Source: Heliophilum fasciatum (lineage in GTDB: Bacteria; Bacillota; Desulfitobacteriia; Heliobacteriales; Heliobacteriaceae). From it: a stretch of 64,000 nucleotides of DNA. Both the position numbers and the translations under genes were made by a program. Where the stretch lies: the NCBI RefSeq assembly GCF_004341395.1, contig NZ_SLXT01000007.1:1-64000 (forward strand), read 5' to 3'. Positions 1 to 64,000 of the stretch are shown piece after piece. How positions within the stretch are numbered: position 1 is the first letter of the stretch; every line of letters starts with the position of its first letter. The notes beneath the pieces are model-generated. The model did not search any database, had not been told where the DNA came from, and was given only the letters and a program-made list of their open reading frames with translations.

Positions 1-199
1 CTGCCAAGGGCAGTGCTGGGTAGCTATGTCGGGAGCGGATAAGCACTGAAAGCATCTAAGTGCGAAACCGACCCAAAGATGAGACTTCCCACTACACAAG
101 TAGGTAAGACTCCAGAAAGACGATCTGGTCGATCGGCCCGGCATGTACGCACCGCGAGGTGTTCAGTGGACGGGTACGAATCAGTCGAGGTCTTGACCT
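1..199 (+). rRNA. 23S ribosomal RNA, 3' end (partial)
   Basis: The window opens inside a 23S rRNA gene. The text contains the familiar 3'-terminal stretch with the GGGAGCGGATAAG and AAGATGAG segments, and it ends near GAGGTCTTGACC, the 3' strand of the helix that pairs with the 5' end of 23S rRNA. The gene extends off the left edge. The exact mature end (about 197-200) is inferred from that helix. Its last bases also form the 5' arm of a hairpin (195-215), so processing and mature end may be coupled. Confidence 0.93.
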
Positions 200-365
200 A
201 ACAGGATGTTAGGTCGTTCGCGGTGGCCTGGATGGCCACAACCGCGAACTTCCTTTCGTCCGCAGGACGACGTGAGGTCGTTCGTCGCCGCCCGGAAGGC
301 GAGGGCGACGGACTTCCTTACTGATGGTCAGTTCGCGGCGGCCGTGATGGCCGACAGCCGCGAAC
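195..365 (+). repeat. Array of strong hairpins behind 23S rRNA
   Basis: Five inverted repeats follow in close succession: GACCTAACA/TGTTAGGTC (195-203/207-215); GTTCGCGGT/ACCGCGAAC with an inner GGCC/GGCC (216-249); CGTCC/GGACG (257-269); GTTCGTCGCC/GGCGACGGAC (280-313); and GTTCGCGGC/GCCGCGAAC with an inner GGCC/GGCC (331-365). The three long ones resemble each other in stem sequence and start with GTTCG, so they look like diverged copies of one unit. No T-run follows any of them, so they are not ordinary terminators. Structured spacer, processing signals or a small repeat family are the possibilities. Confidence 0.8.
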
Positions 366-450
366 ATCCATTGTCCGCAGAATAATTCATCACTCACTAA
401 AATGACTGTGCAGTTTTCAGGGAGCAGAGCAGATCCCCTTCAGGTCGGAC

Positions 451-527
451 CGGGGCGTAGCTCAGCTTGGTAGAGCGCTACCTTGGGGTGGTAGAGGCCG
501 CACGTTCAAGTCGTGTCGCTCCGACCA
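451..527 (+). tRNA. tRNA-Pro (anticodon GGG)
   Basis: This is a complete cloverleaf: acceptor CGGGGCG/CGCTCCG (one G-U), D-arm GCTC/GAGC, anticodon arm CTACC-TTGGGGT-GGTAG giving anticodon GGG, and T-arm with GTTCAAG. Discriminator A and an encoded CCA end it. It sits in the position downstream of 23S rRNA where a 5S gene would be expected, and is followed 13 nt later by tRNA-Leu. Confidence 0.95.
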
Positions 528-540
528 TAGAATTTCAAAT

Positions 541-627
541 GCGGTCGTGGCGGAATTGGCAGACGCGCAAGATTCAGGTTCTTGTAGTCGCAAGGCTGTG
601 GAGGTTCAAGTCCTCTCGACCGCACCA
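541..627 (+). tRNA. tRNA-Leu (anticodon CAG)
   Basis: Class II tRNA with a long variable arm. The acceptor is GCGGTCG/CGACCGC, the anticodon arm CAAGA-TTCAGGT-TCTTG gives anticodon CAG, the T-arm contains GGTTCAAGTCC, and CCA is encoded. It is the last gene of the rRNA/tRNA transcription unit, directly before an intrinsic terminator. Confidence 0.95.
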
Positions 628-637
628 TTAAAAAAGT

Positions 638-676
638 AACCCGTGTTATGAAATCATAACGCGGGTTTTTTGTTTA
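638..676 (+). terminator. Intrinsic terminator of the rRNA-tRNA unit
   Basis: The stem AACCCGTGTTAT/ATAACGCGGGTT (one G-T mismatch) with a short loop is followed by TTTTTTGTTT. It lies 10 nt after tRNA-Leu and before the next promoter. Confidence 0.9.
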
Positions 677-682
677 CCTATA

Positions 683-711
683 TTGAGTAGCAAATTGGCA
701 TAAAGTATAAT
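683..711 (+). promoter_or_regulatory. Sigma-A type promoter for the MORN protein gene
   Basis: TTGAGT, a 17-nt spacer and a perfect TATAAT (706-711). An ATG at 710 overlaps the -10 box, so translation cannot start there; the gene must start at 761 or 767. The same TTGAGT-N17-TATAAT arrangement recurs at 29375-29403. Confidence 0.8.
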
Positions 712-766
712 GATTTTACAAATAATATTTTATTCACAAAACGGATTATTGAAGGAGGGGATGAAA

Positions 767-2668
767 TTGATCTCAAGAGCTGTTTGTAAGAGGCTCATTC
801 TGACCATGATGGTGTACTGCTTATTTTCTTTCGCAACGATTTCAGCAGCAGTAGCATCCGGTGACAGTCCTTCCATTGAACTTAGTTCTTCTCAAGTCGG
901 AATCCTCGACACCAGTGGAAATCGCTATTGGGATCTTGCCGGGAAGCGTAATGTGATGCATGCAAGTGGCGAAGTATTTCGAGTTATGGGCGTATCTTAT
1001 TTTCGGGCCATTTATGATACGGCGCCGGGGTGCGGTTTTAGCGACTTAGGCAGTGTAAGTGAACCGGAAGAAGGGCAACGGCTAGCCCTTTCGCCCTATG
1101 CGATGGCTTTTATTGATACGCAAGAGATCACACAAGGTCACCTCTATCTTCTCAAATCCCAGTCACTTGGCTATTTTGCTGTCTATGTCCATAAGCTTGA
1201 GCGTACCGATGATGGCTCTGTCCGCATGACCTTCCGTATTTTTAATGTGAATAGTTCACCATCCCAACCTGCGACATCGAGTTCCGAGTCGACGCAACCA
1301 ATAACGCCCCAGCAAACCACGGCACAATCAACAACATCTCAGCCTTCCGGAGCAACTCAATCTTCCGGAGCAATCCAATCTTCCGGCACGGAACGAACGA
1401 CATTGACCGATCTGGACGGCACGATTTATACCGGTGAAGTGAAAAACGGCAAACCCGATGGTGCAGGTAACATGCTTTGGCCTGACGGTGCCGAGTACAC
1501 CGGTGAGTGGCAAGAAGGGAAAATGCACGGACAAGGATCGATGACCTTTGCCGATGGCAGCAAATATATCGGCGATTACAAGCAAGGAAAACGTGATGGA
1601 ACGGGTCTATACAAATGGGCGAATGGCGATCGCTATGACGGTGAATGGAAAAACGGTATGGAGAACGGACAAGGAACCTTTACGGCCGCTAATGGAACTG
1701 TACAAAAAGGCGAATTCCGTAATGGTAAATTGGTCAATAAGGCGCAAACACTGTCATCTGCATTAGCCAAACCGGATACAGCAGCGCCTCGACTGATTGA
1801 TTTTGCCAAAGGTGTGTCCAAACAAGGCCCCAAAATCGTCAATGACCGGACCTTTGTTCCCATGCGTGTATTGTTTGAGGCGTTGGGAGCTTCTGTGCAG
1901 TGGAATGAGGAAAAACAATCAATCACCGCTTCACGGGGAACGAACTTTATTGAACTGGTTATCGGTGTAGATGAAGTTTCTTTTAACGGGCAACCCCGAA
2001 AAATCGATGCTGCACCGTTTAAGGTAGAAACCCCTGAAGGTGGGTTGACCTATGTTCCGCTGCGTGTGGCCGCCGATGCGCTTGGTGAGCCGGTCGCTTA
2101 TGATGCGGCAACGAAAAAAGTGACTTTTGGCAATTTCTATTTTTATCTTGACGGTGGACAATCTTCGACCACATCGTCATCGCCATCATTACCATCTACG
2201 TCTCCCGCCATATCGCCATCCACAGGTGGGACAGCAGCGAATGCCCCGGCAGTATCCGATGAAAATCCTGCTCAGCCCGCTTCCACGAGCCCGGCCTTTA
2301 CCGGCGCGAGCGGTTCTTTTGAACTGACTATCTATAAAGGATACATCTTTTCGATGCAAAGTGTTGTGGAAAGCAGCGAGAATGCCGATCTCAACTTTAT
2401 CGACAGCCGCAAATATACGGGCGTTGCCCGGTTGACGGCCGCACAGATTAAAGAGTTTGCAGAGAAGCCTGATACAGCGGCAATTACAGCCCAAGAAATG
2501 AGCAACTGGAAAGATTATGTTCTCGGTATTGCACCGGATTATTACTATATCATCCGCGCCAAAGATGGCCGTTGCTACCGATTGAAGCTGAAAGCCTTTG
2601 AGAATCAAGGTAAGGCTATGTCCTACTGGCGTGCTTCCTTTGATTATGAAGAGATCGAAGTCAAGTAG
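767..2668 (+). CDS. Secreted MORN-repeat protein with copper-amine-oxidase-like stalk domain
   Basis: A hydrophobic signal segment (LILTMMVYCLFSFATISAA) is followed by an uncharacterised region, a Ser/Thr/Gln linker, about five MORN repeats (roughly residues 215-325, motif YxGEWxxGxxxGxG), a copper amine oxidase N-terminal-like stalk domain (about 343-458, with RTFVPMRVLFEALGA and TYVPLRVAADALG), a second Ser/Pro-rich linker and a C-terminal domain I do not recognise. Stalk domains occur in surface proteins of Firmicutes; MORN repeats usually mediate membrane or protein contacts. The start is TTG 767, with AAGGAGG 8 nt upstream; ATG 761 is only 2 nt from it. It is probably exported and envelope-associated. 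Function unknown. Confidence 0.8.
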   Translation: MISRAVCKRLILTMMVYCLFSFATISAAVASGDSPSIELSSSQVGILDTSGNRYWDLAGKRNVMHASGEVFRVMGVSYFRAIYDTAPGCGFSDLGSVSEPEEGQRLALSPYAMAFIDTQEITQGHLYLLKSQSLGYFAVYVHKLERTDDGSVRMTFRIFNVNSSPSQPATSSSESTQPITPQQTTAQSTTSQPSGATQSSGAIQSSGTERTTLTDLDGTIYTGEVKNGKPDGAGNMLWPDGAEYTGEWQEGKMHGQGSMTFADGSKYIGDYKQGKRDGTGLYKWANGDRYDGEWKNGMENGQGTFTAANGTVQKGEFRNGKLVNKAQTLSSALAKPDTAAPRLIDFAKGVSKQGPKIVNDRTFVPMRVLFEALGASVQWNEEKQSITASRGTNFIELVIGVDEVSFNGQPRKIDAAPFKVETPEGGLTYVPLRVAADALGEPVAYDAATKKVTFGNFYFYLDGGQSSTTSSSPSLPSTSPAISPSTGGTAANAPAVSDENPAQPASTSPAFTGASGSFELTIYKGYIFSMQSVVESSENADLNFIDSRKYTGVARLTAAQIKEFAEKPDTAAITAQEMSNWKDYVLGIAPDYYYIIRAKDGRCYRLKLKAFENQGKAMSYWRASFDYEEIEVK

Positions 2669-2706
2669 ACAGCATAAAAGTCAAATCGACAGACATATAA
2701 AAGCAA

Positions 2707-2744
2707 GGGGCCTTCGTGTGCAAACGAAGAGCCCCTCTTTTTTT
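2707..2744 (+). terminator. Terminator between convergent genes
   Basis: The stem GGGGCCTTCG/CGAAGAGCCCC with an 8-nt loop is followed by CTTTTTTT. It serves the plus-strand MORN gene and overlaps the last bases before the stop of the minus-strand permease gene. Confidence 0.85.
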
Positions 2745-3498
2745 ACTGAATCAACCGGCGGCGCATCAGGTGAATGGGAGGAGCTAACAGCAGTGCAGAA
2801 CCGATAAAAAACCACAGTACATGCTCGCCAATCGTCGGCCACGCCGGCTGCCCAAGGGCGAGGGCGCGACAAACTTCCACACTGTGTGAAAGCGGATTGA
2901 ACCAAGCCAGCTTTTGTGCCCAGACGGGCATGCCCGTAAGCGGAAAGAAAACACCACCAAACAAGTACAGGGGCGTCACAAACAAAGTGATGTAGTAGTT
3001 AAAATAGTCGATGTTCGGTGCCAGACAAGTGTACGTGACGGCCATCAGCGAGAAAAAGAGGCCCGGCAGGATCAGAAACAGCGGGATTAGCAAGGCCAGG
3101 GAGGAGCGTACCTGGCCCATGACGGCAATCACGAGCAAGATAACGGCGCCAAAAACAACACACTTGATCATCCCAAAGAGCGCTTCGGCGATAATAATAT
3201 CCCGTACTGTGACCGGACCAGCCAAGATGGCATGAAAGGTTTTCTGGTAATGAAGGCGGACAAAACTGCCATAAGTGCATTCAAAGGTTGCCGCAAACAT
3301 GGCCGAAGAGGCAACGATGCCCGGTGCAATGTATTCCATGTAACTGATGCCTTCCATCTCCTGGACGAAAGCGCCAAGACCGTAGCCCATAGCTGTGAGA
3401 TAAAGAAAAGGCTCAAAAAAGTTAAACATCGTGTTGGTCCAAAAGGTCCGGCTAAATATGGTCAGGTGGCGACGTAATATGCGCCATGGTTCGATCAT
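2743..3498 (-). CDS. ABC-2 type transporter permease, NodJ-like
   Basis: About 251 residues beginning MIEPWRILRRH, with six predicted membrane segments and the ABC-2 family pattern (FNPLSHSVEVCRALALG near the end, LFGGVFFPLTGMP before it). The ATG at 3498 overlaps the TGA of the upstream ATPase gene (ATGA), so the two are translationally coupled. Together they form a NodIJ/DrrAB-like exporter of a lipophilic compound or polysaccharide; the substrate cannot be read from sequence. A longer reading frame upstream of 3498 lies inside the ATPase gene and is not needed. Confidence 0.9.
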   Translation of the reverse strand: MIEPWRILRRHLTIFSRTFWTNTMFNFFEPFLYLTAMGYGLGAFVQEMEGISYMEYIAPGIVASSAMFAATFECTYGSFVRLHYQKTFHAILAGPVTVRDIIIAEALFGMIKCVVFGAVILLVIAVMGQVRSSLALLIPLFLILPGLFFSLMAVTYTCLAPNIDYFNYYITLFVTPLYLFGGVFFPLTGMPVWAQKLAWFNPLSHSVEVCRALALGQPAWPTIGEHVLWFFIGSALLLAPPIHLMRRRLIQ

Positions 3499-4430
3499 CG
3501 TTTTTCCTCCTCGGACGTTGTACCGGTCAGTTTCAAATAGACATCTTCCAGGTGCGCCGAGCGTAGGTGGCATACTTTCGGTGGGAGTCCCCAGCTTTCT
3601 AAGCGGGACCAGAGATCGTTGCCGTCGTGGGCAAAAAAGAACAAGCTATCGGCCACGGTTTCGACTTGTCCGCCATAGGCGCGCACTTGATCGACAACAG
3701 CGGCAGGAACTTGGCTTTGCGGCAGATGAACCTCGATGACATAGGGAAGCACATGTTCCTGCACCAGTTGCTCCGGCGAGCCTTCCGCCAGAATCTGACC
3801 GGCTTCCATGATGACGAGGCGATCACAAAGTTGCCGGGCTTCCTCCATGTAATGCGTGGTGAGCACGAGGCTGATCCCTTCACTTTTAAGTAAGCGCAGT
3901 TTTTGCCATACCAGATGGCGCGCTTGGGGGTCCAGGCCTGTCGTAGGCTCGTCGAGAATCAGCAAGCGAGGGCGGTTCATCAACGCGCGCGCAATGACCA
4001 AGCGCCGTTTAAGACCGCCGGAAAGCTCATCGGGAGATACGTTAACTTTATCATCAAGGCCCCAAAACTGCAGATATTCGGTGGCACGGGCCTTGCCTTC
4101 CTGCGATGATAAGCCAAAAAGTGCGCCAAAGACAGTGAGATTCTCCAGCACCGTTAAGTCCGGATCCAGATTATCTTCTTGGGGAACTACGCCCAGTCGG
4201 GCTTTGAGGGACGGTGGTGTGAGCGTAATCTTTTGGTCAAACAGCCAGAGGCCCCCTTGATCAACCGTAGAAAGACCGTAGATCATTTTTAAAGTCGTAC
4301 TTTTGCCGGCACCGTTATGGCCGAGAAAACCAAAGCATTCGCCTTCGTTAATGGCAAACGAAATATCCCGCACGGCCCGCAGTGATCCGTACGACTTGGA
4401 TAGGCGTTCCGCACGAACAACGCAAGACAT
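3495..4430 (-). CDS. ABC transporter ATP-binding protein, NodI-like
   Basis: Nucleotide-binding subunit of an ABC-2 exporter. Visible motifs are Walker A (GHNGAGKST), signature (LSGGLKRRL), Walker B (LLILDEPTTGLDP) and H-loop (TTHYMEE). The C-terminal extension after about residue 220 is typical of the NodI/DrrA/CcmA group. The start ATG at 4430 has AAAGGAG 8 nt upstream; another ATG at 4436 sits only 2 nt from it. It pairs with the overlapping permease gene. About 311 residues, normal for the family. Confidence 0.93.
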   Translation of the reverse strand: MSCVVRAERLSKSYGSLRAVRDISFAINEGECFGFLGHNGAGKSTTLKMIYGLSTVDQGGLWLFDQKITLTPPSLKARLGVVPQEDNLDPDLTVLENLTVFGALFGLSSQEGKARATEYLQFWGLDDKVNVSPDELSGGLKRRLVIARALMNRPRLLILDEPTTGLDPQARHLVWQKLRLLKSEGISLVLTTHYMEEARQLCDRLVIMEAGQILAEGSPEQLVQEHVLPYVIEVHLPQSQVPAAVVDQVRAYGGQVETVADSLFFFAHDGNDLWSRLESWGLPPKVCHLRSAHLEDVYLKLTGTTSEEEKR

Positions 4431-4571
4431 GAGCATCGCTCCTTTCGTGTATATAAATATCTTTCATATATATTAATGATCAATTATGCAAGCCAACGAA
4501 GAAGCTATTCAAAGTCCCTCGCTTTTATGGCATAATGGTAACAAGTAGCGTATCGCGTCACAAAAGGAAAG

Positions 4572-5606
4572 GTGACAAGGAGAGTGGCAGAAGTGGCCAA
4601 CGAGCAATCAGGGACGATGGATGTATCGCTGTTACTCAGCGAACTGAAACAAGCGAATAGCCAAATGGGCCAAGTTGTGAAAACCATCGATCACATCACC
4701 AAGCAAACGAATTTGTTGGCGTTGAATTCTTCGATCGAAGCGGCGCGGGCCGGCGAGGCCGGTCGGGGTTTTAGTGTGGTCGCCAGTGAGATCAAAAAAT
4801 TGGCCGACCGCAGTTTTTCCGCGACGAAAGAAAGTAACGAACTGCTCAATAATATCAAGAAAAAAGCCAACGATGTGATCGCTGTTCGTACGGCTGATGT
4901 TGCCTATGATACCATAGACAAAATTGATCGCAACTTGTTTGAGCGCAATTGCGATGTCCAAGCTTGGGCGACCTTTGATCTGATCCGCCAATGTGCGGCC
5001 GAGCCTTCGCCGAATAACGTCGATGAAGCGGGCCGGCTTTTGAAGCGAATCGCCGAGATTTATGAGATCTATTATGAAATCATGCTTCTTGACACGCAGG
5101 GCCGTGTGATCGCTACCGGCGTGCACCGCAACCTCATGGGCGAAAATTTGTCTGACCGCGACTGGTTCCGTGACGCTCTGCGCAATAATGATGTGACGGT
5201 GACGGATTTATATTATTCTCGGGCGGTTGACGGTCACACGGTTGCCTATTCTGCGCCGGTACGTGATGCCAGCGGCAGTGCGATCGGTGTACTGTCTACA
5301 CGGTTTAACTGGAAATACATCTATGATATCATTGACTCGGCCCGGATTGGAACGCACAGTGATTTGTTTATTGTTAACAAAGAAGGCACCGTCATTGCTT
5401 CGCGGGATCGTGAGGGAATTCTGCAGCAAAAACTGACTAACCTTCAAGCGGTGCAACGGGCGCTGAACGGGGAGCCTTATGGCTATACGATCGAGCGTGA
5501 TCAGTTTGGTAAGATGCAGATTTTTGGATACGCCCATACCCGAGGATATAACTCCTATAAGGGCAAAGGCTGGTCGGCCATTGTCAGCGAATTGCTAGAC
5601 GGTTAA
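4572..5606 (+). CDS. Chemoreceptor-like protein: MCP signalling core followed by Cache domain
   Basis: The N-terminal ~100 residues match the tip of the methyl-accepting chemotaxis hairpin ([20 protein letters not shown], then [18 protein letters not shown]). The remainder (about 110-344) looks like a double-Cache sensory domain ([36 protein letters not shown]). No membrane segment or signal peptide is visible, so this is a cytoplasmic protein with the domains in the reverse of the normal receptor order. Start is GTG 4572 after AGGAAA; GTG 4593 behind AAGGAG is an alternative. A soluble receptor that docks into chemoreceptor arrays, or a non-chemotactic signalling scaffold, are both possible. 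Confidence 0.8.
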
Positions 5607-5636
5607 GTTCAAAGCGAAACGATGATGCGCTGATTG

Positions 5637-5705
5637 TCAAAGCGTAGCATACCAATAAATCAATGCGTAACGTACCAATAAATCAAAGCGCAGCCTACTA
5701 ATGGA
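5637..5705 (+). repeat. Three tandem ~23-bp imperfect repeats
   Basis: Units beginning TCAAAGCG/TCAATGCG/TCAAAGCG start at 5637, 5660 and 5683, each continuing with a variant of TAGCATACCAATAAA. They lie just after the chemoreceptor-like gene and before the shared terminator. A fourth weaker TTCAAAGCG lies at 5609. Confidence 0.6.
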
Positions 5706-5707
5706 AA

Positions 5708-5739
5708 ACACGCTATCTTTCTACGATAGCGTGTTTTTG
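5708..5739. terminator. Bidirectional terminator between convergent genes
   Basis: Perfect stem ACACGCTATC/GATAGCGTGT with a 7-nt loop, flanked by TTTTT on the plus strand and by TTTT on the minus strand. It overlaps the last codons of the HD-GYP gene, whose stop is at 5721-5723. Confidence 0.85.
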
Positions 5740-6998
5740 ATTTCATAAAAATCGCTGTAGTTCTCAAGAAGCAGGCCCACCAGATCGGCATCAATGGCTC
5801 CACTATGAACAGAATCACGGAGAATACTGCAAATACGATCTTTGGGCATTCCGGGACGGTACGGACGGTCTTCAATTAGTGCCGAGAAGATATCAGCAAC
5901 GGCCACAATACGACTGCCTTGGCACAGTTTGGCGCCGGGGATACGAAAGGGGTAGCCGGAACCGTCGACCCGCTCGTGGTGATAGGCAGCCCACTCGGCG
6001 ATATCGGCAAATCCGGGAATCTTGTGGAGAAGATGATAGGTATAATAGGTGTGTTGTTTCATGATGCTGTATTCATCACGGGTAAGTGCGCCCGGTTTTT
6101 CCAGGATCGATTCAGGGATGCTTAGTTTGCCCAAGTCATGAAGCAAGCTGGCGATTTCCATTTTCATTGTTTGCGATGGTGTCCAACCGGCAAGTTCGGC
6201 CAGACGTTTTGCTGATGCCGATACGAGACGGGAGTGGCGCAGGGTAAAGCGGCTTTTGCGATCGATCAGTTCGCCAAACAGTCGGGCGACGCCGCGCAGA
6301 TCTTCATTATCAAATTGGATGACGGTGTTCCCTTGCTTCAAGGCAGCCAGGGTGGCTTCCTCGAGAAAGATGGAAGAGAGATCGAGCCAGAAGTTTTCCG
6401 GTTTGGCTGCCTCATAGAGCGCACTACGAATGTCCGGGTGGAGGGCACCATGAAAATAATTATCAATATGTTCCAAGATGGAGTTACGCTGGATCAAAAG
6501 TGGTTTACCGACGAGAGCGACTTCGAAGCGATCGGCGAGATGAATAATATGGCCCAGAAACGGCAACGAAGTATCCGGCAATGAAGCCGATGCCGGTGCC
6601 GACGCTGATGCCGATGCCGATGTCGGCGTTAAGGCGTAATCTGCCGTATCAGATTGCCAAAAATCATGATGGTGCAGGATAACTTCGGCAATGGAAGCGA
6701 AAGCAGGTACCGTTTTGAGCAAGTGATAACCTTCGGTGCAATGCAGGTGCGGTGTGACCATTTCCAGTTGGGATAAGGGTTGCTTATCCTGGAAGGTAAT
6801 CGCGCCGATATCATGGACACTGGCGGCGCAGAAAAGAATGAGCATGTCCCGATCCGATAAGCCCAAATGCTTGCCGATCTGTACGGCGATGTAGGTTGCT
6901 CGTCGATGATGGCGGGTTAACCCCTCGGCCGTGAAGTCTAACGCAGTAGACAAGGCGCTGAGGAAATGGGTTATTTCGGTTGAAATAAAATGGGACAT
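5721..6998 (-). CDS. HD domain / HD-GYP domain protein (putative cyclic-di-GMP phosphodiesterase)
   Basis: About 425 residues with two HD-type modules. The first (about 40-200) has HHRRA, SVHDIG and HHHDFW; the second (about 240-410) is a canonical HD-GYP with LLHDLGKL, HHERVDGSGYP and VAVADIFSALIEDRPYR. HD-GYP proteins hydrolyse cyclic di-GMP; metal-binding residues appear intact. A Ser/Ala low-complexity patch (SASASASAPASAS) separates parts of module one. Start ATG 6998 follows AAGGGGTG; a longer frame to 7034 lacks a site. No sensory or membrane domain is seen, so it is a cytoplasmic enzyme. Confidence 0.87.
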   Translation of the reverse strand: MSHFISTEITHFLSALSTALDFTAEGLTRHHRRATYIAVQIGKHLGLSDRDMLILFCAASVHDIGAITFQDKQPLSQLEMVTPHLHCTEGYHLLKTVPAFASIAEVILHHHDFWQSDTADYALTPTSASASASAPASASLPDTSLPFLGHIIHLADRFEVALVGKPLLIQRNSILEHIDNYFHGALHPDIRSALYEAAKPENFWLDLSSIFLEEATLAALKQGNTVIQFDNEDLRGVARLFGELIDRKSRFTLRHSRLVSASAKRLAELAGWTPSQTMKMEIASLLHDLGKLSIPESILEKPGALTRDEYSIMKQHTYYTYHLLHKIPGFADIAEWAAYHHERVDGSGYPFRIPGAKLCQGSRIVAVADIFSALIEDRPYRPGMPKDRICSILRDSVHSGAIDADLVGLLLENYSDFYEIKNTLS

Positions 6999-7188
6999 GA
7001 TGTCACCCCTTTTATGCTGGTGAAGGAATTGCACATATGGAAATTCATCCTTTTTTAACTGTTCTCATTTTAACATAATTCAACAAAATCAGCAGAAGCA
7101 TTTCTGTTAATTTTACCGGATAGCCTCTTGACTCGCTGGCCAGATGTAGTATTCTATTAATTGGGTCTTTTTCGAGGGGGTGAAAACC

Positions 7189-7353
7189 ATGAATCATTGG
7201 CAAACCGTCGAATGTACGGAATGCGGAACGGTGCGCAATCGTGTGCCGAGTCACCGGGTAACGGACGAACTGCGCGCGGAAATGGAACGCACCCACCTGT
7301 GCCCTTATTGTGAGCATACGGAAGCACGTCCTCTGGAAGAGGGCATCGCCTAA
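7189..7353 (+). CDS. Small zinc-ribbon-like protein (54 aa)
   Basis: A short gene with a strong site (GAGGGGGTG 6 nt before ATG). The product starts MNHWQTVECTECGTVRNR and contains two CxxC pairs (CTEC and CPYC) about 27 residues apart, the pattern of a small zinc ribbon, with a charged middle. It has its own downstream terminator (7397-7430). Function unknown; such proteins often bind nucleic acid or act as small regulators. Confidence 0.75.
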   Translation: MNHWQTVECTECGTVRNRVPSHRVTDELRAEMERTHLCPYCEHTEARPLEEGIA

Positions 7354-7396
7354 GCATTTGGCTACGGTCAAAGACATATTGCACAGAAGCATCAGC

Positions 7397-7430
7397 GGGT
7401 CGGCAACAACGTCGGCCCTTTTTTTATTTT
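7397..7430 (+). terminator. Terminator after the 54-aa zinc-ribbon gene
   Basis: The stem GGGTCGG/GTCGGCCC (with wobble pairs) is followed by a run of seven T and further T-rich sequence. Confidence 0.7.
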
Positions 7431-7539
7431 TGACGGTGAGATTAACAAAGACTTTGCATAGCATAAAGGAAAACCGTAGCCAATTCCCCCTATATTCAGG
7501 TATGATAGGGGTAGCATTAAAAAAAAGAGGTGAGGAAAG

Positions 7540-9210
7540 TTGGCGGAATGTTATACGATTCCTGGGATATCACGGGTTGCGTATTTTTGTATGGAATATG
7601 GCCTTGCGGCAGAGATGCCAATCTATTCCGGTGGGTTGGGGATTTTAGCAGGTGACTATATCAAAGCCGCAAAAGAACTGAGTCGCCCTTTGGTTGCAAT
7701 TGGTATTCTTTGGAGACAGGGGTACACAGAACAACATATTGATGAAAATGGCCAACCTTATGATACGTTCAGGGATTATGACTTTTCCCATCTTCAAGAT
7801 ACGGGGATTACTGTCAAGGTACATGTTCGCAGTGATGAAGTGACCTGTAAAGTCTGGCTTTGTGAAAACTACGGTAATGTGCCGCTGTATCTTCTCGATG
7901 CCGGCTTCCCTGGCAGCCCTCATGCGTGGATGACCAAACAGTTGTATGGCGGTGGCCGAGAAGAGCGCATTGCCGCAGAGATTATTCTGGGCATTGGCGG
8001 TATCCGGGCGTTGCGTGCATTGAACCTCGATGTAGATGCCTATCATTTCAATGAGGGGCATGCTGTGTTTGCCGGGACTGAATTAATCCGTGAAAAGATG
8101 GCCGAGGGACATTCTTTTGAGCATGCCTGGCTCGAAACACGGCAATCGGTCGTCTTTACGACGCATACACCGGTAGCTGCCGGCAATGAAGTGCACGGCC
8201 ATGATATTTTACAACAGATGAATGCCTATAACGGCTTAACCTATGATCAAATGCGCGAACTCGGCGGCGATCCTTTCAGCATGACCGTAGCCGGGTTGCG
8301 TCTGGCCTATATGGCCAATGGTGTTTCGAAGCTGCACGGTCGGACGGTACAGCGCATGTGGGGCCACCTCGAAGGTGTGCCGTTGATCTTCTCGATTACC
8401 AACGGTGTGCACCCGGGGACGTGGCAAGATCCGCGGATCAAGCAAGCTTTTGAAACACGGGGCGATCTCTGGGCGATCCACATGGATAATAAGCGCCAGC
8501 TTTTGCAGTATGTGAAAGATACGATGGGTGTCCAACTGCGTGAGGAGTCGTTGCTTCTCGGGTTTGCCCGCCGTGCCGCTTCCTATAAGCGCGGTGACTT
8601 GATTTTCCGTGATCTGGATATCATCGATCCGTACCTGGCCACCGGGAAGATTCAAATTATTTTTTCTTCGAAGGCGCATCCGGCTGATACCATGGGTAAA
8701 GAGATCATCGCCAACTTGGTTAAATTCCAGAAAAAGTATCCCAACAGCGTTGTCTTTTTGGAAAACTACAACATGGAGATTGCCAAAAAACTCGTTCGCG
8801 GTTGCGATGTTTGGCTGAACAATCCACGGCGGCCGCAGGAAGCCTCCGGTACTTCGGGGATGAAGGCAGCGATGAACGGTGTCTTAAACCTGACGGTGGA
8901 AGACGGCTGGGTTGGCGAAGGGGTTCAGCATGGCATCAATGGCTGGTTGCTGGATTTTCATCCCGGTGAAGACACGGCGCCGGCAGATCAGGATGTATGG
9001 GATATGCATTCCCTCTATCGCATCCTTTTGCAGGAAGTGTTGCCGACGTACTCGAAAAACCGCAAGCATTGGGTTGAGATGATGCAATTGAGCATTGATA
9101 TGTCGCGTTGGCAGTTCTCGGCCCATCGCATGTGCCGTGAGTACTATGATTTGATGTATACACCGATCGTCAACAACCGTAAAAACCGTTTGCTTCAAAC
9201 GGTAATGTAA
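7540..9210 (+). CDS. glgP: Alpha-glucan (glycogen) phosphorylase, GT35 family
   Basis: Releases glucose-1-phosphate from glycogen or maltodextrin. The product has the N-terminal MEYGLAAEMPIYSGGLGIL motif of the short phosphorylases, HFNEGHA and the pyridoxal-phosphate site EASGTSGMKAAMNG (lysine about residue 441). At about 556 residues it is shorter than the ~800-residue E. coli/rabbit type, but complete for the short subfamily found in thermophiles and anaerobes. Start is TTG 7540 behind GAGGTGAGGAAAG. It is monocistronic here, with no other glycogen genes nearby. Confidence 0.92.
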   Translation: MAECYTIPGISRVAYFCMEYGLAAEMPIYSGGLGILAGDYIKAAKELSRPLVAIGILWRQGYTEQHIDENGQPYDTFRDYDFSHLQDTGITVKVHVRSDEVTCKVWLCENYGNVPLYLLDAGFPGSPHAWMTKQLYGGGREERIAAEIILGIGGIRALRALNLDVDAYHFNEGHAVFAGTELIREKMAEGHSFEHAWLETRQSVVFTTHTPVAAGNEVHGHDILQQMNAYNGLTYDQMRELGGDPFSMTVAGLRLAYMANGVSKLHGRTVQRMWGHLEGVPLIFSITNGVHPGTWQDPRIKQAFETRGDLWAIHMDNKRQLLQYVKDTMGVQLREESLLLGFARRAASYKRGDLIFRDLDIIDPYLATGKIQIIFSSKAHPADTMGKEIIANLVKFQKKYPNSVVFLENYNMEIAKKLVRGCDVWLNNPRRPQEASGTSGMKAAMNGVLNLTVEDGWVGEGVQHGINGWLLDFHPGEDTAPADQDVWDMHSLYRILLQEVLPTYSKNRKHWVEMMQLSIDMSRWQFSAHRMCREYYDLMYTPIVNNRKNRLLQTVM

Positions 9211-9362
9211 CCGTGCCATAACAAAAAGATCATGTTTTCATAACAGTGATGTCTTACGATGTACCAGTGATCACAGACTCCTCCTGGTAGACAATTTACT
9301 AGCCGCAAGGATGCTGCTAGGCTCAAGCCGTTACATTGTTGAGCAGGTACGAGCGATAAAAA

Positions 9363-9401
9363 AAGCGATAAAACGGGTGCATTGTGCTCCCGTTTTCGCT
9401 T
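9363..9401 (+). terminator. Hairpin between glgP and ppk1
   Basis: AAGCG-AT-AAAACGGG pairs with CCCGTTTT-CGCTT around an 11-nt loop. Only a weak T stretch follows, so it may be a terminator of glgP or a leader structure of ppk1; the ppk1 Shine-Dalgarno AGGAG begins 4 nt later. The rest of 9211-9362 shows a weaker CTAGC/GCTAG hairpin (about 9300-9321) but no riboswitch I can identify. Confidence 0.5.
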
Positions 9402-9418
9402 ATTAGGAGTGAATCGGG

Positions 9419-12028
9419 ATGCCCACTGAGGCAACAGACAATGCTGGAATCCATGCAGCAAGTGGAACCGTGTCCAAGAATTTTGCAAGGTATGAATATT
9501 TTACAAACCGGGAATTAAGTTGGCTGGAATTTAATCAGCGGGTGTTGGAAGAAGCGATGGATGGAACCAATCCACTGCTGGAACGGTTGAAATTTATGGC
9601 TATCGTTTCTTCCAATCTCGATGAATTTTTTATGGTTCGTGTTGCTGGTGTACAAGATCAGATTGAAGTGGGCCTGACCAAGAAAGACCCGGCTGGTCTG
9701 ACACCGATGGCGCAAATGAAGCAGATTGCTTTGCGTGCCCATGAATTGGTGAAGGAGCAATACGGTCATTTTTCGGAGCACATCGTCCCCGAACTGCGGG
9801 CGAAGGGAATTCGTTGCTTAGGCTATGATGAGTTAAATCGCCAGCAAAAGGCCTTTGTGGAACAGTATTTTGAGCAGACCGTCTATCCGGTATTGACACC
9901 GATGGCCGTCGATCAAAGCCGTCCCTTTCCCTTATTGGCCAATAAAAGCTTGAATTTGGCCGTACTCTTGGAAGCGGATCAAGCGCTGGTGGGACGCAAG
10001 ACCGTCTTTGCTTTTGTGCAGATCCCGGTGCTGCTGCCCCGGTGTATCCGGTTACCCAGTAATCGTGGTGTATCTTTCATCTATTTGGAAGAAGTCATTA
10101 AAAGCAACTTGGATGTGCTTTTTCGCGGGAACCGGGTGATCGAGTCGGCTACCTTCCGGATTACCCGTAATGCTGATTTGGCGGTCGATGAAGAAGGTGC
10201 CGAGGATCTGCTGGAAGCGATCGAAAAAGAACTGCAAAAACGCAAATGGGGTGCTGCGGTTCGTTTGGAGATCGAAGCCGGTGTCAGCAGTCGGCTCAAG
10301 AATTACTTGAAAGATGATTTGGAACTTGGTGAAGAAGACGTCTATTTGATGCCGGGGCCGCTGGATTTGACGGCCATGTATCGCATTGCCGATCTTCCCG
10401 GCTTTGAACATTTGCGCCATCGTAAGATGGTGCCTTCCGTGCCGGAGGATCTAGCGGATGCCAAGGACTTGTACCAGGCGATCAGCCAAAAGGATATCTT
10501 GGTTCATCACCCCTATGAATCGTTTCAATGTGTCATCGATTTTGTGACGCAAGCCGCCAATGATCCCCATGTGCTGGCGATCAAGCAAACGCTGTATCGG
10601 GTCAGCGGTGATTCGCCGATCATTGCGGCCTTAGCTGATGCGGCGACGAAGGGCAAGCAGGTTACGGTGCTGGTGGAGTTAAAAGCGCGCTTTGATGAGG
10701 AGCGGAATATTGCCTGGGCCAAGAAGCTGGAACAGTCCGGTTGCCATGTGGTGTATGGCTTGGTCGGGCTGAAGACTCACGCCAAGATTACCTTGGTGGT
10801 GCGTCAGGAAAAAGGACGCATCCGGCGCTATGTTCACTTAGGTACGGGCAATTATAACGATTCCACAGCGCGGTTTTATACGGATTTTGGTTTGTTTACC
10901 TGTGACGAGCGCTTTGGCGCCGATGCGACGGATTTTTTCAATGAAATCACGGGTTACTCACTGCCTTCGAGCTGGCGGGAGATCGAAGTGGCGCCGCTGG
11001 GGTTACGCAAAAAGCTATTAGATCTGATTGAGCGGGAGATCAGTTTGACGACGCCGGAAAAGCCGGGTCGCATCATCGCCAAGATGAATTCACTGACTGA
11101 TGAGCATATGATCCAAGCGCTCTATCGTGCGTCGACGGCTGGTGTGCATATTGAGTTGATCGTGCGCGGGATATGTTGTTTGCGGCCGGGGATACCGGGT
11201 GTGAGCGAACATATTAAGGTGATCAGTATTGTCGATCGCTTTTTGGAGCATCACCGGATCTACTATTTTCACAACGGTGGGCAAGAGGAGTTGTATCTCT
11301 CCAGTGCTGACTTGATGACGCGCAATTTGGATCGCCGTGTGGAATTGTTGTTTCCGGTCAAAAAACCGCGTTTGCTCCGGCGGATCAAGGGAATTTTGAT
11401 CGTCATGCTCCATGATAATGTGCGGGCGCGCCGGTTGCGTTCTGATGGGAAATATGATCGTGTTCAGCCGCAAGGGCAAGCGCGCCTGCAAAGTCAGGTT
11501 TGTTTTTTGCGGCTCTTGCAGCGCAAGCCTCAGCGCGGTGGCGACCGGTGGGATGCCTTGCCGACATGGGAAGATGTGGCGACCTCCCCGCAGGTTATCT
11601 GCCCGGCTTGCACGACCGAAGAGGATTTGTGTACGCTGAAAACACCGGGTGCGGTAGCGCCGGCGGGGCCATGTGCGGTAGCGCCGGCGGAGTCAGATGC
11701 GGCAGCGCCGGAGGAGTCCGATGTGGCAGTGCCGGAGGAGTCGGATGCGGCAGCGCCGGAGGAGTCAGGTGCGGCAGCGCCGGAGGAGTCAGATGCGGCA
11801 GAGTCGGACGAGTCAGCAGCGGTAGCGCCGGAGGAGTCAGATGTGGCAGAGTCGGACGAGTCAGCAGCGGTAGCGCCGGAGGAGTCAGATGTGGCAGCGC
11901 CGGAGGAGTCAGATGCGGCAGCGCCGGAGGAGTCAGATGCGGCAGAGTCGGACGAGTCAGCAGCAGCAGAGTCGGACGAGTCGGTGGCGACATCGAAGAT
12001 ACCGCCATGGCGGCTCCAAGAGAACTGA
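9419..12028 (+). CDS. ppk1: Polyphosphate kinase 1 with repetitive acidic C-terminal tail
   Basis: Polymerises the gamma-phosphate of ATP into polyphosphate. The N-terminal domain carries YFTNRELSWLEFNQRVLEEA; the phospholipase-D-like catalytic domains carry the autophosphorylated histidine context GLKTHAKI (about residue 453) and FLEHHRIYYF (about 609). The conserved enzyme ends near residue 700. It continues in frame into a roughly 130-residue tail of APEESDAA/AESDESAA units encoded by a 24-bp minisatellite. Normal length is about 690-720. Start ATG 9419 follows AGGAG by 9 nt. The tail is probably disordered and strongly acidic; no frameshift is needed to explain it. Confidence 0.93.
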   Translation: MPTEATDNAGIHAASGTVSKNFARYEYFTNRELSWLEFNQRVLEEAMDGTNPLLERLKFMAIVSSNLDEFFMVRVAGVQDQIEVGLTKKDPAGLTPMAQMKQIALRAHELVKEQYGHFSEHIVPELRAKGIRCLGYDELNRQQKAFVEQYFEQTVYPVLTPMAVDQSRPFPLLANKSLNLAVLLEADQALVGRKTVFAFVQIPVLLPRCIRLPSNRGVSFIYLEEVIKSNLDVLFRGNRVIESATFRITRNADLAVDEEGAEDLLEAIEKELQKRKWGAAVRLEIEAGVSSRLKNYLKDDLELGEEDVYLMPGPLDLTAMYRIADLPGFEHLRHRKMVPSVPEDLADAKDLYQAISQKDILVHHPYESFQCVIDFVTQAANDPHVLAIKQTLYRVSGDSPIIAALADAATKGKQVTVLVELKARFDEERNIAWAKKLEQSGCHVVYGLVGLKTHAKITLVVRQEKGRIRRYVHLGTGNYNDSTARFYTDFGLFTCDERFGADATDFFNEITGYSLPSSWREIEVAPLGLRKKLLDLIEREISLTTPEKPGRIIAKMNSLTDEHMIQALYRASTAGVHIELIVRGICCLRPGIPGVSEHIKVISIVDRFLEHHRIYYFHNGGQEELYLSSADLMTRNLDRRVELLFPVKKPRLLRRIKGILIVMLHDNVRARRLRSDGKYDRVQPQGQARLQSQVCFLRLLQRKPQRGGDRWDALPTWEDVATSPQVICPACTTEEDLCTLKTPGAVAPAGPCAVAPAESDAAAPEESDVAVPEESDAAAPEESGAAAPEESDAAESDESAAVAPEESDVAESDESAAVAPEESDVAAPEESDAAAPEESDAAESDESAAAESDESVATSKIPPWRLQEN
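11655..11995 (+). repeat. 24-bp minisatellite encoding the acidic ppk1 tail
   Basis: The DNA repeats a unit close to GCGCCGGAGGAGTCAGATGC, period 24 bp (8 codons: AAPEESDA), interspersed with a variant encoding AESDESAA. About a dozen units are visible. The repeat leaves several antisense frames open, which are artefacts. Such tracts expand and contract by slippage, always in frame because the period is a multiple of three. Confidence 0.85.
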
Positions 12029-12057
12029 TGATCTACACCCATTGATTGGTATAAACG

Positions 12058-12095
12058 AAAAGCCTGAGCTCCCATCATGAGCTCAGGCTTTTATT
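12058..12095 (+). terminator. Terminator after ppk1
   Basis: Perfect stem AAAAGCCTGAGCTC/GAGCTCAGGCTTTT with a 7-nt loop, followed by ATTATG. Confidence 0.9.
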
Positions 12096-12148
12096 ATGTT
12101 GGAAAGAACCTTATACTAGAAAAAACGGTACGCAAATGAGGGAAAGCA

Positions 12149-13111
12149 TTGCAAAAAGAGTGGCTTACGTATGTCGTTAAAGAAGCAGAGGACGGAAGGG
12201 TACTGCGGTCAGTGATGCGCGGCGGTATGAAGCTTTCGGGACGAATGCTGCAAAAATTAACGCGCAGTGACGGTTTTCGTGTTAACGGCAAAAAAACGTT
12301 TTTGAATCAAAAGGTACAAGCCGGCGATCAGATCACAATTTGTATCGCCGAAGAAGAGCAAAGCACCGTAGCACCGGTGGAGATGCCTTTGCAGATTGCC
12401 TATGAAGATGCTCATGTGTTGGTGCTCAATAAGCCGCCAGGCATCGAAGTGCATCCGCCGGAACAACGGGCCAAGTTCCGACCGACGCTGGCTCATGGCG
12501 TGGCCTACTATTTTGAGCAGATCGGCCTTCAAGCCAAGGTTCGGCCGCTGCACCGGCTAGATAAAGATACGACGGGCCTGGTTGTCTTTGTGAAAAGCGC
12601 CTTTGCCCATCAGGCCCTTGATCGGCAACTGCGCAAAGGTGGTATCAAGCGCACCTACCTAGCGATTGTCCACGGTACACCGGCGGAACAAGCGGGGACG
12701 ATCACCGGGCCGATTGCCCGCGATCCGGATCGCCCCATGCTACGTTGTGTCGCCGAAGGCGGCGAGGAGGCCATCACCCATTACCGCGTGATCCAGTCTT
12801 TTCGTGAGCCCAATTCGGACAAACCTTGCGCGCTGCTGGCGCTTCGTCTGGAAACGGGACGAACCCATCAAATCCGCGTGCATTTGCGCTATCAGGGTTG
12901 GCCGATTTTCGGTGATGATGATTATGGCGGTTATGCGGAGTCAATCGATCGCCAGGCGCTCCATGCTGCGTCCGTGCACTTTGCCCATGTGGAAACGGGC
13001 CAACCGGTAGAAGTCAAGGCCGCGTTGCCGGAGGATATGGCACGACTCTTGCCGGAGACAATCGGTCCGGAGGGGTTTGATGAGTGGGTCGCTGAGTGGC
13101 GTTCAAAATGA
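12149..13111 (+). CDS. RluA-family RNA pseudouridine synthase
   Basis: Isomerises uridine to pseudouridine in rRNA or tRNA. An S4-like N-terminal RNA-binding segment (about 15-75, with KLSGRMLQKLTRSDGFRVNG) precedes the catalytic domain with the family signature HRLDKDTTGLVVF (catalytic Asp about residue 137) and TGRTHQIRVHLRYQGWPIFGD. About 320 residues, normal for RluD-type enzymes. Start is TTG 12149 behind GAGGGAAAG. Site specificity (RluD-, RluC- or YlyB-like) cannot be decided. trmB follows closely, so the two may be cotranscribed. Confidence 0.92.
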   Translation: MQKEWLTYVVKEAEDGRVLRSVMRGGMKLSGRMLQKLTRSDGFRVNGKKTFLNQKVQAGDQITICIAEEEQSTVAPVEMPLQIAYEDAHVLVLNKPPGIEVHPPEQRAKFRPTLAHGVAYYFEQIGLQAKVRPLHRLDKDTTGLVVFVKSAFAHQALDRQLRKGGIKRTYLAIVHGTPAEQAGTITGPIARDPDRPMLRCVAEGGEEAITHYRVIQSFREPNSDKPCALLALRLETGRTHQIRVHLRYQGWPIFGDDDYGGYAESIDRQALHAASVHFAHVETGQPVEVKAALPEDMARLLPETIGPEGFDEWVAEWRSK

Positions 13112-13136
13112 TAGCAACAAAGAAAGAGGCAGTACG

Positions 13137-13829
13137 ATGCGGTTACGTAGAATAGCAGGCACAAAAGAGAAAATTGTCCAACATACCAACTACCTGGTGC
13201 TTGATCCTGGGCACTGGCGAGGCCGGTGGGATGAATTTTTTGAACAGCGACGTACAGGCACCCTGGCGGTACGGCGACCGCTTTATCTGGAACTGGGTAT
13301 CGGTCGAGGTACTTTTATCACGACGATGGCGACAAGGTCGACCGATGTGAACTGGTTAGGTGCGGAACTTCGTGAAGAAGTGCTGCTGGAGGCGATTGAA
13401 AAAGCAAATGCAGGGGAAATGCCCAACTTGGCTTTTCTTTGGATCGACATCGAGCGGATTGCCGAACTGTTCGCACCGGGCGAAGTGGATCGTATCTATC
13501 TGCATTTCTCCGACCCGTGGCCCAAAAAGCGACAAGCCAAGCGGCGCTTAACGCATCCGCGTTTTCTGGAGCGTTACAAACAATTTTTACGTCCCGGTGG
13601 AGAGATTTACTTGAAATCCGATAATCGTGATCTTTTTGATTTTTCCCTGACATCACTGGCGGACCATGGTTTTTCCCTCACGGAAGTAAGTTATGACTGG
13701 CATGGTGAGCGAAAAACCAGTGACGAAGCAGAAGTCATGACTGAATATGAGCGCCGTTTTGTCGGTATGAACATGCCGATTCATCGTTGCGTCGCCGTTA
13801 ACTTATCCCCGGCGGCTGAGCCGAGATGA
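13137..13829 (+). CDS. trmB: tRNA (guanine-N7-)-methyltransferase
   Basis: Methylates G46 of tRNAs using S-adenosylmethionine. The SAM-binding strand-loop YLELGIGRGTFI and the TrmB signature HFSDPWPKKRQAKRRLTHPRF are present, with FLRPGGEIYLKSDN after it. About 230 residues. Start ATG 13137 follows AGAAAGAGGC; longer starts overlap the preceding pseudouridine synthase gene. Its 3' end overlaps the convergent ppx gene by 32 bp. Confidence 0.95.
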   Translation: MRLRRIAGTKEKIVQHTNYLVLDPGHWRGRWDEFFEQRRTGTLAVRRPLYLELGIGRGTFITTMATRSTDVNWLGAELREEVLLEAIEKANAGEMPNLAFLWIDIERIAELFAPGEVDRIYLHFSDPWPKKRQAKRRLTHPRFLERYKQFLRPGGEIYLKSDNRDLFDFSLTSLADHGFSLTEVSYDWHGERKTSDEAEVMTEYERRFVGMNMPIHRCVAVNLSPAAEPR

Positions 13830-15324
13830 TCAGGTTGTGGTCAAATACTTTTTTGAAGTCACTGGCCACTTTGCAGGCATCGAACACTTCTAATTCCGCC
13901 GGTACGGACGTAATGGCGATCAGATGAACGGCCCCCACATGTTGATGGCAGCGCAGATCCTGGATAACGGCGGCTTCGCTGCGATCGAGCGATTCGGCAA
14001 TGCGGAGGATGATCGAAAGTTTGCGCAGTGTTTTCCAATCTTCCTCGCTGAGGATATCGCGGTACGCTGTTGGTGAAGGGACCAGCGGTTTTGTATGCGC
14101 AGCGGCTACAAAGGCGGCCATGATGATCTCGCGATGGGTTAAGCCATTGATGCGGGAATTAGCGATCAGGTAGAAGCTGTGCTTGTAGTGTTCATAATAG
14201 TTTACTTGAATACCGACATCGTGGAGCAGGGAAGCCACTTCCAGAACCTTGCGCTCGTTGCTGCCTAATCCGTGCAGCGGCTGCAGTTGATCGAACATGG
14301 AAAGCGTTAAGTGCGCCACGTGGCAACTGTGACCTGTTTCCATGTGGTAGTAGCGCAAGATGTTGTTGACGCTGTGCTGCAGGACATTGTCAACTAACGG
14401 GACCGCTTGATGGCGCAAGAGATGCTGGTACCAAAGACCGTCGCGAAGGCCTGAGCCGCTGACGATCATCTCCTTGGCTTGCGTCATCTCACTGAGAATG
14501 TGAACAATGGCCGATCCGGCCACAATAATATCGGCCCGGTCTCTGGAGAGGCCGGGTGTTTTTTTGCGCTGTTCGAGGTTTTGGCCCCGCAATTGGCGAT
14601 AGATTTCGCTGGCATCTTTGCATTTCATACGGTAGTTATGCATGATGCTCAGCGAGTATTTTTTGCGTTTGCGGTCGATTTTGGATAAGTTGCGGATGGT
14701 ACCGCCGATGCCGATCAACACCGGCGCGGTGATGCCGGTGAGCCAGGGGATGGCGGCAAATTGTGAACGCAAAAAATCCTCCAACTTACGGATCTGCTCG
14801 TCCGACAGTTTATGCCCTTCAAGCACCGTTTCGGTTAAGTTGACGGCACCGTACGGAAGGCTGATGGCTTGAATCAACTGCCGATCTTGCATGAGAATGA
14901 TTTCGGTGGAGCCGCCACCGATATCGACGATCAGGCCGTTAGGGGCGTCGAGGGTATTGGCAACACCGATATGGACGGCTTGCGCTTCTTCCATGCCGGA
15001 AAAAACACGGACACGCAGGCCGGTGGCTTCGTACACTTGCTGCAAGAATTGCCCTTGGTTGGTTGCCTGGCGCACGGCGGCTGTAGCGACGGCAATCGTT
15101 TCGGTTACGCCGTAGGCGCGGCATAAATGTTGGAAAAGCCGTAACGCGGCGATCGTTCGCTCGATGGCTGCCGGTTTGAGGGTAGCTTCTGCGCCCATGT
15201 GCTCACTGAGGCGAACGCTTTCTTTCGCTTCGTCAAGTAGTTTATAAGAACCATCGTCGGCGACGCCGACGATCATCAGGCGTACCGAGTTGGAACCCAA
15301 ATCGATAATGCCGATATTTTTCAA
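13798..15324 (-). CDS. ppx: Exopolyphosphatase / pppGpp phosphohydrolase (Ppx/GppA family)
   Basis: Hydrolyses terminal phosphate from polyphosphate and/or pppGpp. The ASKHA-fold N-terminal half has GIIDLGSNSVRLMIVG and VDIGGGSTEI; the C-terminal half (after about 310) is an HD-like helical domain with ASLLHDVGIQV, the two-domain Ppx arrangement. About 508 residues. Start is TTG 15324, 8 nt from GAGG; a longer frame upstream is unsupported. It converges on trmB with a 32-bp overlap and lies between ppk1 and a PPK2 gene, consistent with polyphosphate turnover. Ppx versus GppA activity is not separable by eye. Confidence 0.9.
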   Translation of the reverse strand: MKNIGIIDLGSNSVRLMIVGVADDGSYKLLDEAKESVRLSEHMGAEATLKPAAIERTIAALRLFQHLCRAYGVTETIAVATAAVRQATNQGQFLQQVYEATGLRVRVFSGMEEAQAVHIGVANTLDAPNGLIVDIGGGSTEIILMQDRQLIQAISLPYGAVNLTETVLEGHKLSDEQIRKLEDFLRSQFAAIPWLTGITAPVLIGIGGTIRNLSKIDRKRKKYSLSIMHNYRMKCKDASEIYRQLRGQNLEQRKKTPGLSRDRADIIVAGSAIVHILSEMTQAKEMIVSGSGLRDGLWYQHLLRHQAVPLVDNVLQHSVNNILRYYHMETGHSCHVAHLTLSMFDQLQPLHGLGSNERKVLEVASLLHDVGIQVNYYEHYKHSFYLIANSRINGLTHREIIMAAFVAAAHTKPLVPSPTAYRDILSEEDWKTLRKLSIILRIAESLDRSEAAVIQDLRCHQHVGAVHLIAITSVPAELEVFDACKVASDFKKVFDHNLIISAQPPGIS

Positions 15325-15523
15325 AGAAATCGCCTCTCTTACAATTGATCCATGGCCCGGACCGGGCGCTCTGTGGCGCTGTTGTGTGGGCCCCTGAGGT
15401 AGAACAATGCGTTCGTCGTACAACAATACTTTCTAAATTAGAACAAAAAAATGAGCGATGTGCAATAACAACCTCTGCTTGATCGCAACAAAAATGTAAC
15501 GGAAACAATTAATAAATTTGCTG

Positions 15524-15565
15524 TTGACAAAGATATATTTAGGTGCTAGAATACCTAATAGAAGG
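15524..15565 (+). promoter_or_regulatory. Promoter and likely autoregulatory operator of the Rrf2 gene
   Basis: Consensus TTGACA (15524-15529), 17-nt spacer, TAGAAT (15547-15552). The inverted repeat TAGGT-GCTAGAAT-ACCTA (15540-15557) covers the -10 box. Rrf2 proteins commonly bind dyads overlapping their own promoters, so this is the natural operator candidate; that role is inference. Confidence 0.75.
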
Positions 15566-15578
15566 ACGGTGAACACAA

Positions 15579-16028
15579 ATGGCGGGAGCGATACGCATTA
15601 CGGAAGCCACTTCGCTAGCGCTTCACGGATTGACCATGTTGGCCGGAACCGAAAAAGCAGTACTCAGTGTCCGGGAAATGGCCCAGGAGATGGCCGCTTC
15701 CGAAGCCCACTTGGCCAAAGTATTGCAACGTCTTGTCAAAGCCGGCTTGGTTCGTTCCGGACGAGGGCCTACTGGAGGGTTCTCGCTGGCGAAGCCCAAA
15801 GAAGAAATTAACTTATTAGACATTTATGAAGCCATGGAAGGACCGCTCATATCCGGTTGTTATCTCAATCATACCGAGTGTATGTTTGCCGAGTGCATCT
15901 TCGGCAATATGCTCGACCAATTAACCAAAGAATTTCGCAATTACCTAGCGTCCCGTGATCTGAATTCTTTTGCCGGGGCACTGCGCTGTAAACAGAAAGG
16001 AGATTCCCATGACACAACAAATGCGTGA
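15579..16028 (+). CDS. Rrf2-family transcriptional regulator with cysteine cluster
   Basis: A winged-helix N-terminal half (SVREMAQEMAASEAHLAKVLQ, then LVRSGRGPTGGFSL) is followed by a C-terminal segment with three cysteines (GCYLNHTECMFAECIFG), the pattern that holds an iron-sulfur cluster in IscR/NsrR-type sensors. 149 residues. Its 3' end overlaps the next gene, which encodes a ferredoxin, by 20 bp, and hcp follows, so it probably senses redox or nitric oxide and controls this cluster. The exact signal (NO versus Fe-S status) is inference. Confidence 0.9.
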   Translation: MAGAIRITEATSLALHGLTMLAGTEKAVLSVREMAQEMAASEAHLAKVLQRLVKAGLVRSGRGPTGGFSLAKPKEEINLLDIYEAMEGPLISGCYLNHTECMFAECIFGNMLDQLTKEFRNYLASRDLNSFAGALRCKQKGDSHDTTNA

Positions 16029-16929
16029 AATCATTCGAATCGATGAAGAAAAATGTAACGGCTGCGGTCTTTGTGTTCCTTCCTGCGCGGAAGGGGCGCT
16101 GCAGATTATCGACGGCAAAGCACGGATCGTCAAAGATTCTTTTTGTGACGGCCTTGGCGCCTGCCTCGGTGAATGCCCGCAGGGGGCACTGTCGATTGAA
16201 AAACGCCTGACCGATGCTTTTGATGAAGAAGCGGTGCATGAGCACATGAAAACGCTGGGTAAAGCGGCGCCTGCCGCTCCAGCAGCTTCGCATGATTGTG
16301 GATGCGGTGATGGGGGCCACAGCCACCATGCATACCACAGCCACCAAGGCCACCATGCAGCCCAAGCCGCAGCCGCGACGCCGGCAGTAGCCGCTACAAC
16401 AGCAACGGCCCCAGCAGCGGAACCGCCGCGCATGGGTGGCTGCCCCGGCAGTGCGCTTCGGATGATGCAGCGTGAAAAAGCGGCCCCAGCGCAGGCAGCA
16501 ACGCCGGCACAAGGGGCAGAGCGGCCCTCGGAGTTGACCCACTGGCCGGTACAACTCAAACTGGTTCCGGTGCAAGCGCCCTTTTTTGAAGATGCCCGGC
16601 TCGTTGTCGCGGCTGACTGTGCGGCCTTTGCCTATGCGGACTTCCATCAGCGCTTTTTACAAGGCAAGTCGCTGGTCATCGCTTGCCCCAAGCTTGACGA
16701 TATCGCTTTTTACCGTCAAAAATTGACGCAGATCTTCCGGCAAAACCGGATTCGCTCCATCGATGTGATCCATATGGAAGTGCCTTGCTGTACGGGGCTG
16801 GTTCATGTGGTGCAAGAAGCGTTGAACGATGCCGGCCGGGGTGCCCAGGCCGATGCGGGCCTGCGGATTCCGCTGAATCTCGTGAAAATCGGCATTGCCG
16901 GACAGGTACTGGCGGAGCAAAAGGGCTAA
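16009..16929 (+). CDS. Ferredoxin-domain protein with His-rich linker, next to hcp
   Basis: Start ATG 16009 has AAAGGAG 7-8 nt upstream. Residues 1-65 form a two-cluster ferredoxin module (C16/C19/C22/C26 and C46/C52/C56 in FCDGLGACLGECPQGAL). Then comes a His/Gly patch (about 95-118, GGHSHHAYHSHQGHH), an Ala/Pro-rich stretch, a PRMGGCPGSALR motif (about 143) and a C-terminal domain (about 175-306) with EVPCCTGLVHVV. Proteins of this layout accompany hydroxylamine reductase in anaerobes and are likely its electron donor. The His patch could bind metal. Overlap with the Rrf2 gene suggests coupling. Confidence 0.85.
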   Translation: MTQQMREIIRIDEEKCNGCGLCVPSCAEGALQIIDGKARIVKDSFCDGLGACLGECPQGALSIEKRLTDAFDEEAVHEHMKTLGKAAPAAPAASHDCGCGDGGHSHHAYHSHQGHHAAQAAAATPAVAATTATAPAAEPPRMGGCPGSALRMMQREKAAPAQAATPAQGAERPSELTHWPVQLKLVPVQAPFFEDARLVVAADCAAFAYADFHQRFLQGKSLVIACPKLDDIAFYRQKLTQIFRQNRIRSIDVIHMEVPCCTGLVHVVQEALNDAGRGAQADAGLRIPLNLVKIGIAGQVLAEQKG

Positions 16930-16982
16930 GCAGGAATATTGCGAATATTGAAGAATAATGTAATTGTCTGTGATTGTTATCG

Positions 16983-17056
16983 CCAGGCGGTCGGCGAACT
17001 ACCGCCTGGTGTAACGATAAAGACAGTATCGGCGAGCGTGGCTTGCGATGATACTG
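16983..17056 (+). promoter_or_regulatory. Two consecutive leader hairpins before hcp
   Basis: CCAGGCGGT/ACCGCCTGG (16983-16991/17001-17009) is followed by CAGTATC/GATACTG (17024-17030/17050-17056) with an inner CGAGC/GCTTG. Neither has a T-run. They lie between the ferredoxin gene and hcp, so they may process, stabilise or regulate the polycistronic RNA. Confidence 0.6.
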
Positions 17057-17094
17057 CTCGGTGTATGCCTGATAAAAAAAGAGGAGGAACCCGA

Positions 17095-18735
17095 ATGTTT
17101 TGTTTTCAATGTGAACAAACGGCAAAGGGAACAGGCTGTACAATCAAAGGTGTTTGCGGCAAGGACGCATCCACGGCAGCACTGCAAGATCTGCTCGTAG
17201 AAGTCACCAAAGGCATAGCACAATATGAACACCGCGCACGGTTGCTCGGCTCCCGGAACCGCGATGTTGATCACTATATCATCCAGGCGTTGTTTACGAC
17301 GGTCACCAACGTCAACTTTGACCCGGAACGCCTGCAAGGCATCGTACTCGAAGGCGCTGCCCAAAAGCAAGCGGCCCGTCAGCGCTATGAAGCTGCTTGT
17401 GCCCAAGCGGGACAAACACCGGAGCAACTCGATGGACCTGCGCTTTGGGAACCGGCAGCCGATCTGGCTGGGTTAGTGGCCCAAGGCGGAGCCGTAGCGA
17501 TTACCTCGCGCCAACAAACCCACGGTCAAGATATCTCGGCACTGCAAGAACTGATCGTTTACGGCCTCAAAGGCACGGCTGCCTATGCCGAGCATGCTTG
17601 TGTGCTGGGCCAAGAAGATGATGCCGTCTATGACTTTTTCCATGAAGCACTCAACTTTTTGACCTTGCCGCCGGCGCTGGATAAGCTGGTCGGTATGGCG
17701 CTGAAAGTGGGCGAAGTGAACCTGCGCGTCATGGAACTCTTAGATGCTGCCAATACGGGGGCCTACGGTCATCCCGTGCCGACGCCGGTGCGCGTCACCC
17801 CGGTTCAGGGCAAAGCCATCCTCGTGTCCGGCCACGATCTCAAAGATCTGGAAGCGCTGCTCAAGCAAACCGAAGGCACCGGCATCAACATCTACACCCA
17901 CGGTGAAATGCTACCGGCCCATGGCTATCCGGAACTGAAAAAGTACGCCCATCTCGTCGGCAACTACGGCGGTGCTTGGCAGGATCAACAAAAAGAATTC
18001 GACGCCTTCCCCGGCGCGATTTTGATGACGACCAACTGCATTCAAAAGCCGGCGGAAACGTATAAAGCCCGCATCTTTACGAGCGGCCTCGTCGCTTGGC
18101 CCGGCGTTACGCACATTGCCGATCAAAACTTTGCCCCGGTGATTGCGGCAGCCCAAGAAGCGGCCGGTTTCGCCGCTGATGAAGCAGAAAAAACGATCCT
18201 CGTTGGCTTTGGACGCAATGCCGTACTCGGTGTGGCTGACAAAGTGATCGATGCTGTCAAAGCCGGCGCGATTCGCCACTTCTTCCTCATCGGTGGTTGC
18301 GACGGTGCCAAGTCGGGCCGGAACTACTTCACTGAAATGGCCACCCAAGCACCGCAAGATACGGTGATCTTGACGCTGGCCTGCGGCAAATACCGTTTCA
18401 ACAAGCTTGATTTTGGTGATATCGGCGGCATCCCCCGCTTGCTCGACGTGGGACAATGTAACGATGCCTACTCGGCCATCAAAATCGCTGTGGCCTTGGC
18501 CGACGCCTTTGGTACTGATGTGAACTCCTTGCCGCTGTCGCTGGTGCTTTCTTGGTACGAGCAAAAAGCGGTATGTATCCTCCTCACGCTGCTCCACTTG
18601 GGCATCAAGAACATCCGTCTTGGCCCGAGCCTGCCGGCCTTTGTGACACCGGCGGTGCTGCAAGTACTGGTCGATAACTTCAACATCATGCCGATCGGCA
18701 CGGCCGAAGAGGATCTGCAAGCCATCTTGGGCTAA
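17095..18735 (+). CDS. hcp: Hydroxylamine reductase / hybrid-cluster protein
   Basis: Hybrid iron-sulfur-oxygen cluster enzyme that reduces NO to N2O and/or hydroxylamine to ammonia under nitrosative stress. The N-terminal cysteines C3, C6, C15 and C21 ([19 protein letters not shown]) bind the proximal cluster, and the hybrid-cluster ligand regions [13 protein letters not shown] and MTTNCIQKP are present. 546 residues, full length. Start ATG 17095 follows GAGGAGG. With the preceding Rrf2 regulator and ferredoxin it forms a nitrosative-stress module. Confidence 0.96.
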
Positions 18736-18768
18736 GATCCGACGGAATGGCCAGGGATGGTCATCTAC

Positions 18769-18811
18769 GCTCCTTGCTTCCCCCCCCCAAGGGAGGCAGG
18801 GAGCTTTTTTT
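18769..18811 (+). terminator. Terminator after hcp
   Basis: The stem GCTCCTTGCTTCCC/GGGAGGCAGGGAGC (with wobble) surrounds a C-run and is followed by TTTTTTT. Confidence 0.88.
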
Positions 18812-18868
18812 ATGGAAGGGCAGAACAGTGAAAAAATCGTGAAACCGGCGAAAGACCTTCCTGGGAGA

Positions 18869-18877
18869 TGGTATAAT
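18869..18877 (+). promoter_or_regulatory. Extended -10 promoter for ppk2
   Basis: TGGTATAAT (TGn plus perfect TATAAT) lies 31 nt before the ppk2 start; no good -35 is visible at 17 nt. The same nonamer occurs before topB at 22673-22681. Confidence 0.6.
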
Positions 18878-18907
18878 AAACACCAAGAACAACAAGGAGG
18901 GGGTTCT

Positions 18908-19621
18908 ATGGGCCTTGCTGACATCGATTTGTCACCGCGCATTTCGGAGCGGGAATACGAAGAAAAACTGCGCCGGTTGCAGCTTGAACTGCTGGACTAT
19001 CAATATCGGATCATCGAAGAAAAAGTCCCGGTGATTCTCGTTTTTGAAGGCTGGGATGCTTCCGGGAAAGGCGGAGCCATCCGGCGCTTGACGGAGCAGT
19101 CCGACCCCCGTACATATCGTGTGCACCCGATCGGTGCGCCCACACCGGAAGAAATGCGGTATCACTATCTGCGCCGCTTTTGGGCACGGTTGCCTCGTCG
19201 TGGTCAGATCGGGATCTTTGATCGCAGTTGGTATGGACGCGTGTTGGTGGAACGGGTGGAAAAGCTCTGCTCCAAAAAAGAATGGCAACGAGCCTACGAG
19301 GAAATCAATGGTTTTGAGCAGGTTTTGGTTGACGACGGGACCTTGTTGATCAAGTTTTTTCTGCATATCAGCAAAGAAGAACAGTTACAACGATTTAAGG
19401 ACCGCGAAAAAAGCCCCTGGAAACGCTGGAAGATCACCGACGAAGACTGGCGCAATCGGGAAAAATGGGATCGCTATGAGGAAGCGATTGAAGAAATGCT
19501 GGCAAAAACCCATACCAAGCATGCACCTTGGCAAGTCATTGCCGGTGAACAAAAGAAGTACGCCCGGATTCAGGTGCTGCAAATTGTGCTGGAACATTAT
19601 CAAAAAGTATTTGGCAAGTAA
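18908..19621 (+). CDS. ppk2: Polyphosphate kinase 2 family protein
   Basis: Transfers phosphate between polyphosphate and nucleotides. P-loop GWDASGKGGAIRRLTE (about residue 48), Walker B region FDRSWYGRVLVERVE and the lid/acceptor region RFKDREKSPWKRWKITDEDW are characteristic of PPK2. 237 residues, a short single-domain (class I-III) form; whether it prefers NDP or NMP cannot be told. Start ATG 18908 follows AAGGAGGGGG. It joins ppk1 and ppx within 10 kb. Confidence 0.92.
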   Translation: MGLADIDLSPRISEREYEEKLRRLQLELLDYQYRIIEEKVPVILVFEGWDASGKGGAIRRLTEQSDPRTYRVHPIGAPTPEEMRYHYLRRFWARLPRRGQIGIFDRSWYGRVLVERVEKLCSKKEWQRAYEEINGFEQVLVDDGTLLIKFFLHISKEEQLQRFKDREKSPWKRWKITDEDWRNREKWDRYEEAIEEMLAKTHTKHAPWQVIAGEQKKYARIQVLQIVLEHYQKVFGK

Positions 19622-19639
19622 GCGGCGTAGTAAGAAAGG

Positions 19640-20482
19640 ATGAAGCGATTGGTGAAGACAACAAGCAAAAAAGCCATTCTCCTGGTGGCCTTTGGCACAG
19701 CCGTACCTTCGGCCCGGGCGGCTTTAGACAACATTGGTGAGCATATCCGTAGCGCTTTTCCTGATGTAGAAGTGCGCTGGGCCTTTACGGCCAACTTTAT
19801 CCGGGCCAAGCTGGCTCGGCAAGGTGAACTGATCGATAGCCCGGTGACGGCGCTCGCCAAGCTGATGGATGAAGGGGTTACCCATGTGGCGGTGCAGTCA
19901 CTTCACATGTTCCCGGGCTATGAGTATCATGATCTGGAAAATCTGGTGCAGCGTCTTGCCGGTGGGTCCCGTCGCGACGGCAGCAAGTTTCGCTTTCAGC
20001 GCGTCGTGGTCGGTAAGCCCATGCTCTACCGGGAAAGCGATTACCGGGAAGTGAGTGAGGCGTTGCAAGCCTTGCTGCCCGATGAAGAGCGGGCGGTGGT
20101 CTTGATGGGCCATGGCACAGAGCACTCATCCTTTGCTGTCTTTGGCTGCCTCAACGATATGCTCCGCCGCCAAAATGATCGGATCTTTTTGGGTACGGTG
20201 GAAGGCTATCCAACGATCGATGATGTCATGGCGGACCTGCAAAAAACAGCCCATCGTGCGGTGACGCTGGTGCCCTTTATGGTGGTGGCCGGTGATCATG
20301 CACTCCATGATATGATCGGCAACGATCCAGAATCGTGGAAGTCGCGGCTGAGCGCAGCCGGCTATGATGTGCAAGCCGATATGCGCGGCCTTGGTGAGAT
20401 TGACGCCTTCGCCCAGATCTTTGTGCAGCATTTGCAGGAAGCCATGGCGGCGCTGCAACCGCCGACGCTGGTGACGGAGTAG
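19640..20482 (+). CDS. cbiK: Sirohydrochlorin cobaltochelatase, CbiK type
   Basis: Inserts Co2+ into sirohydrochlorin (precorrin-2 factor II) in the anaerobic cobalamin pathway. The start of the fold is AILLVAFGTAVPSAR; the metal/substrate histidines lie in MGHGTEHSS (about residue 157) and VAGDHALHDM (about 218), both typical of CbiK. No signal peptide, so cytoplasmic. About 280 residues. ATG 19640, TTG 19649 and GTG 19652 compete as starts because the site AAAGGATGA lies close. A cobalt importer lies 11 kb downstream. The 3' end appears duplicated in the next intergenic region. Confidence 0.92.
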   Translation: MKRLVKTTSKKAILLVAFGTAVPSARAALDNIGEHIRSAFPDVEVRWAFTANFIRAKLARQGELIDSPVTALAKLMDEGVTHVAVQSLHMFPGYEYHDLENLVQRLAGGSRRDGSKFRFQRVVVGKPMLYRESDYREVSEALQALLPDEERAVVLMGHGTEHSSFAVFGCLNDMLRRQNDRIFLGTVEGYPTIDDVMADLQKTAHRAVTLVPFMVVAGDHALHDMIGNDPESWKSRLSAAGYDVQADMRGLGEIDAFAQIFVQHLQEAMAALQPPTLVTE

Positions 20483-20577
20483 GTTGGCAGAGGTCGTTGC
20501 TGATGTCGTTGCTGACGTGCGGATACACGTGATCAAGCTGAACCGACGCTAATGATGGAGTAGATTGGAAGTCGTTC
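20460..20577 (+). repeat. Diverged duplication of the cbiK 3' end
   Basis: Positions 20462-20500 (ending of cbiK through its stop) resemble 20543-20577: both read CCGACGCT..TGA.GGAGTAG.TTGG..GTCGTT. Between them a 12-bp direct repeat GTCGTTGCTGA occurs twice in tandem. It looks like local duplication, not a gene. Confidence 0.55.
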
Positions 20578-20673
20578 TCTGCGGTGACCGTTTTGGCCTT
20601 TGCTTGTGCGCATAATGAATACATGGTAAAATTATGTAACCAAAGGCTCAGTGGATCGCTGGGAGGGAAGGAA

Positions 20674-22302
20674 ATGCGTTTTTTTAATACGGCCGGTCCG
20701 GTGAATGAGCAAGATCATTATTGTTTGCCTCCGCTTGAACGATGGGATCTGGAAGAAATTATTCGACTCATCGATCAAAAAAAGTATTTTGTACTCCATG
20801 CGCCACGGCAGACGGGCAAGACGACTTGTTTACTGGCATTGATGAATTATTTGAACCAAGAGGGCCGATACCGTTGCGTGTATGTGAATGTAGAGTCAGC
20901 ACAAGCGGCACGGGAAGATGTGGATCGCGGCATCAGTGCGATTTTGCGCCGGTTGGCGACGCAGGCGCGGGATCTTTTTGATGATTCTTATCCGGAACAA
21001 CTGCTGCCCGATATCCTAGCCACCAACAGCGGCGTTTCGGCATTGGAAGAGATGTTGATCGGCTGGGCGAAAAAAAGCCCGAAGCCTTTAGTGCTTTTAA
21101 TCGATGAGATTGATTCGCTGGTTGGCGATACGTTGATTGCCGTGCTGCGCCAGTTGCGTTCGGGATACGCAGGGCGGCCTAAGCGATTTCCGCAAAGTAT
21201 CTTGCTCTGTGGTGTGCGCAATGTCCAGGACTATCGCATTCATTCAGCGCAGGAAAAGGCGATCATCACCGGTGGGAGCGCTTTTAATATTAAGGCGGAA
21301 TCATTACGCCTTGTTGATTTCCGTCGAGACGATATGGAACGGCTTTACGGGATCCACACGGTCGAGACGGGCCAAGTTTTTACGCCGGAAGCGCTGGATG
21401 AAGCATGGCTACTGACACAAGGACAACCGTGGTTAATCAATGCGTTGGCTTATGAAGTTTGTTTCAAAATCAAAACAGGCCGTGATCGCCGTCAGTCGAT
21501 CACCCGGGCGATGATACAAGCGGCGAAGGAAAATCTGATTCTGCGACGAGAAACTCATCTGGATCAGTTAACGGACAAGCTGCAAGAGGAACGGGTGCGG
21601 CGTGTGATCGCTCCAATGCTTTCCGGTGTACCGGTGATGGGGAATTTGCGCCCTGATGACATTCAGTATGTGGTCGATCTGGGGCTGTTGCGGCAAGCTC
21701 GCAATGGGGAATTGTCCATCGCCAATCCAATTTATGCTGAAGTCATTCCCCGGGAACTGGCATGGACGATCCAGTCGGGGTTATCGGAAAAAACGGCTTG
21801 GTATGTGACTGCTGACGGTCGGTTGGATATGAGTAAGCTGCTGACGGCGTTTCAGCATTTTTTTCAAGAACATGCGGAACATTGGGTTGAGCGATATCAG
21901 TATAAAGAAGCTGGGCCGCAGTTGTTGTTGCAGGCTTTTTTGCAACGGATTGTCAACGGTGGTGGCCAGATTGAGCGGGAATACGGTTTGGGGCGGATGC
22001 GTACTGATTTGCTGGTGACCTGGCCCTATTTGGTAGGGCAAGCGGGATCAGCGCAGGAATATCGGCAAGCCCAAGAAAAAGGCCGACAAAAAATCGTGAT
22101 CGAGCTCAAGTTGTTGCATAAAAGCCGCCAAGCCACTATCGATGCCGGGTTAGCGCAAACCTGGGAATACCTTGACCGCATGCAGGCGGCGGAAGGGCAC
22201 TTGGTGATTTTTGATCGAACACCGGAAAAGTCCTGGGAGGAAAAGTTGTTTCAAGACAAACAAAAGTACCGTGGACGGGAGATTTGGATCTGGGGGATGT
22301 AG
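20674..22302 (+). CDS. AAA-like ATPase with C-terminal PD-(D/E)XK nuclease-like domain
   Basis: Start ATG 20674 follows GGGAGGGAAGG. The N-terminal half has Walker A (LHAPRQTGKTTCLL, about residues 44-57), Walker B (PLVLLIDEIDSL) and a winged-helix-like middle. The C-terminal part (about 430-542) has GLGRMRTDLLVTWP and, further on, KIVIELKLLHKS, the D...ExK spacing of PD-(D/E)XK nuclease-like folds. The layout resembles the AAA-ATPase-like plus DUF1703-type families common in anaerobes, whose biological role is unsettled. It is a single gene flanked by its own terminator, with no toxin or defence neighbours. Confidence 0.75.
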   Translation: MRFFNTAGPVNEQDHYCLPPLERWDLEEIIRLIDQKKYFVLHAPRQTGKTTCLLALMNYLNQEGRYRCVYVNVESAQAAREDVDRGISAILRRLATQARDLFDDSYPEQLLPDILATNSGVSALEEMLIGWAKKSPKPLVLLIDEIDSLVGDTLIAVLRQLRSGYAGRPKRFPQSILLCGVRNVQDYRIHSAQEKAIITGGSAFNIKAESLRLVDFRRDDMERLYGIHTVETGQVFTPEALDEAWLLTQGQPWLINALAYEVCFKIKTGRDRRQSITRAMIQAAKENLILRRETHLDQLTDKLQEERVRRVIAPMLSGVPVMGNLRPDDIQYVVDLGLLRQARNGELSIANPIYAEVIPRELAWTIQSGLSEKTAWYVTADGRLDMSKLLTAFQHFFQEHAEHWVERYQYKEAGPQLLLQAFLQRIVNGGGQIEREYGLGRMRTDLLVTWPYLVGQAGSAQEYRQAQEKGRQKIVIELKLLHKSRQATIDAGLAQTWEYLDRMQAAEGHLVIFDRTPEKSWEEKLFQDKQKYRGREIWIWGM

Positions 22303-22329
22303 CACCGGATATGCCGTTGAACGATGAGG

Positions 22330-22359
22330 AGCCATCGAATGTTTCGGTGGCTTTTTTTA
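22330..22359 (+). terminator. Terminator after the AAA-like gene
   Basis: Stem AGCCATCGAA/TTCGGTGGCT with a 3-nt loop, followed by TTTTTTTATT. Confidence 0.88.
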
Positions 22360-22429
22360 TTGCCGAAAAGCCAAGGTCACTTCCTTTTATTCCCTCTGAA
22401 CATATAGTAGTCATAAGGAGGGGATGTTG

Positions 22430-22666
22430 ATGTGGTCCAGAACTCAAATCACGTTGATGGCAGCGGTCGGTTTCGGTGTAATTTCCTTTTTGATTCTCGG
22501 TGTTGCTTATTTTATGAGGCTTCCCAGTGAAGGCGCTATTGTATCAGTTTTTACGTCCACGGCTACCGGTGTTGTCGCCTTTCTCTTAGGAATGACGCAA
22601 CCGTTGCGCGAAGAAATCAACCGGGAAATCGCCCGGGAAGAACGTAAGGAAGGCGACCCTAAATAA
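22430..22666 (+). CDS. Small two-helix membrane protein (78 aa)
   Basis: Two hydrophobic segments (about residues 7-28 and 36-55) are followed by a highly charged tail (REEINREIAREERKEGD). AAGGAGG lies 8 nt before ATG 22430 and only 2 nt before ATG 22424, so the inner start is chosen. No homologue recognised; an integral membrane protein with a cytoplasmic charged tail is the likely topology. Confidence 0.72.
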   Translation: MWSRTQITLMAAVGFGVISFLILGVAYFMRLPSEGAIVSVFTSTATGVVAFLLGMTQPLREEINREIAREERKEGDPK

Positions 22667-22672
22667 AGCCTA

Positions 22673-22681
22673 TGGTATAAT
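22673..22681 (+). promoter_or_regulatory. Extended -10 promoter for topB
   Basis: TGGTATAAT, 36 nt before the topB start and just after the preceding small gene. Confidence 0.55.
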
Positions 22682-22717
22682 GAAGCGACCGCTCCAAAGA
22701 AAGAGGTTGGAAGAGGA

Positions 22718-25045
22718 TTGCTGCTAGTTATTGCTGAAAAGCCATCAGCGGCGCGCGACATTGCCCGTGTGATCGCACCACAGGCGCACAAAACGCCCGA
22801 TGGATTTCTGGCCGATGCGAACTGTGTGATCGCCCACGCACGGGGCCATCTGGTCGAACTGGTCTTGCCGCCGGAGATCGATCCCAAATACAAACGCTGG
22901 AGTTATGAGCACTTGCCGATCCTGCCGGAGCGGATTCCGCTTAAACTGCGGTATGGCGCTGCCAAGGAGTTTGAGGCGCTCAAACGCCTGCTGCGCGATC
23001 GCCGCTTTGAAGCGGTCGTCTGCGCGACGGACGCCGGGCGGGAAGGCCAGTTGATCTTTGACTTTATTTACGAGCATGCCGGCGGACAGTTGCCAGTGCA
23101 GCGGCTGTGGCTTTCCACGTTTACCGATGATGGTATTCGCCGGGCTTGGCAAGCGATGAAAAGCCACAGCGCCTATGCCAACTTGTCCTTGGCGGCGCGC
23201 TTGCGTTCATACTCGGATTGGGTCGTCGGGATGAACGCCTGCCCGGCTGTTTCGCTGGCAGCCAAGGCGACGATCAATGTAGGACGAGTCATGACGCCGA
23301 CGCTGAAATTGATCGTGGAACGGACACGCGAAAACGAGAACTTTGTCCCGCGCACTTATTTTCAAGTGGTTGCCGAATTCGGCGAATTGTACCGCGGTAC
23401 CTTGCTCGATGATGCCGGAGAAAAGCTGGCTGAACTGGAGCAGCGCGAAGCGGCGGAGCGTGTGGTTGAGCGCATTACCGGGCAGATGGGCCAAGTGCTC
23501 AGCTATCAAGTGAAGCGGGAAAAGCGCTACGCCAAGCCACTGTACAACCTCGGCGACTTGCAGGTAGAAGCCGCGCGGTTGCTGGGTTTTACGGCCGATC
23601 ACACGCTGGAAGTGGCGCAAAAGCTTTATCAGGATCGCAAGTGCCTTTCTTACCCGCGGACAAGCTCTCGCCATTTGGAAAAAGCCATGCTGCCGGAGTT
23701 GCCCAAGCATATCCGGGCTGTGGCTGCCATCCCGGAAGTGAGCGAAGTGGCCCAAGCGATTTTAGCCAAGCCCTTGCCGTCGTTAAGCAAAGCCTATGTC
23801 GATGACACGAAAGTCACCGATCACCATGGCTTGATCCCCACGGAAAAGCCGGCCACCATGGCCGGTTGGTCTGAAGATGAACGGCGGCTGTTTTTGATGG
23901 TGGTCCGGCGTTTTCTGGCGATCTTTTTGCCGCCGGCCGAATATGACAAAACGACGATCATTACCGGCGTGCCCGATCAAAAAGGCGATCGCTTTCGCTC
24001 GACCGGCAGCCAGTTGATCGTGCCGGGCTGGCAAGTGTTGTACCCCTCTGCTTCGGCAGGCGGGGAGAAGAACGGCGAATCCGGTGCCAAAAATGATGAC
24101 GATGAGCCCGATCAAGGCGCGTTGCCGGTCGTGGCTACCGGTGCAACCTATCCCGTTACCGGTAGCACTATAGAAGAAAAGCAAACCAAACCACGGCCTC
24201 TCTATACGGATGGTTCCTTGATCCGGGCGATGCAAAACATTGCGGCGCAACTGGACGATGCTGCGCTCAAATCGATTCTCAAACCGCTGGGGCTGGGCAC
24301 CGAAGCGACGCGGGCAGCAACGATCGAAAAGCTGATCAAGCTGGGCATGGTGGCCCGTACCGGCAAAGGTAAGACGAAGCAACTGGTCGCTACCCAATTT
24401 GGCCATCAAGTGATCGATGCCATTGCCGATGAAGCGATCAAATCACCGGCCTTGACGGCGCTTTGGGAAGACAAACTGGCCCAAGTGGAAGAGGGTCAAT
24501 TGCCGGAAGCGATCTACCGGCAGGAACTGGGCGAATATGTGCGCCGCCTGATCGATACGCTGCGCAGTCAGGCCAAGCCGGTGCAAGCGGCGCCGAAACG
24601 GGGAACCGGTACGAGTGCGGTAATGACCGGTGCGGAGGAAGGGGCAACCGGCGGTAGCGCTCGGGGACGCGGACGGAGCACAAGCGGTAAAGCCGGTGGT
24701 GCAACGAAAGTAGGCGCAACCTCAGCCGGCGTCGCCAAGCGGGCTGCGCGATCAACCGAATTGTCCCCTACCGGCGATGCCCCGTTCGGGACTTGTCCGC
24801 TTTGTGGTAAACCGATCATCGAGGGGAAGCGCGGTTATGGCTGCTCCGGTTGGCGCAGTGGCTGCCCCTTTGTTATCTGGAAGCAGATCGCCGGCAAAAC
24901 CTTAACCTCATCGATGGTCAAGGACCTGATCCAAAAGGGACGGACCCGCAAGCTTACGGGCTTTACTAACAAAGAAGGACAAAAGTTCGAAGCCAGCCTG
25001 GTTTTGCAAAACGGGCAGGTTACCTTCGACTTCCGCAACGGTTAG
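22718..25045 (+). CDS. topB: DNA topoisomerase III (type IA)
   Basis: Single-strand-passing topoisomerase for decatenation and recombination intermediates. The TOPRIM domain (LLVIAEKPSAARDIARVI, then ATDAGREGQLIF) is followed by the type IA core with the active-site tyrosine in CLSYPRTSSRHL (about residue 310). After about 610 there is a Gly/Ala/Arg-rich linker (GGSARGRGRSTSGKAGG), then a C-terminal zinc-finger-like module (CPLCGKPIIEGKRGYGCSG). 775 residues, normal for Firmicute TopB. Start is TTG 22718. The GIY-YIG gene begins 3 nt after the stop. Confidence 0.94.
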   Translation: MLLVIAEKPSAARDIARVIAPQAHKTPDGFLADANCVIAHARGHLVELVLPPEIDPKYKRWSYEHLPILPERIPLKLRYGAAKEFEALKRLLRDRRFEAVVCATDAGREGQLIFDFIYEHAGGQLPVQRLWLSTFTDDGIRRAWQAMKSHSAYANLSLAARLRSYSDWVVGMNACPAVSLAAKATINVGRVMTPTLKLIVERTRENENFVPRTYFQVVAEFGELYRGTLLDDAGEKLAELEQREAAERVVERITGQMGQVLSYQVKREKRYAKPLYNLGDLQVEAARLLGFTADHTLEVAQKLYQDRKCLSYPRTSSRHLEKAMLPELPKHIRAVAAIPEVSEVAQAILAKPLPSLSKAYVDDTKVTDHHGLIPTEKPATMAGWSEDERRLFLMVVRRFLAIFLPPAEYDKTTIITGVPDQKGDRFRSTGSQLIVPGWQVLYPSASAGGEKNGESGAKNDDDEPDQGALPVVATGATYPVTGSTIEEKQTKPRPLYTDGSLIRAMQNIAAQLDDAALKSILKPLGLGTEATRAATIEKLIKLGMVARTGKGKTKQLVATQFGHQVIDAIADEAIKSPALTALWEDKLAQVEEGQLPEAIYRQELGEYVRRLIDTLRSQAKPVQAAPKRGTGTSAVMTGAEEGATGGSARGRGRSTSGKAGGATKVGATSAGVAKRAARSTELSPTGDAPFGTCPLCGKPIIEGKRGYGCSGWRSGCPFVIWKQIAGKTLTSSMVKDLIQKGRTRKLTGFTNKEGQKFEASLVLQNGQVTFDFRNG

Positions 25046-25047
25046 CC

Positions 25048-25344
25048 ATGGTCTATACGTACATTGTGCGCTGCGCTGATGGTACGCTGTATACCGGGTG
25101 GACTGTCGATGTGCCGGCCCGCATGGCTGCTCACAATGCCGGTCACGGAGCACGCTATACGCGGGGGCGCCTGCCGGTAACGCTCGTTTATACCGAAGAG
25201 CACCCCACTCGCCGCCAAGCCCAGCAGCGGGAAGCAGCGATCAAAAAACTGTCACGAAAGGCCAAAGAACAGTTGCTTCAGCAAACCGGCGAAACGGAGA
25301 ACGATGAAAAACACAAGCAATTCGATTGCTCGAAATTAACGTAA
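25048..25344 (+). CDS. GIY-YIG nuclease superfamily protein (UPF0213-like)
   Basis: 98 residues beginning VYTYIVRCADGTLYTGWT, the small single-domain GIY-YIG fold (YIV and YTG strands, conserved R in VPARMAAHNAG). Its ATG lies immediately behind topB, implying cotranscription and probably translational coupling. Members of this family are annotated as endonucleases, but the in vivo role is poorly defined; DNA repair alongside TopB is a reasonable inference. Confidence 0.88.
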   Translation: MVYTYIVRCADGTLYTGWTVDVPARMAAHNAGHGARYTRGRLPVTLVYTEEHPTRRQAQQREAAIKKLSRKAKEQLLQQTGETENDEKHKQFDCSKLT

Positions 25345-25377
25345 TAACGTACTACGAAGAGTCAGGAGGAGAAATCG

Positions 25378-25992
25378 TTGAGTAAAGGCGTAAGTTTGGT
25401 TATCGACGGCATGACCGGTGTGGGGAAAACCTCCTTGATGGATATCCTGGTCGAGAAAATCGAGATTACCCCCTATCGCGAGATCTTTCGCGATGAAAAT
25501 GACTTGCTCGGCAAATTTTTCACCCAAGGCAACCGCTGGTGCTTTCCCATGCAAGTCAGTTTTCTCAACAATCGGTTTAATCAATATCAAGAAGCGTGCA
25601 CCATGACCAATGCACTCATGGACCGTTCGATTTTCTCCGATCCGATCTTTGCTGACTTTTATCACCGTACCGGCGCCATGGAGCCGGAAGAATATTTTGT
25701 GTACCGTTCCTTGTTTCGCACCTTAGTGGAGACACTGGAGCCGCCCAAACTGGTGGTGTATCTGGACGTATCCGCCGATGAAGCGCTTCGGCGCATCCGC
25801 ATGCGCGGCCGGGCCGACGAGTTGCAGATGCCCGAGAGCTACTGGCGTGACTTGCATAGCGTCTATACGGAATATTACGATAACTATCAATTATCACCGC
25901 TGCTGCGTATCGATGTGAGCGCCTGTGATTTCGTCAATGATGTGAAAGATCGTGCGGCCATCGTACGCCAAATCGTAGAACGATTGGGCTAA
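25378..25992 (+). CDS. Deoxynucleoside kinase (dGK/dAK family)
   Basis: Phosphorylates deoxynucleosides in nucleotide salvage. P-loop DGMTGVGKTSLM (residues 10-21), the DRSIFSD motif (ERS/DRS catalytic region, about 82-88) and the LID arginines in RRIRMRGRADE are seen. About 204 residues, matching Bacillus dgk/dck. Start is TTG 25378 behind AGGAGGAG. Base preference (dG, dA or dC) is not determinable by eye. Confidence 0.88.
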   Translation: MSKGVSLVIDGMTGVGKTSLMDILVEKIEITPYREIFRDENDLLGKFFTQGNRWCFPMQVSFLNNRFNQYQEACTMTNALMDRSIFSDPIFADFYHRTGAMEPEEYFVYRSLFRTLVETLEPPKLVVYLDVSADEALRRIRMRGRADELQMPESYWRDLHSVYTEYYDNYQLSPLLRIDVSACDFVNDVKDRAAIVRQIVERLG

Positions 25993-26047
25993 CCGGCAGT
26001 GAGCCGGTAAGACGAGCCGGATCGCGATAAAAAGAATTACATACGAA

Positions 26048-26107
26048 AGACCCCTCCTTGTCCGTGCTTGGAACGTGCCAACCACCGCAAGGAGGGGTCT
26101 TTTTGCT
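26048..26107. terminator. Bidirectional terminator between dNK and speD
   Basis: Perfect 13-bp stem AGACCCCTCCTTG/CAAGGAGGGGTCT enclosing about 26 nt, followed by TTTTT on the plus strand and flanked by A-rich bases that serve speD on the minus strand. Confidence 0.85.
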
Positions 26108-26113
26108 GTATGT

Positions 26114-26956
26114 TTACACTTTGGGGATATTGCGACCGCTGAAGATCTCCGACATTTCTTTTTTGAGCCGCTGTTTGATCTTCTTCTTATCGCCGGGGAG
26201 CAGTTCTTTTTTGGCGGCACCAAAGAGGTAGTTCTCCAGATCAAACTCTTTGAGAATCATCTTGGTGTGGAAGATGTTGTCCTGATAGACGTTGACGTCG
26301 ACCATTTGATAAAGGTCGCGCGTTTCTTTGGCGATGTAGTTTTGAATGGAGTTGATCTTGTGGTCGATAAAATATTTTTTGCCGTTGACATCGCGGGTAA
26401 AGCCGCGAACCCGATAGTCGATAATGGCGATATCGGAGCAGAAGCTGTTGATCAAGAAGTTCAGCGCTTTGAGCGGTGAAATATGGCCGCAGGTGGACAC
26501 GTCAATATCGGCGCGGAAGGTGCTGATCCCTTTGTCGGGATGGCTTTCCGGGTAGGTATGAACGGTGATGTGGCTCTTATCCAGGTGGGCGACCACCGCA
26601 TCCGATGCCGGTTCCGGCAGCGATAACTGGCCGTCTTTGGGGGGCACGCCGCCATAACAATCGGGGCGCTCGCACTCCGCTTGTTCTTCCGAGATCAACA
26701 TGGTTACCGAAGCGCCTTGGGGATCGTAGTCTTGCTTCGCAATGTTTAAGATATTGGCACCGATAATCCGGGCCACTTCCGTCAGGATGCTCGTCAGCCG
26801 ATCGGCATTGTATTCTTCATCGATGTACTCGATATAGGCTTTGCGATGCTCTGGGGTAATGGCGTAGCAAATATCATACATGTTGAAGCTGAGCGTTTTG
26901 GTAAGGTTGTTAAACCCGTATAGTTTTAGCTTTTTGATCGATTTGACTTCCATCAT
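26114..26956 (-). CDS. speD: S-adenosylmethionine decarboxylase proenzyme
   Basis: Makes decarboxylated SAM, the aminopropyl donor for spermidine. The protein self-cleaves before the serine in [13 protein letters not shown] (about residue 127) to generate the pyruvoyl group; the catalytic cysteine region is [11 protein letters not shown]. 280 residues with the long C-terminal part: the E. coli-type class 1A enzyme, not the short Bacillus class 1B. Start ATG 26956 (or 26953) follows GAGGAAGGGCG. No spermidine synthase gene is adjacent. Confidence 0.94.
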
Positions 26957-26992
26957 TTATCGCCCTTCCTCACATGGTTTTTTCCTCATCAC

Positions 26993-27021
26993 ACTTTACG
27001 CCATCTGAGAAAAACCTGCAA
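26993..27021 (-). promoter_or_regulatory. Promoter of speD
   Basis: On the minus strand TTGCAG, a 17-nt spacer, then TAAAGT, about 40 nt before the speD start. Confidence 0.55.
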
Positions 27022-27208
27022 TATCCAACAAGGCGAATCGGGCCGATCTGCAAAAAAAATTTTCTGTGATCGCCTAACAAAAGGAGTATGTATGCTTTTT
27101 TGTTGTTTTATGTAATTTTACTGAAGCCGTGTGGAAGAACATAATTTGTGGGAAGGGGGAAAAAATAGAAGGCGAGACAGGTCTAACTTGAGAAATGAGG
27201 GATAAGTC

Positions 27209-27694
27209 GTGCATTCTAAAGAATTGACGATCTTAAAAAGGGCGATCACCCATGAACATGAAAACGCCCAGTTTTACCGAATGGCCGCTGAGCAGGTGGC
27301 GGAAGAGGAAGTAAAAAGCGTTTTTTTGTACATGGCTACGGAAGAAGACAGCCATGCCGATTGGCTGGTCAAAATTCATCATGATCTGGCCCACGGCAAA
27401 CCGGTCACCAGCAAAGACCTGCCGGTCCATCGCGATGACCCGGGAACGTTGACCCATGATGCGCTGACCGATGCGGCCACGACGGTGGTGTCGGCCCTGC
27501 ATGTAGGCGTCATGCTGGAAAAATCGGCCGTTGATTATTACCGCGGGGCGGCCAAGGAGACCGGTGAAGCTACGTTAAAGGAACTATATAACCGGCTGGC
27601 CAATTGGGAAGCCGAGCATCTCGGGCAATTGGAAAAGGCCTATGATTTCGCCAAAGAAGAGTGGTGGGATCGGCAAGGTTTTTCCCCGTCCTAG
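27209..27694 (+). CDS. Rubrerythrin / ferritin-like diiron protein
   Basis: Four-helix ferritin-like domain of about 161 residues with the repeated ExxH pattern: ITHEHENAQFYRMAAEQV, TEEDSHADWL, LEKSAVDYYRGAAKE and LANWEAEHLGQLEKAY. It lacks the C-terminal rubredoxin CxxC domain, so it is an erythrin-type protein, likely peroxide detoxification or iron handling. Start is GTG 27209 after GAGGGATAAG. Upstream 26957-27208 carries only the divergent speD promoter and A/T-rich sequence. Confidence 0.87.
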   Translation: MHSKELTILKRAITHEHENAQFYRMAAEQVAEEEVKSVFLYMATEEDSHADWLVKIHHDLAHGKPVTSKDLPVHRDDPGTLTHDALTDAATTVVSALHVGVMLEKSAVDYYRGAAKETGEATLKELYNRLANWEAEHLGQLEKAYDFAKEEWWDRQGFSPS

Positions 27695-27777
27695 CCGCAA
27701 TCCGGTGAACCTGAAAAACGCATCTACCCCGGTAAAACCGGCGGGACGCCATACCTGGCAGTGATGGGCCGGTTACG

Positions 27778-28734
27778 TTACGATGACAGCGCAAGGGCTT
27801 CCTTAGCCTTGACGAGCAGCGTGATGGTTTCCAACACCGGTGTGGATACATGATGGGCTTGACCGAGACGCACCATGGCGCCGGTTAAGGCATCGATCTC
27901 TGTACGGCGTTGCCGTTGCAGGTCTTGCAGCATCGAGGGGTAATGGGCTTTGGTGGATGGAACCATCTTGGTGAAAAAGTCATCCAGATAGGCATCGGCA
28001 TCGGGCCATAACGTCCGAGCGTTCATGGCGTCCATTACGGCGAAGATCTCCCGTACCATGGTGATCAGCAGCGCGCGGGAATCGGGGTCGGCGGCAAGTT
28101 CACCATAGGTTACCTCGAGAATGGCACCGAGGGAGTTCAACACGCTGTTATAGATGATTTTGCCCCAGATATATTGCATCACGTCGGCCGAAACTCGAGT
28201 CGGGATGCCGGCTTGGCGGCAAGCAGAGGCGATGGCTTCCAAACGTGCCGGGTCAATGAGGTTGTGCGGTGAACCGATGATGACGTCGTCGGCCATAACC
28301 GTTACTTGCGATGTGGCCGGGTGGGTGACTTCGGCACCAAAAATAACGCGACTGGCGATGAGTTGATGGGCCGGCAGGGATTGCAATGCCGTCTCATAGT
28401 TGCCATAGCCGTTTTGCGTAAGCAATACGAGGGTTTGCGGTCCCACAATCGGCGCAAGGGCGGCGGCGACAGCTGCCGTGGCATGAGACTTGACGGCGAC
28501 GATCACCAGATCCAAAGCGCTTTCGCCGGGCGTAAGTTGATCAAGATCGGTAATTACCTGATCTAAGTGGGCCAGGTGCTGGCCCCAGATGCCATGCACG
28601 GTGAGCGGTTCTGATTCCAGTATGGTTGCGAGGTCCGGGCGGCCAAGTCCAATGACGTGGTGCCCGGCTTTTTTTAATAGGCAAGCATAGACGGTGCCCA
28701 GTGCGCCAAGACCGAAAACCAGGATTCTCATCAT
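27778..28734 (-). CDS. panE: 2-dehydropantoate 2-reductase
   Basis: NADPH-dependent ketopantoate reduction in pantothenate (CoA) synthesis. The Rossmann motif FGLGALGTVYACLL is at residues 7-20; the AVKSHATAAV lysine region and the C-terminal KIIYNSVLNSLGAIL and ALTGAMVRLG segments match the PanE fold. 318 residues. Start ATG 28734 follows TAGGAGGG. Members of this family also act on other 2-oxoacids, so the substrate is probable rather than certain. Confidence 0.9.
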   Translation of the reverse strand: MMRILVFGLGALGTVYACLLKKAGHHVIGLGRPDLATILESEPLTVHGIWGQHLAHLDQVITDLDQLTPGESALDLVIVAVKSHATAAVAAALAPIVGPQTLVLLTQNGYGNYETALQSLPAHQLIASRVIFGAEVTHPATSQVTVMADDVIIGSPHNLIDPARLEAIASACRQAGIPTRVSADVMQYIWGKIIYNSVLNSLGAILEVTYGELAADPDSRALLITMVREIFAVMDAMNARTLWPDADAYLDDFFTKMVPSTKAHYPSMLQDLQRQRRTEIDALTGAMVRLGQAHHVSTPVLETITLLVKAKEALALSS

Positions 28735-29071
28735 GAACCCTCCTAAGATCGTGGTTTGTTACGAATCAGTAGATCGTGGCTTGTTACGCTATCAGCGTAG
28801 CACTATGGTGCAGGAACTGCAAGGGTATGGGGGCTTGCTGGTTCTGCGATAATTATTTTGGTTGAAGAGAAGGAAATCCCGAAAGAATGCAGAATAGTTA
28901 TTGATGTGTAACCTCAGAATCGTGCAGCACGGCTCTTTCATCTCCGATCGTTCCCTGCACACAATTTATACGGTCTTATTTTTCAGTACGGATTGACCGG
29001 GGAATATGAACCGGAATGCACTTTTCAAGGGCAACGAACCAGAAATAAATTTGAGAAAGGGGAACAGAAAG
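28735..29071. other. Gene-free stretch with a 25-bp tandem duplication
   Basis: 337 bp between panE and a small membrane protein. AGATCGTGGTTTGTTACG (28746-28763) is repeated with one change at 28771-28788, followed in both cases by a variant of ATCAG.GTAG. I see no convincing gene, terminator or riboswitch in the rest; a promoter for the downstream small gene must lie here but no good match was found. Confidence 0.5.
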
Positions 29072-29266
29072 ATGAAAGAAAAAATGATGAAACCGGTTCT
29101 CGCTGCGATGACCACGGTGATGATGATCCCTGGTGTAGCTATGGCGGCAGGAACAGCGCCTACCACTGCGAATGCAGGTTTTCCTCCCGTGTCCGCTGCT
29201 TTCATGATTTTCGGATTCTCGCTCGTCGGCATCGTTTGGGCCGGCATGGCAGCTCGCGAAAACTAG
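29072..29266 (+). CDS. Small secreted or membrane protein (64 aa), unknown
   Basis: Start ATG 29072 follows GAAAGGGGAACAGAAAG. The N-terminus has a signal-like hydrophobic segment ending VMMIPGVAMAAG (possible cleavage after AMA), followed by a short linker and a second hydrophobic helix (AAFMIFGFSLVGIVWAGMAA). It has its own terminator 40 nt after the stop. Not recognised; a single-pass membrane peptide or small complex subunit are possibilities. Confidence 0.65.
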   Translation: MKEKMMKPVLAAMTTVMMIPGVAMAAGTAPTTANAGFPPVSAAFMIFGFSLVGIVWAGMAAREN

Positions 29267-29602
29267 TCTTTTTTATTAGCACTTATTATTCCATAGGCAA
29301 CCATCAAGCCAACCTTGCGGTTGGCTTTTTTATCTGCCTTGCATTACTATAATATAGTATCCATATATTGTACTTTGAGTTTATCAACAAGCTTTGCTAT
29401 AATCCTTTATGGTGTTCGTTGCATTTAGCCATTGATAGTGTACAAGACAGCGCAGGCTTTTTTACAGCAATTCGCTTTTTTTGGCTTTGTTTTTCTACTT
29501 TAACGTGATTTTAATGTAACTTTTAAGAAGCATGCTAGTTTCCGGTGGATTGAGTAATCAAACTGCCATATCATAGAATCACATGCAGGTAGGAGGTTAT
29601 TA
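29267..29602 (+). promoter_or_regulatory. Terminator, then promoter region of the CoA-transferase gene
   Basis: After the small gene a terminator AGCCAACC/GGTTGGCT with T-run lies at 29307-29331. A clear promoter follows: TTGAGT (29375-29380), 17-nt spacer, TATAAT (29398-29403). The transcript leader of about 190 nt contains no structure I can name. Confidence 0.7.
29307..29331 (+). terminator. Terminator after the 64-aa protein gene
   Basis: Perfect stem AGCCAACC/GGTTGGCT with loop TTGC, followed by TTTTT. Confidence 0.9.
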
Positions 29603-31114
29603 ATGATGCTATCGCAGCGTTTGCGCAATGATGCATTACGCCAACGGATTGTAAGTGCGGAAGAGGCTTGTACATGGATTGAAGATGGGATGACCGTCGG
29701 CATCAGCGGATTTACTTCGGCCGGTGATGTCAAAGTCGTTCCCAGTGCACTGGTGGAGCGGGTTAAAAAAGAAGGGAAGCCCTTTAAGATCAATCTTTAC
29801 ACCGGAGCATCGATCAGTGCGGCCGATGGACTGATGGCGGAAGCAGGGATTATTAACTGCCGATTGCCCTATCAGTCGGATCGGCGGATGCGCAAGGCGA
29901 TCAATCGCGGTGAAGTTCATTATCTGGATCAGCATTTGTCCCATACAGCAGAAATGCTGCGTTCCGGAGCGATTCACACCATTGACGTGGCATTGATTGA
30001 AGCCATTGCCATCACTGAAGAAGGGCACATTATTCCCAGTACGTCCTTAGGTAACTCGCATATTTATGCGCAACAAGCCCAAACGATCATTGTCGAATTG
30101 AACTTGGCCCAAAACTTAGCCTTGGAAGGGTTGCACGATATCTATGACCCCGGCGAGCAGGGCCACCGTTTACCGATTCCTTTGACGTCGGCAGGACAAC
30201 GGATTGGCTCGACGAAAATCGAGATCGACATTGAGAAGATCAAGGGAATTGTGATCACCAACCGGCCGGACTTCACCTCGGAGATGACGCCGCCCGATGC
30301 GGAAACGGAACAAATGGCTGAGCATTTGGTGCAGTTTTTGATGGAAGAAGTGGAGCAAGGGCATCTGCCCAAGCATCTGGAACCGTTGCAGTCCGGCGTG
30401 GGTTCCGTGGCGAATGCCGTGTTTTACGGTTTTTTGAAGTCCGATCTGACCGATTTGGAAGTGTACTCGGAGGTACTGCAAGATTCGGTCTTTGAACTGA
30501 TCGATGCCGGCAAGATTAAAGTGGCGTCCGGTTGTGCTTTTACCTTATCGCCGGCTCGTTATGGGCAAGTGATGAGCAATCTTGATAAGTACCGCGATCG
30601 CATTGTCCTTCGTCCTCAAGAGATGTCCAATAATCCGGGGATCATTCGTCGTTTGGGCTTGATTGCGATCAATACGGCATTGGAAGTTGATATCTATGGC
30701 AATGTGAATTCGACGCACGTCATGGGAACGCAGATGATGAATGGGATCGGCGGTTCCGGCGACTTTGCCCGGAATTCACGATTGACCTTCTTCTGTACCA
30801 AGTCCTATGCCAAAGACGGCAAGATCTCCAGCATTGTGCCGATGGTTTCCCACGTTGATCATACCGAGCATGATGTCGACGTGGTCGTCACAGAGCAGGG
30901 CTTGGCCGATCTGCGGGGGTTAGCACCGCGACAACGGGCTGAGCAGATCATTGAGCATTGTGCCCATCCTGATTATCGTCCGCAACTGCGGGCCTATTTG
31001 GAGGAGGCATCGGCGCTGGGCGGTCATACGCCGCATGTGTTGGAAAAAGCCTTGTCGTGGCATGTGCGGTTCCAACAAACCGGTACCATGAAAGATGAAA
31101 CCACGGTGCACTAA
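29603..31114 (+). CDS. Acetyl-CoA hydrolase/CoA-transferase family (succinyl-CoA:acetate type)
   Basis: About 503 residues of the class I Cat1/AarC family. The N-terminal MTVGISGFTSAGDVKVVP, the catalytic glutamate region VYSEVLQDS (about residue 288) and the GIGGSGDFARNS CoA loop are visible. It likely moves CoA between acetate and succinate or another carboxylate in fermentative metabolism; hydrolase activity is the alternative. Start ATG 29603 follows AGGAGG. It is monocistronic with a good promoter at 29375-29403. Confidence 0.9.
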   Translation: MMLSQRLRNDALRQRIVSAEEACTWIEDGMTVGISGFTSAGDVKVVPSALVERVKKEGKPFKINLYTGASISAADGLMAEAGIINCRLPYQSDRRMRKAINRGEVHYLDQHLSHTAEMLRSGAIHTIDVALIEAIAITEEGHIIPSTSLGNSHIYAQQAQTIIVELNLAQNLALEGLHDIYDPGEQGHRLPIPLTSAGQRIGSTKIEIDIEKIKGIVITNRPDFTSEMTPPDAETEQMAEHLVQFLMEEVEQGHLPKHLEPLQSGVGSVANAVFYGFLKSDLTDLEVYSEVLQDSVFELIDAGKIKVASGCAFTLSPARYGQVMSNLDKYRDRIVLRPQEMSNNPGIIRRLGLIAINTALEVDIYGNVNSTHVMGTQMMNGIGGSGDFARNSRLTFFCTKSYAKDGKISSIVPMVSHVDHTEHDVDVVVTEQGLADLRGLAPRQRAEQIIEHCAHPDYRPQLRAYLEEASALGGHTPHVLEKALSWHVRFQQTGTMKDETTVH

Positions 31115-31120
31115 GCAGGT

Positions 31121-31158
31121 AACGCGGTACTTTCCTCTGGGGGAGGGTACCGCGTTTT
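31121..31158 (+). terminator. Terminator after the CoA-transferase gene
   Basis: Stem AACGCGGTAC/GTACCGCGTT with a 16-nt loop, followed by TTTG, a weak T-run. Confidence 0.65.
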
Positions 31159-31288
31159 GATGTTCCGTGGTGACTGCTTACAATCTGAAGCGGAAAAGGA
31201 GAAAAAATTAAAAAAATACCGAATTCCTAAATCTACCGGAATACAAATCGATAATTATGGTTTATAATACATAGGATAGGATATTTTC

Positions 31289-31474
31289 ATGAGAGAGGTC
31301 GGGTGTCACGGAATGAAAGGAAACGAAGTGCGCTCCTACGTACTTTCTCCGGAAGAGCTGAAGGCACTCTGGGCGGAACAAGGAAAACCGGGGGAATGGT
31401 CGCCAGGTGTGAAAGCACCAAAGAAACGTCCGAAACCGATGGTCGCGTTGCCGGTCAAGCCGCAAAATGCCTGA
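31289..31474 (+). CDS. Small basic protein (up to 61 aa), unknown
   Basis: A TATAAT at 31263-31268 and a perfect terminator at 31514-31562 frame this short gene. The product contains SYVLSPEELKALWAEQGKPG followed by a Lys/Pro-rich tail. ATG 31289 has only a weak site (AGGATA); ATG 31313, 13 nt behind GAGAGG, is an alternative giving a 53-residue protein. Not recognised. Confidence 0.55.
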   Translation: MREVGCHGMKGNEVRSYVLSPEELKALWAEQGKPGEWSPGVKAPKKRPKPMVALPVKPQNA

Positions 31475-31513
31475 TTCTGCTTCTTGTTTTTACGAAGGAA
31501 ATACCCGACCGTG

Positions 31514-31562
31514 AAAAAACACGCCTCCCAGCACTGCGATGGTGCCGGGAGGCGTGTTTTTT
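31514..31562 (+). terminator. Strong terminator, symmetrical
   Basis: Sixteen-base arms (AAAAAACACGCCTCCC and GGGAGGCGTGTTTTTT) surround a 17-nt loop. Confidence 0.93.
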
Positions 31563-31685
31563 CTTGGTCGGGGTGCCGGGATGTATGAGGAAAGGAGTTT
31601 TTCGGGATACGAAGAATAAGTTAAGGATGAACTTTTCAAGTTACCTCGGTACAGGTTGTTCATGATAAAAAGGGGAGGCAGCGAA

Positions 31686-32345
31686 ATGCATATTCCCGAT
31701 GGGTTTCTAGACGCTAAGACATGGATCGGTGCGGCTGCCATCAGCAGCGCCGGTATCGCTTTGGCGGTAAAAAAAACACGCGATTTGCTCGATGAGCGGC
31801 AAGTGCCCTGGATGGGCGTCATGAGTGCCTTTATCTTTGCGGCGCAGATGATTAATTTTCCCATCGTCGGTGGTACATCGGGACATTTACTCGGTGCTTT
31901 GTTAGCCGGTATTACGCTGGGGCCCTGGCCGGCGATGCTGGTGATGACCACGATTTTGGGCATCCAGTGTTTCTTTTTCCAAGATGGTGGCTTGACGGCG
32001 CTTGGTGCGAATATCTTGAACATGGCTGTTGTCGGTGTTTGGAGTGGCTATGGGGCGTACCGGCTGTTGCAACGGTGGTTGCCCGGTGACGGAGGACGCA
32101 ATGCCGCTGTCTTTATCGCCGCTTGGTTGTCAGTGCTCATGGCGTCTCTGGCGGCAGCGGTGGAACTGGCCTTGGCGGGAACATTGCCGTTTGCGGCGGC
32201 GTTGCCGGCGATGGCGGGATGGCATGCCTTGATTGGTGTTGGCGAAGGCTTAATTACGATGGCGGTGATTCAGTTTGTCTGGCGGGTGCGGCCGGATTTA
32301 CAAAGCATGATCAGACAAGGAGGCGTTCGTTTTCATGAGCAATAA
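31686..32345 (+). CDS. cbiM: Cobalt ECF transporter S component CbiM
   Basis: Membrane substrate-binding subunit of the Co2+ (or Ni2+) ECF importer. It starts MHIPDGFLDAKTW; the His2 and N-terminal loop that bind the metal are intact, so the start must be ATG 31686 (site GGGGAGG), not upstream. Several membrane segments and the GGTSGHLLGALLAGI motif are present. 219 residues. The next gene overlaps it by 11 bp. No cobalamin riboswitch was seen upstream. Confidence 0.95.
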   Translation: MHIPDGFLDAKTWIGAAAISSAGIALAVKKTRDLLDERQVPWMGVMSAFIFAAQMINFPIVGGTSGHLLGALLAGITLGPWPAMLVMTTILGIQCFFFQDGGLTALGANILNMAVVGVWSGYGAYRLLQRWLPGDGGRNAAVFIAAWLSVLMASLAAAVELALAGTLPFAAALPAMAGWHALIGVGEGLITMAVIQFVWRVRPDLQSMIRQGGVRFHEQ

Positions 32346-32655
32346 CGTGCGCAAGCCAAGATGGTCTTGGCCTTGGTTACCGGTGTTGGTTGCAGCTTTT
32401 ATCGTAGCGGCATTGCTGTCGCCATTTGCGTCAAGCCATCCGGACGGATTGGAGCGCGTCGCTGAAGATTATGGGTTTGCGGAACAAGGGGAGCGGCCCG
32501 TGCTGGCGGCATGGATTCCGGATTACGTCATGCCGGGGATCGGTAACGCGTCGCTGGCGACGTCGGCGGCGGGCGTACTGGGTACGGTGCTGGCTTTTGC
32601 CGGCATCTATGGGTTCGGAAAGTTGCTCCTGCGCCGGCCCTCAGCGCCGTCGTGA
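32335..32655 (+). CDS. PDGLE-domain protein (CbiN-like accessory subunit)
   Basis: 106 residues: a first membrane helix, an extracellular SSHPDGLERVAEDYGF motif that defines PDGLE/CbiN-like accessory subunits, and a second helix near the C-terminus. It takes the place of CbiN, which helps CbiM load metal. It overlaps cbiM by 11 bp and the next gene by 4 bp (GTGA), so the three are coupled. Confidence 0.9.
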   Translation: MSNNVRKPRWSWPWLPVLVAAFIVAALLSPFASSHPDGLERVAEDYGFAEQGERPVLAAWIPDYVMPGIGNASLATSAAGVLGTVLAFAGIYGFGKLLLRRPSAPS

Positions 32656-34127
32656 GCCCATCGGCAGGCCCTCTCGCTGTGGGGTTGACGGTGATTGCCG
32701 GGGCAACGCTGCTCGGGCAACCACGGGCCTTGGCCGGGCTGCTGGCCTTGGTCTGGGCGCTTTGTTTTTACCGAGGGGTTTCATGGCGCTTGCTCGTTCG
32801 CCGGCTCCTGCAGGTGGCCCCTTTTGTGGGATTTACGATTGTGCTGATGCCTTTTTGGGTGCCCGGTCCGGCCGGCCCCGTGATCACGCTGCCCTGGGGC
32901 ACGACAGTAGCGTTATCGGTGGAAGGGATAGCGAGGGCGCAAGTGCTGGCGCTCAAGGTGATGATTTCTGTCAGCCTGTTGGTACTGCTGTGGCATCATT
33001 ACGGCGAGCGGCATTTTTTTGCGGCCTTGGCCCGACTGCGGGTACCGCTGATTTTGATTCGGCTAGCGGAACTGACGCTGCGCTACGGGCAAGTGATTAC
33101 CGGGGAAGCGCGGCGGATGGAGCGGGCCCGCCAAGCTCGTGGGTTTCGGCTGCATCATGGACTAACTCACAAAGCGATTCGGGCTGTCTATGGCGGATGG
33201 CTGGGTACGCTATTCTTGCGAGCGATGGAACGGGCAGAAAGGGTGTATCAAGCGATGCGTGCGCGCGGCTATGATCATCGTGCCGGTGAAGGGCAACGTA
33301 GCGATAGCATGGAAATGAGCGGGGAACAGCGGAAGCCTGCAAGGATGGCGCCTGCAGTGACAGGGCCCACAGTGACGGCGCCTTCAGCGATGGCACTAAC
33401 TGTAGATCAACTGAGCTTTGCCTATGCCGGTGCCGGTGAGACGTTCACCGCGCTGCGCCATGTGTCGCTGCAAGTGCCTGCCGGGGCCAAGGTGGCCTTG
33501 TTGGGGCCAAACGGTGCCGGCAAATCGACGCTGCTTCATCATCTCTGCGGGCTTCACGTGCCGCAAACGGGAACGGTGACGGTCTTGGGTTCACCGGTTA
33601 CGGCAGCGACGGTCTGGTCGGTGCGCAGTCAAGTGGGCCTGTTGTTTCAAGATCCCGATGATCAGCTTTTTTGTCCGACCGTCTGGGATGATGTGGCCTT
33701 TGGACCGCAGAATCTCGGCCTGGCGGCGGATGAAGTGGAGCGCCGTGTTCGAGCGGCCCTGCAAGCCGTCGATGGCCTCGATTTGTCCGCGCGGCCGCCG
33801 CAACGGTTGAGTTACGGGCAAAAAAAGAGGGCTGCCTTGGCCGGGGTGCTGGCCATGGAGCCGTCGGTGTTGCTTTTTGATGAGCCTATGGCTTATCTGG
33901 ATCCGCAGGGGCAAGGGGAAGTGCTGGCGATTTTAGATCGTCTGCATCAAGCCGGCAAGACCATCATCTTGGCCGTCCATGATCTGCAATTTGCCTATCA
34001 TTGGGCTGATCGTGTGATCATTTTGGCGGATGGACAAGTACTGGCTGACGGTGGCGTGGAAGTGCTTGATGACCAAGCGCTGATTGCTCGGGCTCGGCTG
34101 ATCGGCCCTTCTTGGACGCACCGTTAG
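32652..34127 (+). CDS. Fused CbiQ-CbiO: ECF transporter T component joined to its ATPase
   Basis: A single 491-residue protein. Residues 1 to about 215 are the T component with membrane helices and both coupling motifs (RQARGFR and MRARGYD). An Ala/Pro-rich linker follows, then from about 248 the ATPase with Walker A (LLGPNGAGKST), Q-loop (LLFQDPDDQLF), signature (LSYGQKKRAA) and Walker B (VLLFDEPMAYLDP). These are normally two genes, cbiQ and cbiO. The frame is continuous with no stop. Start is GTG 32652 overlapping the previous TGA. It completes the cobalt/nickel importer. Confidence 0.93.
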   Translation: MSPSAGPLAVGLTVIAGATLLGQPRALAGLLALVWALCFYRGVSWRLLVRRLLQVAPFVGFTIVLMPFWVPGPAGPVITLPWGTTVALSVEGIARAQVLALKVMISVSLLVLLWHHYGERHFFAALARLRVPLILIRLAELTLRYGQVITGEARRMERARQARGFRLHHGLTHKAIRAVYGGWLGTLFLRAMERAERVYQAMRARGYDHRAGEGQRSDSMEMSGEQRKPARMAPAVTGPTVTAPSAMALTVDQLSFAYAGAGETFTALRHVSLQVPAGAKVALLGPNGAGKSTLLHHLCGLHVPQTGTVTVLGSPVTAATVWSVRSQVGLLFQDPDDQLFCPTVWDDVAFGPQNLGLAADEVERRVRAALQAVDGLDLSARPPQRLSYGQKKRAALAGVLAMEPSVLLFDEPMAYLDPQGQGEVLAILDRLHQAGKTIILAVHDLQFAYHWADRVIILADGQVLADGGVEVLDDQALIARARLIGPSWTHR

Positions 34128-34531
34128 TGCGGGCGAGGGCGGGGGCTTTTGTTCGTACGTCGTTTTTTGGGCAGGGAGATAAAACCGGCTCGTTGCATGG
34201 AGCAGCGCCGGCGGTGATAGGATGCAAAATCAAGCAGGGTACATTGGCGGGGAGGGTAGCTTTTAACGCCCCGCTTTTGAAACAAAAGCCGCACCGTGCT
34301 GGCGAGAATTTGCGCCTTTTCTTCCGGCGTCAGGCCGCAGATGCTGTAGATCAGCATAATGTTATCGGCTTGGGCGTGGTACGAGGAATATGTACTGGAA
34401 GCAAACCGGCGACGTTCGGACGGTGAGAGTACGTGAATGCCCGGCGGCACCATAGCCGGAACGACGCGGCAGAGCGTAGGATAAGCGGAGCCTTGCAGGT
34501 GTTTCATCAAAATCGTTTGCTCGATACGCAC
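34124..34531 (-). CDS. Hypothetical protein (135 aa), convergent with cbiQO
   Basis: GTG 34531 has AAGGAG 9 nt upstream on the minus strand. The product has an SPSERRRF segment, GLTPEEKAQILASTVRLLF and a very basic C-terminus (PKKRRTNKSPRPRPH). Its stop overlaps the 3' end of cbiQO by 4 bp. No family recognised; the site and reading frame support a real gene but not strongly. Confidence 0.5.
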   Translation of the reverse strand: MRIEQTILMKHLQGSAYPTLCRVVPAMVPPGIHVLSPSERRRFASSTYSSYHAQADNIMLIYSICGLTPEEKAQILASTVRLLFQKRGVKSYPPRQCTLLDFASYHRRRCSMQRAGFISLPKKRRTNKSPRPRPH

Positions 34532-34623
34532 AAACAGCGACTCCTTATGCAATTAATCAGTTGTGGATGATCTTTCTATATCATCATAACTGAATCAGGA
34601 TAAAGTCGCCATAAAAATTTTAA

Positions 34624-34647
34624 GCCCTGCCGGTTTTGCGGCAGGGC
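34624..34647 (-). terminator. Terminator after spo0A
   Basis: GCCCTGCCG/CGGCAGGGC with a 6-nt loop; on the minus strand TTAAAATTTTTAT follows. A second hairpin at 34653-34673 has a T-run on the plus strand (TTTTTTGTTTT), terminating in the other direction. Confidence 0.7.
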
Positions 34648-34718
34648 CTGGAGTCGCTGACAATGTCAGTGGCTTTTTTGTTTTCATAGGGTGTTTTTAT
34701 GTTTTTATAGGGAAAGAT

Positions 34719-35591
34719 TCAGGTACGCTGCAAGCGAATGGTTTCAGCCACCATGGCAATAAACTCGGCATTCGTCGGTTTGCCGCGACCGGCATCCATC
34801 GGTTGCCCAAGAATATGGCTGATTTTCTGGGTATCGCCGCGGGTCCATGCCAATTCAATGGCGTGACGAATCGCCCGTTCGACGCGAACCGGCGTGGTAT
34901 GGTGATGCTCGGCGATACGTGGATAGAGCGCTTTCGTGACGGCATCGAGCAGTTTCGGCTGTTGAACCGCCAGGATAATGGCGTTACGCAGGAATTGATA
35001 GCCTTTGATGTGTGTGGGAATGCCGATGAGGCGAATCATATCGGTCGCTTGAATATCGAGGCGGTCGGGTGGGGGTAAGGTTGTGGTCGTTACCGATGAA
35101 GTTGCCGGCGAAGCTGCCGGGGTCAGGGAAGAAGACGAAGGGAACGACGATGCCGGAGTCTGAGACGTTATTGATGCTGCAGCATCGCTTTGCGCCGTTG
35201 CCGGTGCAAAGTCGCGCCTGAGGATTTGGCGAACCCGTTCGCCGAGGGTGGGCACGTCAAAGGGCTTGGCAATAAAGTAATGAGCACCGAGGGCACCGGC
35301 GCGGCGCGTCAGTGCTTCTTGATTAAAGGCGGAAAGAACGACGAAGAGGGGACGTTCCGAGAGCGGTACGTCGGCCATTTTTTCTAATACGCCCAGACCA
35401 TCAAGATGGGGCATGACGATATCGAGGATGACCAGATCGGGTTTTTCTTTTTGAATCAGGGGGAGGGCATCGAGACCATTGGAGGCAGTACCGACAATGG
35501 TGATGTCCGGTTGCGATTGAAAGAAGTCGCATAAGATGCTACGAAAATGCGGATTGTCATCGACGATTACTAGGCGAAAGGGCTTGAGCAT
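34719..35591 (-). CDS. spo0A: Stage 0 sporulation protein A (sporulation response regulator)
   Basis: Master regulator of sporulation. The receiver domain (1-125) has the acidic pocket VDD at 10-12, the phosphoacceptor Asp57 (VILDIVMPHLDG) and the conserved Lys in IAKPFD. An unusually long Ser/Thr/Pro linker (about 133-170) follows, then the DNA-binding domain with TTPVRVERAIRHAIELAW, which is essentially invariant in Spo0A. 290 residues. Four germination genes follow upstream on the same strand; the usual spoIVB neighbour is absent. Confidence 0.96.
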   Translation of the reverse strand: MLKPFRLVIVDDNPHFRSILCDFFQSQPDITIVGTASNGLDALPLIQKEKPDLVILDIVMPHLDGLGVLEKMADVPLSERPLFVVLSAFNQEALTRRAGALGAHYFIAKPFDVPTLGERVRQILRRDFAPATAQSDAAASITSQTPASSFPSSSSLTPAASPATSSVTTTTLPPPDRLDIQATDMIRLIGIPTHIKGYQFLRNAIILAVQQPKLLDAVTKALYPRIAEHHHTTPVRVERAIRHAIELAWTRGDTQKISHILGQPMDAGRGKPTNAEFIAMVAETIRLQRT

Positions 35592-35734
35592 CCCTTACAT
35601 CCCCCCATAAACGGCTTGCTTGTGTTGTTCTATATTCACTTTTTCAACATCAATGACAAATATCCTGTTTTGATGATCGGGGAAACCTGAAATCTCGACA
35701 CGGATCGCGGAGGGGGGATGGTTTTGCACGATAA

Positions 35735-36865
35735 TTAGGAAGTTTGTGAAGGGGATTCTTTTTGCTCTGCCGCAGGCAGCGAAGAGTTACGAAACCAATA
35801 AACGATGGCCAGGAGGAGCGGAAAAAGTACCCCATGAGTGAACGCGTAGAGGGGCCAGACTTCCCGGTTCCACTTCGCGGCATAATCAAAATCAGGGTAA
35901 ATAAACAGCGAAAACAGCAGCACAATCATCCCAAGGGGGAGCGTAACCACACGAAAATCGCTCAGCCGAACAACTTGAGCGAAACCAACAACCAAGCAAT
36001 GGAAGTATAGGGTGATGCGGATCAACATGCTGATATACCATAATGTGGTCATCGTCCCTTCGATGCGCTCAATAAATTGGCCCACGCTGATAACTCGCGC
36101 CAACGTATGGCCGGCATAGGCAAGGAGCGGCGATAGTTGCGTACCGAGGGCCAAAATAGATAATACGATGATCACGAGCAGGACTCCATTGCCGATGAGC
36201 GTTCCGACGAGAAAGGCTCGCGCTGTGGCACGGCCGGGCGGGACGTGTTGAGGATAGAACATCAGTAGGCGGAACAAGGTTAATGATGTAAACGAAAGGA
36301 GGATAAAGGCGGCTTGCCCCAAGGCAGGCGTGGTTGCCTCCAAGACCGGTTGAATGTTTTCCAAGTGAATTTGTGGCAAGATCAATATGCTGAAAACAAC
36401 ATAGATACCGAGGAACACCAAAAAAAGTATTTCGGCAGAACGGGCGATGGTGACCACGCCGAGCCGTACACTGGCGATCACAATGATTAAATAAGTAAAG
36501 TTAATCACCAGTCGCGGTGTATCGGTAAGCACGGAAGATGTGGTGAATTGGCCAATATCCCAGAGCAAAGTGGTGGAGCCGATAAAAAAAAAGAAGATAT
36601 AGAGTAAGGCGATGCCGTTACCCAGGTATTTCCCTAACAGGTGCTGACAAAACTGAATAAGTGTTTGACCTGTGAAGAGGCGCCCAAATAAATAGAGCAA
36701 GCCTGCGAGCAGAAGGCCAAAAAACGAAGCGAGCAAGGCAGCGATCCAGGCGTCTTGTTTCGCGATATCGATGACTATGGAGGGAACAGAGAGAATGCTG
36801 ACACCGATAATGTCTAAGGCTACGATTTTTGTAAACTGTTGGTGCGTTATGCTGTTTTTATTCAT
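35735..36865 (-). CDS. Spore germination protein, GerAB family
   Basis: Integral membrane amino-acid-permease-like B subunit of a GerA-type nutrient germinant receptor, about 376 residues with roughly ten hydrophobic segments. The N-terminus (ITHQQFTKIVALDIIGVSI) and the APC-superfamily layout match GerAB/endospore permeases. It is the last gene of the gerAA-gerAC-small protein-gerAB unit, overlapping the small gene by 4 bp. Expected in the forespore inner membrane. Confidence 0.93.
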   Translation of the reverse strand: MNKNSITHQQFTKIVALDIIGVSILSVPSIVIDIAKQDAWIAALLASFFGLLLAGLLYLFGRLFTGQTLIQFCQHLLGKYLGNGIALLYIFFFFIGSTTLLWDIGQFTTSSVLTDTPRLVINFTYLIIVIASVRLGVVTIARSAEILFLVFLGIYVVFSILILPQIHLENIQPVLEATTPALGQAAFILLSFTSLTLFRLLMFYPQHVPPGRATARAFLVGTLIGNGVLLVIIVLSILALGTQLSPLLAYAGHTLARVISVGQFIERIEGTMTTLWYISMLIRITLYFHCLVVGFAQVVRLSDFRVVTLPLGMIVLLFSLFIYPDFDYAAKWNREVWPLYAFTHGVLFPLLLAIVYWFRNSSLPAAEQKESPSQTS

Positions 36866-37101
36866 TTGAAACCTGCCTTATCCCGAAGCAAATGGTCGAA
36901 AAGTGGTTGATAGATGAAGGCGATCCAATCAAGCGGATTAGCAAGTTGCAACCCTAAGAAATAAATGGCGGAGAGCACGCAGGCAATCGCCAAGAGACCA
37001 GTAAAAAAAGCAAGTTCTTTACGAGTCCCCTTTTTCCTTATGTCGGGCAGATCGTAGGCTACGATCAGAGCGGCCACCACCATAATGCCGAAAATCATCA
37101 T
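36862..37101 (-). CDS. Small membrane protein of the ger operon (79 aa)
   Basis: Two hydrophobic segments (about 3-17 and 31-50) and a short C-terminal amphipathic part. It is locked into the operon by 4-bp overlaps on both sides (with gerAC and gerAB), so it is certainly translated and coupled. It resembles in position the small D-like subunits reported for some germinant receptors; the equivalence is inference. Confidence 0.82.
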   Translation of the reverse strand: MMIFGIMVVAALIVAYDLPDIRKKGTRKELAFFTGLLAIACVLSAIYFLGLQLANPLDWIAFIYQPLFDHLLRDKAGFK

Positions 37102-38309
37102 TGCGCACGTTTGCTTTTTTGGATGGCTTCTCTAAGGGGTGTCACAATATCGCCGCTTTTTTTGATTTTTACTCGGGCGACAATTTCAACCGGCAGATTG
37201 ACAAATTCTTGATCCCAGTTTGGTTGCAATCGCTTCCACGTTTGAGGGTCGGCGCGATGAATGACGCCGCCGAAGCCAAAGACGTCCGTTTGGTAGGATT
37301 TTGCCTTGGCGATGGCTTCAAAAATGTAACTGCTGATTTTATTTTCCAAGCTCCTTTCCAGGTCGCTTAAGGCACCGGGCCTTTTTAAGTCGATCGGTAC
37401 GTTGATCTCACCAAGATTGGCTTCGGTGTTGACTTCGATCATGATCATCGGACGGCCATCTTGATTTTGACTGCGCAATTTGGTCGTGCTATTGCTTATT
37501 TCGAGGATGATGTTTTGGCCATCAGGACCATCGATGGGCGCAACAGAGGAGGAAATCTTATTGACGATGTAGTTGTATCCTTTGCTTTCCCCCTCATTCA
37601 ACCACGCGACTAAGCGACCGTTGTGGAAGAGGCCAATGCTAAACAGCAGGACTTGGGTGGGTGGGGCGCTCTTTTGTACGTTTTGGGTGCTGTCCTTGCT
37701 CGGTGAATTGCCAACGACAACCAGGCCGGTGATCACCGGGTTTTTTCCCGGTGTCAGCAAGTCTGTGACCAACGGTGCTAATTGAACCGAATGGGTCGGT
37801 GCCCAGAAACGGGCCGATGTACTTAATGTGCGATAGAAACTAACCGATGGAATCAATTCTGCTGGTGTGATTATTTCTAATACTTCGGCTGCGGTGGTTT
37901 CCCGGGCGACAATGAAGAAAAAATCACCCCGAAATTCGTGATCACGCACGAGAAAATCCACCACTTCTTCAATTCCTTGACGGGCTAATACTTCGCCCAG
38001 CACGACCAGGCGTAAATGAGCAAAAAACAGTTTTCGTGGGGAAACGGTCGTCAGACGGCGGATGCCTTCGAAAATCGTGTCCGTCTCGATGCGATAGGTG
38101 ACGACGGGCGCGCGGCTTTCCACTTTCGTTTGCGATTGGATGGCGATTTGATTGATGACTTGGACGGTGAACACATAGTGGCTGTCTTTTTTATCAATGC
38201 CGATGCCGACCACGATAGCCAGATCATTGAGTTCCCGCCGATTCCAACAGCCCGTGAGCGCCACAGTCAGGATTACGATGAGTAAAAGGACGATCTTGGT
38301 CTTTTTCAT
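37098..38309 (-). CDS. Spore germination lipoprotein, GerAC family
   Basis: C subunit of the germinant receptor, about 403 residues. It has a lipoprotein signal peptide with the lipobox LTGCWNRRELNDL (Cys about residue 21) followed by the conserved WNRRELNDLAIVVGIGID start of the mature GerAC. The gene ends in a 4-bp overlap with the next small gene and begins 21 nt after gerAA. Confidence 0.94.
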   Translation of the reverse strand: MKKTKIVLLLIVILTVALTGCWNRRELNDLAIVVGIGIDKKDSHYVFTVQVINQIAIQSQTKVESRAPVVTYRIETDTIFEGIRRLTTVSPRKLFFAHLRLVVLGEVLARQGIEEVVDFLVRDHEFRGDFFFIVARETTAAEVLEIITPAELIPSVSFYRTLSTSARFWAPTHSVQLAPLVTDLLTPGKNPVITGLVVVGNSPSKDSTQNVQKSAPPTQVLLFSIGLFHNGRLVAWLNEGESKGYNYIVNKISSSVAPIDGPDGQNIILEISNSTTKLRSQNQDGRPMIMIEVNTEANLGEINVPIDLKRPGALSDLERSLENKISSYIFEAIAKAKSYQTDVFGFGGVIHRADPQTWKRLQPNWDQEFVNLPVEIVARVKIKKSGDIVTPLREAIQKSKRAQ

Positions 38310-38330
38310 AGATCTTGTACCTCCAAGCAG

Positions 38331-39878
38331 TCACTGGCGGGTAGGATTTTTATGGGCTGTGTGGCGAGGACGAAGGGAGCGGGACCAGATCGGCGCCCGA
38401 TAGATCGTGTCTTTTTGCGCCTCTTGATCCATCGGTGCAAAAGAGGTCAAGTAGGGAACACCAAAAGGATTTAAACTGCACAGATGGATGAGCACACCGA
38501 AGAGCCCGATAAGAATGCCGTAGTAACCAAGCGTCGCGGCTAGTACCATCATCAGGAAACGCAGCATCCGTATAGCGATAGCTAAGTTATAGGCAGGGAT
38601 GATGAAGGAAGAGAGGGCGGTGATCGATACGATGATCACCATGGCGGGCGTGACAAAGCCGGCTTGGGCAGCGGCTTGGCCGATCACCAAGGCACCGACG
38701 ATCGAAATGGCCTGCCCGATCGGGCGGGGCATGCGCACGCCGGCTTCGCGCAGGATTTCAAAGGTAATCTCCATGATCAATGCTTCGACAAAGGCGGGAA
38801 AAGGAATGCCTTCCCGTTGGGTTGTTAAGCTGAGCAGGAGTTGGGTCGGTAGCATCTCTTGGTGAAAGGTGGTGATGGCAATATAAATAGCCGGTCCCAG
38901 CATGGCTACAAAAAAAGAAAGGTACCGCAGGGTGCGCAGGAACAGCGTAATATCAAAGTGTTCATAGTAATCTTCGGCAGACTGCAAAAACTGGATGAAA
39001 TAAGCAGGCGCGATTAAGACAAAGGGGGTGCCGTCGACGATGATGGCGACTTTTCCTTCGAGGAGATTGGCACAGACCACATCGGGTCGCTCGGTGTTGT
39101 AGATCATGGGGAAGGGGCTGTAACCGTCTTTCAAAAGAAACTCTTCCAGGTTGCCGCTTTCCAAAATGCCATCGACTTGGATGGCTTTGAGCCGATCCCG
39201 TATTTCGGTCACGATGTTCTTGTCGGCAATGTTGGTGAGGTACATGAGGCCCACGTTTGTTTGGCTCACATGACCGACTTTCAACACTTCCAAGCGCAGG
39301 TGCCGGTCTTTAAGCCGACGCCGGATCAGCACGGTGTTTTTCGTAATGGTTTCCGTGAAACTGTCGCGGGGACCGCGGATCGTCACTTGGTTGGTCGGCT
39401 CTTCGATAGCACGAAATTCGGTCGAGGCGATCGATAAGGCCAGTCCTTTGGGACACTGGTCAAGCAAAAGGATGGCGTGCCCTTCCAGGAGATAACGGAC
39501 CATTTTTGTGTGGATGGTAAAACTGCGAACTTTACCTATGGTCAAAGCGGAGCGCTGGATCGATTCGAGCAGTTGTTGGGGACTGCCATCGTTATGGGGG
39601 AGATTTTGCGGGGTGTCGACGAGTAATGATGTAAGCACAAACTGGTTCAGCAACTGATCGTCGATGAGCCCTTCCATGTATAAAATGGCGCCTTTAACGG
39701 CAAACGGTGCCGGGATGAGGACTTCGCGTTTCACCAAGTCGGAACTGTTGCCCAGCGACGCTTGAACTGTACGGATGTTTTCCGTTAGGTTGTTGCGTAA
39801 GGGCAATTGCACTGTGCCTTGTTGGATAATCGAAAAGTTGCGATTTAATGGCGGAGTGTAACGACGATGCTTGACCAT
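38331..39878 (-). CDS. Spore germination protein, GerAA family
   Basis: A subunit of the germinant receptor, about 515 residues: a large hydrophilic N-terminal domain (with ALTIGKVRSFTI and EGHAILLLD), then a hydrophobic C-terminal half with five or so membrane helices including PFPAFVEALIMEITFEILREAG and IGQAISIVGALVIGQAA, highly typical of GerAA. The start at ATG 39878 (site GGAG) is preferred to the longer 39905. First gene of the four-gene unit. Confidence 0.94.
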   Translation of the reverse strand: MVKHRRYTPPLNRNFSIIQQGTVQLPLRNNLTENIRTVQASLGNSSDLVKREVLIPAPFAVKGAILYMEGLIDDQLLNQFVLTSLLVDTPQNLPHNDGSPQQLLESIQRSALTIGKVRSFTIHTKMVRYLLEGHAILLLDQCPKGLALSIASTEFRAIEEPTNQVTIRGPRDSFTETITKNTVLIRRRLKDRHLRLEVLKVGHVSQTNVGLMYLTNIADKNIVTEIRDRLKAIQVDGILESGNLEEFLLKDGYSPFPMIYNTERPDVVCANLLEGKVAIIVDGTPFVLIAPAYFIQFLQSAEDYYEHFDITLFLRTLRYLSFFVAMLGPAIYIAITTFHQEMLPTQLLLSLTTQREGIPFPAFVEALIMEITFEILREAGVRMPRPIGQAISIVGALVIGQAAAQAGFVTPAMVIIVSITALSSFIIPAYNLAIAIRMLRFLMMVLAATLGYYGILIGLFGVLIHLCSLNPFGVPYLTSFAPMDQEAQKDTIYRAPIWSRSLRPRHTAHKNPTRQ

Positions 39879-39945
39879 AACATCTCCAGCATGATTATTT
39901 GCCACTAGTGTTTTCGGGAGGGATCAAAAAAATGTATAACCGGCA

Positions 39946-39994
39946 TAAAAAGAGCACCGGCAGTTCTCTATCGGGAGAACCACCGGTGCTTTTG
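39946..39994 (-). terminator. Terminator after the cotJ operon
   Basis: The arm AGCACCGG with inner GTTCTC pairs with GAGAAC and CCGGTGCT; on the minus strand CTCTTTTTAT follows. It separates cotJC from gerAA, both read on the minus strand. Confidence 0.85.
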
Positions 39995-40022
39995 GATTTA
40001 TGATCTCATCAACATGATCGCA

Positions 40023-40595
40023 TCAATAGAACCGTTTATAGGAGAGATGATCCTGCACATCGTTCAGCGCTTCGCCGAAGCGTTGGAAATGCACCACTTC
40101 CCGTTCCCGCAGGAACCGGAGCGCATCTTTCACGCCGGGATCATCGGTGAGATTGATCAAGTGTTCATAGGTAGCCCGTGCTTTTTGCTCGGCCGCCATG
40201 TCTTCGGTCAAGTCGGCCACGGGGTCGCCGGTGGCTTGAATATAAGCGGCCGTCCAGGGGACACCGTTAGCATCCGTATAAAACAGCGCATTATCATGAT
40301 GGGCATAGTGACCACCAAGGCCGGCTGCGCGCAGTTGTTCCGGCGACACGCCTTTGGTCAATTTATAAATCAACGTCGCGATGATTTCCAAGTGCGCCAG
40401 TTCTTCCGTGCCGATGTCGGTGAGCAGGCCTTTGGCTTTTTTTGTCGGCATCGAATAGCGCTGGTTTAAGTAGCGCAGGGACGCTGCCAATTCCGAATCT
40501 GGCCCACCGTACTGGGCGTTGAGATAGCGCGCCATGGCGATATCACATTTCTCGACGCGTACAGGGTGCTGCAACTTTTTCTCGTAGATCCACAT
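40023..40595 (-). CDS. cotJC: Spore coat protein CotJC (manganese catalase family)
   Basis: Dimanganese-type ferritin-like protein of the inner spore coat, 190 residues. It carries ligand-type motifs IGTEELAHLEII, MAAEQKARATYEHL and EREVVHFQRF, typical of CotJC/manganese catalase. It follows cotJB by 24 nt. Proposed function is peroxide protection of the spore. Confidence 0.95.
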   Translation of the reverse strand: MWIYEKKLQHPVRVEKCDIAMARYLNAQYGGPDSELAASLRYLNQRYSMPTKKAKGLLTDIGTEELAHLEIIATLIYKLTKGVSPEQLRAAGLGGHYAHHDNALFYTDANGVPWTAAYIQATGDPVADLTEDMAAEQKARATYEHLINLTDDPGVKDALRFLREREVVHFQRFGEALNDVQDHLSYKRFY

Positions 40596-40619
40596 CCCGA
40601 AGTTTCCCTCCTTTGCTGC

Positions 40620-40877
40620 TTAACCGTCGATTTCCCAAGGCCACGGCGTTTCTACCCAATTCCAGGGAGAACGGCCGGAACCAAAGCCTGCCACCGTCAA
40701 CAGGCCGTAGCGCTGTTCGTAGGCAATCTTAAGCTGGCGCAGGTCTTCGGAGATACGGGCAAAATCTTGAAGGGCCGCTTGGCAATCGGGATGGGTATCG
40801 AGATAAAGATTCAAGTCCGTCAGGACAAACTCCAACGCTTGTAGCCGTCGGAGCATCTCACGTTGCTGGGAGTCCAT
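40620..40877 (-). CDS. cotJB: Spore coat protein CotJB
   Basis: Short helical protein (about 85 residues) with the CotJB pattern LRRLQALEFVLTDLNLYLDTHP, YEQRYG and the aromatic C-terminus WNWVETPWPWE. ATG 40877 lies behind AAAGGAG; the ATG at 40904 lacks a site. Between cotJA and cotJC in the usual order. Confidence 0.92.
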   Translation of the reverse strand: MDSQQREMLRRLQALEFVLTDLNLYLDTHPDCQAALQDFARISEDLRQLKIAYEQRYGLLTVAGFGSGRSPWNWVETPWPWEIDG

Positions 40878-40897
40878 AGTGGCGGTACTCCTTTCCG

Positions 40898-41140
40898 TTA
40901 GCATTTGCCGTTTTTTCTGTGGTAGGGTTGATACAATTCCGGAAACACTGTGCCTTTACACAAAGCATCCATCGGTGAGAAAAAAGGCGGCTTATAAGCT
41001 TGACCGGCGACGCGTGCTTGGGCTAAGGGGATACATTGCGGTTGGCGAGGGGCGGGGCAGGTGGCCGCCGCTTGCGCAGGGGGGCAAGCACAAGGGTTTT
41101 TTGGCGGGCTGCAACGTTCGGGGGAATACGAGGAATGCAT
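40898..41140 (-). CDS. cotJA: Spore coat-associated protein CotJA
   Basis: 80 residues. A Cys/Pro/Ala-rich N-terminal part unlike most homologues (CSPPKNPCACPPAQAAATC) is followed by the CotJA signature YKPPFFSPMDALCKGTVFPE. Start ATG 41140 follows AAGGAGG. Its stop is 20 nt before cotJB. First gene of the cotJ operon. Confidence 0.9.
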   Translation of the reverse strand: MHSSYSPERCSPPKNPCACPPAQAAATCPAPRQPQCIPLAQARVAGQAYKPPFFSPMDALCKGTVFPELYQPYHRKNGKC

Positions 41141-41206
41141 TCACAAAACACCTCCTTGAGACTACTCCAATGTATGTACGCCAAGGGATAGTGTGCTTGC
41201 GGAAAC

Positions 41207-41231
41207 AAAAAAACCATGCCGGACAGGCATG
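41207..41231 (-). terminator. Hairpin with T-run on minus strand
   Basis: CATGCC-TGTCC-GGCATG followed by GTTTTTTTG on the minus strand, between the aminotransferase terminator and cotJA. It could be a second terminator or an attenuator before cotJA. Confidence 0.6.
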
Positions 41232-41294
41232 ATTTTACGTAAATGCGTATAAAATTGAAGATTACCTAGGGTAGTGACATGGTTATGGGCCTAA

Positions 41295-41334
41295 CAAAAA
41301 ACCGCACCGGGCGCGATGGCCACGCCGGTGCGGT
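41295..41334 (-). terminator. Terminator after the aminotransferase
   Basis: ACCGCACCGG/CCGGTGCGGT with a 14-nt loop, followed on the minus strand by TTTTTTGTT. Confidence 0.88.
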
Positions 41335-41347
41335 AGAAGTGATGGGG

Positions 41348-42535
41348 TTAGACGAGACCGAGCGATTGGGCCAATGCCGTAAAGGCCGGTAGGGACCGTT
41401 CGATCATGGCTTTTTCTACGCAATAAGCAATGCGGAAGTAGCCCTTTTGGCCGAAGCCGCTGCCGGGAACAAGCAAGATGTTGTGCTTTTGCGCTTCTTG
41501 GACGAAGGCGATGTCATCTTCCAGGGGCGAGCGAGGGAAGAGATAAAAAGCGCCTTGGGGCTTGACCATCTCGAAGCCCAGCGAGGTGAGGTGATGATAA
41601 AGCAGGTCCCGCTTTTCCTGGTAGGCGGCAATGTCGACGGACTCCCGCTGTAGCTTGGCGATGAGGCGTTGCATCAGCGCCGGTGCGTTGACGAAGCCGA
41701 GAATGCGGTTGCAAAAGACGAGGGCTTCCACGAGCATACCGACATCAGCGATAGCCGGGTTGGCGGCAATATAGCCGATACGTTCACCGGGCAACGCCAG
41801 ATCTTTGCTGTGCGACGTGACGAGCAAGCTGTTTTTGATATAGCGTAATACCGGCGGGACGGTGACGCCGTCATAGGAAATTTTCGCGTACGGTTCGTCG
41901 GAAATCACGTAGATGGCTCGTCCCAGTTCAGCGCTTTTTTGCTCGACGATCTGGTTCAAAGCGGCCAGCGTTTCGGCCGGGTAGATGACGCCGGTCGGGT
42001 TATTGGGTGTGTTGACGATGATCGCCCGGGTTTTGGCCGTAATGGCGCCGGCAATGGCATCCAGGTCAAGCTGGAAATCGGGCAGGCTGGGAACGACTGT
42101 CGTCGTGCCGCCGTGGTTACCGACGTAGAACTTGTATTCCACAAAGTAAGGCGCCGAAATGATCACTTCATCGCCGGGATCGAGGATGGCTTTAAAGACA
42201 ACGTTGAGGCCGCCGCCGGCGCCGACGGTCATCACTACATGATTGGCCCGAACCGGCTGACCGCTATCTTCGGCCAGCACTTCAGCAATGGCGGCCCGTG
42301 TTTCTTCGTAACCGGCATTGCTCATATAGCGGTGCATACCGGGAATGGGCTCGTTGGCTAACTCGCGCAGGGCTTGGCCAAAGGCGGCCGGCGGCTCATC
42401 ACCGGGGTTGCCGAGGGTGAAATCGTAGACGTTATCGGCGCCGTAGATCGACTTTAGGCGCGTTCCTTCTTCAAACATCTTGCGAATCCAAGAGGATCCG
42501 GTCAGTTGACTTTTGATCTGCTGTGCAACAGGCAC
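41348..42535 (-). CDS. Class I/II pyridoxal-phosphate aminotransferase
   Basis: 395 residues of fold type I aminotransferase. The PLP lysine is in SHSKDLALPGERIGY (about residue 247), with the NTPNNPTGVIYP and VISDEPYA motifs upstream and the substrate carboxylate arginine region YFRIAYC near the C-terminus. Aspartate/aromatic/LL-diaminopimelate-type specificities are all possible. Begins MPVAQQIKSQL. It has its own terminator. Confidence 0.88.
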   Translation of the reverse strand: MPVAQQIKSQLTGSSWIRKMFEEGTRLKSIYGADNVYDFTLGNPGDEPPAAFGQALRELANEPIPGMHRYMSNAGYEETRAAIAEVLAEDSGQPVRANHVVMTVGAGGGLNVVFKAILDPGDEVIISAPYFVEYKFYVGNHGGTTTVVPSLPDFQLDLDAIAGAITAKTRAIIVNTPNNPTGVIYPAETLAALNQIVEQKSAELGRAIYVISDEPYAKISYDGVTVPPVLRYIKNSLLVTSHSKDLALPGERIGYIAANPAIADVGMLVEALVFCNRILGFVNAPALMQRLIAKLQRESVDIAAYQEKRDLLYHHLTSLGFEMVKPQGAFYLFPRSPLEDDIAFVQEAQKHNILLVPGSGFGQKGYFRIAYCVEKAMIERSLPAFTALAQSLGLV

Positions 42536-42606
42536 GACGATCGCCTCTTTTCATGTTTTTCTCCGATATTATCATAACGAAAAGCGGCGCAAGGGGAAAG
42601 GGGGAT

Positions 42607-44790
42607 TTAGCCGCGAATCTGGGCTAGGGCCTCTTTCAGGCTGGTCGTCGGTGCTTGACATGCTCGGTTTTGGCAAATGTAAAAAGTCGGCTCGTTGTTC
42701 AGCGCTGTCATGGCCGCTGTAAAGGGAGCGAGGGAAGAGATGCCGTCGGCAGCCCCGTTGGCCCCGCCGGTTGTGGCCCCTTTCGTTGCGTTGCCATCAC
42801 CAGCAGCCGGCGCCGCTCCGGTGCGGTATAAAAAAACTGTATCGGGCAAAAAGGACTGCTGCAACGGTTCCAGTAAGGTTGGCGGCAAGGTCGCTGCCGG
42901 TGTGACGATGACCACTTCTTTGGTGGGCATCACGGCAAACTGCAACGCCATCAGCAAGTGCGTATAGCCGATGGGCATATCGCCGACTAGAGCGCCGCAA
43001 CTGTCCAAAAGTTGCGCTGCCCGCTGTTCATGGGCAGGGTTGCCGGTTAACCGGGCCAAGCGCAAGAGATTCAGCGCAGCCACGGAGTTACCGGCCGGCA
43101 TGGCGCCGTCGTAGGTTTCTTTGGGACGGGTGATCAAGGCTTCGCTGTCGCGGCCGGTAAAATAGTAGCCGCCATGTTCCGCATCCCAGAACAATTCATC
43201 TTGTTCCGCTTGCAATTCCAGCGCCAGCGCCAGATGCTTGGCATTCATGCCGCTTTGATAAAGCTCCAGCAAGCCCCAGATCACAAAGGCGTAATCATCG
43301 ACATACCCCAAGTAATCGGCATGACCGTCACGGTAGCGCGCCAAGAGGCGACCGCGGGGCGAGCGCAGATAGCCGGTGATCATATCCAACGCTTTTTCCG
43401 CAGTCGCTAAGTACGCCGGCTCACCGAGAATCCGGGCGCCCATGGCCAAGGCGGCAATCATCAAGCCGTTCCAGGCGGTTAAGATCTTATCATCTTTGTG
43501 CGGACGAATTCGCTGTTGACGCGCTGCCAGCAAAGCTTCCCGCGCCTTGGCCAGTTGTGCCGGCCAGTCAGCGGGCCAGCGATGTTCCAGTGCCGGGTCA
43601 TCGATGGCTTCCCAGCGATCACCGGTGCCGCCGTAGAGGCTGTCCAAGGTGCCGATGCGGTGAAGAATGTTTTTGCCTTCAAAGTTGCCGATATTGGTGA
43701 CGCCGTACCAGGCGTTGAACAGTTCGCCAGTGTCCTCGCCTAATACCCCGATGACTTCCGAGGGCGTCCAGACATAGTATTTGCCTTCGACGCCTTCCGA
43801 ATCAGCATCTTCGGCCGAGTAAAAGCCGCCTTCCGGGGAGGTCATATCGCGCAGGACGTAGGTAAAAATCTCCCGGGCCACGACGGCATAGCGCTCTTTG
43901 CCGGTTTCCTGATAGGCTTCCAGGTAGGCCATGGCCAAAAGAGCATTGTCATAGAGCATCTTTTCAAAGTGGGGAACAAGCCATTTTTCGTCGGTCGAGT
44001 ACCGGGCAAAGCCGCCGCCCAAGTGGTCGTAGATCCCGCCGTCATGCATGGATTGAAGGGTTTTTTCGACCATCTGCAAAGCCCGCTTTTCACCGGTCCG
44101 ATGCCAGTGACGGAGCAAAAACATCAGTTGATGCGGAGTAGGAAATTTGGGCGCATGGCCAAAACCACCGTACTGCTCATCGAATTGCTGGCTGAGCAAG
44201 CGAAAGGCCTTGTCCAGTGCCGTTTTATCTAACGGGGCCGTTGCTGAACCGTCGCCCTGAGCGGTGATGCGCTCATTGAGCATTTCGGTGACGCGCTTTC
44301 CGGCGGTGATTAAGGTACTGCGATCACTTTGCCATTTTTCCTGGATCGCTTCCAGCAGTTCCATAAATCCAGGGCGGCCATGGGTGTTTTTAGGGGGATA
44401 ATAGGTGCCGGCAAAAAAAGGTGTTTTATCAGGCGCCAAAAAGACGGTAAGGGGCCAGCCGCCATGACCGGAAATGGCCTGGCACACGGTCATGTAAATA
44501 TGGTCAATGTCGGGGCGCTCTTCGCGATCCACTTTGATCGAGACAAAGTGCTCGTTAAGGTAAGCGGCCACATCTTGGTCTTCAAAGGATTCATGTGCCA
44601 TCACATGACACCAGTGGCAAGTGGAATAGCCGATGCTTAACAGCACAGGCTTGCCTTCCTGTTGGGCTTTGGTGAAGGCTTCGTCGCCCCAGGGATACCA
44701 GTTGACGGGGTTATGGGCATGTTGCAGGAGATAGGGGCTTTTTTCATGGATAAGTTGGTTTGGTTGTTGCTCGGTGGTGCTGATCGCCAT
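42607..44790 (-). CDS. Thioredoxin-like / six-hairpin glycosidase-fold protein (DUF255, YyaL family)
   Basis: 727 residues. N-terminal thioredoxin-like DUF255 domain with the CxxC motif in [17 protein letters not shown] (about residues 58-68), followed by an (alpha/alpha)6-barrel-like region with [13 protein letters not shown] and YYVWTPSEV. Related to Bacillus YyaL and mammalian SPATA20; biochemical role not established. Start ATG 44790 follows GGAGGTCAG. A Gly/Ala/Thr-rich segment near the C-terminus ([20 protein letters not shown]) is lineage-specific. Confidence 0.9.
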
Positions 44791-44853
44791 AGTAACTGAC
44801 CTCCATTATTTTGATAACCGTAGCTATAGTATACACAACAAACCGCTCATCCC

Positions 44854-47496
44854 TTACGGTGCGGATGAGCGGTGCAAATAATCCAGCACTTGTTGTAATT
44901 CCGCTTCTATCGCTTGCGCTTGTGAGGTGAAATGACTATCGCCGGAGCCATCATGACCAACGGTGCGAGCCACCAGGGCCAGATCATGACACAAACGGTA
45001 AAGCCGCAACGCCCCGATGGCAGCGCACTGCGATTTCCATTGCCCGGCGGTGGCGGCGATGAGCGGGACGTTATTATTACCGATGGCGGCTTGGAGAGTC
45101 GCAAACTGTTCAGGCGCTTCGCTGGTAAAGCGGTGAAAAAGTAGCTCCATCGCTGTTTTGTCATCTGGTGCGATTTGGTTGATCAGCGCCATGGCATAGC
45201 GATCGATCGGCGGCGTCACGCTGGTTCCCTGGGGCAGCGCTGTCGGCGACAGCCAGTAGGCCAGCGTCTCACAGAGGGTCTGCAAGAGGATCGGCTTGAC
45301 AATGATATCATCCATCCCACAGAACAAACAGCGCTCGTGATCTTGCCGGGTATTGGAGGCGGTAATGGCGATGATGCGGGAACGGTGGCCCGTAAGCGCT
45401 TCTTGGGCACGGATCGCTTGAGTGGTATCATAGCCATCGAGGATGGGCATCAGGCAGTCCATTAAGAGCAGGGTATACTGTTTTTGCGAAGCCAATCGCT
45501 GGGCGATCCGACCGTTGGCGGCTTCATCGATCGACGTAAAGCCAAGCGATTCCAGTTGCATCCGCAGGACTTGGCGGTTGGGTTTGCTGTCATCGACGAT
45601 CAGCACAGGAATGTCGACAACGCAGCTTTTCGCTGTATGGTTCAAGGCGCTGCTGTTCGTAGCGGCAAGGTCCTTTGGGGCCTGTGCTGCGGTGGTGGCA
45701 ATGATGTCCGAAGGAATCGCTGTTGTTTCCGGCAGGGGAAGAATCACCCAAAAGGTGGAGCCTAGACCGGGTTGGCTGGTGACGCCAATGGTGCCTTCCA
45801 TCAATTTCGTTAACTGTTTGCAGATCGATAAGCCCAGCCCGGTACCGCCATATTTGCGAAAGGTAACGTGATCGGCCTGCGAAAACGGTTGAAAAAGGCG
45901 CGACTGTTCTTCCGGAGAAATGCCGATGCCGGTATCTTGTACGGCAAAGCGGATGTAGGGGTCGCCGGAGGGGGTACGATGGGGCTCGCAGGTGACGGTT
46001 ACGTTGATTTCGCCGGTTTCCGTAAAGGTAATGGCGTTGCTGATCAGATTGAGCAGGATCTGCTTGATGCGCAAGTTATCACCGATCACATAAGGCGGTA
46101 CGTCGGCAGCGATCGTGCATTGATACTGAAGTTGCCCTTCGGCAATGCGTGGTTTGACCATTTCATTGATGTTCTGCATGACATCATGCAAATGCATGGG
46201 GACAGGCTGTAAGGACATATAACCGGCTTCGATCTTCGACAGATCCAAAATATCGTTGATGATCTTCAGCACCATGTCGACAGAATTACGAATGATCATT
46301 GTTTTCTGCTGTTGGGCCGGCGTCAGGGTGGAGGTAAGCAGCAGTTCGGTGGTGCCGACGATACCGTTCAGGGGGGAACGGATCTCATGGCTGATCGTCG
46401 ACAGAAAGTCTGACTTGGCTCGATTGGCTCTTTCCGCAGCTTGACGGGCTTGATCCAACTTTTCAAAAAGATAATACATCGTGATCAACCAGGTGATCAG
46501 TACGGCGGCTACAATGACGAGACCAACGCCCACGCGTATTCGTTGGGCTTGCAGGGCCATTTCCAAACTGTGATTGTTATGGACGATTTCGATCAGGCGG
46601 GAATTATAATAGTCGGGCTGACCGGTGGGAGCGGAAGTGATAAAGGGAATATAGCGGTAGGTGAGCGTGGTCCGCTCCACGGGATCCCAGGTGCTAAACT
46701 CCTGAGTTTGATTATTCAGGATGGCCTTGCGTGCCAATTCTAACTGAGTCGGTGAATTGGCCGGGTGATGGTTCCGGGAATAGTGGCTCAAGGGACCGCG
46801 AATCTGCGAGTCCGCTTTGAGTGAATAGATCGTCGCTTGGGAAACGGAAGGATAGGGTTCAACGACCTGGTATGCAAGGCCCGTTAAATCCAATTGTTGC
46901 ATACGATTGGTAAAATCATTAACGTTGACGCCCAGTTCAAAGAGATAGCGATGATCCGGCGTCGGCATGTAGCCGAATTTGCGTGTTTCTTTGACGAGTG
47001 AGATGATAAAGCGATCGCTGTGAAACTTGTTTCCTTGGATGCGTTCGTTAAGCATCGTAATAAAACCCGGTTGGTACGAGGTCTTAAAATCCAGGCCCAG
47101 TTGCCGGCGATCGGTGGTATGTACAATCGTGTGGTTCGTATCAATGATATAGATGTCAAAGTTTTCAAATTGTTTTTTTAACGCCTCCAGATCCCATTGA
47201 AGGACATCGGGCTCAGCACGATATTTTTCCAGCATGACCTGACTGTAACGGGCCATTTTGTCGTGAATAATTTGCTCGATGATTTGATAGGCCGTATCGG
47301 CGTTGGACACCGAAGACAAGATGTTCTCTTCAATCAGTTGACGTTGATAATTGCGGTCACCGGTTAAGGTATCTTTTAATTCGAAGTAGTAGCGATAGGA
47401 AAAAATGATCTGTAAACAGATCGCCAATACACCGAAGGCCATGATCCATTTCATCTTTTGTGACAGTGCACTGGTGCCACGTTGCTTCAGTTGCAT
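44854..47496 (-). CDS. Hybrid sensor histidine kinase with receiver and degenerate HPt domain
   Basis: 880 residues. Membrane helix about 17-33, extracytoplasmic sensor domain about 40-318, second helix about 321-343, then HisKA with phosphorylatable His370 (FLSTISHEIRSPLNGIVG), HATPase_c (N-box NLISNA, G-boxes DTGIGIS and GGTGLGLSI), a receiver domain (phosphoacceptor Asp680 in LLLMDCLMPILDG) and a C-terminal HPt-like domain (about 775-870). In the HPt the usual AHxLKG is replaced by AGQWKS (818 Gly for His), so it probably cannot accept phosphate. The partner regulator is not in the neighbourhood. Confidence 0.93.
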   Translation of the reverse strand: MQLKQRGTSALSQKMKWIMAFGVLAICLQIIFSYRYYFELKDTLTGDRNYQRQLIEENILSSVSNADTAYQIIEQIIHDKMARYSQVMLEKYRAEPDVLQWDLEALKKQFENFDIYIIDTNHTIVHTTDRRQLGLDFKTSYQPGFITMLNERIQGNKFHSDRFIISLVKETRKFGYMPTPDHRYLFELGVNVNDFTNRMQQLDLTGLAYQVVEPYPSVSQATIYSLKADSQIRGPLSHYSRNHHPANSPTQLELARKAILNNQTQEFSTWDPVERTTLTYRYIPFITSAPTGQPDYYNSRLIEIVHNNHSLEMALQAQRIRVGVGLVIVAAVLITWLITMYYLFEKLDQARQAAERANRAKSDFLSTISHEIRSPLNGIVGTTELLLTSTLTPAQQQKTMIIRNSVDMVLKIINDILDLSKIEAGYMSLQPVPMHLHDVMQNINEMVKPRIAEGQLQYQCTIAADVPPYVIGDNLRIKQILLNLISNAITFTETGEINVTVTCEPHRTPSGDPYIRFAVQDTGIGISPEEQSRLFQPFSQADHVTFRKYGGTGLGLSICKQLTKLMEGTIGVTSQPGLGSTFWVILPLPETTAIPSDIIATTAAQAPKDLAATNSSALNHTAKSCVVDIPVLIVDDSKPNRQVLRMQLESLGFTSIDEAANGRIAQRLASQKQYTLLLMDCLMPILDGYDTTQAIRAQEALTGHRSRIIAITASNTRQDHERCLFCGMDDIIVKPILLQTLCETLAYWLSPTALPQGTSVTPPIDRYAMALINQIAPDDKTAMELLFHRFTSEAPEQFATLQAAIGNNNVPLIAATAGQWKSQCAAIGALRLYRLCHDLALVARTVGHDGSGDSHFTSQAQAIEAELQQVLDYLHRSSAP

Positions 47497-47832
47497 GCAA
47501 GATCCCCCTGATGCGGCTGCGGCGAAAATCCGCAGTTATGCAGTTATGATTAGGTTCTTTTCCCTGACCGGATTTGATTTTCCTGCTCCTATCAACGAAA
47601 TTTAACATCCGTAATGTGGCAAATGCCCAAAAACCGCAATCATGATCGTGATCCGCGGTGTACTGGTTGAGTTTTTTTGGTGTTTCATGCAAAATTCCGG
47701 GAGAAGGTTTTGCCTACTAGAGGAATATGCTCTATAATTTATTACTATCGGCAGTCCTATCCCTATTTTTCTTTAACTAAATATACATATAACTCATTTA
47801 TATTAAAAAATGAAAGGTTGACTTGAGTGGCC
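47497..47832. promoter_or_regulatory. Divergent intergenic region between histidine kinase and NDH-2
   Basis: Towards ndh: TTGCCT (47710-47715), 17-nt spacer, TATAAT (47733-47738). Towards the kinase, on the minus strand, a hairpin (ACCGC/GCGGT with inner ATCA/TGAT, 47633-47659) is followed by TTTTT about 135 nt before the kinase start, so it could be an attenuator. No gene is seen. Confidence 0.6.
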
Positions 47833-49041
47833 ATGAGTAAACGGAAGATTGTGATTATTGGTGCCGGCTACGGCGGTATGTTGACAACCGTACAACTGCA
47901 GAAAATCATACCGGAGGGGACCGCAGAGATTGTTCTGATCAATCGGAACCAATATCACTATCTAACGACGCTTCTCCATGAAACGGCGGCAGGGACCAGA
48001 GAAGATGAAAAAGTCTGTATTGATATCCGAAGCTTGATTGACCCACGCAAAGTGACGTTTATCGAAGATAATGTTATCGATATTGAAAAAGAAAAACAGC
48101 AAGTGATTTTGCAAAACGGTGAACCGATCAGCTACGACTATCTGGTGATCGGGTTGGGCTTTGAGCCGGCCACCTTTGGCATTCCGGGACTGAAAGAACA
48201 TTCGCTGAGCATTCGCAGTGTCAAAACGGCGCGAGAAATTCGCCTCAAGATCGAGGAAGCCTTTGCTCGTTATGCTGTGCAACCCAACCGGGAGCACCCG
48301 CTTACGTTTGTGGTCGGCGGTGGCGGCTTTACCGGTGTCGAATTTGTTGCTGAACTTGCCGAGCGGTGCTACGATTTGTGTGAATTCCACAAGATCCCTT
48401 ATGAGCAAGTTCGCGTGATTTGTGTGGAAGCCGGTCCGGGCGTCTTACCAGGATTTCCTCCGGCCCTCGTGGAATACGCGATGAAAAGCCTCAGCTCGCA
48501 AGGTGTGGAATTCCGTATCGGGACGGCGATCAAGGAAGTTACACCGGGCCGTGTCAAACTGGCCAAAGGCGACCAGATGGATGAAGTGATCGCCGATGTG
48601 ATCATTTGGACAGGCGGTGTGCAAGGCTGTGAACTGATTGGTCGCTGTGATTTTGACAACCTTCGCGGCCGGATTAAAGTGGAAAAAGATTTGCGGGCGC
48701 CGGGCTTTAACAACATCTTTGCCGTTGGCGATTCGGCGCTGATTATGGATGAAGCGAATGGACGCCCCTACCCGCCGACGGCGCAGTTCGCTGTGCAGGA
48801 AGCCTTTGTTTGTGCGAAAAATATCTTAGCGTCCATCCAGGGCCAACCACTCGTGCCGTTTGTACCGGACAATAAGGGTTCCGTCGCTTCCATCGGCCAG
48901 CATGATGCCATCGGCGTTGTGTTTGGCAAGCAGATTCAGGGTGTGCCGGCCGTGTTTATGAACCGTATGATTGATAACCGCTATCTTTTCTTCCTGGGCG
49001 GCTTGCCGTTGGTGATGAAAAAAGGACGCATTCCTTTTTAA
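47833..49041 (+). CDS. ndh: Type II NADH dehydrogenase / NAD(P)/FAD-dependent oxidoreductase
   Basis: About 402 residues of the NDH-2 family: FAD motif KIVIIGAGYGGM, NAD-binding VVGGGGFTGVEFVAEL, and the FAD C-terminal loop AVGDSALIMDE and TAQFAVQEA. NDH-2 passes electrons from NADH to quinone without proton pumping; in anaerobes it may serve a specialised NADH oxidation role. Start ATG 47833 or GTG 47827, both behind AAAGG. No membrane helix; peripheral association is expected. It has a good promoter of its own. Confidence 0.9.
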   Translation: MSKRKIVIIGAGYGGMLTTVQLQKIIPEGTAEIVLINRNQYHYLTTLLHETAAGTREDEKVCIDIRSLIDPRKVTFIEDNVIDIEKEKQQVILQNGEPISYDYLVIGLGFEPATFGIPGLKEHSLSIRSVKTAREIRLKIEEAFARYAVQPNREHPLTFVVGGGGFTGVEFVAELAERCYDLCEFHKIPYEQVRVICVEAGPGVLPGFPPALVEYAMKSLSSQGVEFRIGTAIKEVTPGRVKLAKGDQMDEVIADVIIWTGGVQGCELIGRCDFDNLRGRIKVEKDLRAPGFNNIFAVGDSALIMDEANGRPYPPTAQFAVQEAFVCAKNILASIQGQPLVPFVPDNKGSVASIGQHDAIGVVFGKQIQGVPAVFMNRMIDNRYLFFLGGLPLVMKKGRIPF

Positions 49042-49074
49042 ATAGCCACGGTGGGTGTCCATGGCCGTGCATGA

Positions 49075-49103
49075 TTGACAGATGGCTGTTTTTCCTCTAC
49101 AAT
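49075..49103 (+). promoter_or_regulatory. Consensus promoter before the manganese riboswitch
   Basis: TTGACA (49075-49080), 17-nt spacer, TACAAT (49098-49103). Confidence 0.85.
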
Positions 49104-49107
49104 GAAA

Positions 49108-49252
49108 CACGTCACTAGGGGAGTAGTCGGCAGGGGAAAAAACCTGCGGACAGGGTCAACAAACTGGCGTAATGCCTGGCCCTGTCGCCTCATCGGGAAG
49201 ACGAGACCTATGACGGGAAGTATGTTGATACGCCCGTCATAGGTCTTTTTGT
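49108..49252 (+). promoter_or_regulatory. yybP-ykoY (manganese) riboswitch with terminator
   Basis: The leader begins with CACTAGGGGAGTAGTC, a hallmark of the yybP-ykoY class, followed by GGCAGGGG...GTCAACAAACTGG and a second strand near GCCTCATCGGGAAGACGAGA. It runs into a perfect terminator AGACCTATGACGGG/CCCGTCATAGGTCT (49204-49246) with TTTTT. Mn2+ binding would prevent termination and allow expression of the UPF0016 gene. The class call rests on the motif and on the downstream gene family. Confidence 0.85.
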
Positions 49253-49300
49253 TTTCTAGGCCCTAAAAACTTGATTGCACACAAGAAGGAGAATGACTCT

Positions 49301-49876
49301 ATGACTGCGCTTTGGGTATCGTTTGCTCTCATCTTTCTGGCCGAAATGGGCGATAAAACGCAGCTGGTCGCATTGACTTTAGCTACGCGCTATCGACCGG
49401 CTATAGTGATTCTGGGCATCACGGTGGCGACAACTGTTGTCCACTTGCTTTCTGTCTTTATCGGTGATGTTGTGGGCAACTGGATCCCGTTGTTCTACAT
49501 TAAAGTGGCTGCTGGACTTTCCTTTTTGGGCTTTGCCGTTTGGACCTTGCGCGGCGATGAGCTTGATGATGATGAAGTCAAAGAACACCGATGGGGCCCG
49601 TTCATGACGACGGCCATCATCTTTTTTCTTGCTGAATTAGGGGACAAGACGCAGTTGGCTACGATCACCTTGGCTACGTCCTATGATATCTGGTGGACCT
49701 GGATTGGCTCTACGCTCGGCATGGTGGTTGCCGACGGACTGGCAATTGCCGTCGGTATTGTGCTGGGCAAACGTATTCCGGAAAAAGCCATTAAGTATGG
49801 CGCCGTCACGATCTTTATCCTTTTTGGTATTTTGACGATCGTGGAAGCTTTTTACCCATTGAACTTCGCTGGATAA
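49301..49876 (+). CDS. UPF0016/TMEM165-Gdt1 family transporter (manganese export)
   Basis: 191 residues, six predicted membrane helices in two repeats, each with the family E-x-G-D-K-T motif: LAEMGDKTQLVALTLAT and LAELGDKTQLATITLAT. Family members move Mn2+ or Ca2+. The riboswitch upstream points to manganese. Start ATG 49301 (AAGAAGGAGAATG) rather than 49271. Confidence 0.93.
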   Translation: MTALWVSFALIFLAEMGDKTQLVALTLATRYRPAIVILGITVATTVVHLLSVFIGDVVGNWIPLFYIKVAAGLSFLGFAVWTLRGDELDDDEVKEHRWGPFMTTAIIFFLAELGDKTQLATITLATSYDIWWTWIGSTLGMVVADGLAIAVGIVLGKRIPEKAIKYGAVTIFILFGILTIVEAFYPLNFAG

Positions 49877-49886
49877 CCTGCAACAA

Positions 49887-49916
49887 CGAAGGCCGGACCG
49901 TAAGGTCCGGCCTTCG
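49887..49916. terminator. GC-rich hairpin after the UPF0016 gene
   Basis: Perfect 13-bp stem CGAAGGCCGGACC/GGTCCGGCCTTCG with loop GTAA. No T-run; possibly a Rho-independent terminator remnant or RNA-stabilising hairpin. Confidence 0.6.
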
Positions 49917-49989
49917 TCGATCTGATGCACCAAAAGGGTGTCACCTACATATCGATGGAAATATAATGGAAAGGCGAAAGGGTGGAAAA

Positions 49990-50652
49990 ATGATGATGCA
50001 TGATGATCCCGAGGATCTCTCCGGTTATCAAGCTTATAACGTGCTGACGCCGAATGTCGCTTATTTGCGCTTTTTGCACGCATCGCCCAATGCACCGGCC
50101 GTCGATGTGTTTTTGAATGAGCGCTTGGTGGCACGGAATTTTACCTATGCTGATTTTACACACTATTTGCCGGCGTTGCCTGGCCGATATCGTGTTCGCT
50201 TGTTTCCGGCCGGAAGGCGCCGTGACCCCTTGATCGACCGTGTCCTTACCCTCGCACCGCAGTCGATTGCCACTGCCGCTGTGATTGGGATGCCGCAGGC
50301 CCTTAGTTTGCAAATTCAACCGGAACCAAAATTACCTTTTTTACCGGGCCGTCTCTACTTGCGCTTCGCTCATCTTTCACCGAATGCACCGGCCGTTGAC
50401 TTGACCTTGGCCGACGGCACCGTTCTATTTCGCAATGTGACGTACCCGGCAACCACCGATTATCGTGTGCTTTTGCCCGGCACCTATACGCTGCAACTAC
50501 GCCTGGCCGGCACCGATCAAGTCGTTCTGCGTGTTCCCAATGCACGCCTGCGGCCGGGACGTTTCTATACGGTCGATGCCGTGGGTCTCGTCGGTGAACG
50601 CCCGCCACTGCAAGTGCTTATCCCCTTAGATGGCAACACCTACCTACGCTAA
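49990..50652 (+). CDS. DUF4397 domain protein (tandem)
   Basis: Two homologous halves (about residues 20-110 and 115-215) each with the DUF4397 signature: LRFLHASPNAPAVDV and LRFAHLSPNAPAVDL, followed by YLPALPGRYRVRLFPAG and VLLPGTYTLQLRLAG. No signal peptide is obvious at the start chosen (ATG 49990, site GGGTGG). Proteins with this domain are often cell-surface associated; function unknown. Possibly spore- or envelope-related. Confidence 0.82.
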   Translation: MMMHDDPEDLSGYQAYNVLTPNVAYLRFLHASPNAPAVDVFLNERLVARNFTYADFTHYLPALPGRYRVRLFPAGRRRDPLIDRVLTLAPQSIATAAVIGMPQALSLQIQPEPKLPFLPGRLYLRFAHLSPNAPAVDLTLADGTVLFRNVTYPATTDYRVLLPGTYTLQLRLAGTDQVVLRVPNARLRPGRFYTVDAVGLVGERPPLQVLIPLDGNTYLR

Positions 50653-50740
50653 TGTCCTAATCGCTTGAGAGGCTGACCAGACGGGCGGTTCGCGAAGGAA
50701 GTAGCTGGAAATTCGATATGGTAATTGTAACCAATCCCCG

Positions 50741-50769
50741 TTCTGAGAATACCATAAACTATCTCAGAA
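50741..50769 (+). promoter_or_regulatory. Inverted repeat before the 33-aa CxxC peptide gene
   Basis: TTCTGAGA (50741-50748) and TCTCAGAA (50762-50769) form a perfect 8-bp dyad with a 13-nt spacer, ending 2 nt before the GAGGAGG site of the peptide gene. It could be an operator or a hairpin that masks the ribosome-binding site. Confidence 0.5.
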
Positions 50770-50784
50770 AGAGGAGGGATAAGG

Positions 50785-50886
50785 ATGTGCAATCGCTGTA
50801 AACGCCGTCGGTCGACGCGGGTCATTCGTGTAACACTGCGCCCCGGTGAACGGTTACGCCTTTTAGTCCGTGCCACCGACGACTAG
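50785..50886 (+). CDS. Tiny basic CxxC peptide (33 aa)
   Basis: ATG 50785 with GAGGAGGGATAAG directly upstream, and a terminator 18 nt after the stop, support a real gene. The product begins MCNRCKRRRSTRVIRV and contains one CxxC and nine arginines. Too short for family assignment; a small RNA- or DNA-binding or metal peptide is a guess. Confidence 0.6.
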   Translation: MCNRCKRRRSTRVIRVTLRPGERLRLLVRATDD

Positions 50887-50904
50887 CAACCCTTGGAATG
50901 GGTG

Positions 50905-50944
50905 AAAGCACCGCAAAGCATCTGCTTGCGGTGCTTTTTATTTG
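50905..50944 (+). terminator. Terminator after the 33-aa peptide gene
   Basis: AAAGCACCGCAA/TTGCGGTGCTTT with a 9-nt loop, followed by TTATTTG. Confidence 0.9.
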
Positions 50945-51118
50945 TCATAAAATGCTGTAATATATCGTTTTACGTAAGTGGTATGATTGTGGTAATATCT
51001 CCTTGATGAGCAAAAAGCTTAAAGCAAAAAGTTTCAGCAGCATCGTTTGATTAACAACAAGAATCGCGCTGCGGGAACATGCTAGAACAGGATGATAACA
51101 GGAAGTTGAGGTGTGGGA

Positions 51119-51904
51119 ATGGATTTAGCAACGATTATTGGTGTGCCGTTGGCTTTTCTGGTCGTTGTTGTCGGTATGGTTGTTAAAGGAGCTAACCCAG
51201 CGGCACTGCTGAACCCAGCGGCCATTATCATTATTTTTGTCGGCCTGGTTGCGGCAATGCTCAACTCGTACCCCATGAAGGAACTGAAAAAAATTCCGAC
51301 ACTGTTAGGTATTATCTTCAAAGAGCAAAAACTGGTCGAACCAAAAACGATCATCGTTCAAATGACCGAAATGGCCCAACAAGCACGACGGGAAGGGTTG
51401 CTTTCGCTGGAAACGGTGATTGAGAACTTGGACGAGCCTTTCTTAAAAAACGGAATTCGCCTGATTGTCGACGGCCAAGCCGAAGAGTTTGTCCGAGAGT
51501 TGCTGGAAGCCGATATTGAAGCCATGGAGGAGCGCCATCGCGCCAACGCCGGGATGTTTACCGCTGCTGGTGGTGTTGCGCCGACCCTCGGTGTGCTTGG
51601 TGCTGTGATTGGGTTGATTGGTGCGCTGGGGAACCTAAGTGATGTCAACAAGCTGGGCACCATGATTGCCGCTGCTTTTGTGGCGACGCTTTTTGGTATT
51701 TTTACGGGCTACGTCATTGCGCACCCCTTTGCCTCGAAGTTAAAGCGCAAGTCAGCGGAAGAAGTTAAAATCAAAACGATGATGTTGGAAGGGATTCTTT
51801 CGATTCAGATCGGCAGCAGTCCCATGCAGATCAAAGATAAAATGATGATTCACCTGACCCAAAAAGAGCGGGAGGAGCTGGAGAAGGAAACGGGAGGACG
51901 CTAG
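51119..51904 (+). CDS. motA: Flagellar motor stator protein MotA
   Basis: Membrane stator channel subunit, about 261 residues. The N-terminal helices (LATIIGVPLAFLVVVVGMVV), the cytoplasmic domain with MEERHRANAGMFTAAGGVAPTLG, and the second pair of helices are in order. ATG 51119 behind TTGAGGTG. motB follows with no gap (TAG directly before ATG). The upstream 50945-51118 holds no clear promoter. Confidence 0.94.
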   Translation: MDLATIIGVPLAFLVVVVGMVVKGANPAALLNPAAIIIIFVGLVAAMLNSYPMKELKKIPTLLGIIFKEQKLVEPKTIIVQMTEMAQQARREGLLSLETVIENLDEPFLKNGIRLIVDGQAEEFVRELLEADIEAMEERHRANAGMFTAAGGVAPTLGVLGAVIGLIGALGNLSDVNKLGTMIAAAFVATLFGIFTGYVIAHPFASKLKRKSAEEVKIKTMMLEGILSIQIGSSPMQIKDKMMIHLTQKEREELEKETGGR

Positions 51905-52741
51905 ATGGGCAAGAAAAAACAGCACCATGAAGAACATCCGGATGAAACGTGGCTTGTTCCTTATGCCGATGTGCTTACGCTGCTCCTGGCGCTTTTTATC
52001 GTTATGTTTGCGGTCAGCCAAACCGATGCCCAAAAGTTTAACCAATTGAAGCAAACGATGGAGTCGATCTTCAAGGGCGGAACGGGCGTGCTCTCCGGCG
52101 CCAGTGTCATGACGTCGGAAGTGCCCAATGAAAGCGGCACCGATCTGCAGATGATCCAATCGATGCGCGAAAATGAAGAACTGCAAAAAATGAAAGAGCA
52201 GATGGATCAATTTGCACAAGATCAGAATTTGGACAAGCAGATCAAAACGGAGATTTACTCCGAAGGGCTGATGGTGACGATCCGTGATGCCGCGCTGTTC
52301 GCTTCGGGCCGCGCCGATATCAACCCGGAAGCGAACCGTGTGCTGGAAACGATCGCGAAGATGCTGCAGACGATGCCCAATGAAGTGCGTATCGGCGGCC
52401 ATACGGACAATCTGCCGATCGCGACGGCGGAGTTTCCGTCCAACTGGGATTTAAGTGCCAAGCGGGCACTGAACGTCATGAAAGTGGTCTTAAACAGCGT
52501 GCAGCTTGATCCGGTGCGGTTTATGGCCGTAGGCTTCAGTGAGTATCGTCCGAAAGCATCGAATGATACCGAAGAAGGCCGCGCTCAGAATCGCCGCGTA
52601 GAAATTTTCGTAGTTCGCCGTTATCCCGATCCGTCAAACAATGTATCAGCCAATTCGCCGCTTACCAATAGCGCTGTTCCCAAGACCACGACGCCTGCCG
52701 GTGAATCAGTGAAATTCATTGAAATCGGTCCGGCCCGCTAA
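51905..52741 (+). CDS. motB: Flagellar motor stator protein MotB
   Basis: 278 residues. Short cytoplasmic start, a single helix with the critical proton-binding Asp in VPYADVLTLLLALFIVMF, and a periplasmic-type OmpA peptidoglycan-binding domain (VRIGGHTDNLPI, NWDLSAKRALNVM, GRAQNRRVEIFV). Stop-start adjacency with motA implies coupling. Confidence 0.94.
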   Translation: MGKKKQHHEEHPDETWLVPYADVLTLLLALFIVMFAVSQTDAQKFNQLKQTMESIFKGGTGVLSGASVMTSEVPNESGTDLQMIQSMRENEELQKMKEQMDQFAQDQNLDKQIKTEIYSEGLMVTIRDAALFASGRADINPEANRVLETIAKMLQTMPNEVRIGGHTDNLPIATAEFPSNWDLSAKRALNVMKVVLNSVQLDPVRFMAVGFSEYRPKASNDTEEGRAQNRRVEIFVVRRYPDPSNNVSANSPLTNSAVPKTTTPAGESVKFIEIGPAR

Positions 52742-52753
52742 GTCTAAGTACAT

Positions 52754-52797
52754 AAAAAAAGAGCCGCCCACCGGCCACCGGGGCGGCTCTTTTTTTA
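52754..52797 (+). terminator. Terminator after motB
   Basis: Symmetrical stem GAGCCGCCC/GGGCGGCTC flanked by A7 and T7, so it works in both directions (also for the convergent ferritin-like gene). Confidence 0.93.
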
Positions 52798-52809
52798 TGA
52801 ATCAAGTCA

Positions 52810-53427
52810 TTAACGGGCAATTTCAAAGGTTAGATCATAACGGGCTTTGAGAAAATCAACGAGATCATCTTTTTCGTGCGATAAGATCACTTTGAATGCT
52901 TTACGTACGCGCTTGATATTGCAGTCATCGATGGCTTCTTCATAAGCAGCAATTGTCGACAACTCCTGGGCGATGGAGCGAGAAAGATATTCCCGCGTAC
53001 GGGCGATCAAGATCGCATCACCGGTTAAGGGGCCAAGCGCGTCGAGATTCTCCTCGTCATCGTCTTCGTTATCGTCGGCATGGTTCGTTTCTTCGCATGA
53101 CGATGATTCAAATTCTGAATGTTCCTCATCCGCTTCCGTTTCTTTGGTTGACGAAGCATCTGATGACGGTTCTAAGAAAGCAAAAGCAGAAGGGAGGGCG
53201 TTGGCGTAATGGAGCCCGTCTTTTTCCGCGCAGGTGGCAAAAACGGAATCGACTTCCATCAGCAAACGCGTCAATACGGCAAGGTGTTCTTTTTCATGTT
53301 CCGCTTCTTTGACGAAAAAGGACTGTAAAGCGGGGTGCACCCGTAAAGCTGCTTCTTCGTAAAGCTGAATGGCGGCATTTTCATGACAGATGGCCTCGCG
53401 TAAAAGGGTGCGCACATGCGTCGCCAT
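52810..53427 (-). CDS. Ferritin-like protein with long acidic insert
   Basis: 205 residues. Two ferritin-like helical halves: the first (about 1-65) with AICHENAAIQLYEEAALRVH and KEAEHEKEHLAVLTRLL, the second (about 140-205) with RSIAQELSTIAAYEEAIDDC and LSHEKDDLVDFLK. They are separated by a roughly 40-residue Glu/Asp/Ser-rich stretch (about 90-130). The ExxH residues for a diiron site are partly retained. Similar to rubrerythrin-like coat or storage proteins; specific role unknown. Confidence 0.78.
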   Translation of the reverse strand: MATHVRTLLREAICHENAAIQLYEEAALRVHPALQSFFVKEAEHEKEHLAVLTRLLMEVDSVFATCAEKDGLHYANALPSAFAFLEPSSDASSTKETEADEEHSEFESSSCEETNHADDNEDDDEENLDALGPLTGDAILIARTREYLSRSIAQELSTIAAYEEAIDDCNIKRVRKAFKVILSHEKDDLVDFLKARYDLTFEIAR

Positions 53428-53517
53428 GACCTCAACTCCTTATTTCGTGTTTTCCCAACATATATTTTCCTCATAGAAGGAAGAAATCCTCTACGGTAAC
53501 AATAATTTTCTTGGGCA
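53428..53517. other. Short AT-rich spacer
   Basis: Contains only the region upstream of the ferritin-like gene on the minus strand; no separate gene seen. The ncRNA terminator begins at its right edge. Confidence 0.4.
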
Positions 53518-54219
53518 TAAAAAAAGAGGGAGCCGAAGCTCCCACCTTTAAGCAATCATCCCTACTCCTTGAACTTGACAACCAGAGAAGATCAACCTAC
53601 TTTATGGCGTACTTTTCCGAGTTAGAACAATCGTAATTAACGAGAAGGGATATCTATTAACCAAAGATCAGGATCTAACAGGCAACCTAGAACCCGTAAC
53701 CCAGTACCTCCATTTCAGTACCGAAAGCCAGGAAAACGGAAACCTAACATCGGAGACCCCGCATCGGAAAACTACCAATACCAAAGGAGAAGCCGTTCAT
53801 TTGCCTAAGAGTTTGGAACCGTCCGTTCGTGAACCTTGATTCATGACTCGTTAACTAACACAGAGAAAACTCGAACCGAAGAAGTAAGAACCTGAACTCC
53901 GAACATCAAACAACCAAACGAAGGAATTGAAAATCCGACCATACTCCCGAACCGTGAGTCATGAATCCTTAACCGTACAACCCGAACTATCTGGGGAAAA
54001 CCGGGGATAATAAGCGAATCTTTTTCCGAAGCGAAGAACTCAAAGACCCCAAAATACCCGAGAAAACAAAAAAACCAACAAACCCAGTACAATGGACTAC
54101 TTCAGGTGATCAAGAACCGTTGCGTTTTCCAGTGGCTTTCTCTTGCAGAAACAACCTAGACCGGACAACCAATCAGACTTGTTAAACCGTGAACTGTCTC
54201 TTTAGTAGGGATGTTGCTC
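53517..54219 (-). ncRNA. Large (~700 nt) structured non-coding RNA, class unknown
   Basis: Read on the minus strand the element has a promoter (54226-54254), a start near 54219, a closing helix made of its two ends, and an intrinsic terminator. The closing helix is AGTAGGGATG+TTGCT (54204-54218 on plus) with AGCAA+CATCCCTACT (53551-53566), 15 bp with one bulge. A second long-range helix is GAGTCATGAATC/GATTCATGACTC (53956-53967 with 53838-53849), 12 bp perfect. The RNA strand is G/U-rich with about 22 GGUU motifs. No coding frame looks real: stops interrupt all frames except a Trp/Phe-rich 83-codon frame without a site. Size and end-to-end pairing resemble OLE, GOLLD and ROOL RNAs, but I cannot assign it to them; neighbours are not the usual OLE ones. 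Confidence 0.75.
53518..53543 (-). terminator. UUCG-capped terminator of the large ncRNA
   Basis: On the minus strand GGGAGC-TTCG-GCTCCC followed by TCTTTTTTTAT. Confidence 0.9.
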
Positions 54220-54225
54220 ACCTGT

Positions 54226-54254
54226 ATGGTAGCACATCGGGATCGTCTTTGCAA
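54226..54254 (-). promoter_or_regulatory. Promoter of the large ncRNA
   Basis: On the minus strand TTGCAA, 17-nt spacer ending in TGC, then TACCAT, i.e. an extended -10. The expected start (about 54219) coincides with the first base of the closing helix. Confidence 0.75.
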
Positions 54255-54309
54255 GCGCTTTTTCGAAAAAGGCCAACGAAATTTTGCGCGGTAAAATGGG
54301 GTGGAATTA

Positions 54310-54339
54310 TTGACACCAAAGGCATCTGTTGACTATACT
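54310..54339 (+). promoter_or_regulatory. Promoter of the branched-chain amino acid operon
   Basis: TTGACA (54310-54315), 18-nt spacer, TATACT (54334-54339). Divergent from the ncRNA promoter, with 55 nt between the two -35 elements. Confidence 0.82.
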
Positions 54340-54344
54340 AAAGG

Positions 54345-54664
54345 TCAAGTGTAATAGGAAAAAGGCGATGACGGGTGCCAAAACATCGACCGTCCCTTAG
54401 ATCCAGAGAGCCGGGGTAGCTGAGAACCGGCGCTAATACGGACGATGTTGTCTCTCCCATGAGTTGCTTAGCCCAACGGCCAGATTCCATGGCCCAGTAG
54501 GTGAAGCCGGATGGAGCGTGAAACGCGAGCGTCCGTTATCTTGCTATGATGCTCCTGCGTCAAAAAGGGGTTGCGCTTGACGCAACAACCAGGGTGGTAC
54601 CGCGAGAAAAATCCCTCTCGTCCCTGGCAGATGTGATCATCTGCTAGAGCGAGGGGTTTTTTTA
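54345..54664 (+). promoter_or_regulatory. T-box leader of the ilv-leu operon
   Basis: The canonical T-box AGGGTGGTACCGCG (54591-54604) is followed by a terminator (CCCTC...GAGGG, T7, 54611-54664). Stem I is recognisable from AGAGAGCCGGGGTAGCTGAGAA upstream and the pairing AACATCG/CGATGTT. The likely specifier loop is TCTCTCCC at 54451-54458; CTC (Leu) fits best, consistent with a leucine-responsive ilv-leu operon. The specifier assignment is inference, the T-box itself is clear. Confidence 0.93.
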
Positions 54665-54718
54665 TATGCTTTTTTTAAACTACCCAATCATAATCGGTGA
54701 AGGAGAGCGAAGAGGAAG

Positions 54719-55597
54719 ATGAGTCTCATTATCTATCTTGACGGTGAATTTGTAGGCGAAGAAAACGCGAAAATTTCCGTATTTGATCACGGATTTCTGT
54801 ATGGGGATGGAATCTTTGAGGGGATTCGCGCCTATAACGGACGTGTCTTCCGTTTGGATGAGCACCTGGAACGCCTGTACGATTCCGCGAAAGCGATCCA
54901 TATGACGATTCCGATCTCCATCAGCGAAATGGAAGAGGTAGTGTTAGAAACCCTCCGCCGCAACAACTTGCGCGACGCCTATATCCGATTGATCGTCTCG
55001 CGGGGCAAAGGCGACCTGGGCCTCGATCCGCGCAATTGCCCGCGTCCCCTCGTGCTGTGCATCGCATCGGGCATCAAATTGTATCCGCCGGAATTCTATG
55101 AAAACGGCATGGAAGTCGTGACGGTACCGACACGCCGCAATATTCCGGAAGGGTTGAACCCCCGGATCAAATCGCTCAACTACCTGAACAATATCCTGGC
55201 GAAAATTGAAGCGATCCGCGCCGGTGTGCTGGAAGCGGTCATGCTCAACCAAGAAGGATACGTTGCCGAGTGCACCGGCGATAATATCTTCATCATTAAA
55301 AAAGGCAAATTGATCACCCCGCCGCCGCATGTAGGCTTGCTGGAAGGCGTAACGCGTAATTCTGTCATGGAACTGGCCGCCAAAAACGGTATCGAAGTCA
55401 AAGAGACCGTCTTTACCCGTTACGATCTCTACACTGCCGATGAAATGTTCCTGACCGGTACGGCTGCCGAGATCATTCCTGTGGTTCGTGTCGATGACCG
55501 GGCCATCGGTGAAGGCAAACCGGGCCCCGTCACGCAGCAATTGATTAGCAAATTCCATGAATTTGTGCGAAGCGAAGGCACCGACATTTTCAAATAA
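54719..55597 (+). CDS. ilvE: Branched-chain amino acid aminotransferase
   Basis: Last step of Val/Leu/Ile synthesis. Fold type IV aminotransferase, 292 residues: FDHGFLYGDGIFEGIRAYNG, PLP lysine in IKSLNYLNNILA (about residue 151), and GYVAECTGDNIF. Start ATG 54719 behind GAAGAGGAAG. First gene after the T-box terminator. Confidence 0.95.
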   Translation: MSLIIYLDGEFVGEENAKISVFDHGFLYGDGIFEGIRAYNGRVFRLDEHLERLYDSAKAIHMTIPISISEMEEVVLETLRRNNLRDAYIRLIVSRGKGDLGLDPRNCPRPLVLCIASGIKLYPPEFYENGMEVVTVPTRRNIPEGLNPRIKSLNYLNNILAKIEAIRAGVLEAVMLNQEGYVAECTGDNIFIIKKGKLITPPPHVGLLEGVTRNSVMELAAKNGIEVKETVFTRYDLYTADEMFLTGTAAEIIPVVRVDDRAIGEGKPGPVTQQLISKFHEFVRSEGTDIFK

Positions 55598-55665
55598 GCA
55601 GACAAATCAAGCAGGTACTGGGGACAACCTGAAGTAGCTGCATCAATTAAAGGAGGCGATTTGCG

Positions 55666-57336
55666 TTGACCACGCAGATTCGCAGTCACCGTGTCAAAGG
55701 CGGAACTGAAAAAGCGCCCCACCGTTCGCTGTTTCGCGCCTTGGGCCTTACCCAAGCCGAACTCGATCGTCCCTTGATCGGAATCGTCAACTCACAAAAC
55801 GATGTGGTACCTGGCCACATTCATCTCGATACGATCGCCGAGGCCGTCAAAGCCGGTGTGCGCATGGCCGGCGGCACGCCACTGGAATTCCCGGCCATCG
55901 CCGTTTGCGACGGCATTGCCATGAACCACATTGGCATGAAGTACTCCCTGGCGTCGCGGGAACTGATCGCCGACTCCATCGAAGTCGTCGCTACGGCCCA
56001 TGGCTTTGATGCGCTGGTCTTTATCCCCAGCTGCGACAAAGTGGTGCCGGGCATGCTTATGGCCGCAGCCCGCCTCAACATTCCTTCGATTTTTATGAGC
56101 GGCGGCCCCATGCTGGCCGGTCGTTTCCAAGGTAATGCTGTTTCGCTCACCACGGTCTTTGAAGGCGTCGGCGCTTGTTCCGTCGGCAAAATGACGGCGG
56201 AAGAACTGACTGAACTGGAAGACAATGCCTGCCCGACTTGCGGATCCTGCTCCGGCATGTTCACGGCCAACTCGATGAACTGCCTGACGGAAGTCCTCGG
56301 TGTGGCCCTGCCCGGCAACGGCACGATTCCGGCCGTCTACTCGTCGCGGATTCGCTTGGCGAAGGAAGCGGGCATGCAGATCATGAACCTGCTCGAGAAA
56401 AACATCTGCCCGCGCGACATGATGACGGAAGCGACCTTCCGCAATGCCATTACCGTCGACATGGCCCTCGGTTGTTCCACGAATACGCTCCTGCATCTGC
56501 CGGCCATCGCTTACGAAGCCGGCGTGGAACTCAACTTGGACCTGGTCAACGAGATCAGCGCCAAGACGCCGCACCTGTGCAAACTGGCACCGGCCGGCAA
56601 CTTGCATATTGAAGACCTCGATGCTGCCGGCGGCATCCCGGCCGTGATGAACGTGCTCTACGAAGCGGGCCTGCTGGATGGCAGCTTGATTACCGCCACC
56701 GGTAAAACGGTAGCCGAGAACGTCAATGGCCGCGTCAACCGCAACCCCGAGGTCATTCGTCCCATCGACAATCCCCACAGCACCACCGGCGGTCTCGCCG
56801 TCCTGCGGGGTAACCTGGCGATGGACGGGGCTGTCGTCAAAAAAGGCGCGGTGGCTGCAGAAATGATGGTTCACCAAGGCCCGGCCCGCGTTTTTAACTC
56901 GGAAGAAGACGCGCAGGTCGCCATCTTGGGCGGCAAGATTCAAAAAGGCGATGTCATTGTCATCCGCTACGAAGGACCGCGCGGCGGCCCCGGGATGCGG
57001 GAAATGCTTTCGCCGACGGCATCGATCGCCGGTATGGGCCTGGATAAAGATGTAGCGCTGATTACGGACGGCCGTTTCTCCGGTGCGACCCGCGGTGCAT
57101 CGATCGGCCACGTATCGCCGGAAGCCGCCGACGGCGGTGTGATCGCCCTGGTCCAAGAAGGCGACACCATCGCTATCGATATCCCCAAAGGCAAGCTGGA
57201 ATTGTGCGTCGACGAAGCCGTCCTGGCCGAGCGCCGCGCCGCCTGGCAGCCACCGGAACCCAAAATCAAAGAGGGCTACATGGCACGGTATGCCCGCAAT
57301 GTTCTTTCTGCCTCGACCGGAGCGCGCATGCGCTAG
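55666..57336 (+). CDS. ilvD: Dihydroxy-acid dehydratase
   Basis: Iron-sulfur dehydratase in Val/Ile synthesis, 556 residues. Cluster cysteines in [10 protein letters not shown] and the [16 protein letters not shown] stretch, plus [19 protein letters not shown] near the end. Start TTG 55666, about 9 nt behind AAAGGAGG. A long antisense frame exists but is a composition artefact. Confidence 0.96.
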
Positions 57337-57355
57337 ACGACCAAGGAGGTACCCT

Positions 57356-57832
57356 ATGCGCCATACCTTGTCGGTAACCGTTGAAAATAAACCCGGCATT
57401 TTGACGCGAGTTGCGGGACTCTTCGCGCGCCGGGGGTACAATATTGAGAGCTTAGTGGTAGCGGAAACCGAAAACCCCCAGATCTCGCGGATGACCATCG
57501 TCGTTGACGGTGACGGCCGGATCATCGAGCAGGTCAGCAAACAGCTCCACAAGCTGATCAACGTGCTGAAGATCCAAGACATCACCCATGAAGAAGCGGT
57601 GCACCGTGAACTGATCTTGCTGCGCGTCAACGCCGATGCCACCAACCGCACGGAGATCCTGCAAGTGGCCGAAGTGTTTCGTGCCCGCATCGTCGATATG
57701 AGCCGCGCCTCCGTGACGATCGAAGCGACCGGTGATACCAGTAAGATCGAAGCGATTCTGACCACCTTCCGCCCCTACGGCATCAAAGAGTTTGCCCGGA
57801 CCGGCCGCCTGTCGATGATGCGCGGCAAATAA
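57356..57832 (+). CDS. ilvN: Acetolactate synthase small (regulatory) subunit
   Basis: 158 residues, ACT domain at the N-terminus (HTLSVTVENKPGILTRVAGLFARRGYNIESL) and a C-terminal part ending FARTGRLSMMRGK. It binds the feedback inhibitor valine for the IlvB catalytic subunit. Unusually, ilvC lies between ilvN and ilvB. ATG 57356 behind AAGGAGG. Confidence 0.95.
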   Translation: MRHTLSVTVENKPGILTRVAGLFARRGYNIESLVVAETENPQISRMTIVVDGDGRIIEQVSKQLHKLINVLKIQDITHEEAVHRELILLRVNADATNRTEILQVAEVFRARIVDMSRASVTIEATGDTSKIEAILTTFRPYGIKEFARTGRLSMMRGK

Positions 57833-57840
57833 CACCTTTC

Positions 57841-57861
57841 CCCGGTACCATGATGACCGGG
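57841..57861 (+). promoter_or_regulatory. Short hairpin between ilvN and ilvC
   Basis: CCCGGT/ACCGGG with a 9-nt loop in the 112-nt gap; no T-run. May mark an RNA-processing or stability boundary. Confidence 0.4.
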
Positions 57862-57944
57862 ATGATTCTCAAGCTTGAAAACCGCGAACAGCGTTTTTCG
57901 TAAATAAAAATCAGGCAGTAATCGCCGAGGAGGATTTTTTACAC

Positions 57945-58940
57945 ATGAAAGTATTTTATGATTCCGATGCTGATCTCTCGCTTCTGGATGGAAAAACCGT
58001 TGCCGTGATCGGCTATGGCAGCCAAGGCCATGCCCAAGCCCAAAACCTCAAAGATTCCGGCGTCAACGTCATCATCGGCCTGCGCCCCAACTCGCCGCGG
58101 GTCAAGGAAGCCCAAGCTTTTGGCTTTGAAGTCTACTCCGTAGCGGAAGCCGCCCAAAAGGCTGATTTCATCCAAATCCTGTTACCTGACGAAGTGCAAG
58201 GCAAAGTCTACCGGGAAGAAATCGCCCCGTACCTCAAAGAAGGCGATGTGCTTTGCTTCTCCCACGGCTTCAACATCCACTTCGGCCAAATCCAACCGCC
58301 CAAAAACGTTGACGTCTTCCTCGTCGCACCGAAAAGCCCCGGCCACATGGTGCGCCGCATGTATGAAAAAGGCGCCGGTGTTCCCCACCTGATCGCCATC
58401 CATCAAGACTACTCGGGCCGCGCTCATGACATCGCACTGGCCTACGCCAAAGGCACCGGCGGTACCCGTGCCGGCGTCATCGAAACCACCTTCCGTGAAG
58501 AAACCGAAACGGATCTCTTCGGCGAACAAGTCGTACTTTGCGGCGGCGCCACGGCCCTCGTCAAAGCCGGTTTTGAAACGCTCGTTGAAGCCGGCTACGC
58601 TCCGGAAATGGCCTACTTTGAGTGTCTTCATGAACTGAAACTGATCGTTGATCTCATGTACGAAGGCGGCATCAGCGCCATGCGTTATTCCGTTTCCGAT
58701 ACCGCACAATGGGGCGACATGATCATCGGACCCCGCATCATCACCGAAGACACGAAAGACGAAATGCGCCAAGTGCTGGCCGAAATCCAAGACGGCACCT
58801 TCGCCAAAGAATGGCTCCTCGAAAACCAAGTCAACCGTCCGCAATTCAACGCGTTGGCCAAAGCTGACGAAGACCATGAAATTGAAGAAGTGGGCAAAAA
58901 ACTGCGCGCCATGATGCCCTGGTTGAAAGCCACGAAGTAA
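57945..58940 (+). CDS. ilvC: Ketol-acid reductoisomerase
   Basis: Class I KARI, 331 residues. The Rossmann motif [19 protein letters not shown] is followed by the cofactor loop GLRPNSPRV. The knotted helical domain contains [19 protein letters not shown] and metal ligands in [16 protein letters not shown]. Start ATG 57945 after GAGGAGG. The cofactor loop is not of the plain RSxS NADPH type, so NADH use is possible but unproven. Confidence 0.96.
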
Positions 58941-58955
58941 GAGGGAGTGGAGACC

Positions 58956-60620
58956 ATGGAATTGAACGGAGCCCAAGCGTTACTCAAAGCGCTGGAGGCC
59001 AATGGAGTGGACGTCATCTTTGGCTACCCCGGCGGATCAGTGCTGCCGATTTATGATGCCCTTCTTGATTCGCCCATCCACCACATCCTCGTGCGCTGTG
59101 AACAGGGTGCGGCTCATGCTGCCAGCGGTTATGCTCGGGCTTCGGGACGGCCAGGCGTTTGCCTGGCCACGTCCGGTCCCGGTGCGACCAACCTGGTCAC
59201 CGGCATTGCCAACGCATATATGGACTCCATCCCCATGGTGGCCATCACCGGGCAAGTGCCCAGCTCCATGGTAGGCACCGATGCTTTCCAAGAAGTTGAC
59301 ATCACCGGCATCACCATGCCGATCATTAAACATAGCTATTTGGTACAAGATGTGACCGAGATCCCCCGCGTGGTCCAGGAAGCTTTTCACCTGGCTTCTA
59401 CCGGGCGTCCCGGACCGGTGTTGATCGACATCCCCAAAGACGTTCAGCAAACCAAGTTGACCTGGGATGGACTACCGGAGATCGACATCAAAGGCTATAA
59501 ACCCACCTTCAAAGGCCATCCGGCGCAGATTAAAAACGCCGTGCACATGATCGAAGCAAGTGAACGCCCCGTGATCCTCGTCGGTGGTGGCATCGTCAAC
59601 CCCCAGGCTCCGGCCGAGTTGATGGAACTGGCACGGAAAGCGCAGATTCCGGTGACGACCACCTTGATGGCTGTCGGTGCTTTTCCCGAGACCGATGACC
59701 TGTCGCTGGGTCTTATCGGCATGCACGGTACGGCCTATGCCAACTTGGCCGTTTCCAATGCTGACCTCTTGATTGGCATCGGTGTTCGCTTTGGCGATCG
59801 CGCCACCGGGAACACAGCGCGCTTTGCGAAAAACGCCAAAATCATCCACATCGACATCGACCCGGCGGAGATCGGCAAAAACACCGAGATCGATTTGCCC
59901 ATCGTCGGTGATGCCGGTACCGTCCTGGCCGAGATCAACCGCCTCGTCGGTGAGCACCGCCATGACGCGTGGATGGAACAGATCGCCACGTGGAAACGGG
60001 AGCGCCCCTTAAAATACCGCACCGATCGCCTGACGGTGCAGTATGTGCTGGAAGAAATGGGCGACTTGACGCGTGATCGGGCCATCGTCGCCACCGACGT
60101 TGGGCAGCATCAAATGTGGGCCGCCCAGCACTATAAGTTTCTCCGTCCCGGTCAACTGGTCACATCGGCCGGTCTCGGCTGCATGGGTTTTGGCCTGCCG
60201 GCGGCCAACGGTGTGCAAGTGGCTCGTCCCGATGACCTAGTGATTCTCGTCACCGGTGACGGTTCCATCCAGATGCAGATGCAAGAACTGGGCACGGCAC
60301 GGCAAGAGAACTTGCCGCTCAAAATTGTGCTTTTCAATAACAACGCCCTGGGCATGGTTCGGCAGTTGCAGCATTTCTACTGTGACAAGCGCTTTTCCGG
60401 CGTCAAGCTGAGCTTTAACCCGGATTTTATCGCGCTGGCCAAAGCCTATGGCATTCAAACCTATCAGATCCACAGCAAAGAAGAAACCAAAGCGGTGCTG
60501 GAAGAAGCCTTCGCTCACCCAGGTATCGTGCTCGTCGAAGTACTTGTCGATGAAAACGAAATCGTCTATCCGTCGGTGCTCGGCAACAAAGGCCTCGATG
60601 AAACCTTAGTCTACGAGTAA
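58956..60620 (+). CDS. ilvB: Acetolactate synthase large (catalytic) subunit
   Basis: Thiamine-diphosphate enzyme, 554 residues. [19 protein letters not shown] with the catalytic Glu in [15 protein letters not shown], the FAD-binding middle domain and the TPP motif [20 protein letters not shown] 58956 with GGGAG 8 nt upstream is preferred to GTG 58947. Separated from ilvN by ilvC. Confidence 0.96.
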
Positions 60621-60634
60621 GGAGGCGTGAAGCC

Positions 60635-62191
60635 ATGTCCCAATCCAAGCAAGTTGTTATCTTTGACACAACCCTGCGCGACGGCGAACAGTCGCCGGGA
60701 GTAAGCCTCAACCTTCATGATAAAATTGAGATCGGCATGCAACTCGCGCGGCTGGGCGTCGATGTGATCGAAGCAGGCTTCCCGATTGCCTCGCCTGGAG
60801 ACTTTGAAGCCGTCAAAGCGGTTGCCGAAAAAGTAAAGGGGCCGATCATTGCCGGTCTGGCCCGTGCCAATAAAAAAGACATCGATCGCGCCGCCGAAGC
60901 GTTGCGCGCCGCCGAGCATGCTCGCATTCACACCTTTATCGCCACTTCGGACATTCACATGCGTCATAAGCTGCGCATGGAGCCCGATCAAGTGCTGGAA
61001 GCGGCCGTGGAAGCTGTCCGCTACGCCAAGACCTTCACGTCCGATGTGGAATTTTCCGCCGAAGACGCCTTCCGCAGCGATGTGGCTTTTCTTTGCCGCC
61101 TCTTTGAACAAGTGATTCGCGCCGGTGCCAAGACGATCAACATCCCTGATACGGTCGGTTACGCCACGCCGCAAGAGTATGGACAGTTCATCCGCGATAT
61201 CATCAACGGCACTCCGAACATCAACGAAGCCATCGTTTCCGTGCACTGCCACAATGACCTCGGCCTGGCCGTGGCCAACTCGCTCGCCGCCCTGGAAGCC
61301 GGTGCCCGCCAGTTGGAGTGCACCGTCAATGGCATCGGCGAACGGGCTGGCAATGCGTCGCTGGAAGAACTCGTCATGGCGCTCTATACGCGCTACTCAA
61401 TCTACGGCCTCGACACGAAGATCAACAAAAGCGAAATTTACCGCTCGTCCCGTTTGGTTTCCAACTTGACGGGGATGGCCGTACAGGCCAACAAAGCCAT
61501 CGTCGGCAAAAACGCTTTTGCCCACGAGTCCGGTATTCACCAGGACGGCGTGCTCAAAGAGCGCTCGACCTACGAGATCATGAATCCCAAGATGATCGGC
61601 ATCTTTGAAAACAACATCGTTCTCGGCAAACACTCGGGCCGCCACGCGTTTCGCGAACGGCTCAAAGAGTTGGGCTACGAACTGAGCGATGAGGAAATGC
61701 AAAAAGCCTTCCTGCGCTTTAAGATGCTCGCCGATCGCAAGCGGGAGATCACCGATGCCGATCTGGCCGTCCTTGTCGACGACGAACGGCGCGAGGAGCC
61801 GGAAGCTTTTGTGCTCGACTACCTGCAAGTGACCAGCGGCACCACCTTGATGCCGACGGCCACGGTGCGCCTCGTCAGCGGTGACGGCAGCACCAACAAA
61901 GTAATCAGCGCATCGGCCCACGGTGACGGCCCCGTCGATGCCGTCTATAAGGCGATCGATCAAGCCACCGGTACGTCGGTGAAACTGACCCACTATGCCA
62001 TCGCGGCGATCACCCCCGGCGAAGATGCCCAAGGGGAAGTGAGCGTTCGCGTGGAGCGTGACGGTTGCATCTACACCGGCCGCGGCGTCGATACGGATAT
62101 TATCACGGCTTCCGCCAAAGCCTACCTCAATGGGATCAACAAAAGCATCAATGATAACCCACCGTCCCGCAAGCCCGACCGGGCGATCTAA
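60635..62191 (+). CDS. leuA: 2-isopropylmalate synthase
   Basis: First committed step of leucine synthesis, 518 residues. [16 protein letters not shown], the metal-binding [36 protein letters not shown] and the C-terminal LeuA regulatory (leucine feedback) domain (about 390-505). Start ATG 60635 behind AAGGAGG, 14 nt after ilvB. Confidence 0.96.
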
Positions 62192-62215
62192 CATAGGGGA
62201 GGAACTACAGAGATC

Positions 62216-63478
62216 ATGGGAATGACGATCACTGAAAAAATTCTCGCTGCCCACGCCGGCAAAGCGACGGTGGAGCCGGGCGAACTGATTCATGCCCAGC
62301 TCGATGCCGTGCTGGCCAATGACGTGACGGCGCCCGTTTCCATCAAAGAATTTGAAGCCCATAACATCGAAAAAGTCTTTGACAAAGAACGGGTCATTTT
62401 CGTGCAAGACCACTTTGTCCCCGCTAAAGACATCAAATCGGCTGAACAAGCTAAGATCATGCGCGATTTTGCCCGGAAGCATGAACTGCTCAATCATTTT
62501 GACGTGGGCGAAATGGGCATTGAACACTGCCTGTTGCCGGAAAAAGGCCTCGTCGGCCCTGGCGACGTGGTCATCGGCGCCGACTCCCATACCTGTACCT
62601 ACGGTGCCCTGGGCGCTTTTGCGACCGGTGTTGGTTCGACCGACTTGGCAGCCGGTATGGCTCTTGGTGAAGCTTGGTTCAAAGTGCCCGAGACGATCAA
62701 GTTCGACTATGACGGCGTGTTGCCGGAAGATGTGACCGGCAAAGACCTGATCCTGCACACCATCGGCGACATCGGCGTCGACGGCGCCCTTTATCAAAGC
62801 ATGGAGCTGACCGGCACGGCCATCGAAAACCTCTCCATGGACGGCCGCATGACCATGACCAACATGGCCATCGAAGCCGGCGCCAAAAACGGCATCATCG
62901 CTCCCGACAAAACCACGCTGGCCTACATCGAAGATCGGGCCGTCCGCCCTTTCAAAGTGTACGCTTCTGACAACGACGCCAAATACGTCCGCGAGATCAA
63001 GTATGACGTAGAAAAACTGGAGCCTGTCGTGGCTTTCCCGCACTTACCGGAAAACACCAAACCCGTTTCCGAAGCTGGCCACGTCGAAATCGACCAAGTC
63101 GTCATCGGTTCCTGCACCAACGGCCGCATCGAAGATCTGCGCCTGGCCGCGAAGATCTTCCAAGGCAAAAAAGTGCATAAAAACGTTCGTTGCATCATTT
63201 TCCCTGGTACGCAGGCCATCTACAAGCAAGCGATCAAAGAAGGCTTGATGGAGATCTTCATCGACGCCGGCGTCGCGGTATCCACCCCGACCTGCGGACC
63301 TTGCCTCGGCGGCCACATGGGCATCCTGGCCAAAGGCGAACGGGCGTTGGCTACGACGAACCGCAACTTTGTCGGCCGTATGGGCCACCCCGAAAGTGAA
63401 GTCTACCTCTGCGGCTGCAATGTGGCCGCCGCTTCGGCCATCGCCGGACGCATCGTTCATCCCCGGGAGGTGGAATAA
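62216..63478 (+). CDS. leuC: 3-isopropylmalate dehydratase large subunit
   Basis: 420 residues, the shorter LeuC/HacA-type form. Aconitase-fold motifs: [20 protein letters not shown], iron-sulfur ligands in VIGSCTNGR and [13 protein letters not shown] (three cysteines). ATG 62216 follows GGGGAGGA. leuD starts 2 nt after the stop. Confidence 0.95.
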
Positions 63479-63479
63479 C

Positions 63480-63980
63480 ATGAAATTCAACGGACCTGTC
63501 TGGAAATTCGGCAAAGACATTGACACCGATGCCATCATCCCGGCCCGGTACCTGAACACGACGTCACCGGAAGAACTGGCCAAACACTGCATGGAAGACG
63601 CGGACCCGACGTTCCCGCAAAAAGTCAAAGCCGGCGACATCATCGTGGCCGACAAAAACTTTGGCTGCGGTTCCTCGCGCGAACACGCACCGATCTGCAT
63701 CAAAGCAGCCGGTGTGAGTTGCGTCATCGCCAAATCCTTTGCCCGCATCTTCTTCCGTAACTCGATCAACATCGGCCTGCCGATCTTCGAGTGCCCCGAA
63801 GCGGTCGACGGCATCAGCGAAGGCGATGTGGTTTCGGTCAACGCGGCCGATGGCACCATCGTCAACGAAACAACCGGCGCCACATTTAAGGCCAAAGCGC
63901 TGCCGGCGTCGATGCAAGAACTGATCGCCGTGGGCGGTTTGATGAAATACGTCCAAGCTAAATTGGCGGCCAAAGCCTAA
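63480..63980 (+). CDS. leuD: 3-isopropylmalate dehydratase small subunit
   Basis: 166 residues: swivel domain of isopropylmalate isomerase with DTDAIIPARYLN and the conserved GCGSSREHAPICIKAAG. ATG 63480 behind GGGAGGTGG, immediately after leuC. leuB is expected just beyond the window edge; the last 20 bp show nothing of it. Confidence 0.95.
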   Translation: MKFNGPVWKFGKDIDTDAIIPARYLNTTSPEELAKHCMEDADPTFPQKVKAGDIIVADKNFGCGSSREHAPICIKAAGVSCVIAKSFARIFFRNSINIGLPIFECPEAVDGISEGDVVSVNAADGTIVNETTGATFKAKALPASMQELIAVGGLMKYVQAKLAAKA

Positions 63981-64000
63981 TGGCCAAATGGTCTGATTGC

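Follow-up and report, generated by a model that had tools for sequence, protein, structure and literature searches.

The window, by which we mean the whole 64,000-nucleotide stretch of Heliophilum fasciatum DNA that was analyzed (RefSeq assembly GCF_004341395.1, contig NZ_SLXT01000007.1, positions 1 to 64,000), contains a 1.3-kb gap (53428-54718) that an earlier note on this sequence had described as lacking a plausible protein gene. About half of the gap belongs to ilvE and holds its promoter and T-box leader, which the note had missed. Divergent to these elements is an RNA gene. Including its promoter, this gene spans 53519-54254 of the minus strand and consists of the promoter, a helix that joins the two ends of the RNA (P1), an interior of ~635 nt, and a UUCG terminator (Table 1). 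No protein gene lies between the strands of P1.

Table 1. Features of the RNA gene and of the adjoining ilvE control region
Feature	Position	Strand	Evidence
RNA gene, inferred ~700-nt transcript	53519..54219	minus	Promoter, end helix, and terminator in register; homologues in relatives
-35 box TTGCAA	54249..54254	minus	Sequence; TTG invariant in 8 heliobacterial copies
Extended -10 box TG-C-TACCAT	54226..54234	minus	17 bp from the -35 box
P1 5′ strand AGCAACAUCCCUAC	54205..54218	minus	Pairs with 53551-53566; covariation, 21 distinct sequences
P1 3′ strand AGUAGGGAUGAUUGCU, one bulged base	53551..53566	minus	Partner of 54205-54218; directly before the terminator
Interior, predicted open; 22 GGUU (8.8 expected)	53567..54204	minus	Dinucleotide shuffles; folding z
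Intrinsic terminator hairpin GGGAGC-UUCG-GCUCCC, then U tract	53528..53543	minus	Sequence
12-bp long-range inverted repeat	53838..53967 (53838-53849 / 53956-53967)	minus	Exact match
Divergent sigma-A promoter of the T-box-ilvE operon (neighbor, not part of the RNA)	54310..54339	plus	Sequence
T-box leader of ilvE (neighbor, not part of the RNA)	54359..54628	plus	Rfam RF00230, 75.3 bits, E 5e-16

The score of the T-box leader, like those of the leaders in three relatives, is below the RF00230 gathering score of 93, and automatic annotation at that threshold would therefore miss it. The operon behind the leader is ilvE-ilvD-ilvN-ilvC-ilvB. On the minus strand, 52810-53427 encodes a small ferritin-like protein that weakly resembles EncB-type encapsulin cargo (a match below the NCBIfam cut-off) and that we did not find in the eight other genomes of the family. 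The arrangement upstream of ilvE varies within the family. In genomes G006 and G007, motB immediately precedes T-box-ilvE and the RNA is absent from that spot, and loci L036 and L038, from two genomes of one genus of the family, show motA-motB immediately ahead of it. The window and G003-G005 have genes as well as the RNA between motA-motB and T-box-ilvE, indicating that this intergenic spot gains insertions.

The earlier note had placed a promoter with an extended -10 box on the minus strand, a transcript start at the base of a helix between the two ends, and a UUCG-capped terminator, and all three were borne out. The promoter is predicted to be of the sigma-A type, and both of its boxes recur in the heliobacterial copies. 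Within the -10 region, GTG.TA...T is kept in eight of eight of these copies at a fixed distance of 7 bases before P1, and the spacing is the same in distant relatives. The P1 duplex has a predicted energy of -21.7 kcal/mol, equalled by 2 of 500 dinucleotide shuffles, while the fold of the whole element is unremarkable (z -1.04). A further claim of the note, a perfect 12-bp helix within the RNA, held as to its exactness. However, a repeat as long arose in 6 of 500 shuffles of the window element, and since the region could not be aligned between genera, the helix does not count as conserved evidence.

Comparison by blastn, which the note had suggested, did not reveal relatives: against 83 genomes of the class, 398 of the phylum, phages, and plasmids, the element yielded only chance and terminator matches. 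Homologues came instead from synteny. In three genomes of a sister genus (G003, G004, and G005), an element of 580-765 nt adjoins T-box-ilvE and has the promoter, 5′ end, 3′ end, and terminator of the window copy. With the G005 element as query, we recovered copies in Heliobacterium mobile (G002), H. chlorum (G001), and the MAG G008. G007, from another genus of the family, carries a copy at a different locus, bringing the heliobacterial copies, with that of the window, to eight.

We then scanned 84,980 species with a pattern made up of the extended -10 box and the 5′ strand of P1. Besides heliobacteria, the scan returned ten copies in Pelotomaculum, Peptococcaceae, Desulfotomaculaceae, and Bacillota MAGs and one in a Negativicutes MAG; in all eleven, the 3′ P1 partner and a terminator lay ~200-310 nt downstream. 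Matches in Acinetobacter, Yersinia, Bacteroidota, and others, which had neither 3′ partner nor terminator, were set aside as chance, as were loci L107, L110, L115, L136, and L148. Genomes of further families came from a covariance model and from another pattern; six of them are outside the Pelotomaculum class, one being cut by a contig end. Within that class, Desulfotomaculia, short forms found by their conserved 5′ end occurred in 24 of 113 genomes, compared to none for a control pattern. The carriers total 39 genomes (24 Desulfotomaculia, eight heliobacteria, and seven of other groups, including the Negativicutes MAG), and this range is a lower bound, since the model search scored only the best candidates per genome and the patterns tolerate few changes. 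No viral contig contained the strict short-form pattern, and we rejected a phage origin.

The RNA is a single-copy, free-standing gene whose length and neighbors vary. Short forms measure 191-415 nt, most of them 190-310 nt, and heliobacterial forms 540-900 nt, with the interior inside P1 ranging from ~155 to 870 nt across the family. BLAST missed the homologues because length and interior vary so much; synteny and the conserved ends reveal them. Heliobacterial copies adjoin ilvE, many of those in Desulfotomaculia adjoin tRNA-Ser(GGA)/ffs, and copies elsewhere have other neighbors. Many Desulfotomaculia have the RNA immediately upstream of a tRNA-Ser gene (mostly with anticodon GGA), and in several of them the SRP RNA gene comes next (tRNA-Ser-adjacent loci L064, L069, L078, L085, L101, L114, L137-L138, and L140-L144). 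Possibly, this neighborhood is the ancestral locus. In a Negativicutes MAG, L071:6609-6816 contains two ZMP-ZTP riboswitch aptamers in tandem.

Copies of the family share an extended -10 box 7 bases before AGCA.CA.CC, a partner strand before an intrinsic terminator, and a P1 that covaries. In the 17 pairs of P1, compared across 21 distinct sequences, 93% of cells were paired, against 30-55% when the strands were slid against each other. We counted 17 doubly changed cells, compared to 5.1 ± 2.4 in shuffles (reached in 0 of 500), and five pairs had changed on both sides; for example, pair 14 changes from C-G to U-A and pair 8 from U-A to C-G. Thus, of the two helices whose covariation the note had proposed examining, P1 covaries, while the 12-bp helix falls in interior sequence that has diverged beyond alignment. 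The single bulge of P1 shifts position among the long heliobacterial forms.

P1 was the sole consensus helix that RNAalifold found in 31 short forms. A small 5′ arm (P2) opens the interior of most of them, pairing GAC..GGUU with AACC..GUC around a UUGCA/UGCAA hairpin. Its support is mainly conservation, with weak covariation because P2 hardly varies; by eye, locus L143 has AAU/AUU where others have GAC/GUC. Behind the arm, most short forms contain GGRUAGUGUUUUUU, apparently unpaired, and beyond it AGGAGGAUU..GUAACCU. Most short copies and several heliobacterial ones keep the sequence of the terminator hairpin, (G)GGAGAAGGC..GCCTTCTCC(C), beyond what termination needs (loci L035, L037, L039, L057-L085, and L137-L161). 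At loci L102-L104, a terminator hairpin GGGGTTTGC stands in place of GGAGAAGGC..GCCTTCTCC.

By thermodynamic prediction, the interior is open, folding no better than shuffled sequence. Calculated without P1, the mean folding z was -0.03 for 31 short forms and +0.97 for seven long forms, with the window copy at +1.18; control RNAs from carrier genomes gave -2.5 (6S interiors) and -0.98 (SRP) in the same test, which, as minimum free energy folding, is blind to pseudoknots and tertiary structure. The short interiors are mostly C-poor (6-17%), with L071 (29%) as the exception.

The large size of the RNA is a heliobacterial expansion, and this expansion is rich in GGUU. Taken together, the seven long forms contain 169 copies of this motif compared to 69 expected (z 15), the top excess of all 256 4-mers, with up to 37 in a single form. 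None of 200 dinucleotide shuffles reached the count in the window copy. Six of the seven long forms show the excess clearly, G007 being the exception (10 versus 7.3), and the short forms are slightly enriched (81 versus 49 expected, z 5.4). As G007 has no excess and that of the short forms is slight, GGUU may be a heliobacterial specialty rather than the core signal of the family. Between species, GGUU is more often identical than the average 4-mer (0.81 versus 0.66, 0.70 versus 0.49, 0.46 versus 0.26, and 0.33 versus 0.23), and its sites are predicted to be only slightly less paired than average (0.41-0.45 unpaired versus 0.37-0.40). The motif is dispersed, and we found no tandem repeats. In H. 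chlorum and H. mobile (L066 and L067), the interior of the RNA contains GGTTAGCTCAGTTGGT, which resembles a tRNA D arm. ARAGORN called no tRNA in these copies, and we rejected a tRNA-like array.

A cmscan with all 4,227 families of Rfam 15, at gathering thresholds and at permissive E-values, left the RNA unmatched in the window and in its homologues. We saw no conserved open reading frame in the homologues, and indels of any length occur. The main texts of PMC11109978, PMC8632094, and PMC2864571 do not mention heliobacteria or Pelotomaculum. Since independent copies share the promoter, P1, and terminator, P1 covaries, and Rfam has no match, the note's proposal of a new non-coding RNA gene is supported. 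This gene almost certainly belongs to a conserved family absent from Rfam 15, one carried by heliobacteria and by roughly one in five of the Desulfotomaculia genomes that we searched. The newness concerns the family; its mechanism may prove to be of a known type, a sponge or an antisense RNA.

Because gene neighbors change between lineages, we infer that the RNA acts in trans. Our tentative preference is for an RNA in which clamping of the ends protects an open array of putative binding sites for a partner. P1 and the terminator hairpin would guard the ends against exonucleases and keep the interior in an open loop. Multiple copies of an RNA-binding protein, or else a partner RNA, would bind to the repeated G-rich motifs and be titrated or gathered there; by multiplying these sites, the heliobacterial lineage would have raised the dose. 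A trans-acting antisense regulator is a possible, if doubtful, alternative. Here the conserved, apparently unpaired GGRUAGUGUUUUUU and AGGAGGAUU would pair with mRNAs, Hfq possibly binding the U tract, and most of the interior would be spacer. The conserved, apparently unpaired GGRUAGUGUUUUUU of most short forms and the strong conservation of the promoter amid changing neighbors are consistent with such a regulator. However, the long heliobacterial forms do not retain this sequence as it stands, and spacers have no need to multiply and conserve GGUU.

Other readings fare worse. The earlier note had likened the element to large ornate RNAs, an RNA-only nanostructure or ribozyme in the manner of OLE, GOLLD, and ROOL. 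Its 540-900 nt in heliobacteria, closed ends, and lack of an adjoining protein partner fit this description, but we consider it improbable and do not retain the likeness, as Rfam has no match, the interior folds like shuffled sequence, the second helix lies in an unconserved part, P1 alone forms the consensus of the 31 short forms, and most relatives have 191-415 nt, many of them fewer than 310. The plan of an end helix around an open bubble, at 190-310 nt in most short forms, could also suggest a polymerase decoy, a divergent 6S-type RNA. This is very unlikely, since the RNA does not match the 6S model and all 24 carrier or family genomes tested hold one or two copies of a bona fide 6S RNA gene elsewhere, on which ground we rejected 6S identity. 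In the family of the window, genomes G000-G007 mostly have two 6S RNA genes. Least credible is the view that the sequence next to ilvE is a cis element or a decayed gene that does not function as a separate RNA. It would account for the position near a T-box-ilv locus in six heliobacteria, but the RNA is divergent to ilvE, has its own promoter and terminator, and has a covarying P1, and unlinked copies beside unrelated genes elsewhere refute it.

If the end-clamped, site-bearing RNA that we favor is correct, it might represent a new RNA device, a suggestion we make with some reserve: an end-clamped open loop with a GGUU array for a putative RNA-binding protein, growing from a few motifs to nearly forty in the photosynthetic heliobacteria, and tuned by length rather than fold. 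The fixed clamp, the predicted open middle, and a motif number that scales with lineage offer a testable case of how the dose of binding sites may evolve while the ends stay constant. For Heliomicrobium modesticaldum, transcriptomes and CRISPR editing are available according to PMC9145376.

In CsrB and RsmZ, the repeated motif is GGA in hairpin loops. The RNA described here differs in that GGUU is not the GGA of CsrA, there is no hairpin array, and a long conserved helix closes the ends. Like these titrating RNAs (CsrB: PMC5027483), it is one RNA gene that repeats a short G-rich motif many times, beyond chance in the long forms (GGUU, 169 versus 69). It shares with 6S RNA (RF00013) the end helix, the open middle, and, in most short forms, the size, but does not match it in sequence, and every tested carrier has separate 6S genes. 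With OLE, GOLLD, and ROOL (PMC12286853), it shares its non-coding nature and, in heliobacteria, the size range; it differs from them in having no model match, an interior structure not beyond chance, short relatives, and no copy found on viral contigs. Finally, the smtA motif or 'Soda Lake RNA' (HRC-65-1), described in PMC11109978 as restricted to Thioalkalivibrio and as covarying strongly in several stems, is likewise a large non-coding RNA of >350 nt; compared to that account, the RNA of the window and its homologues covaries in P1, around a middle that is predicted to be open.
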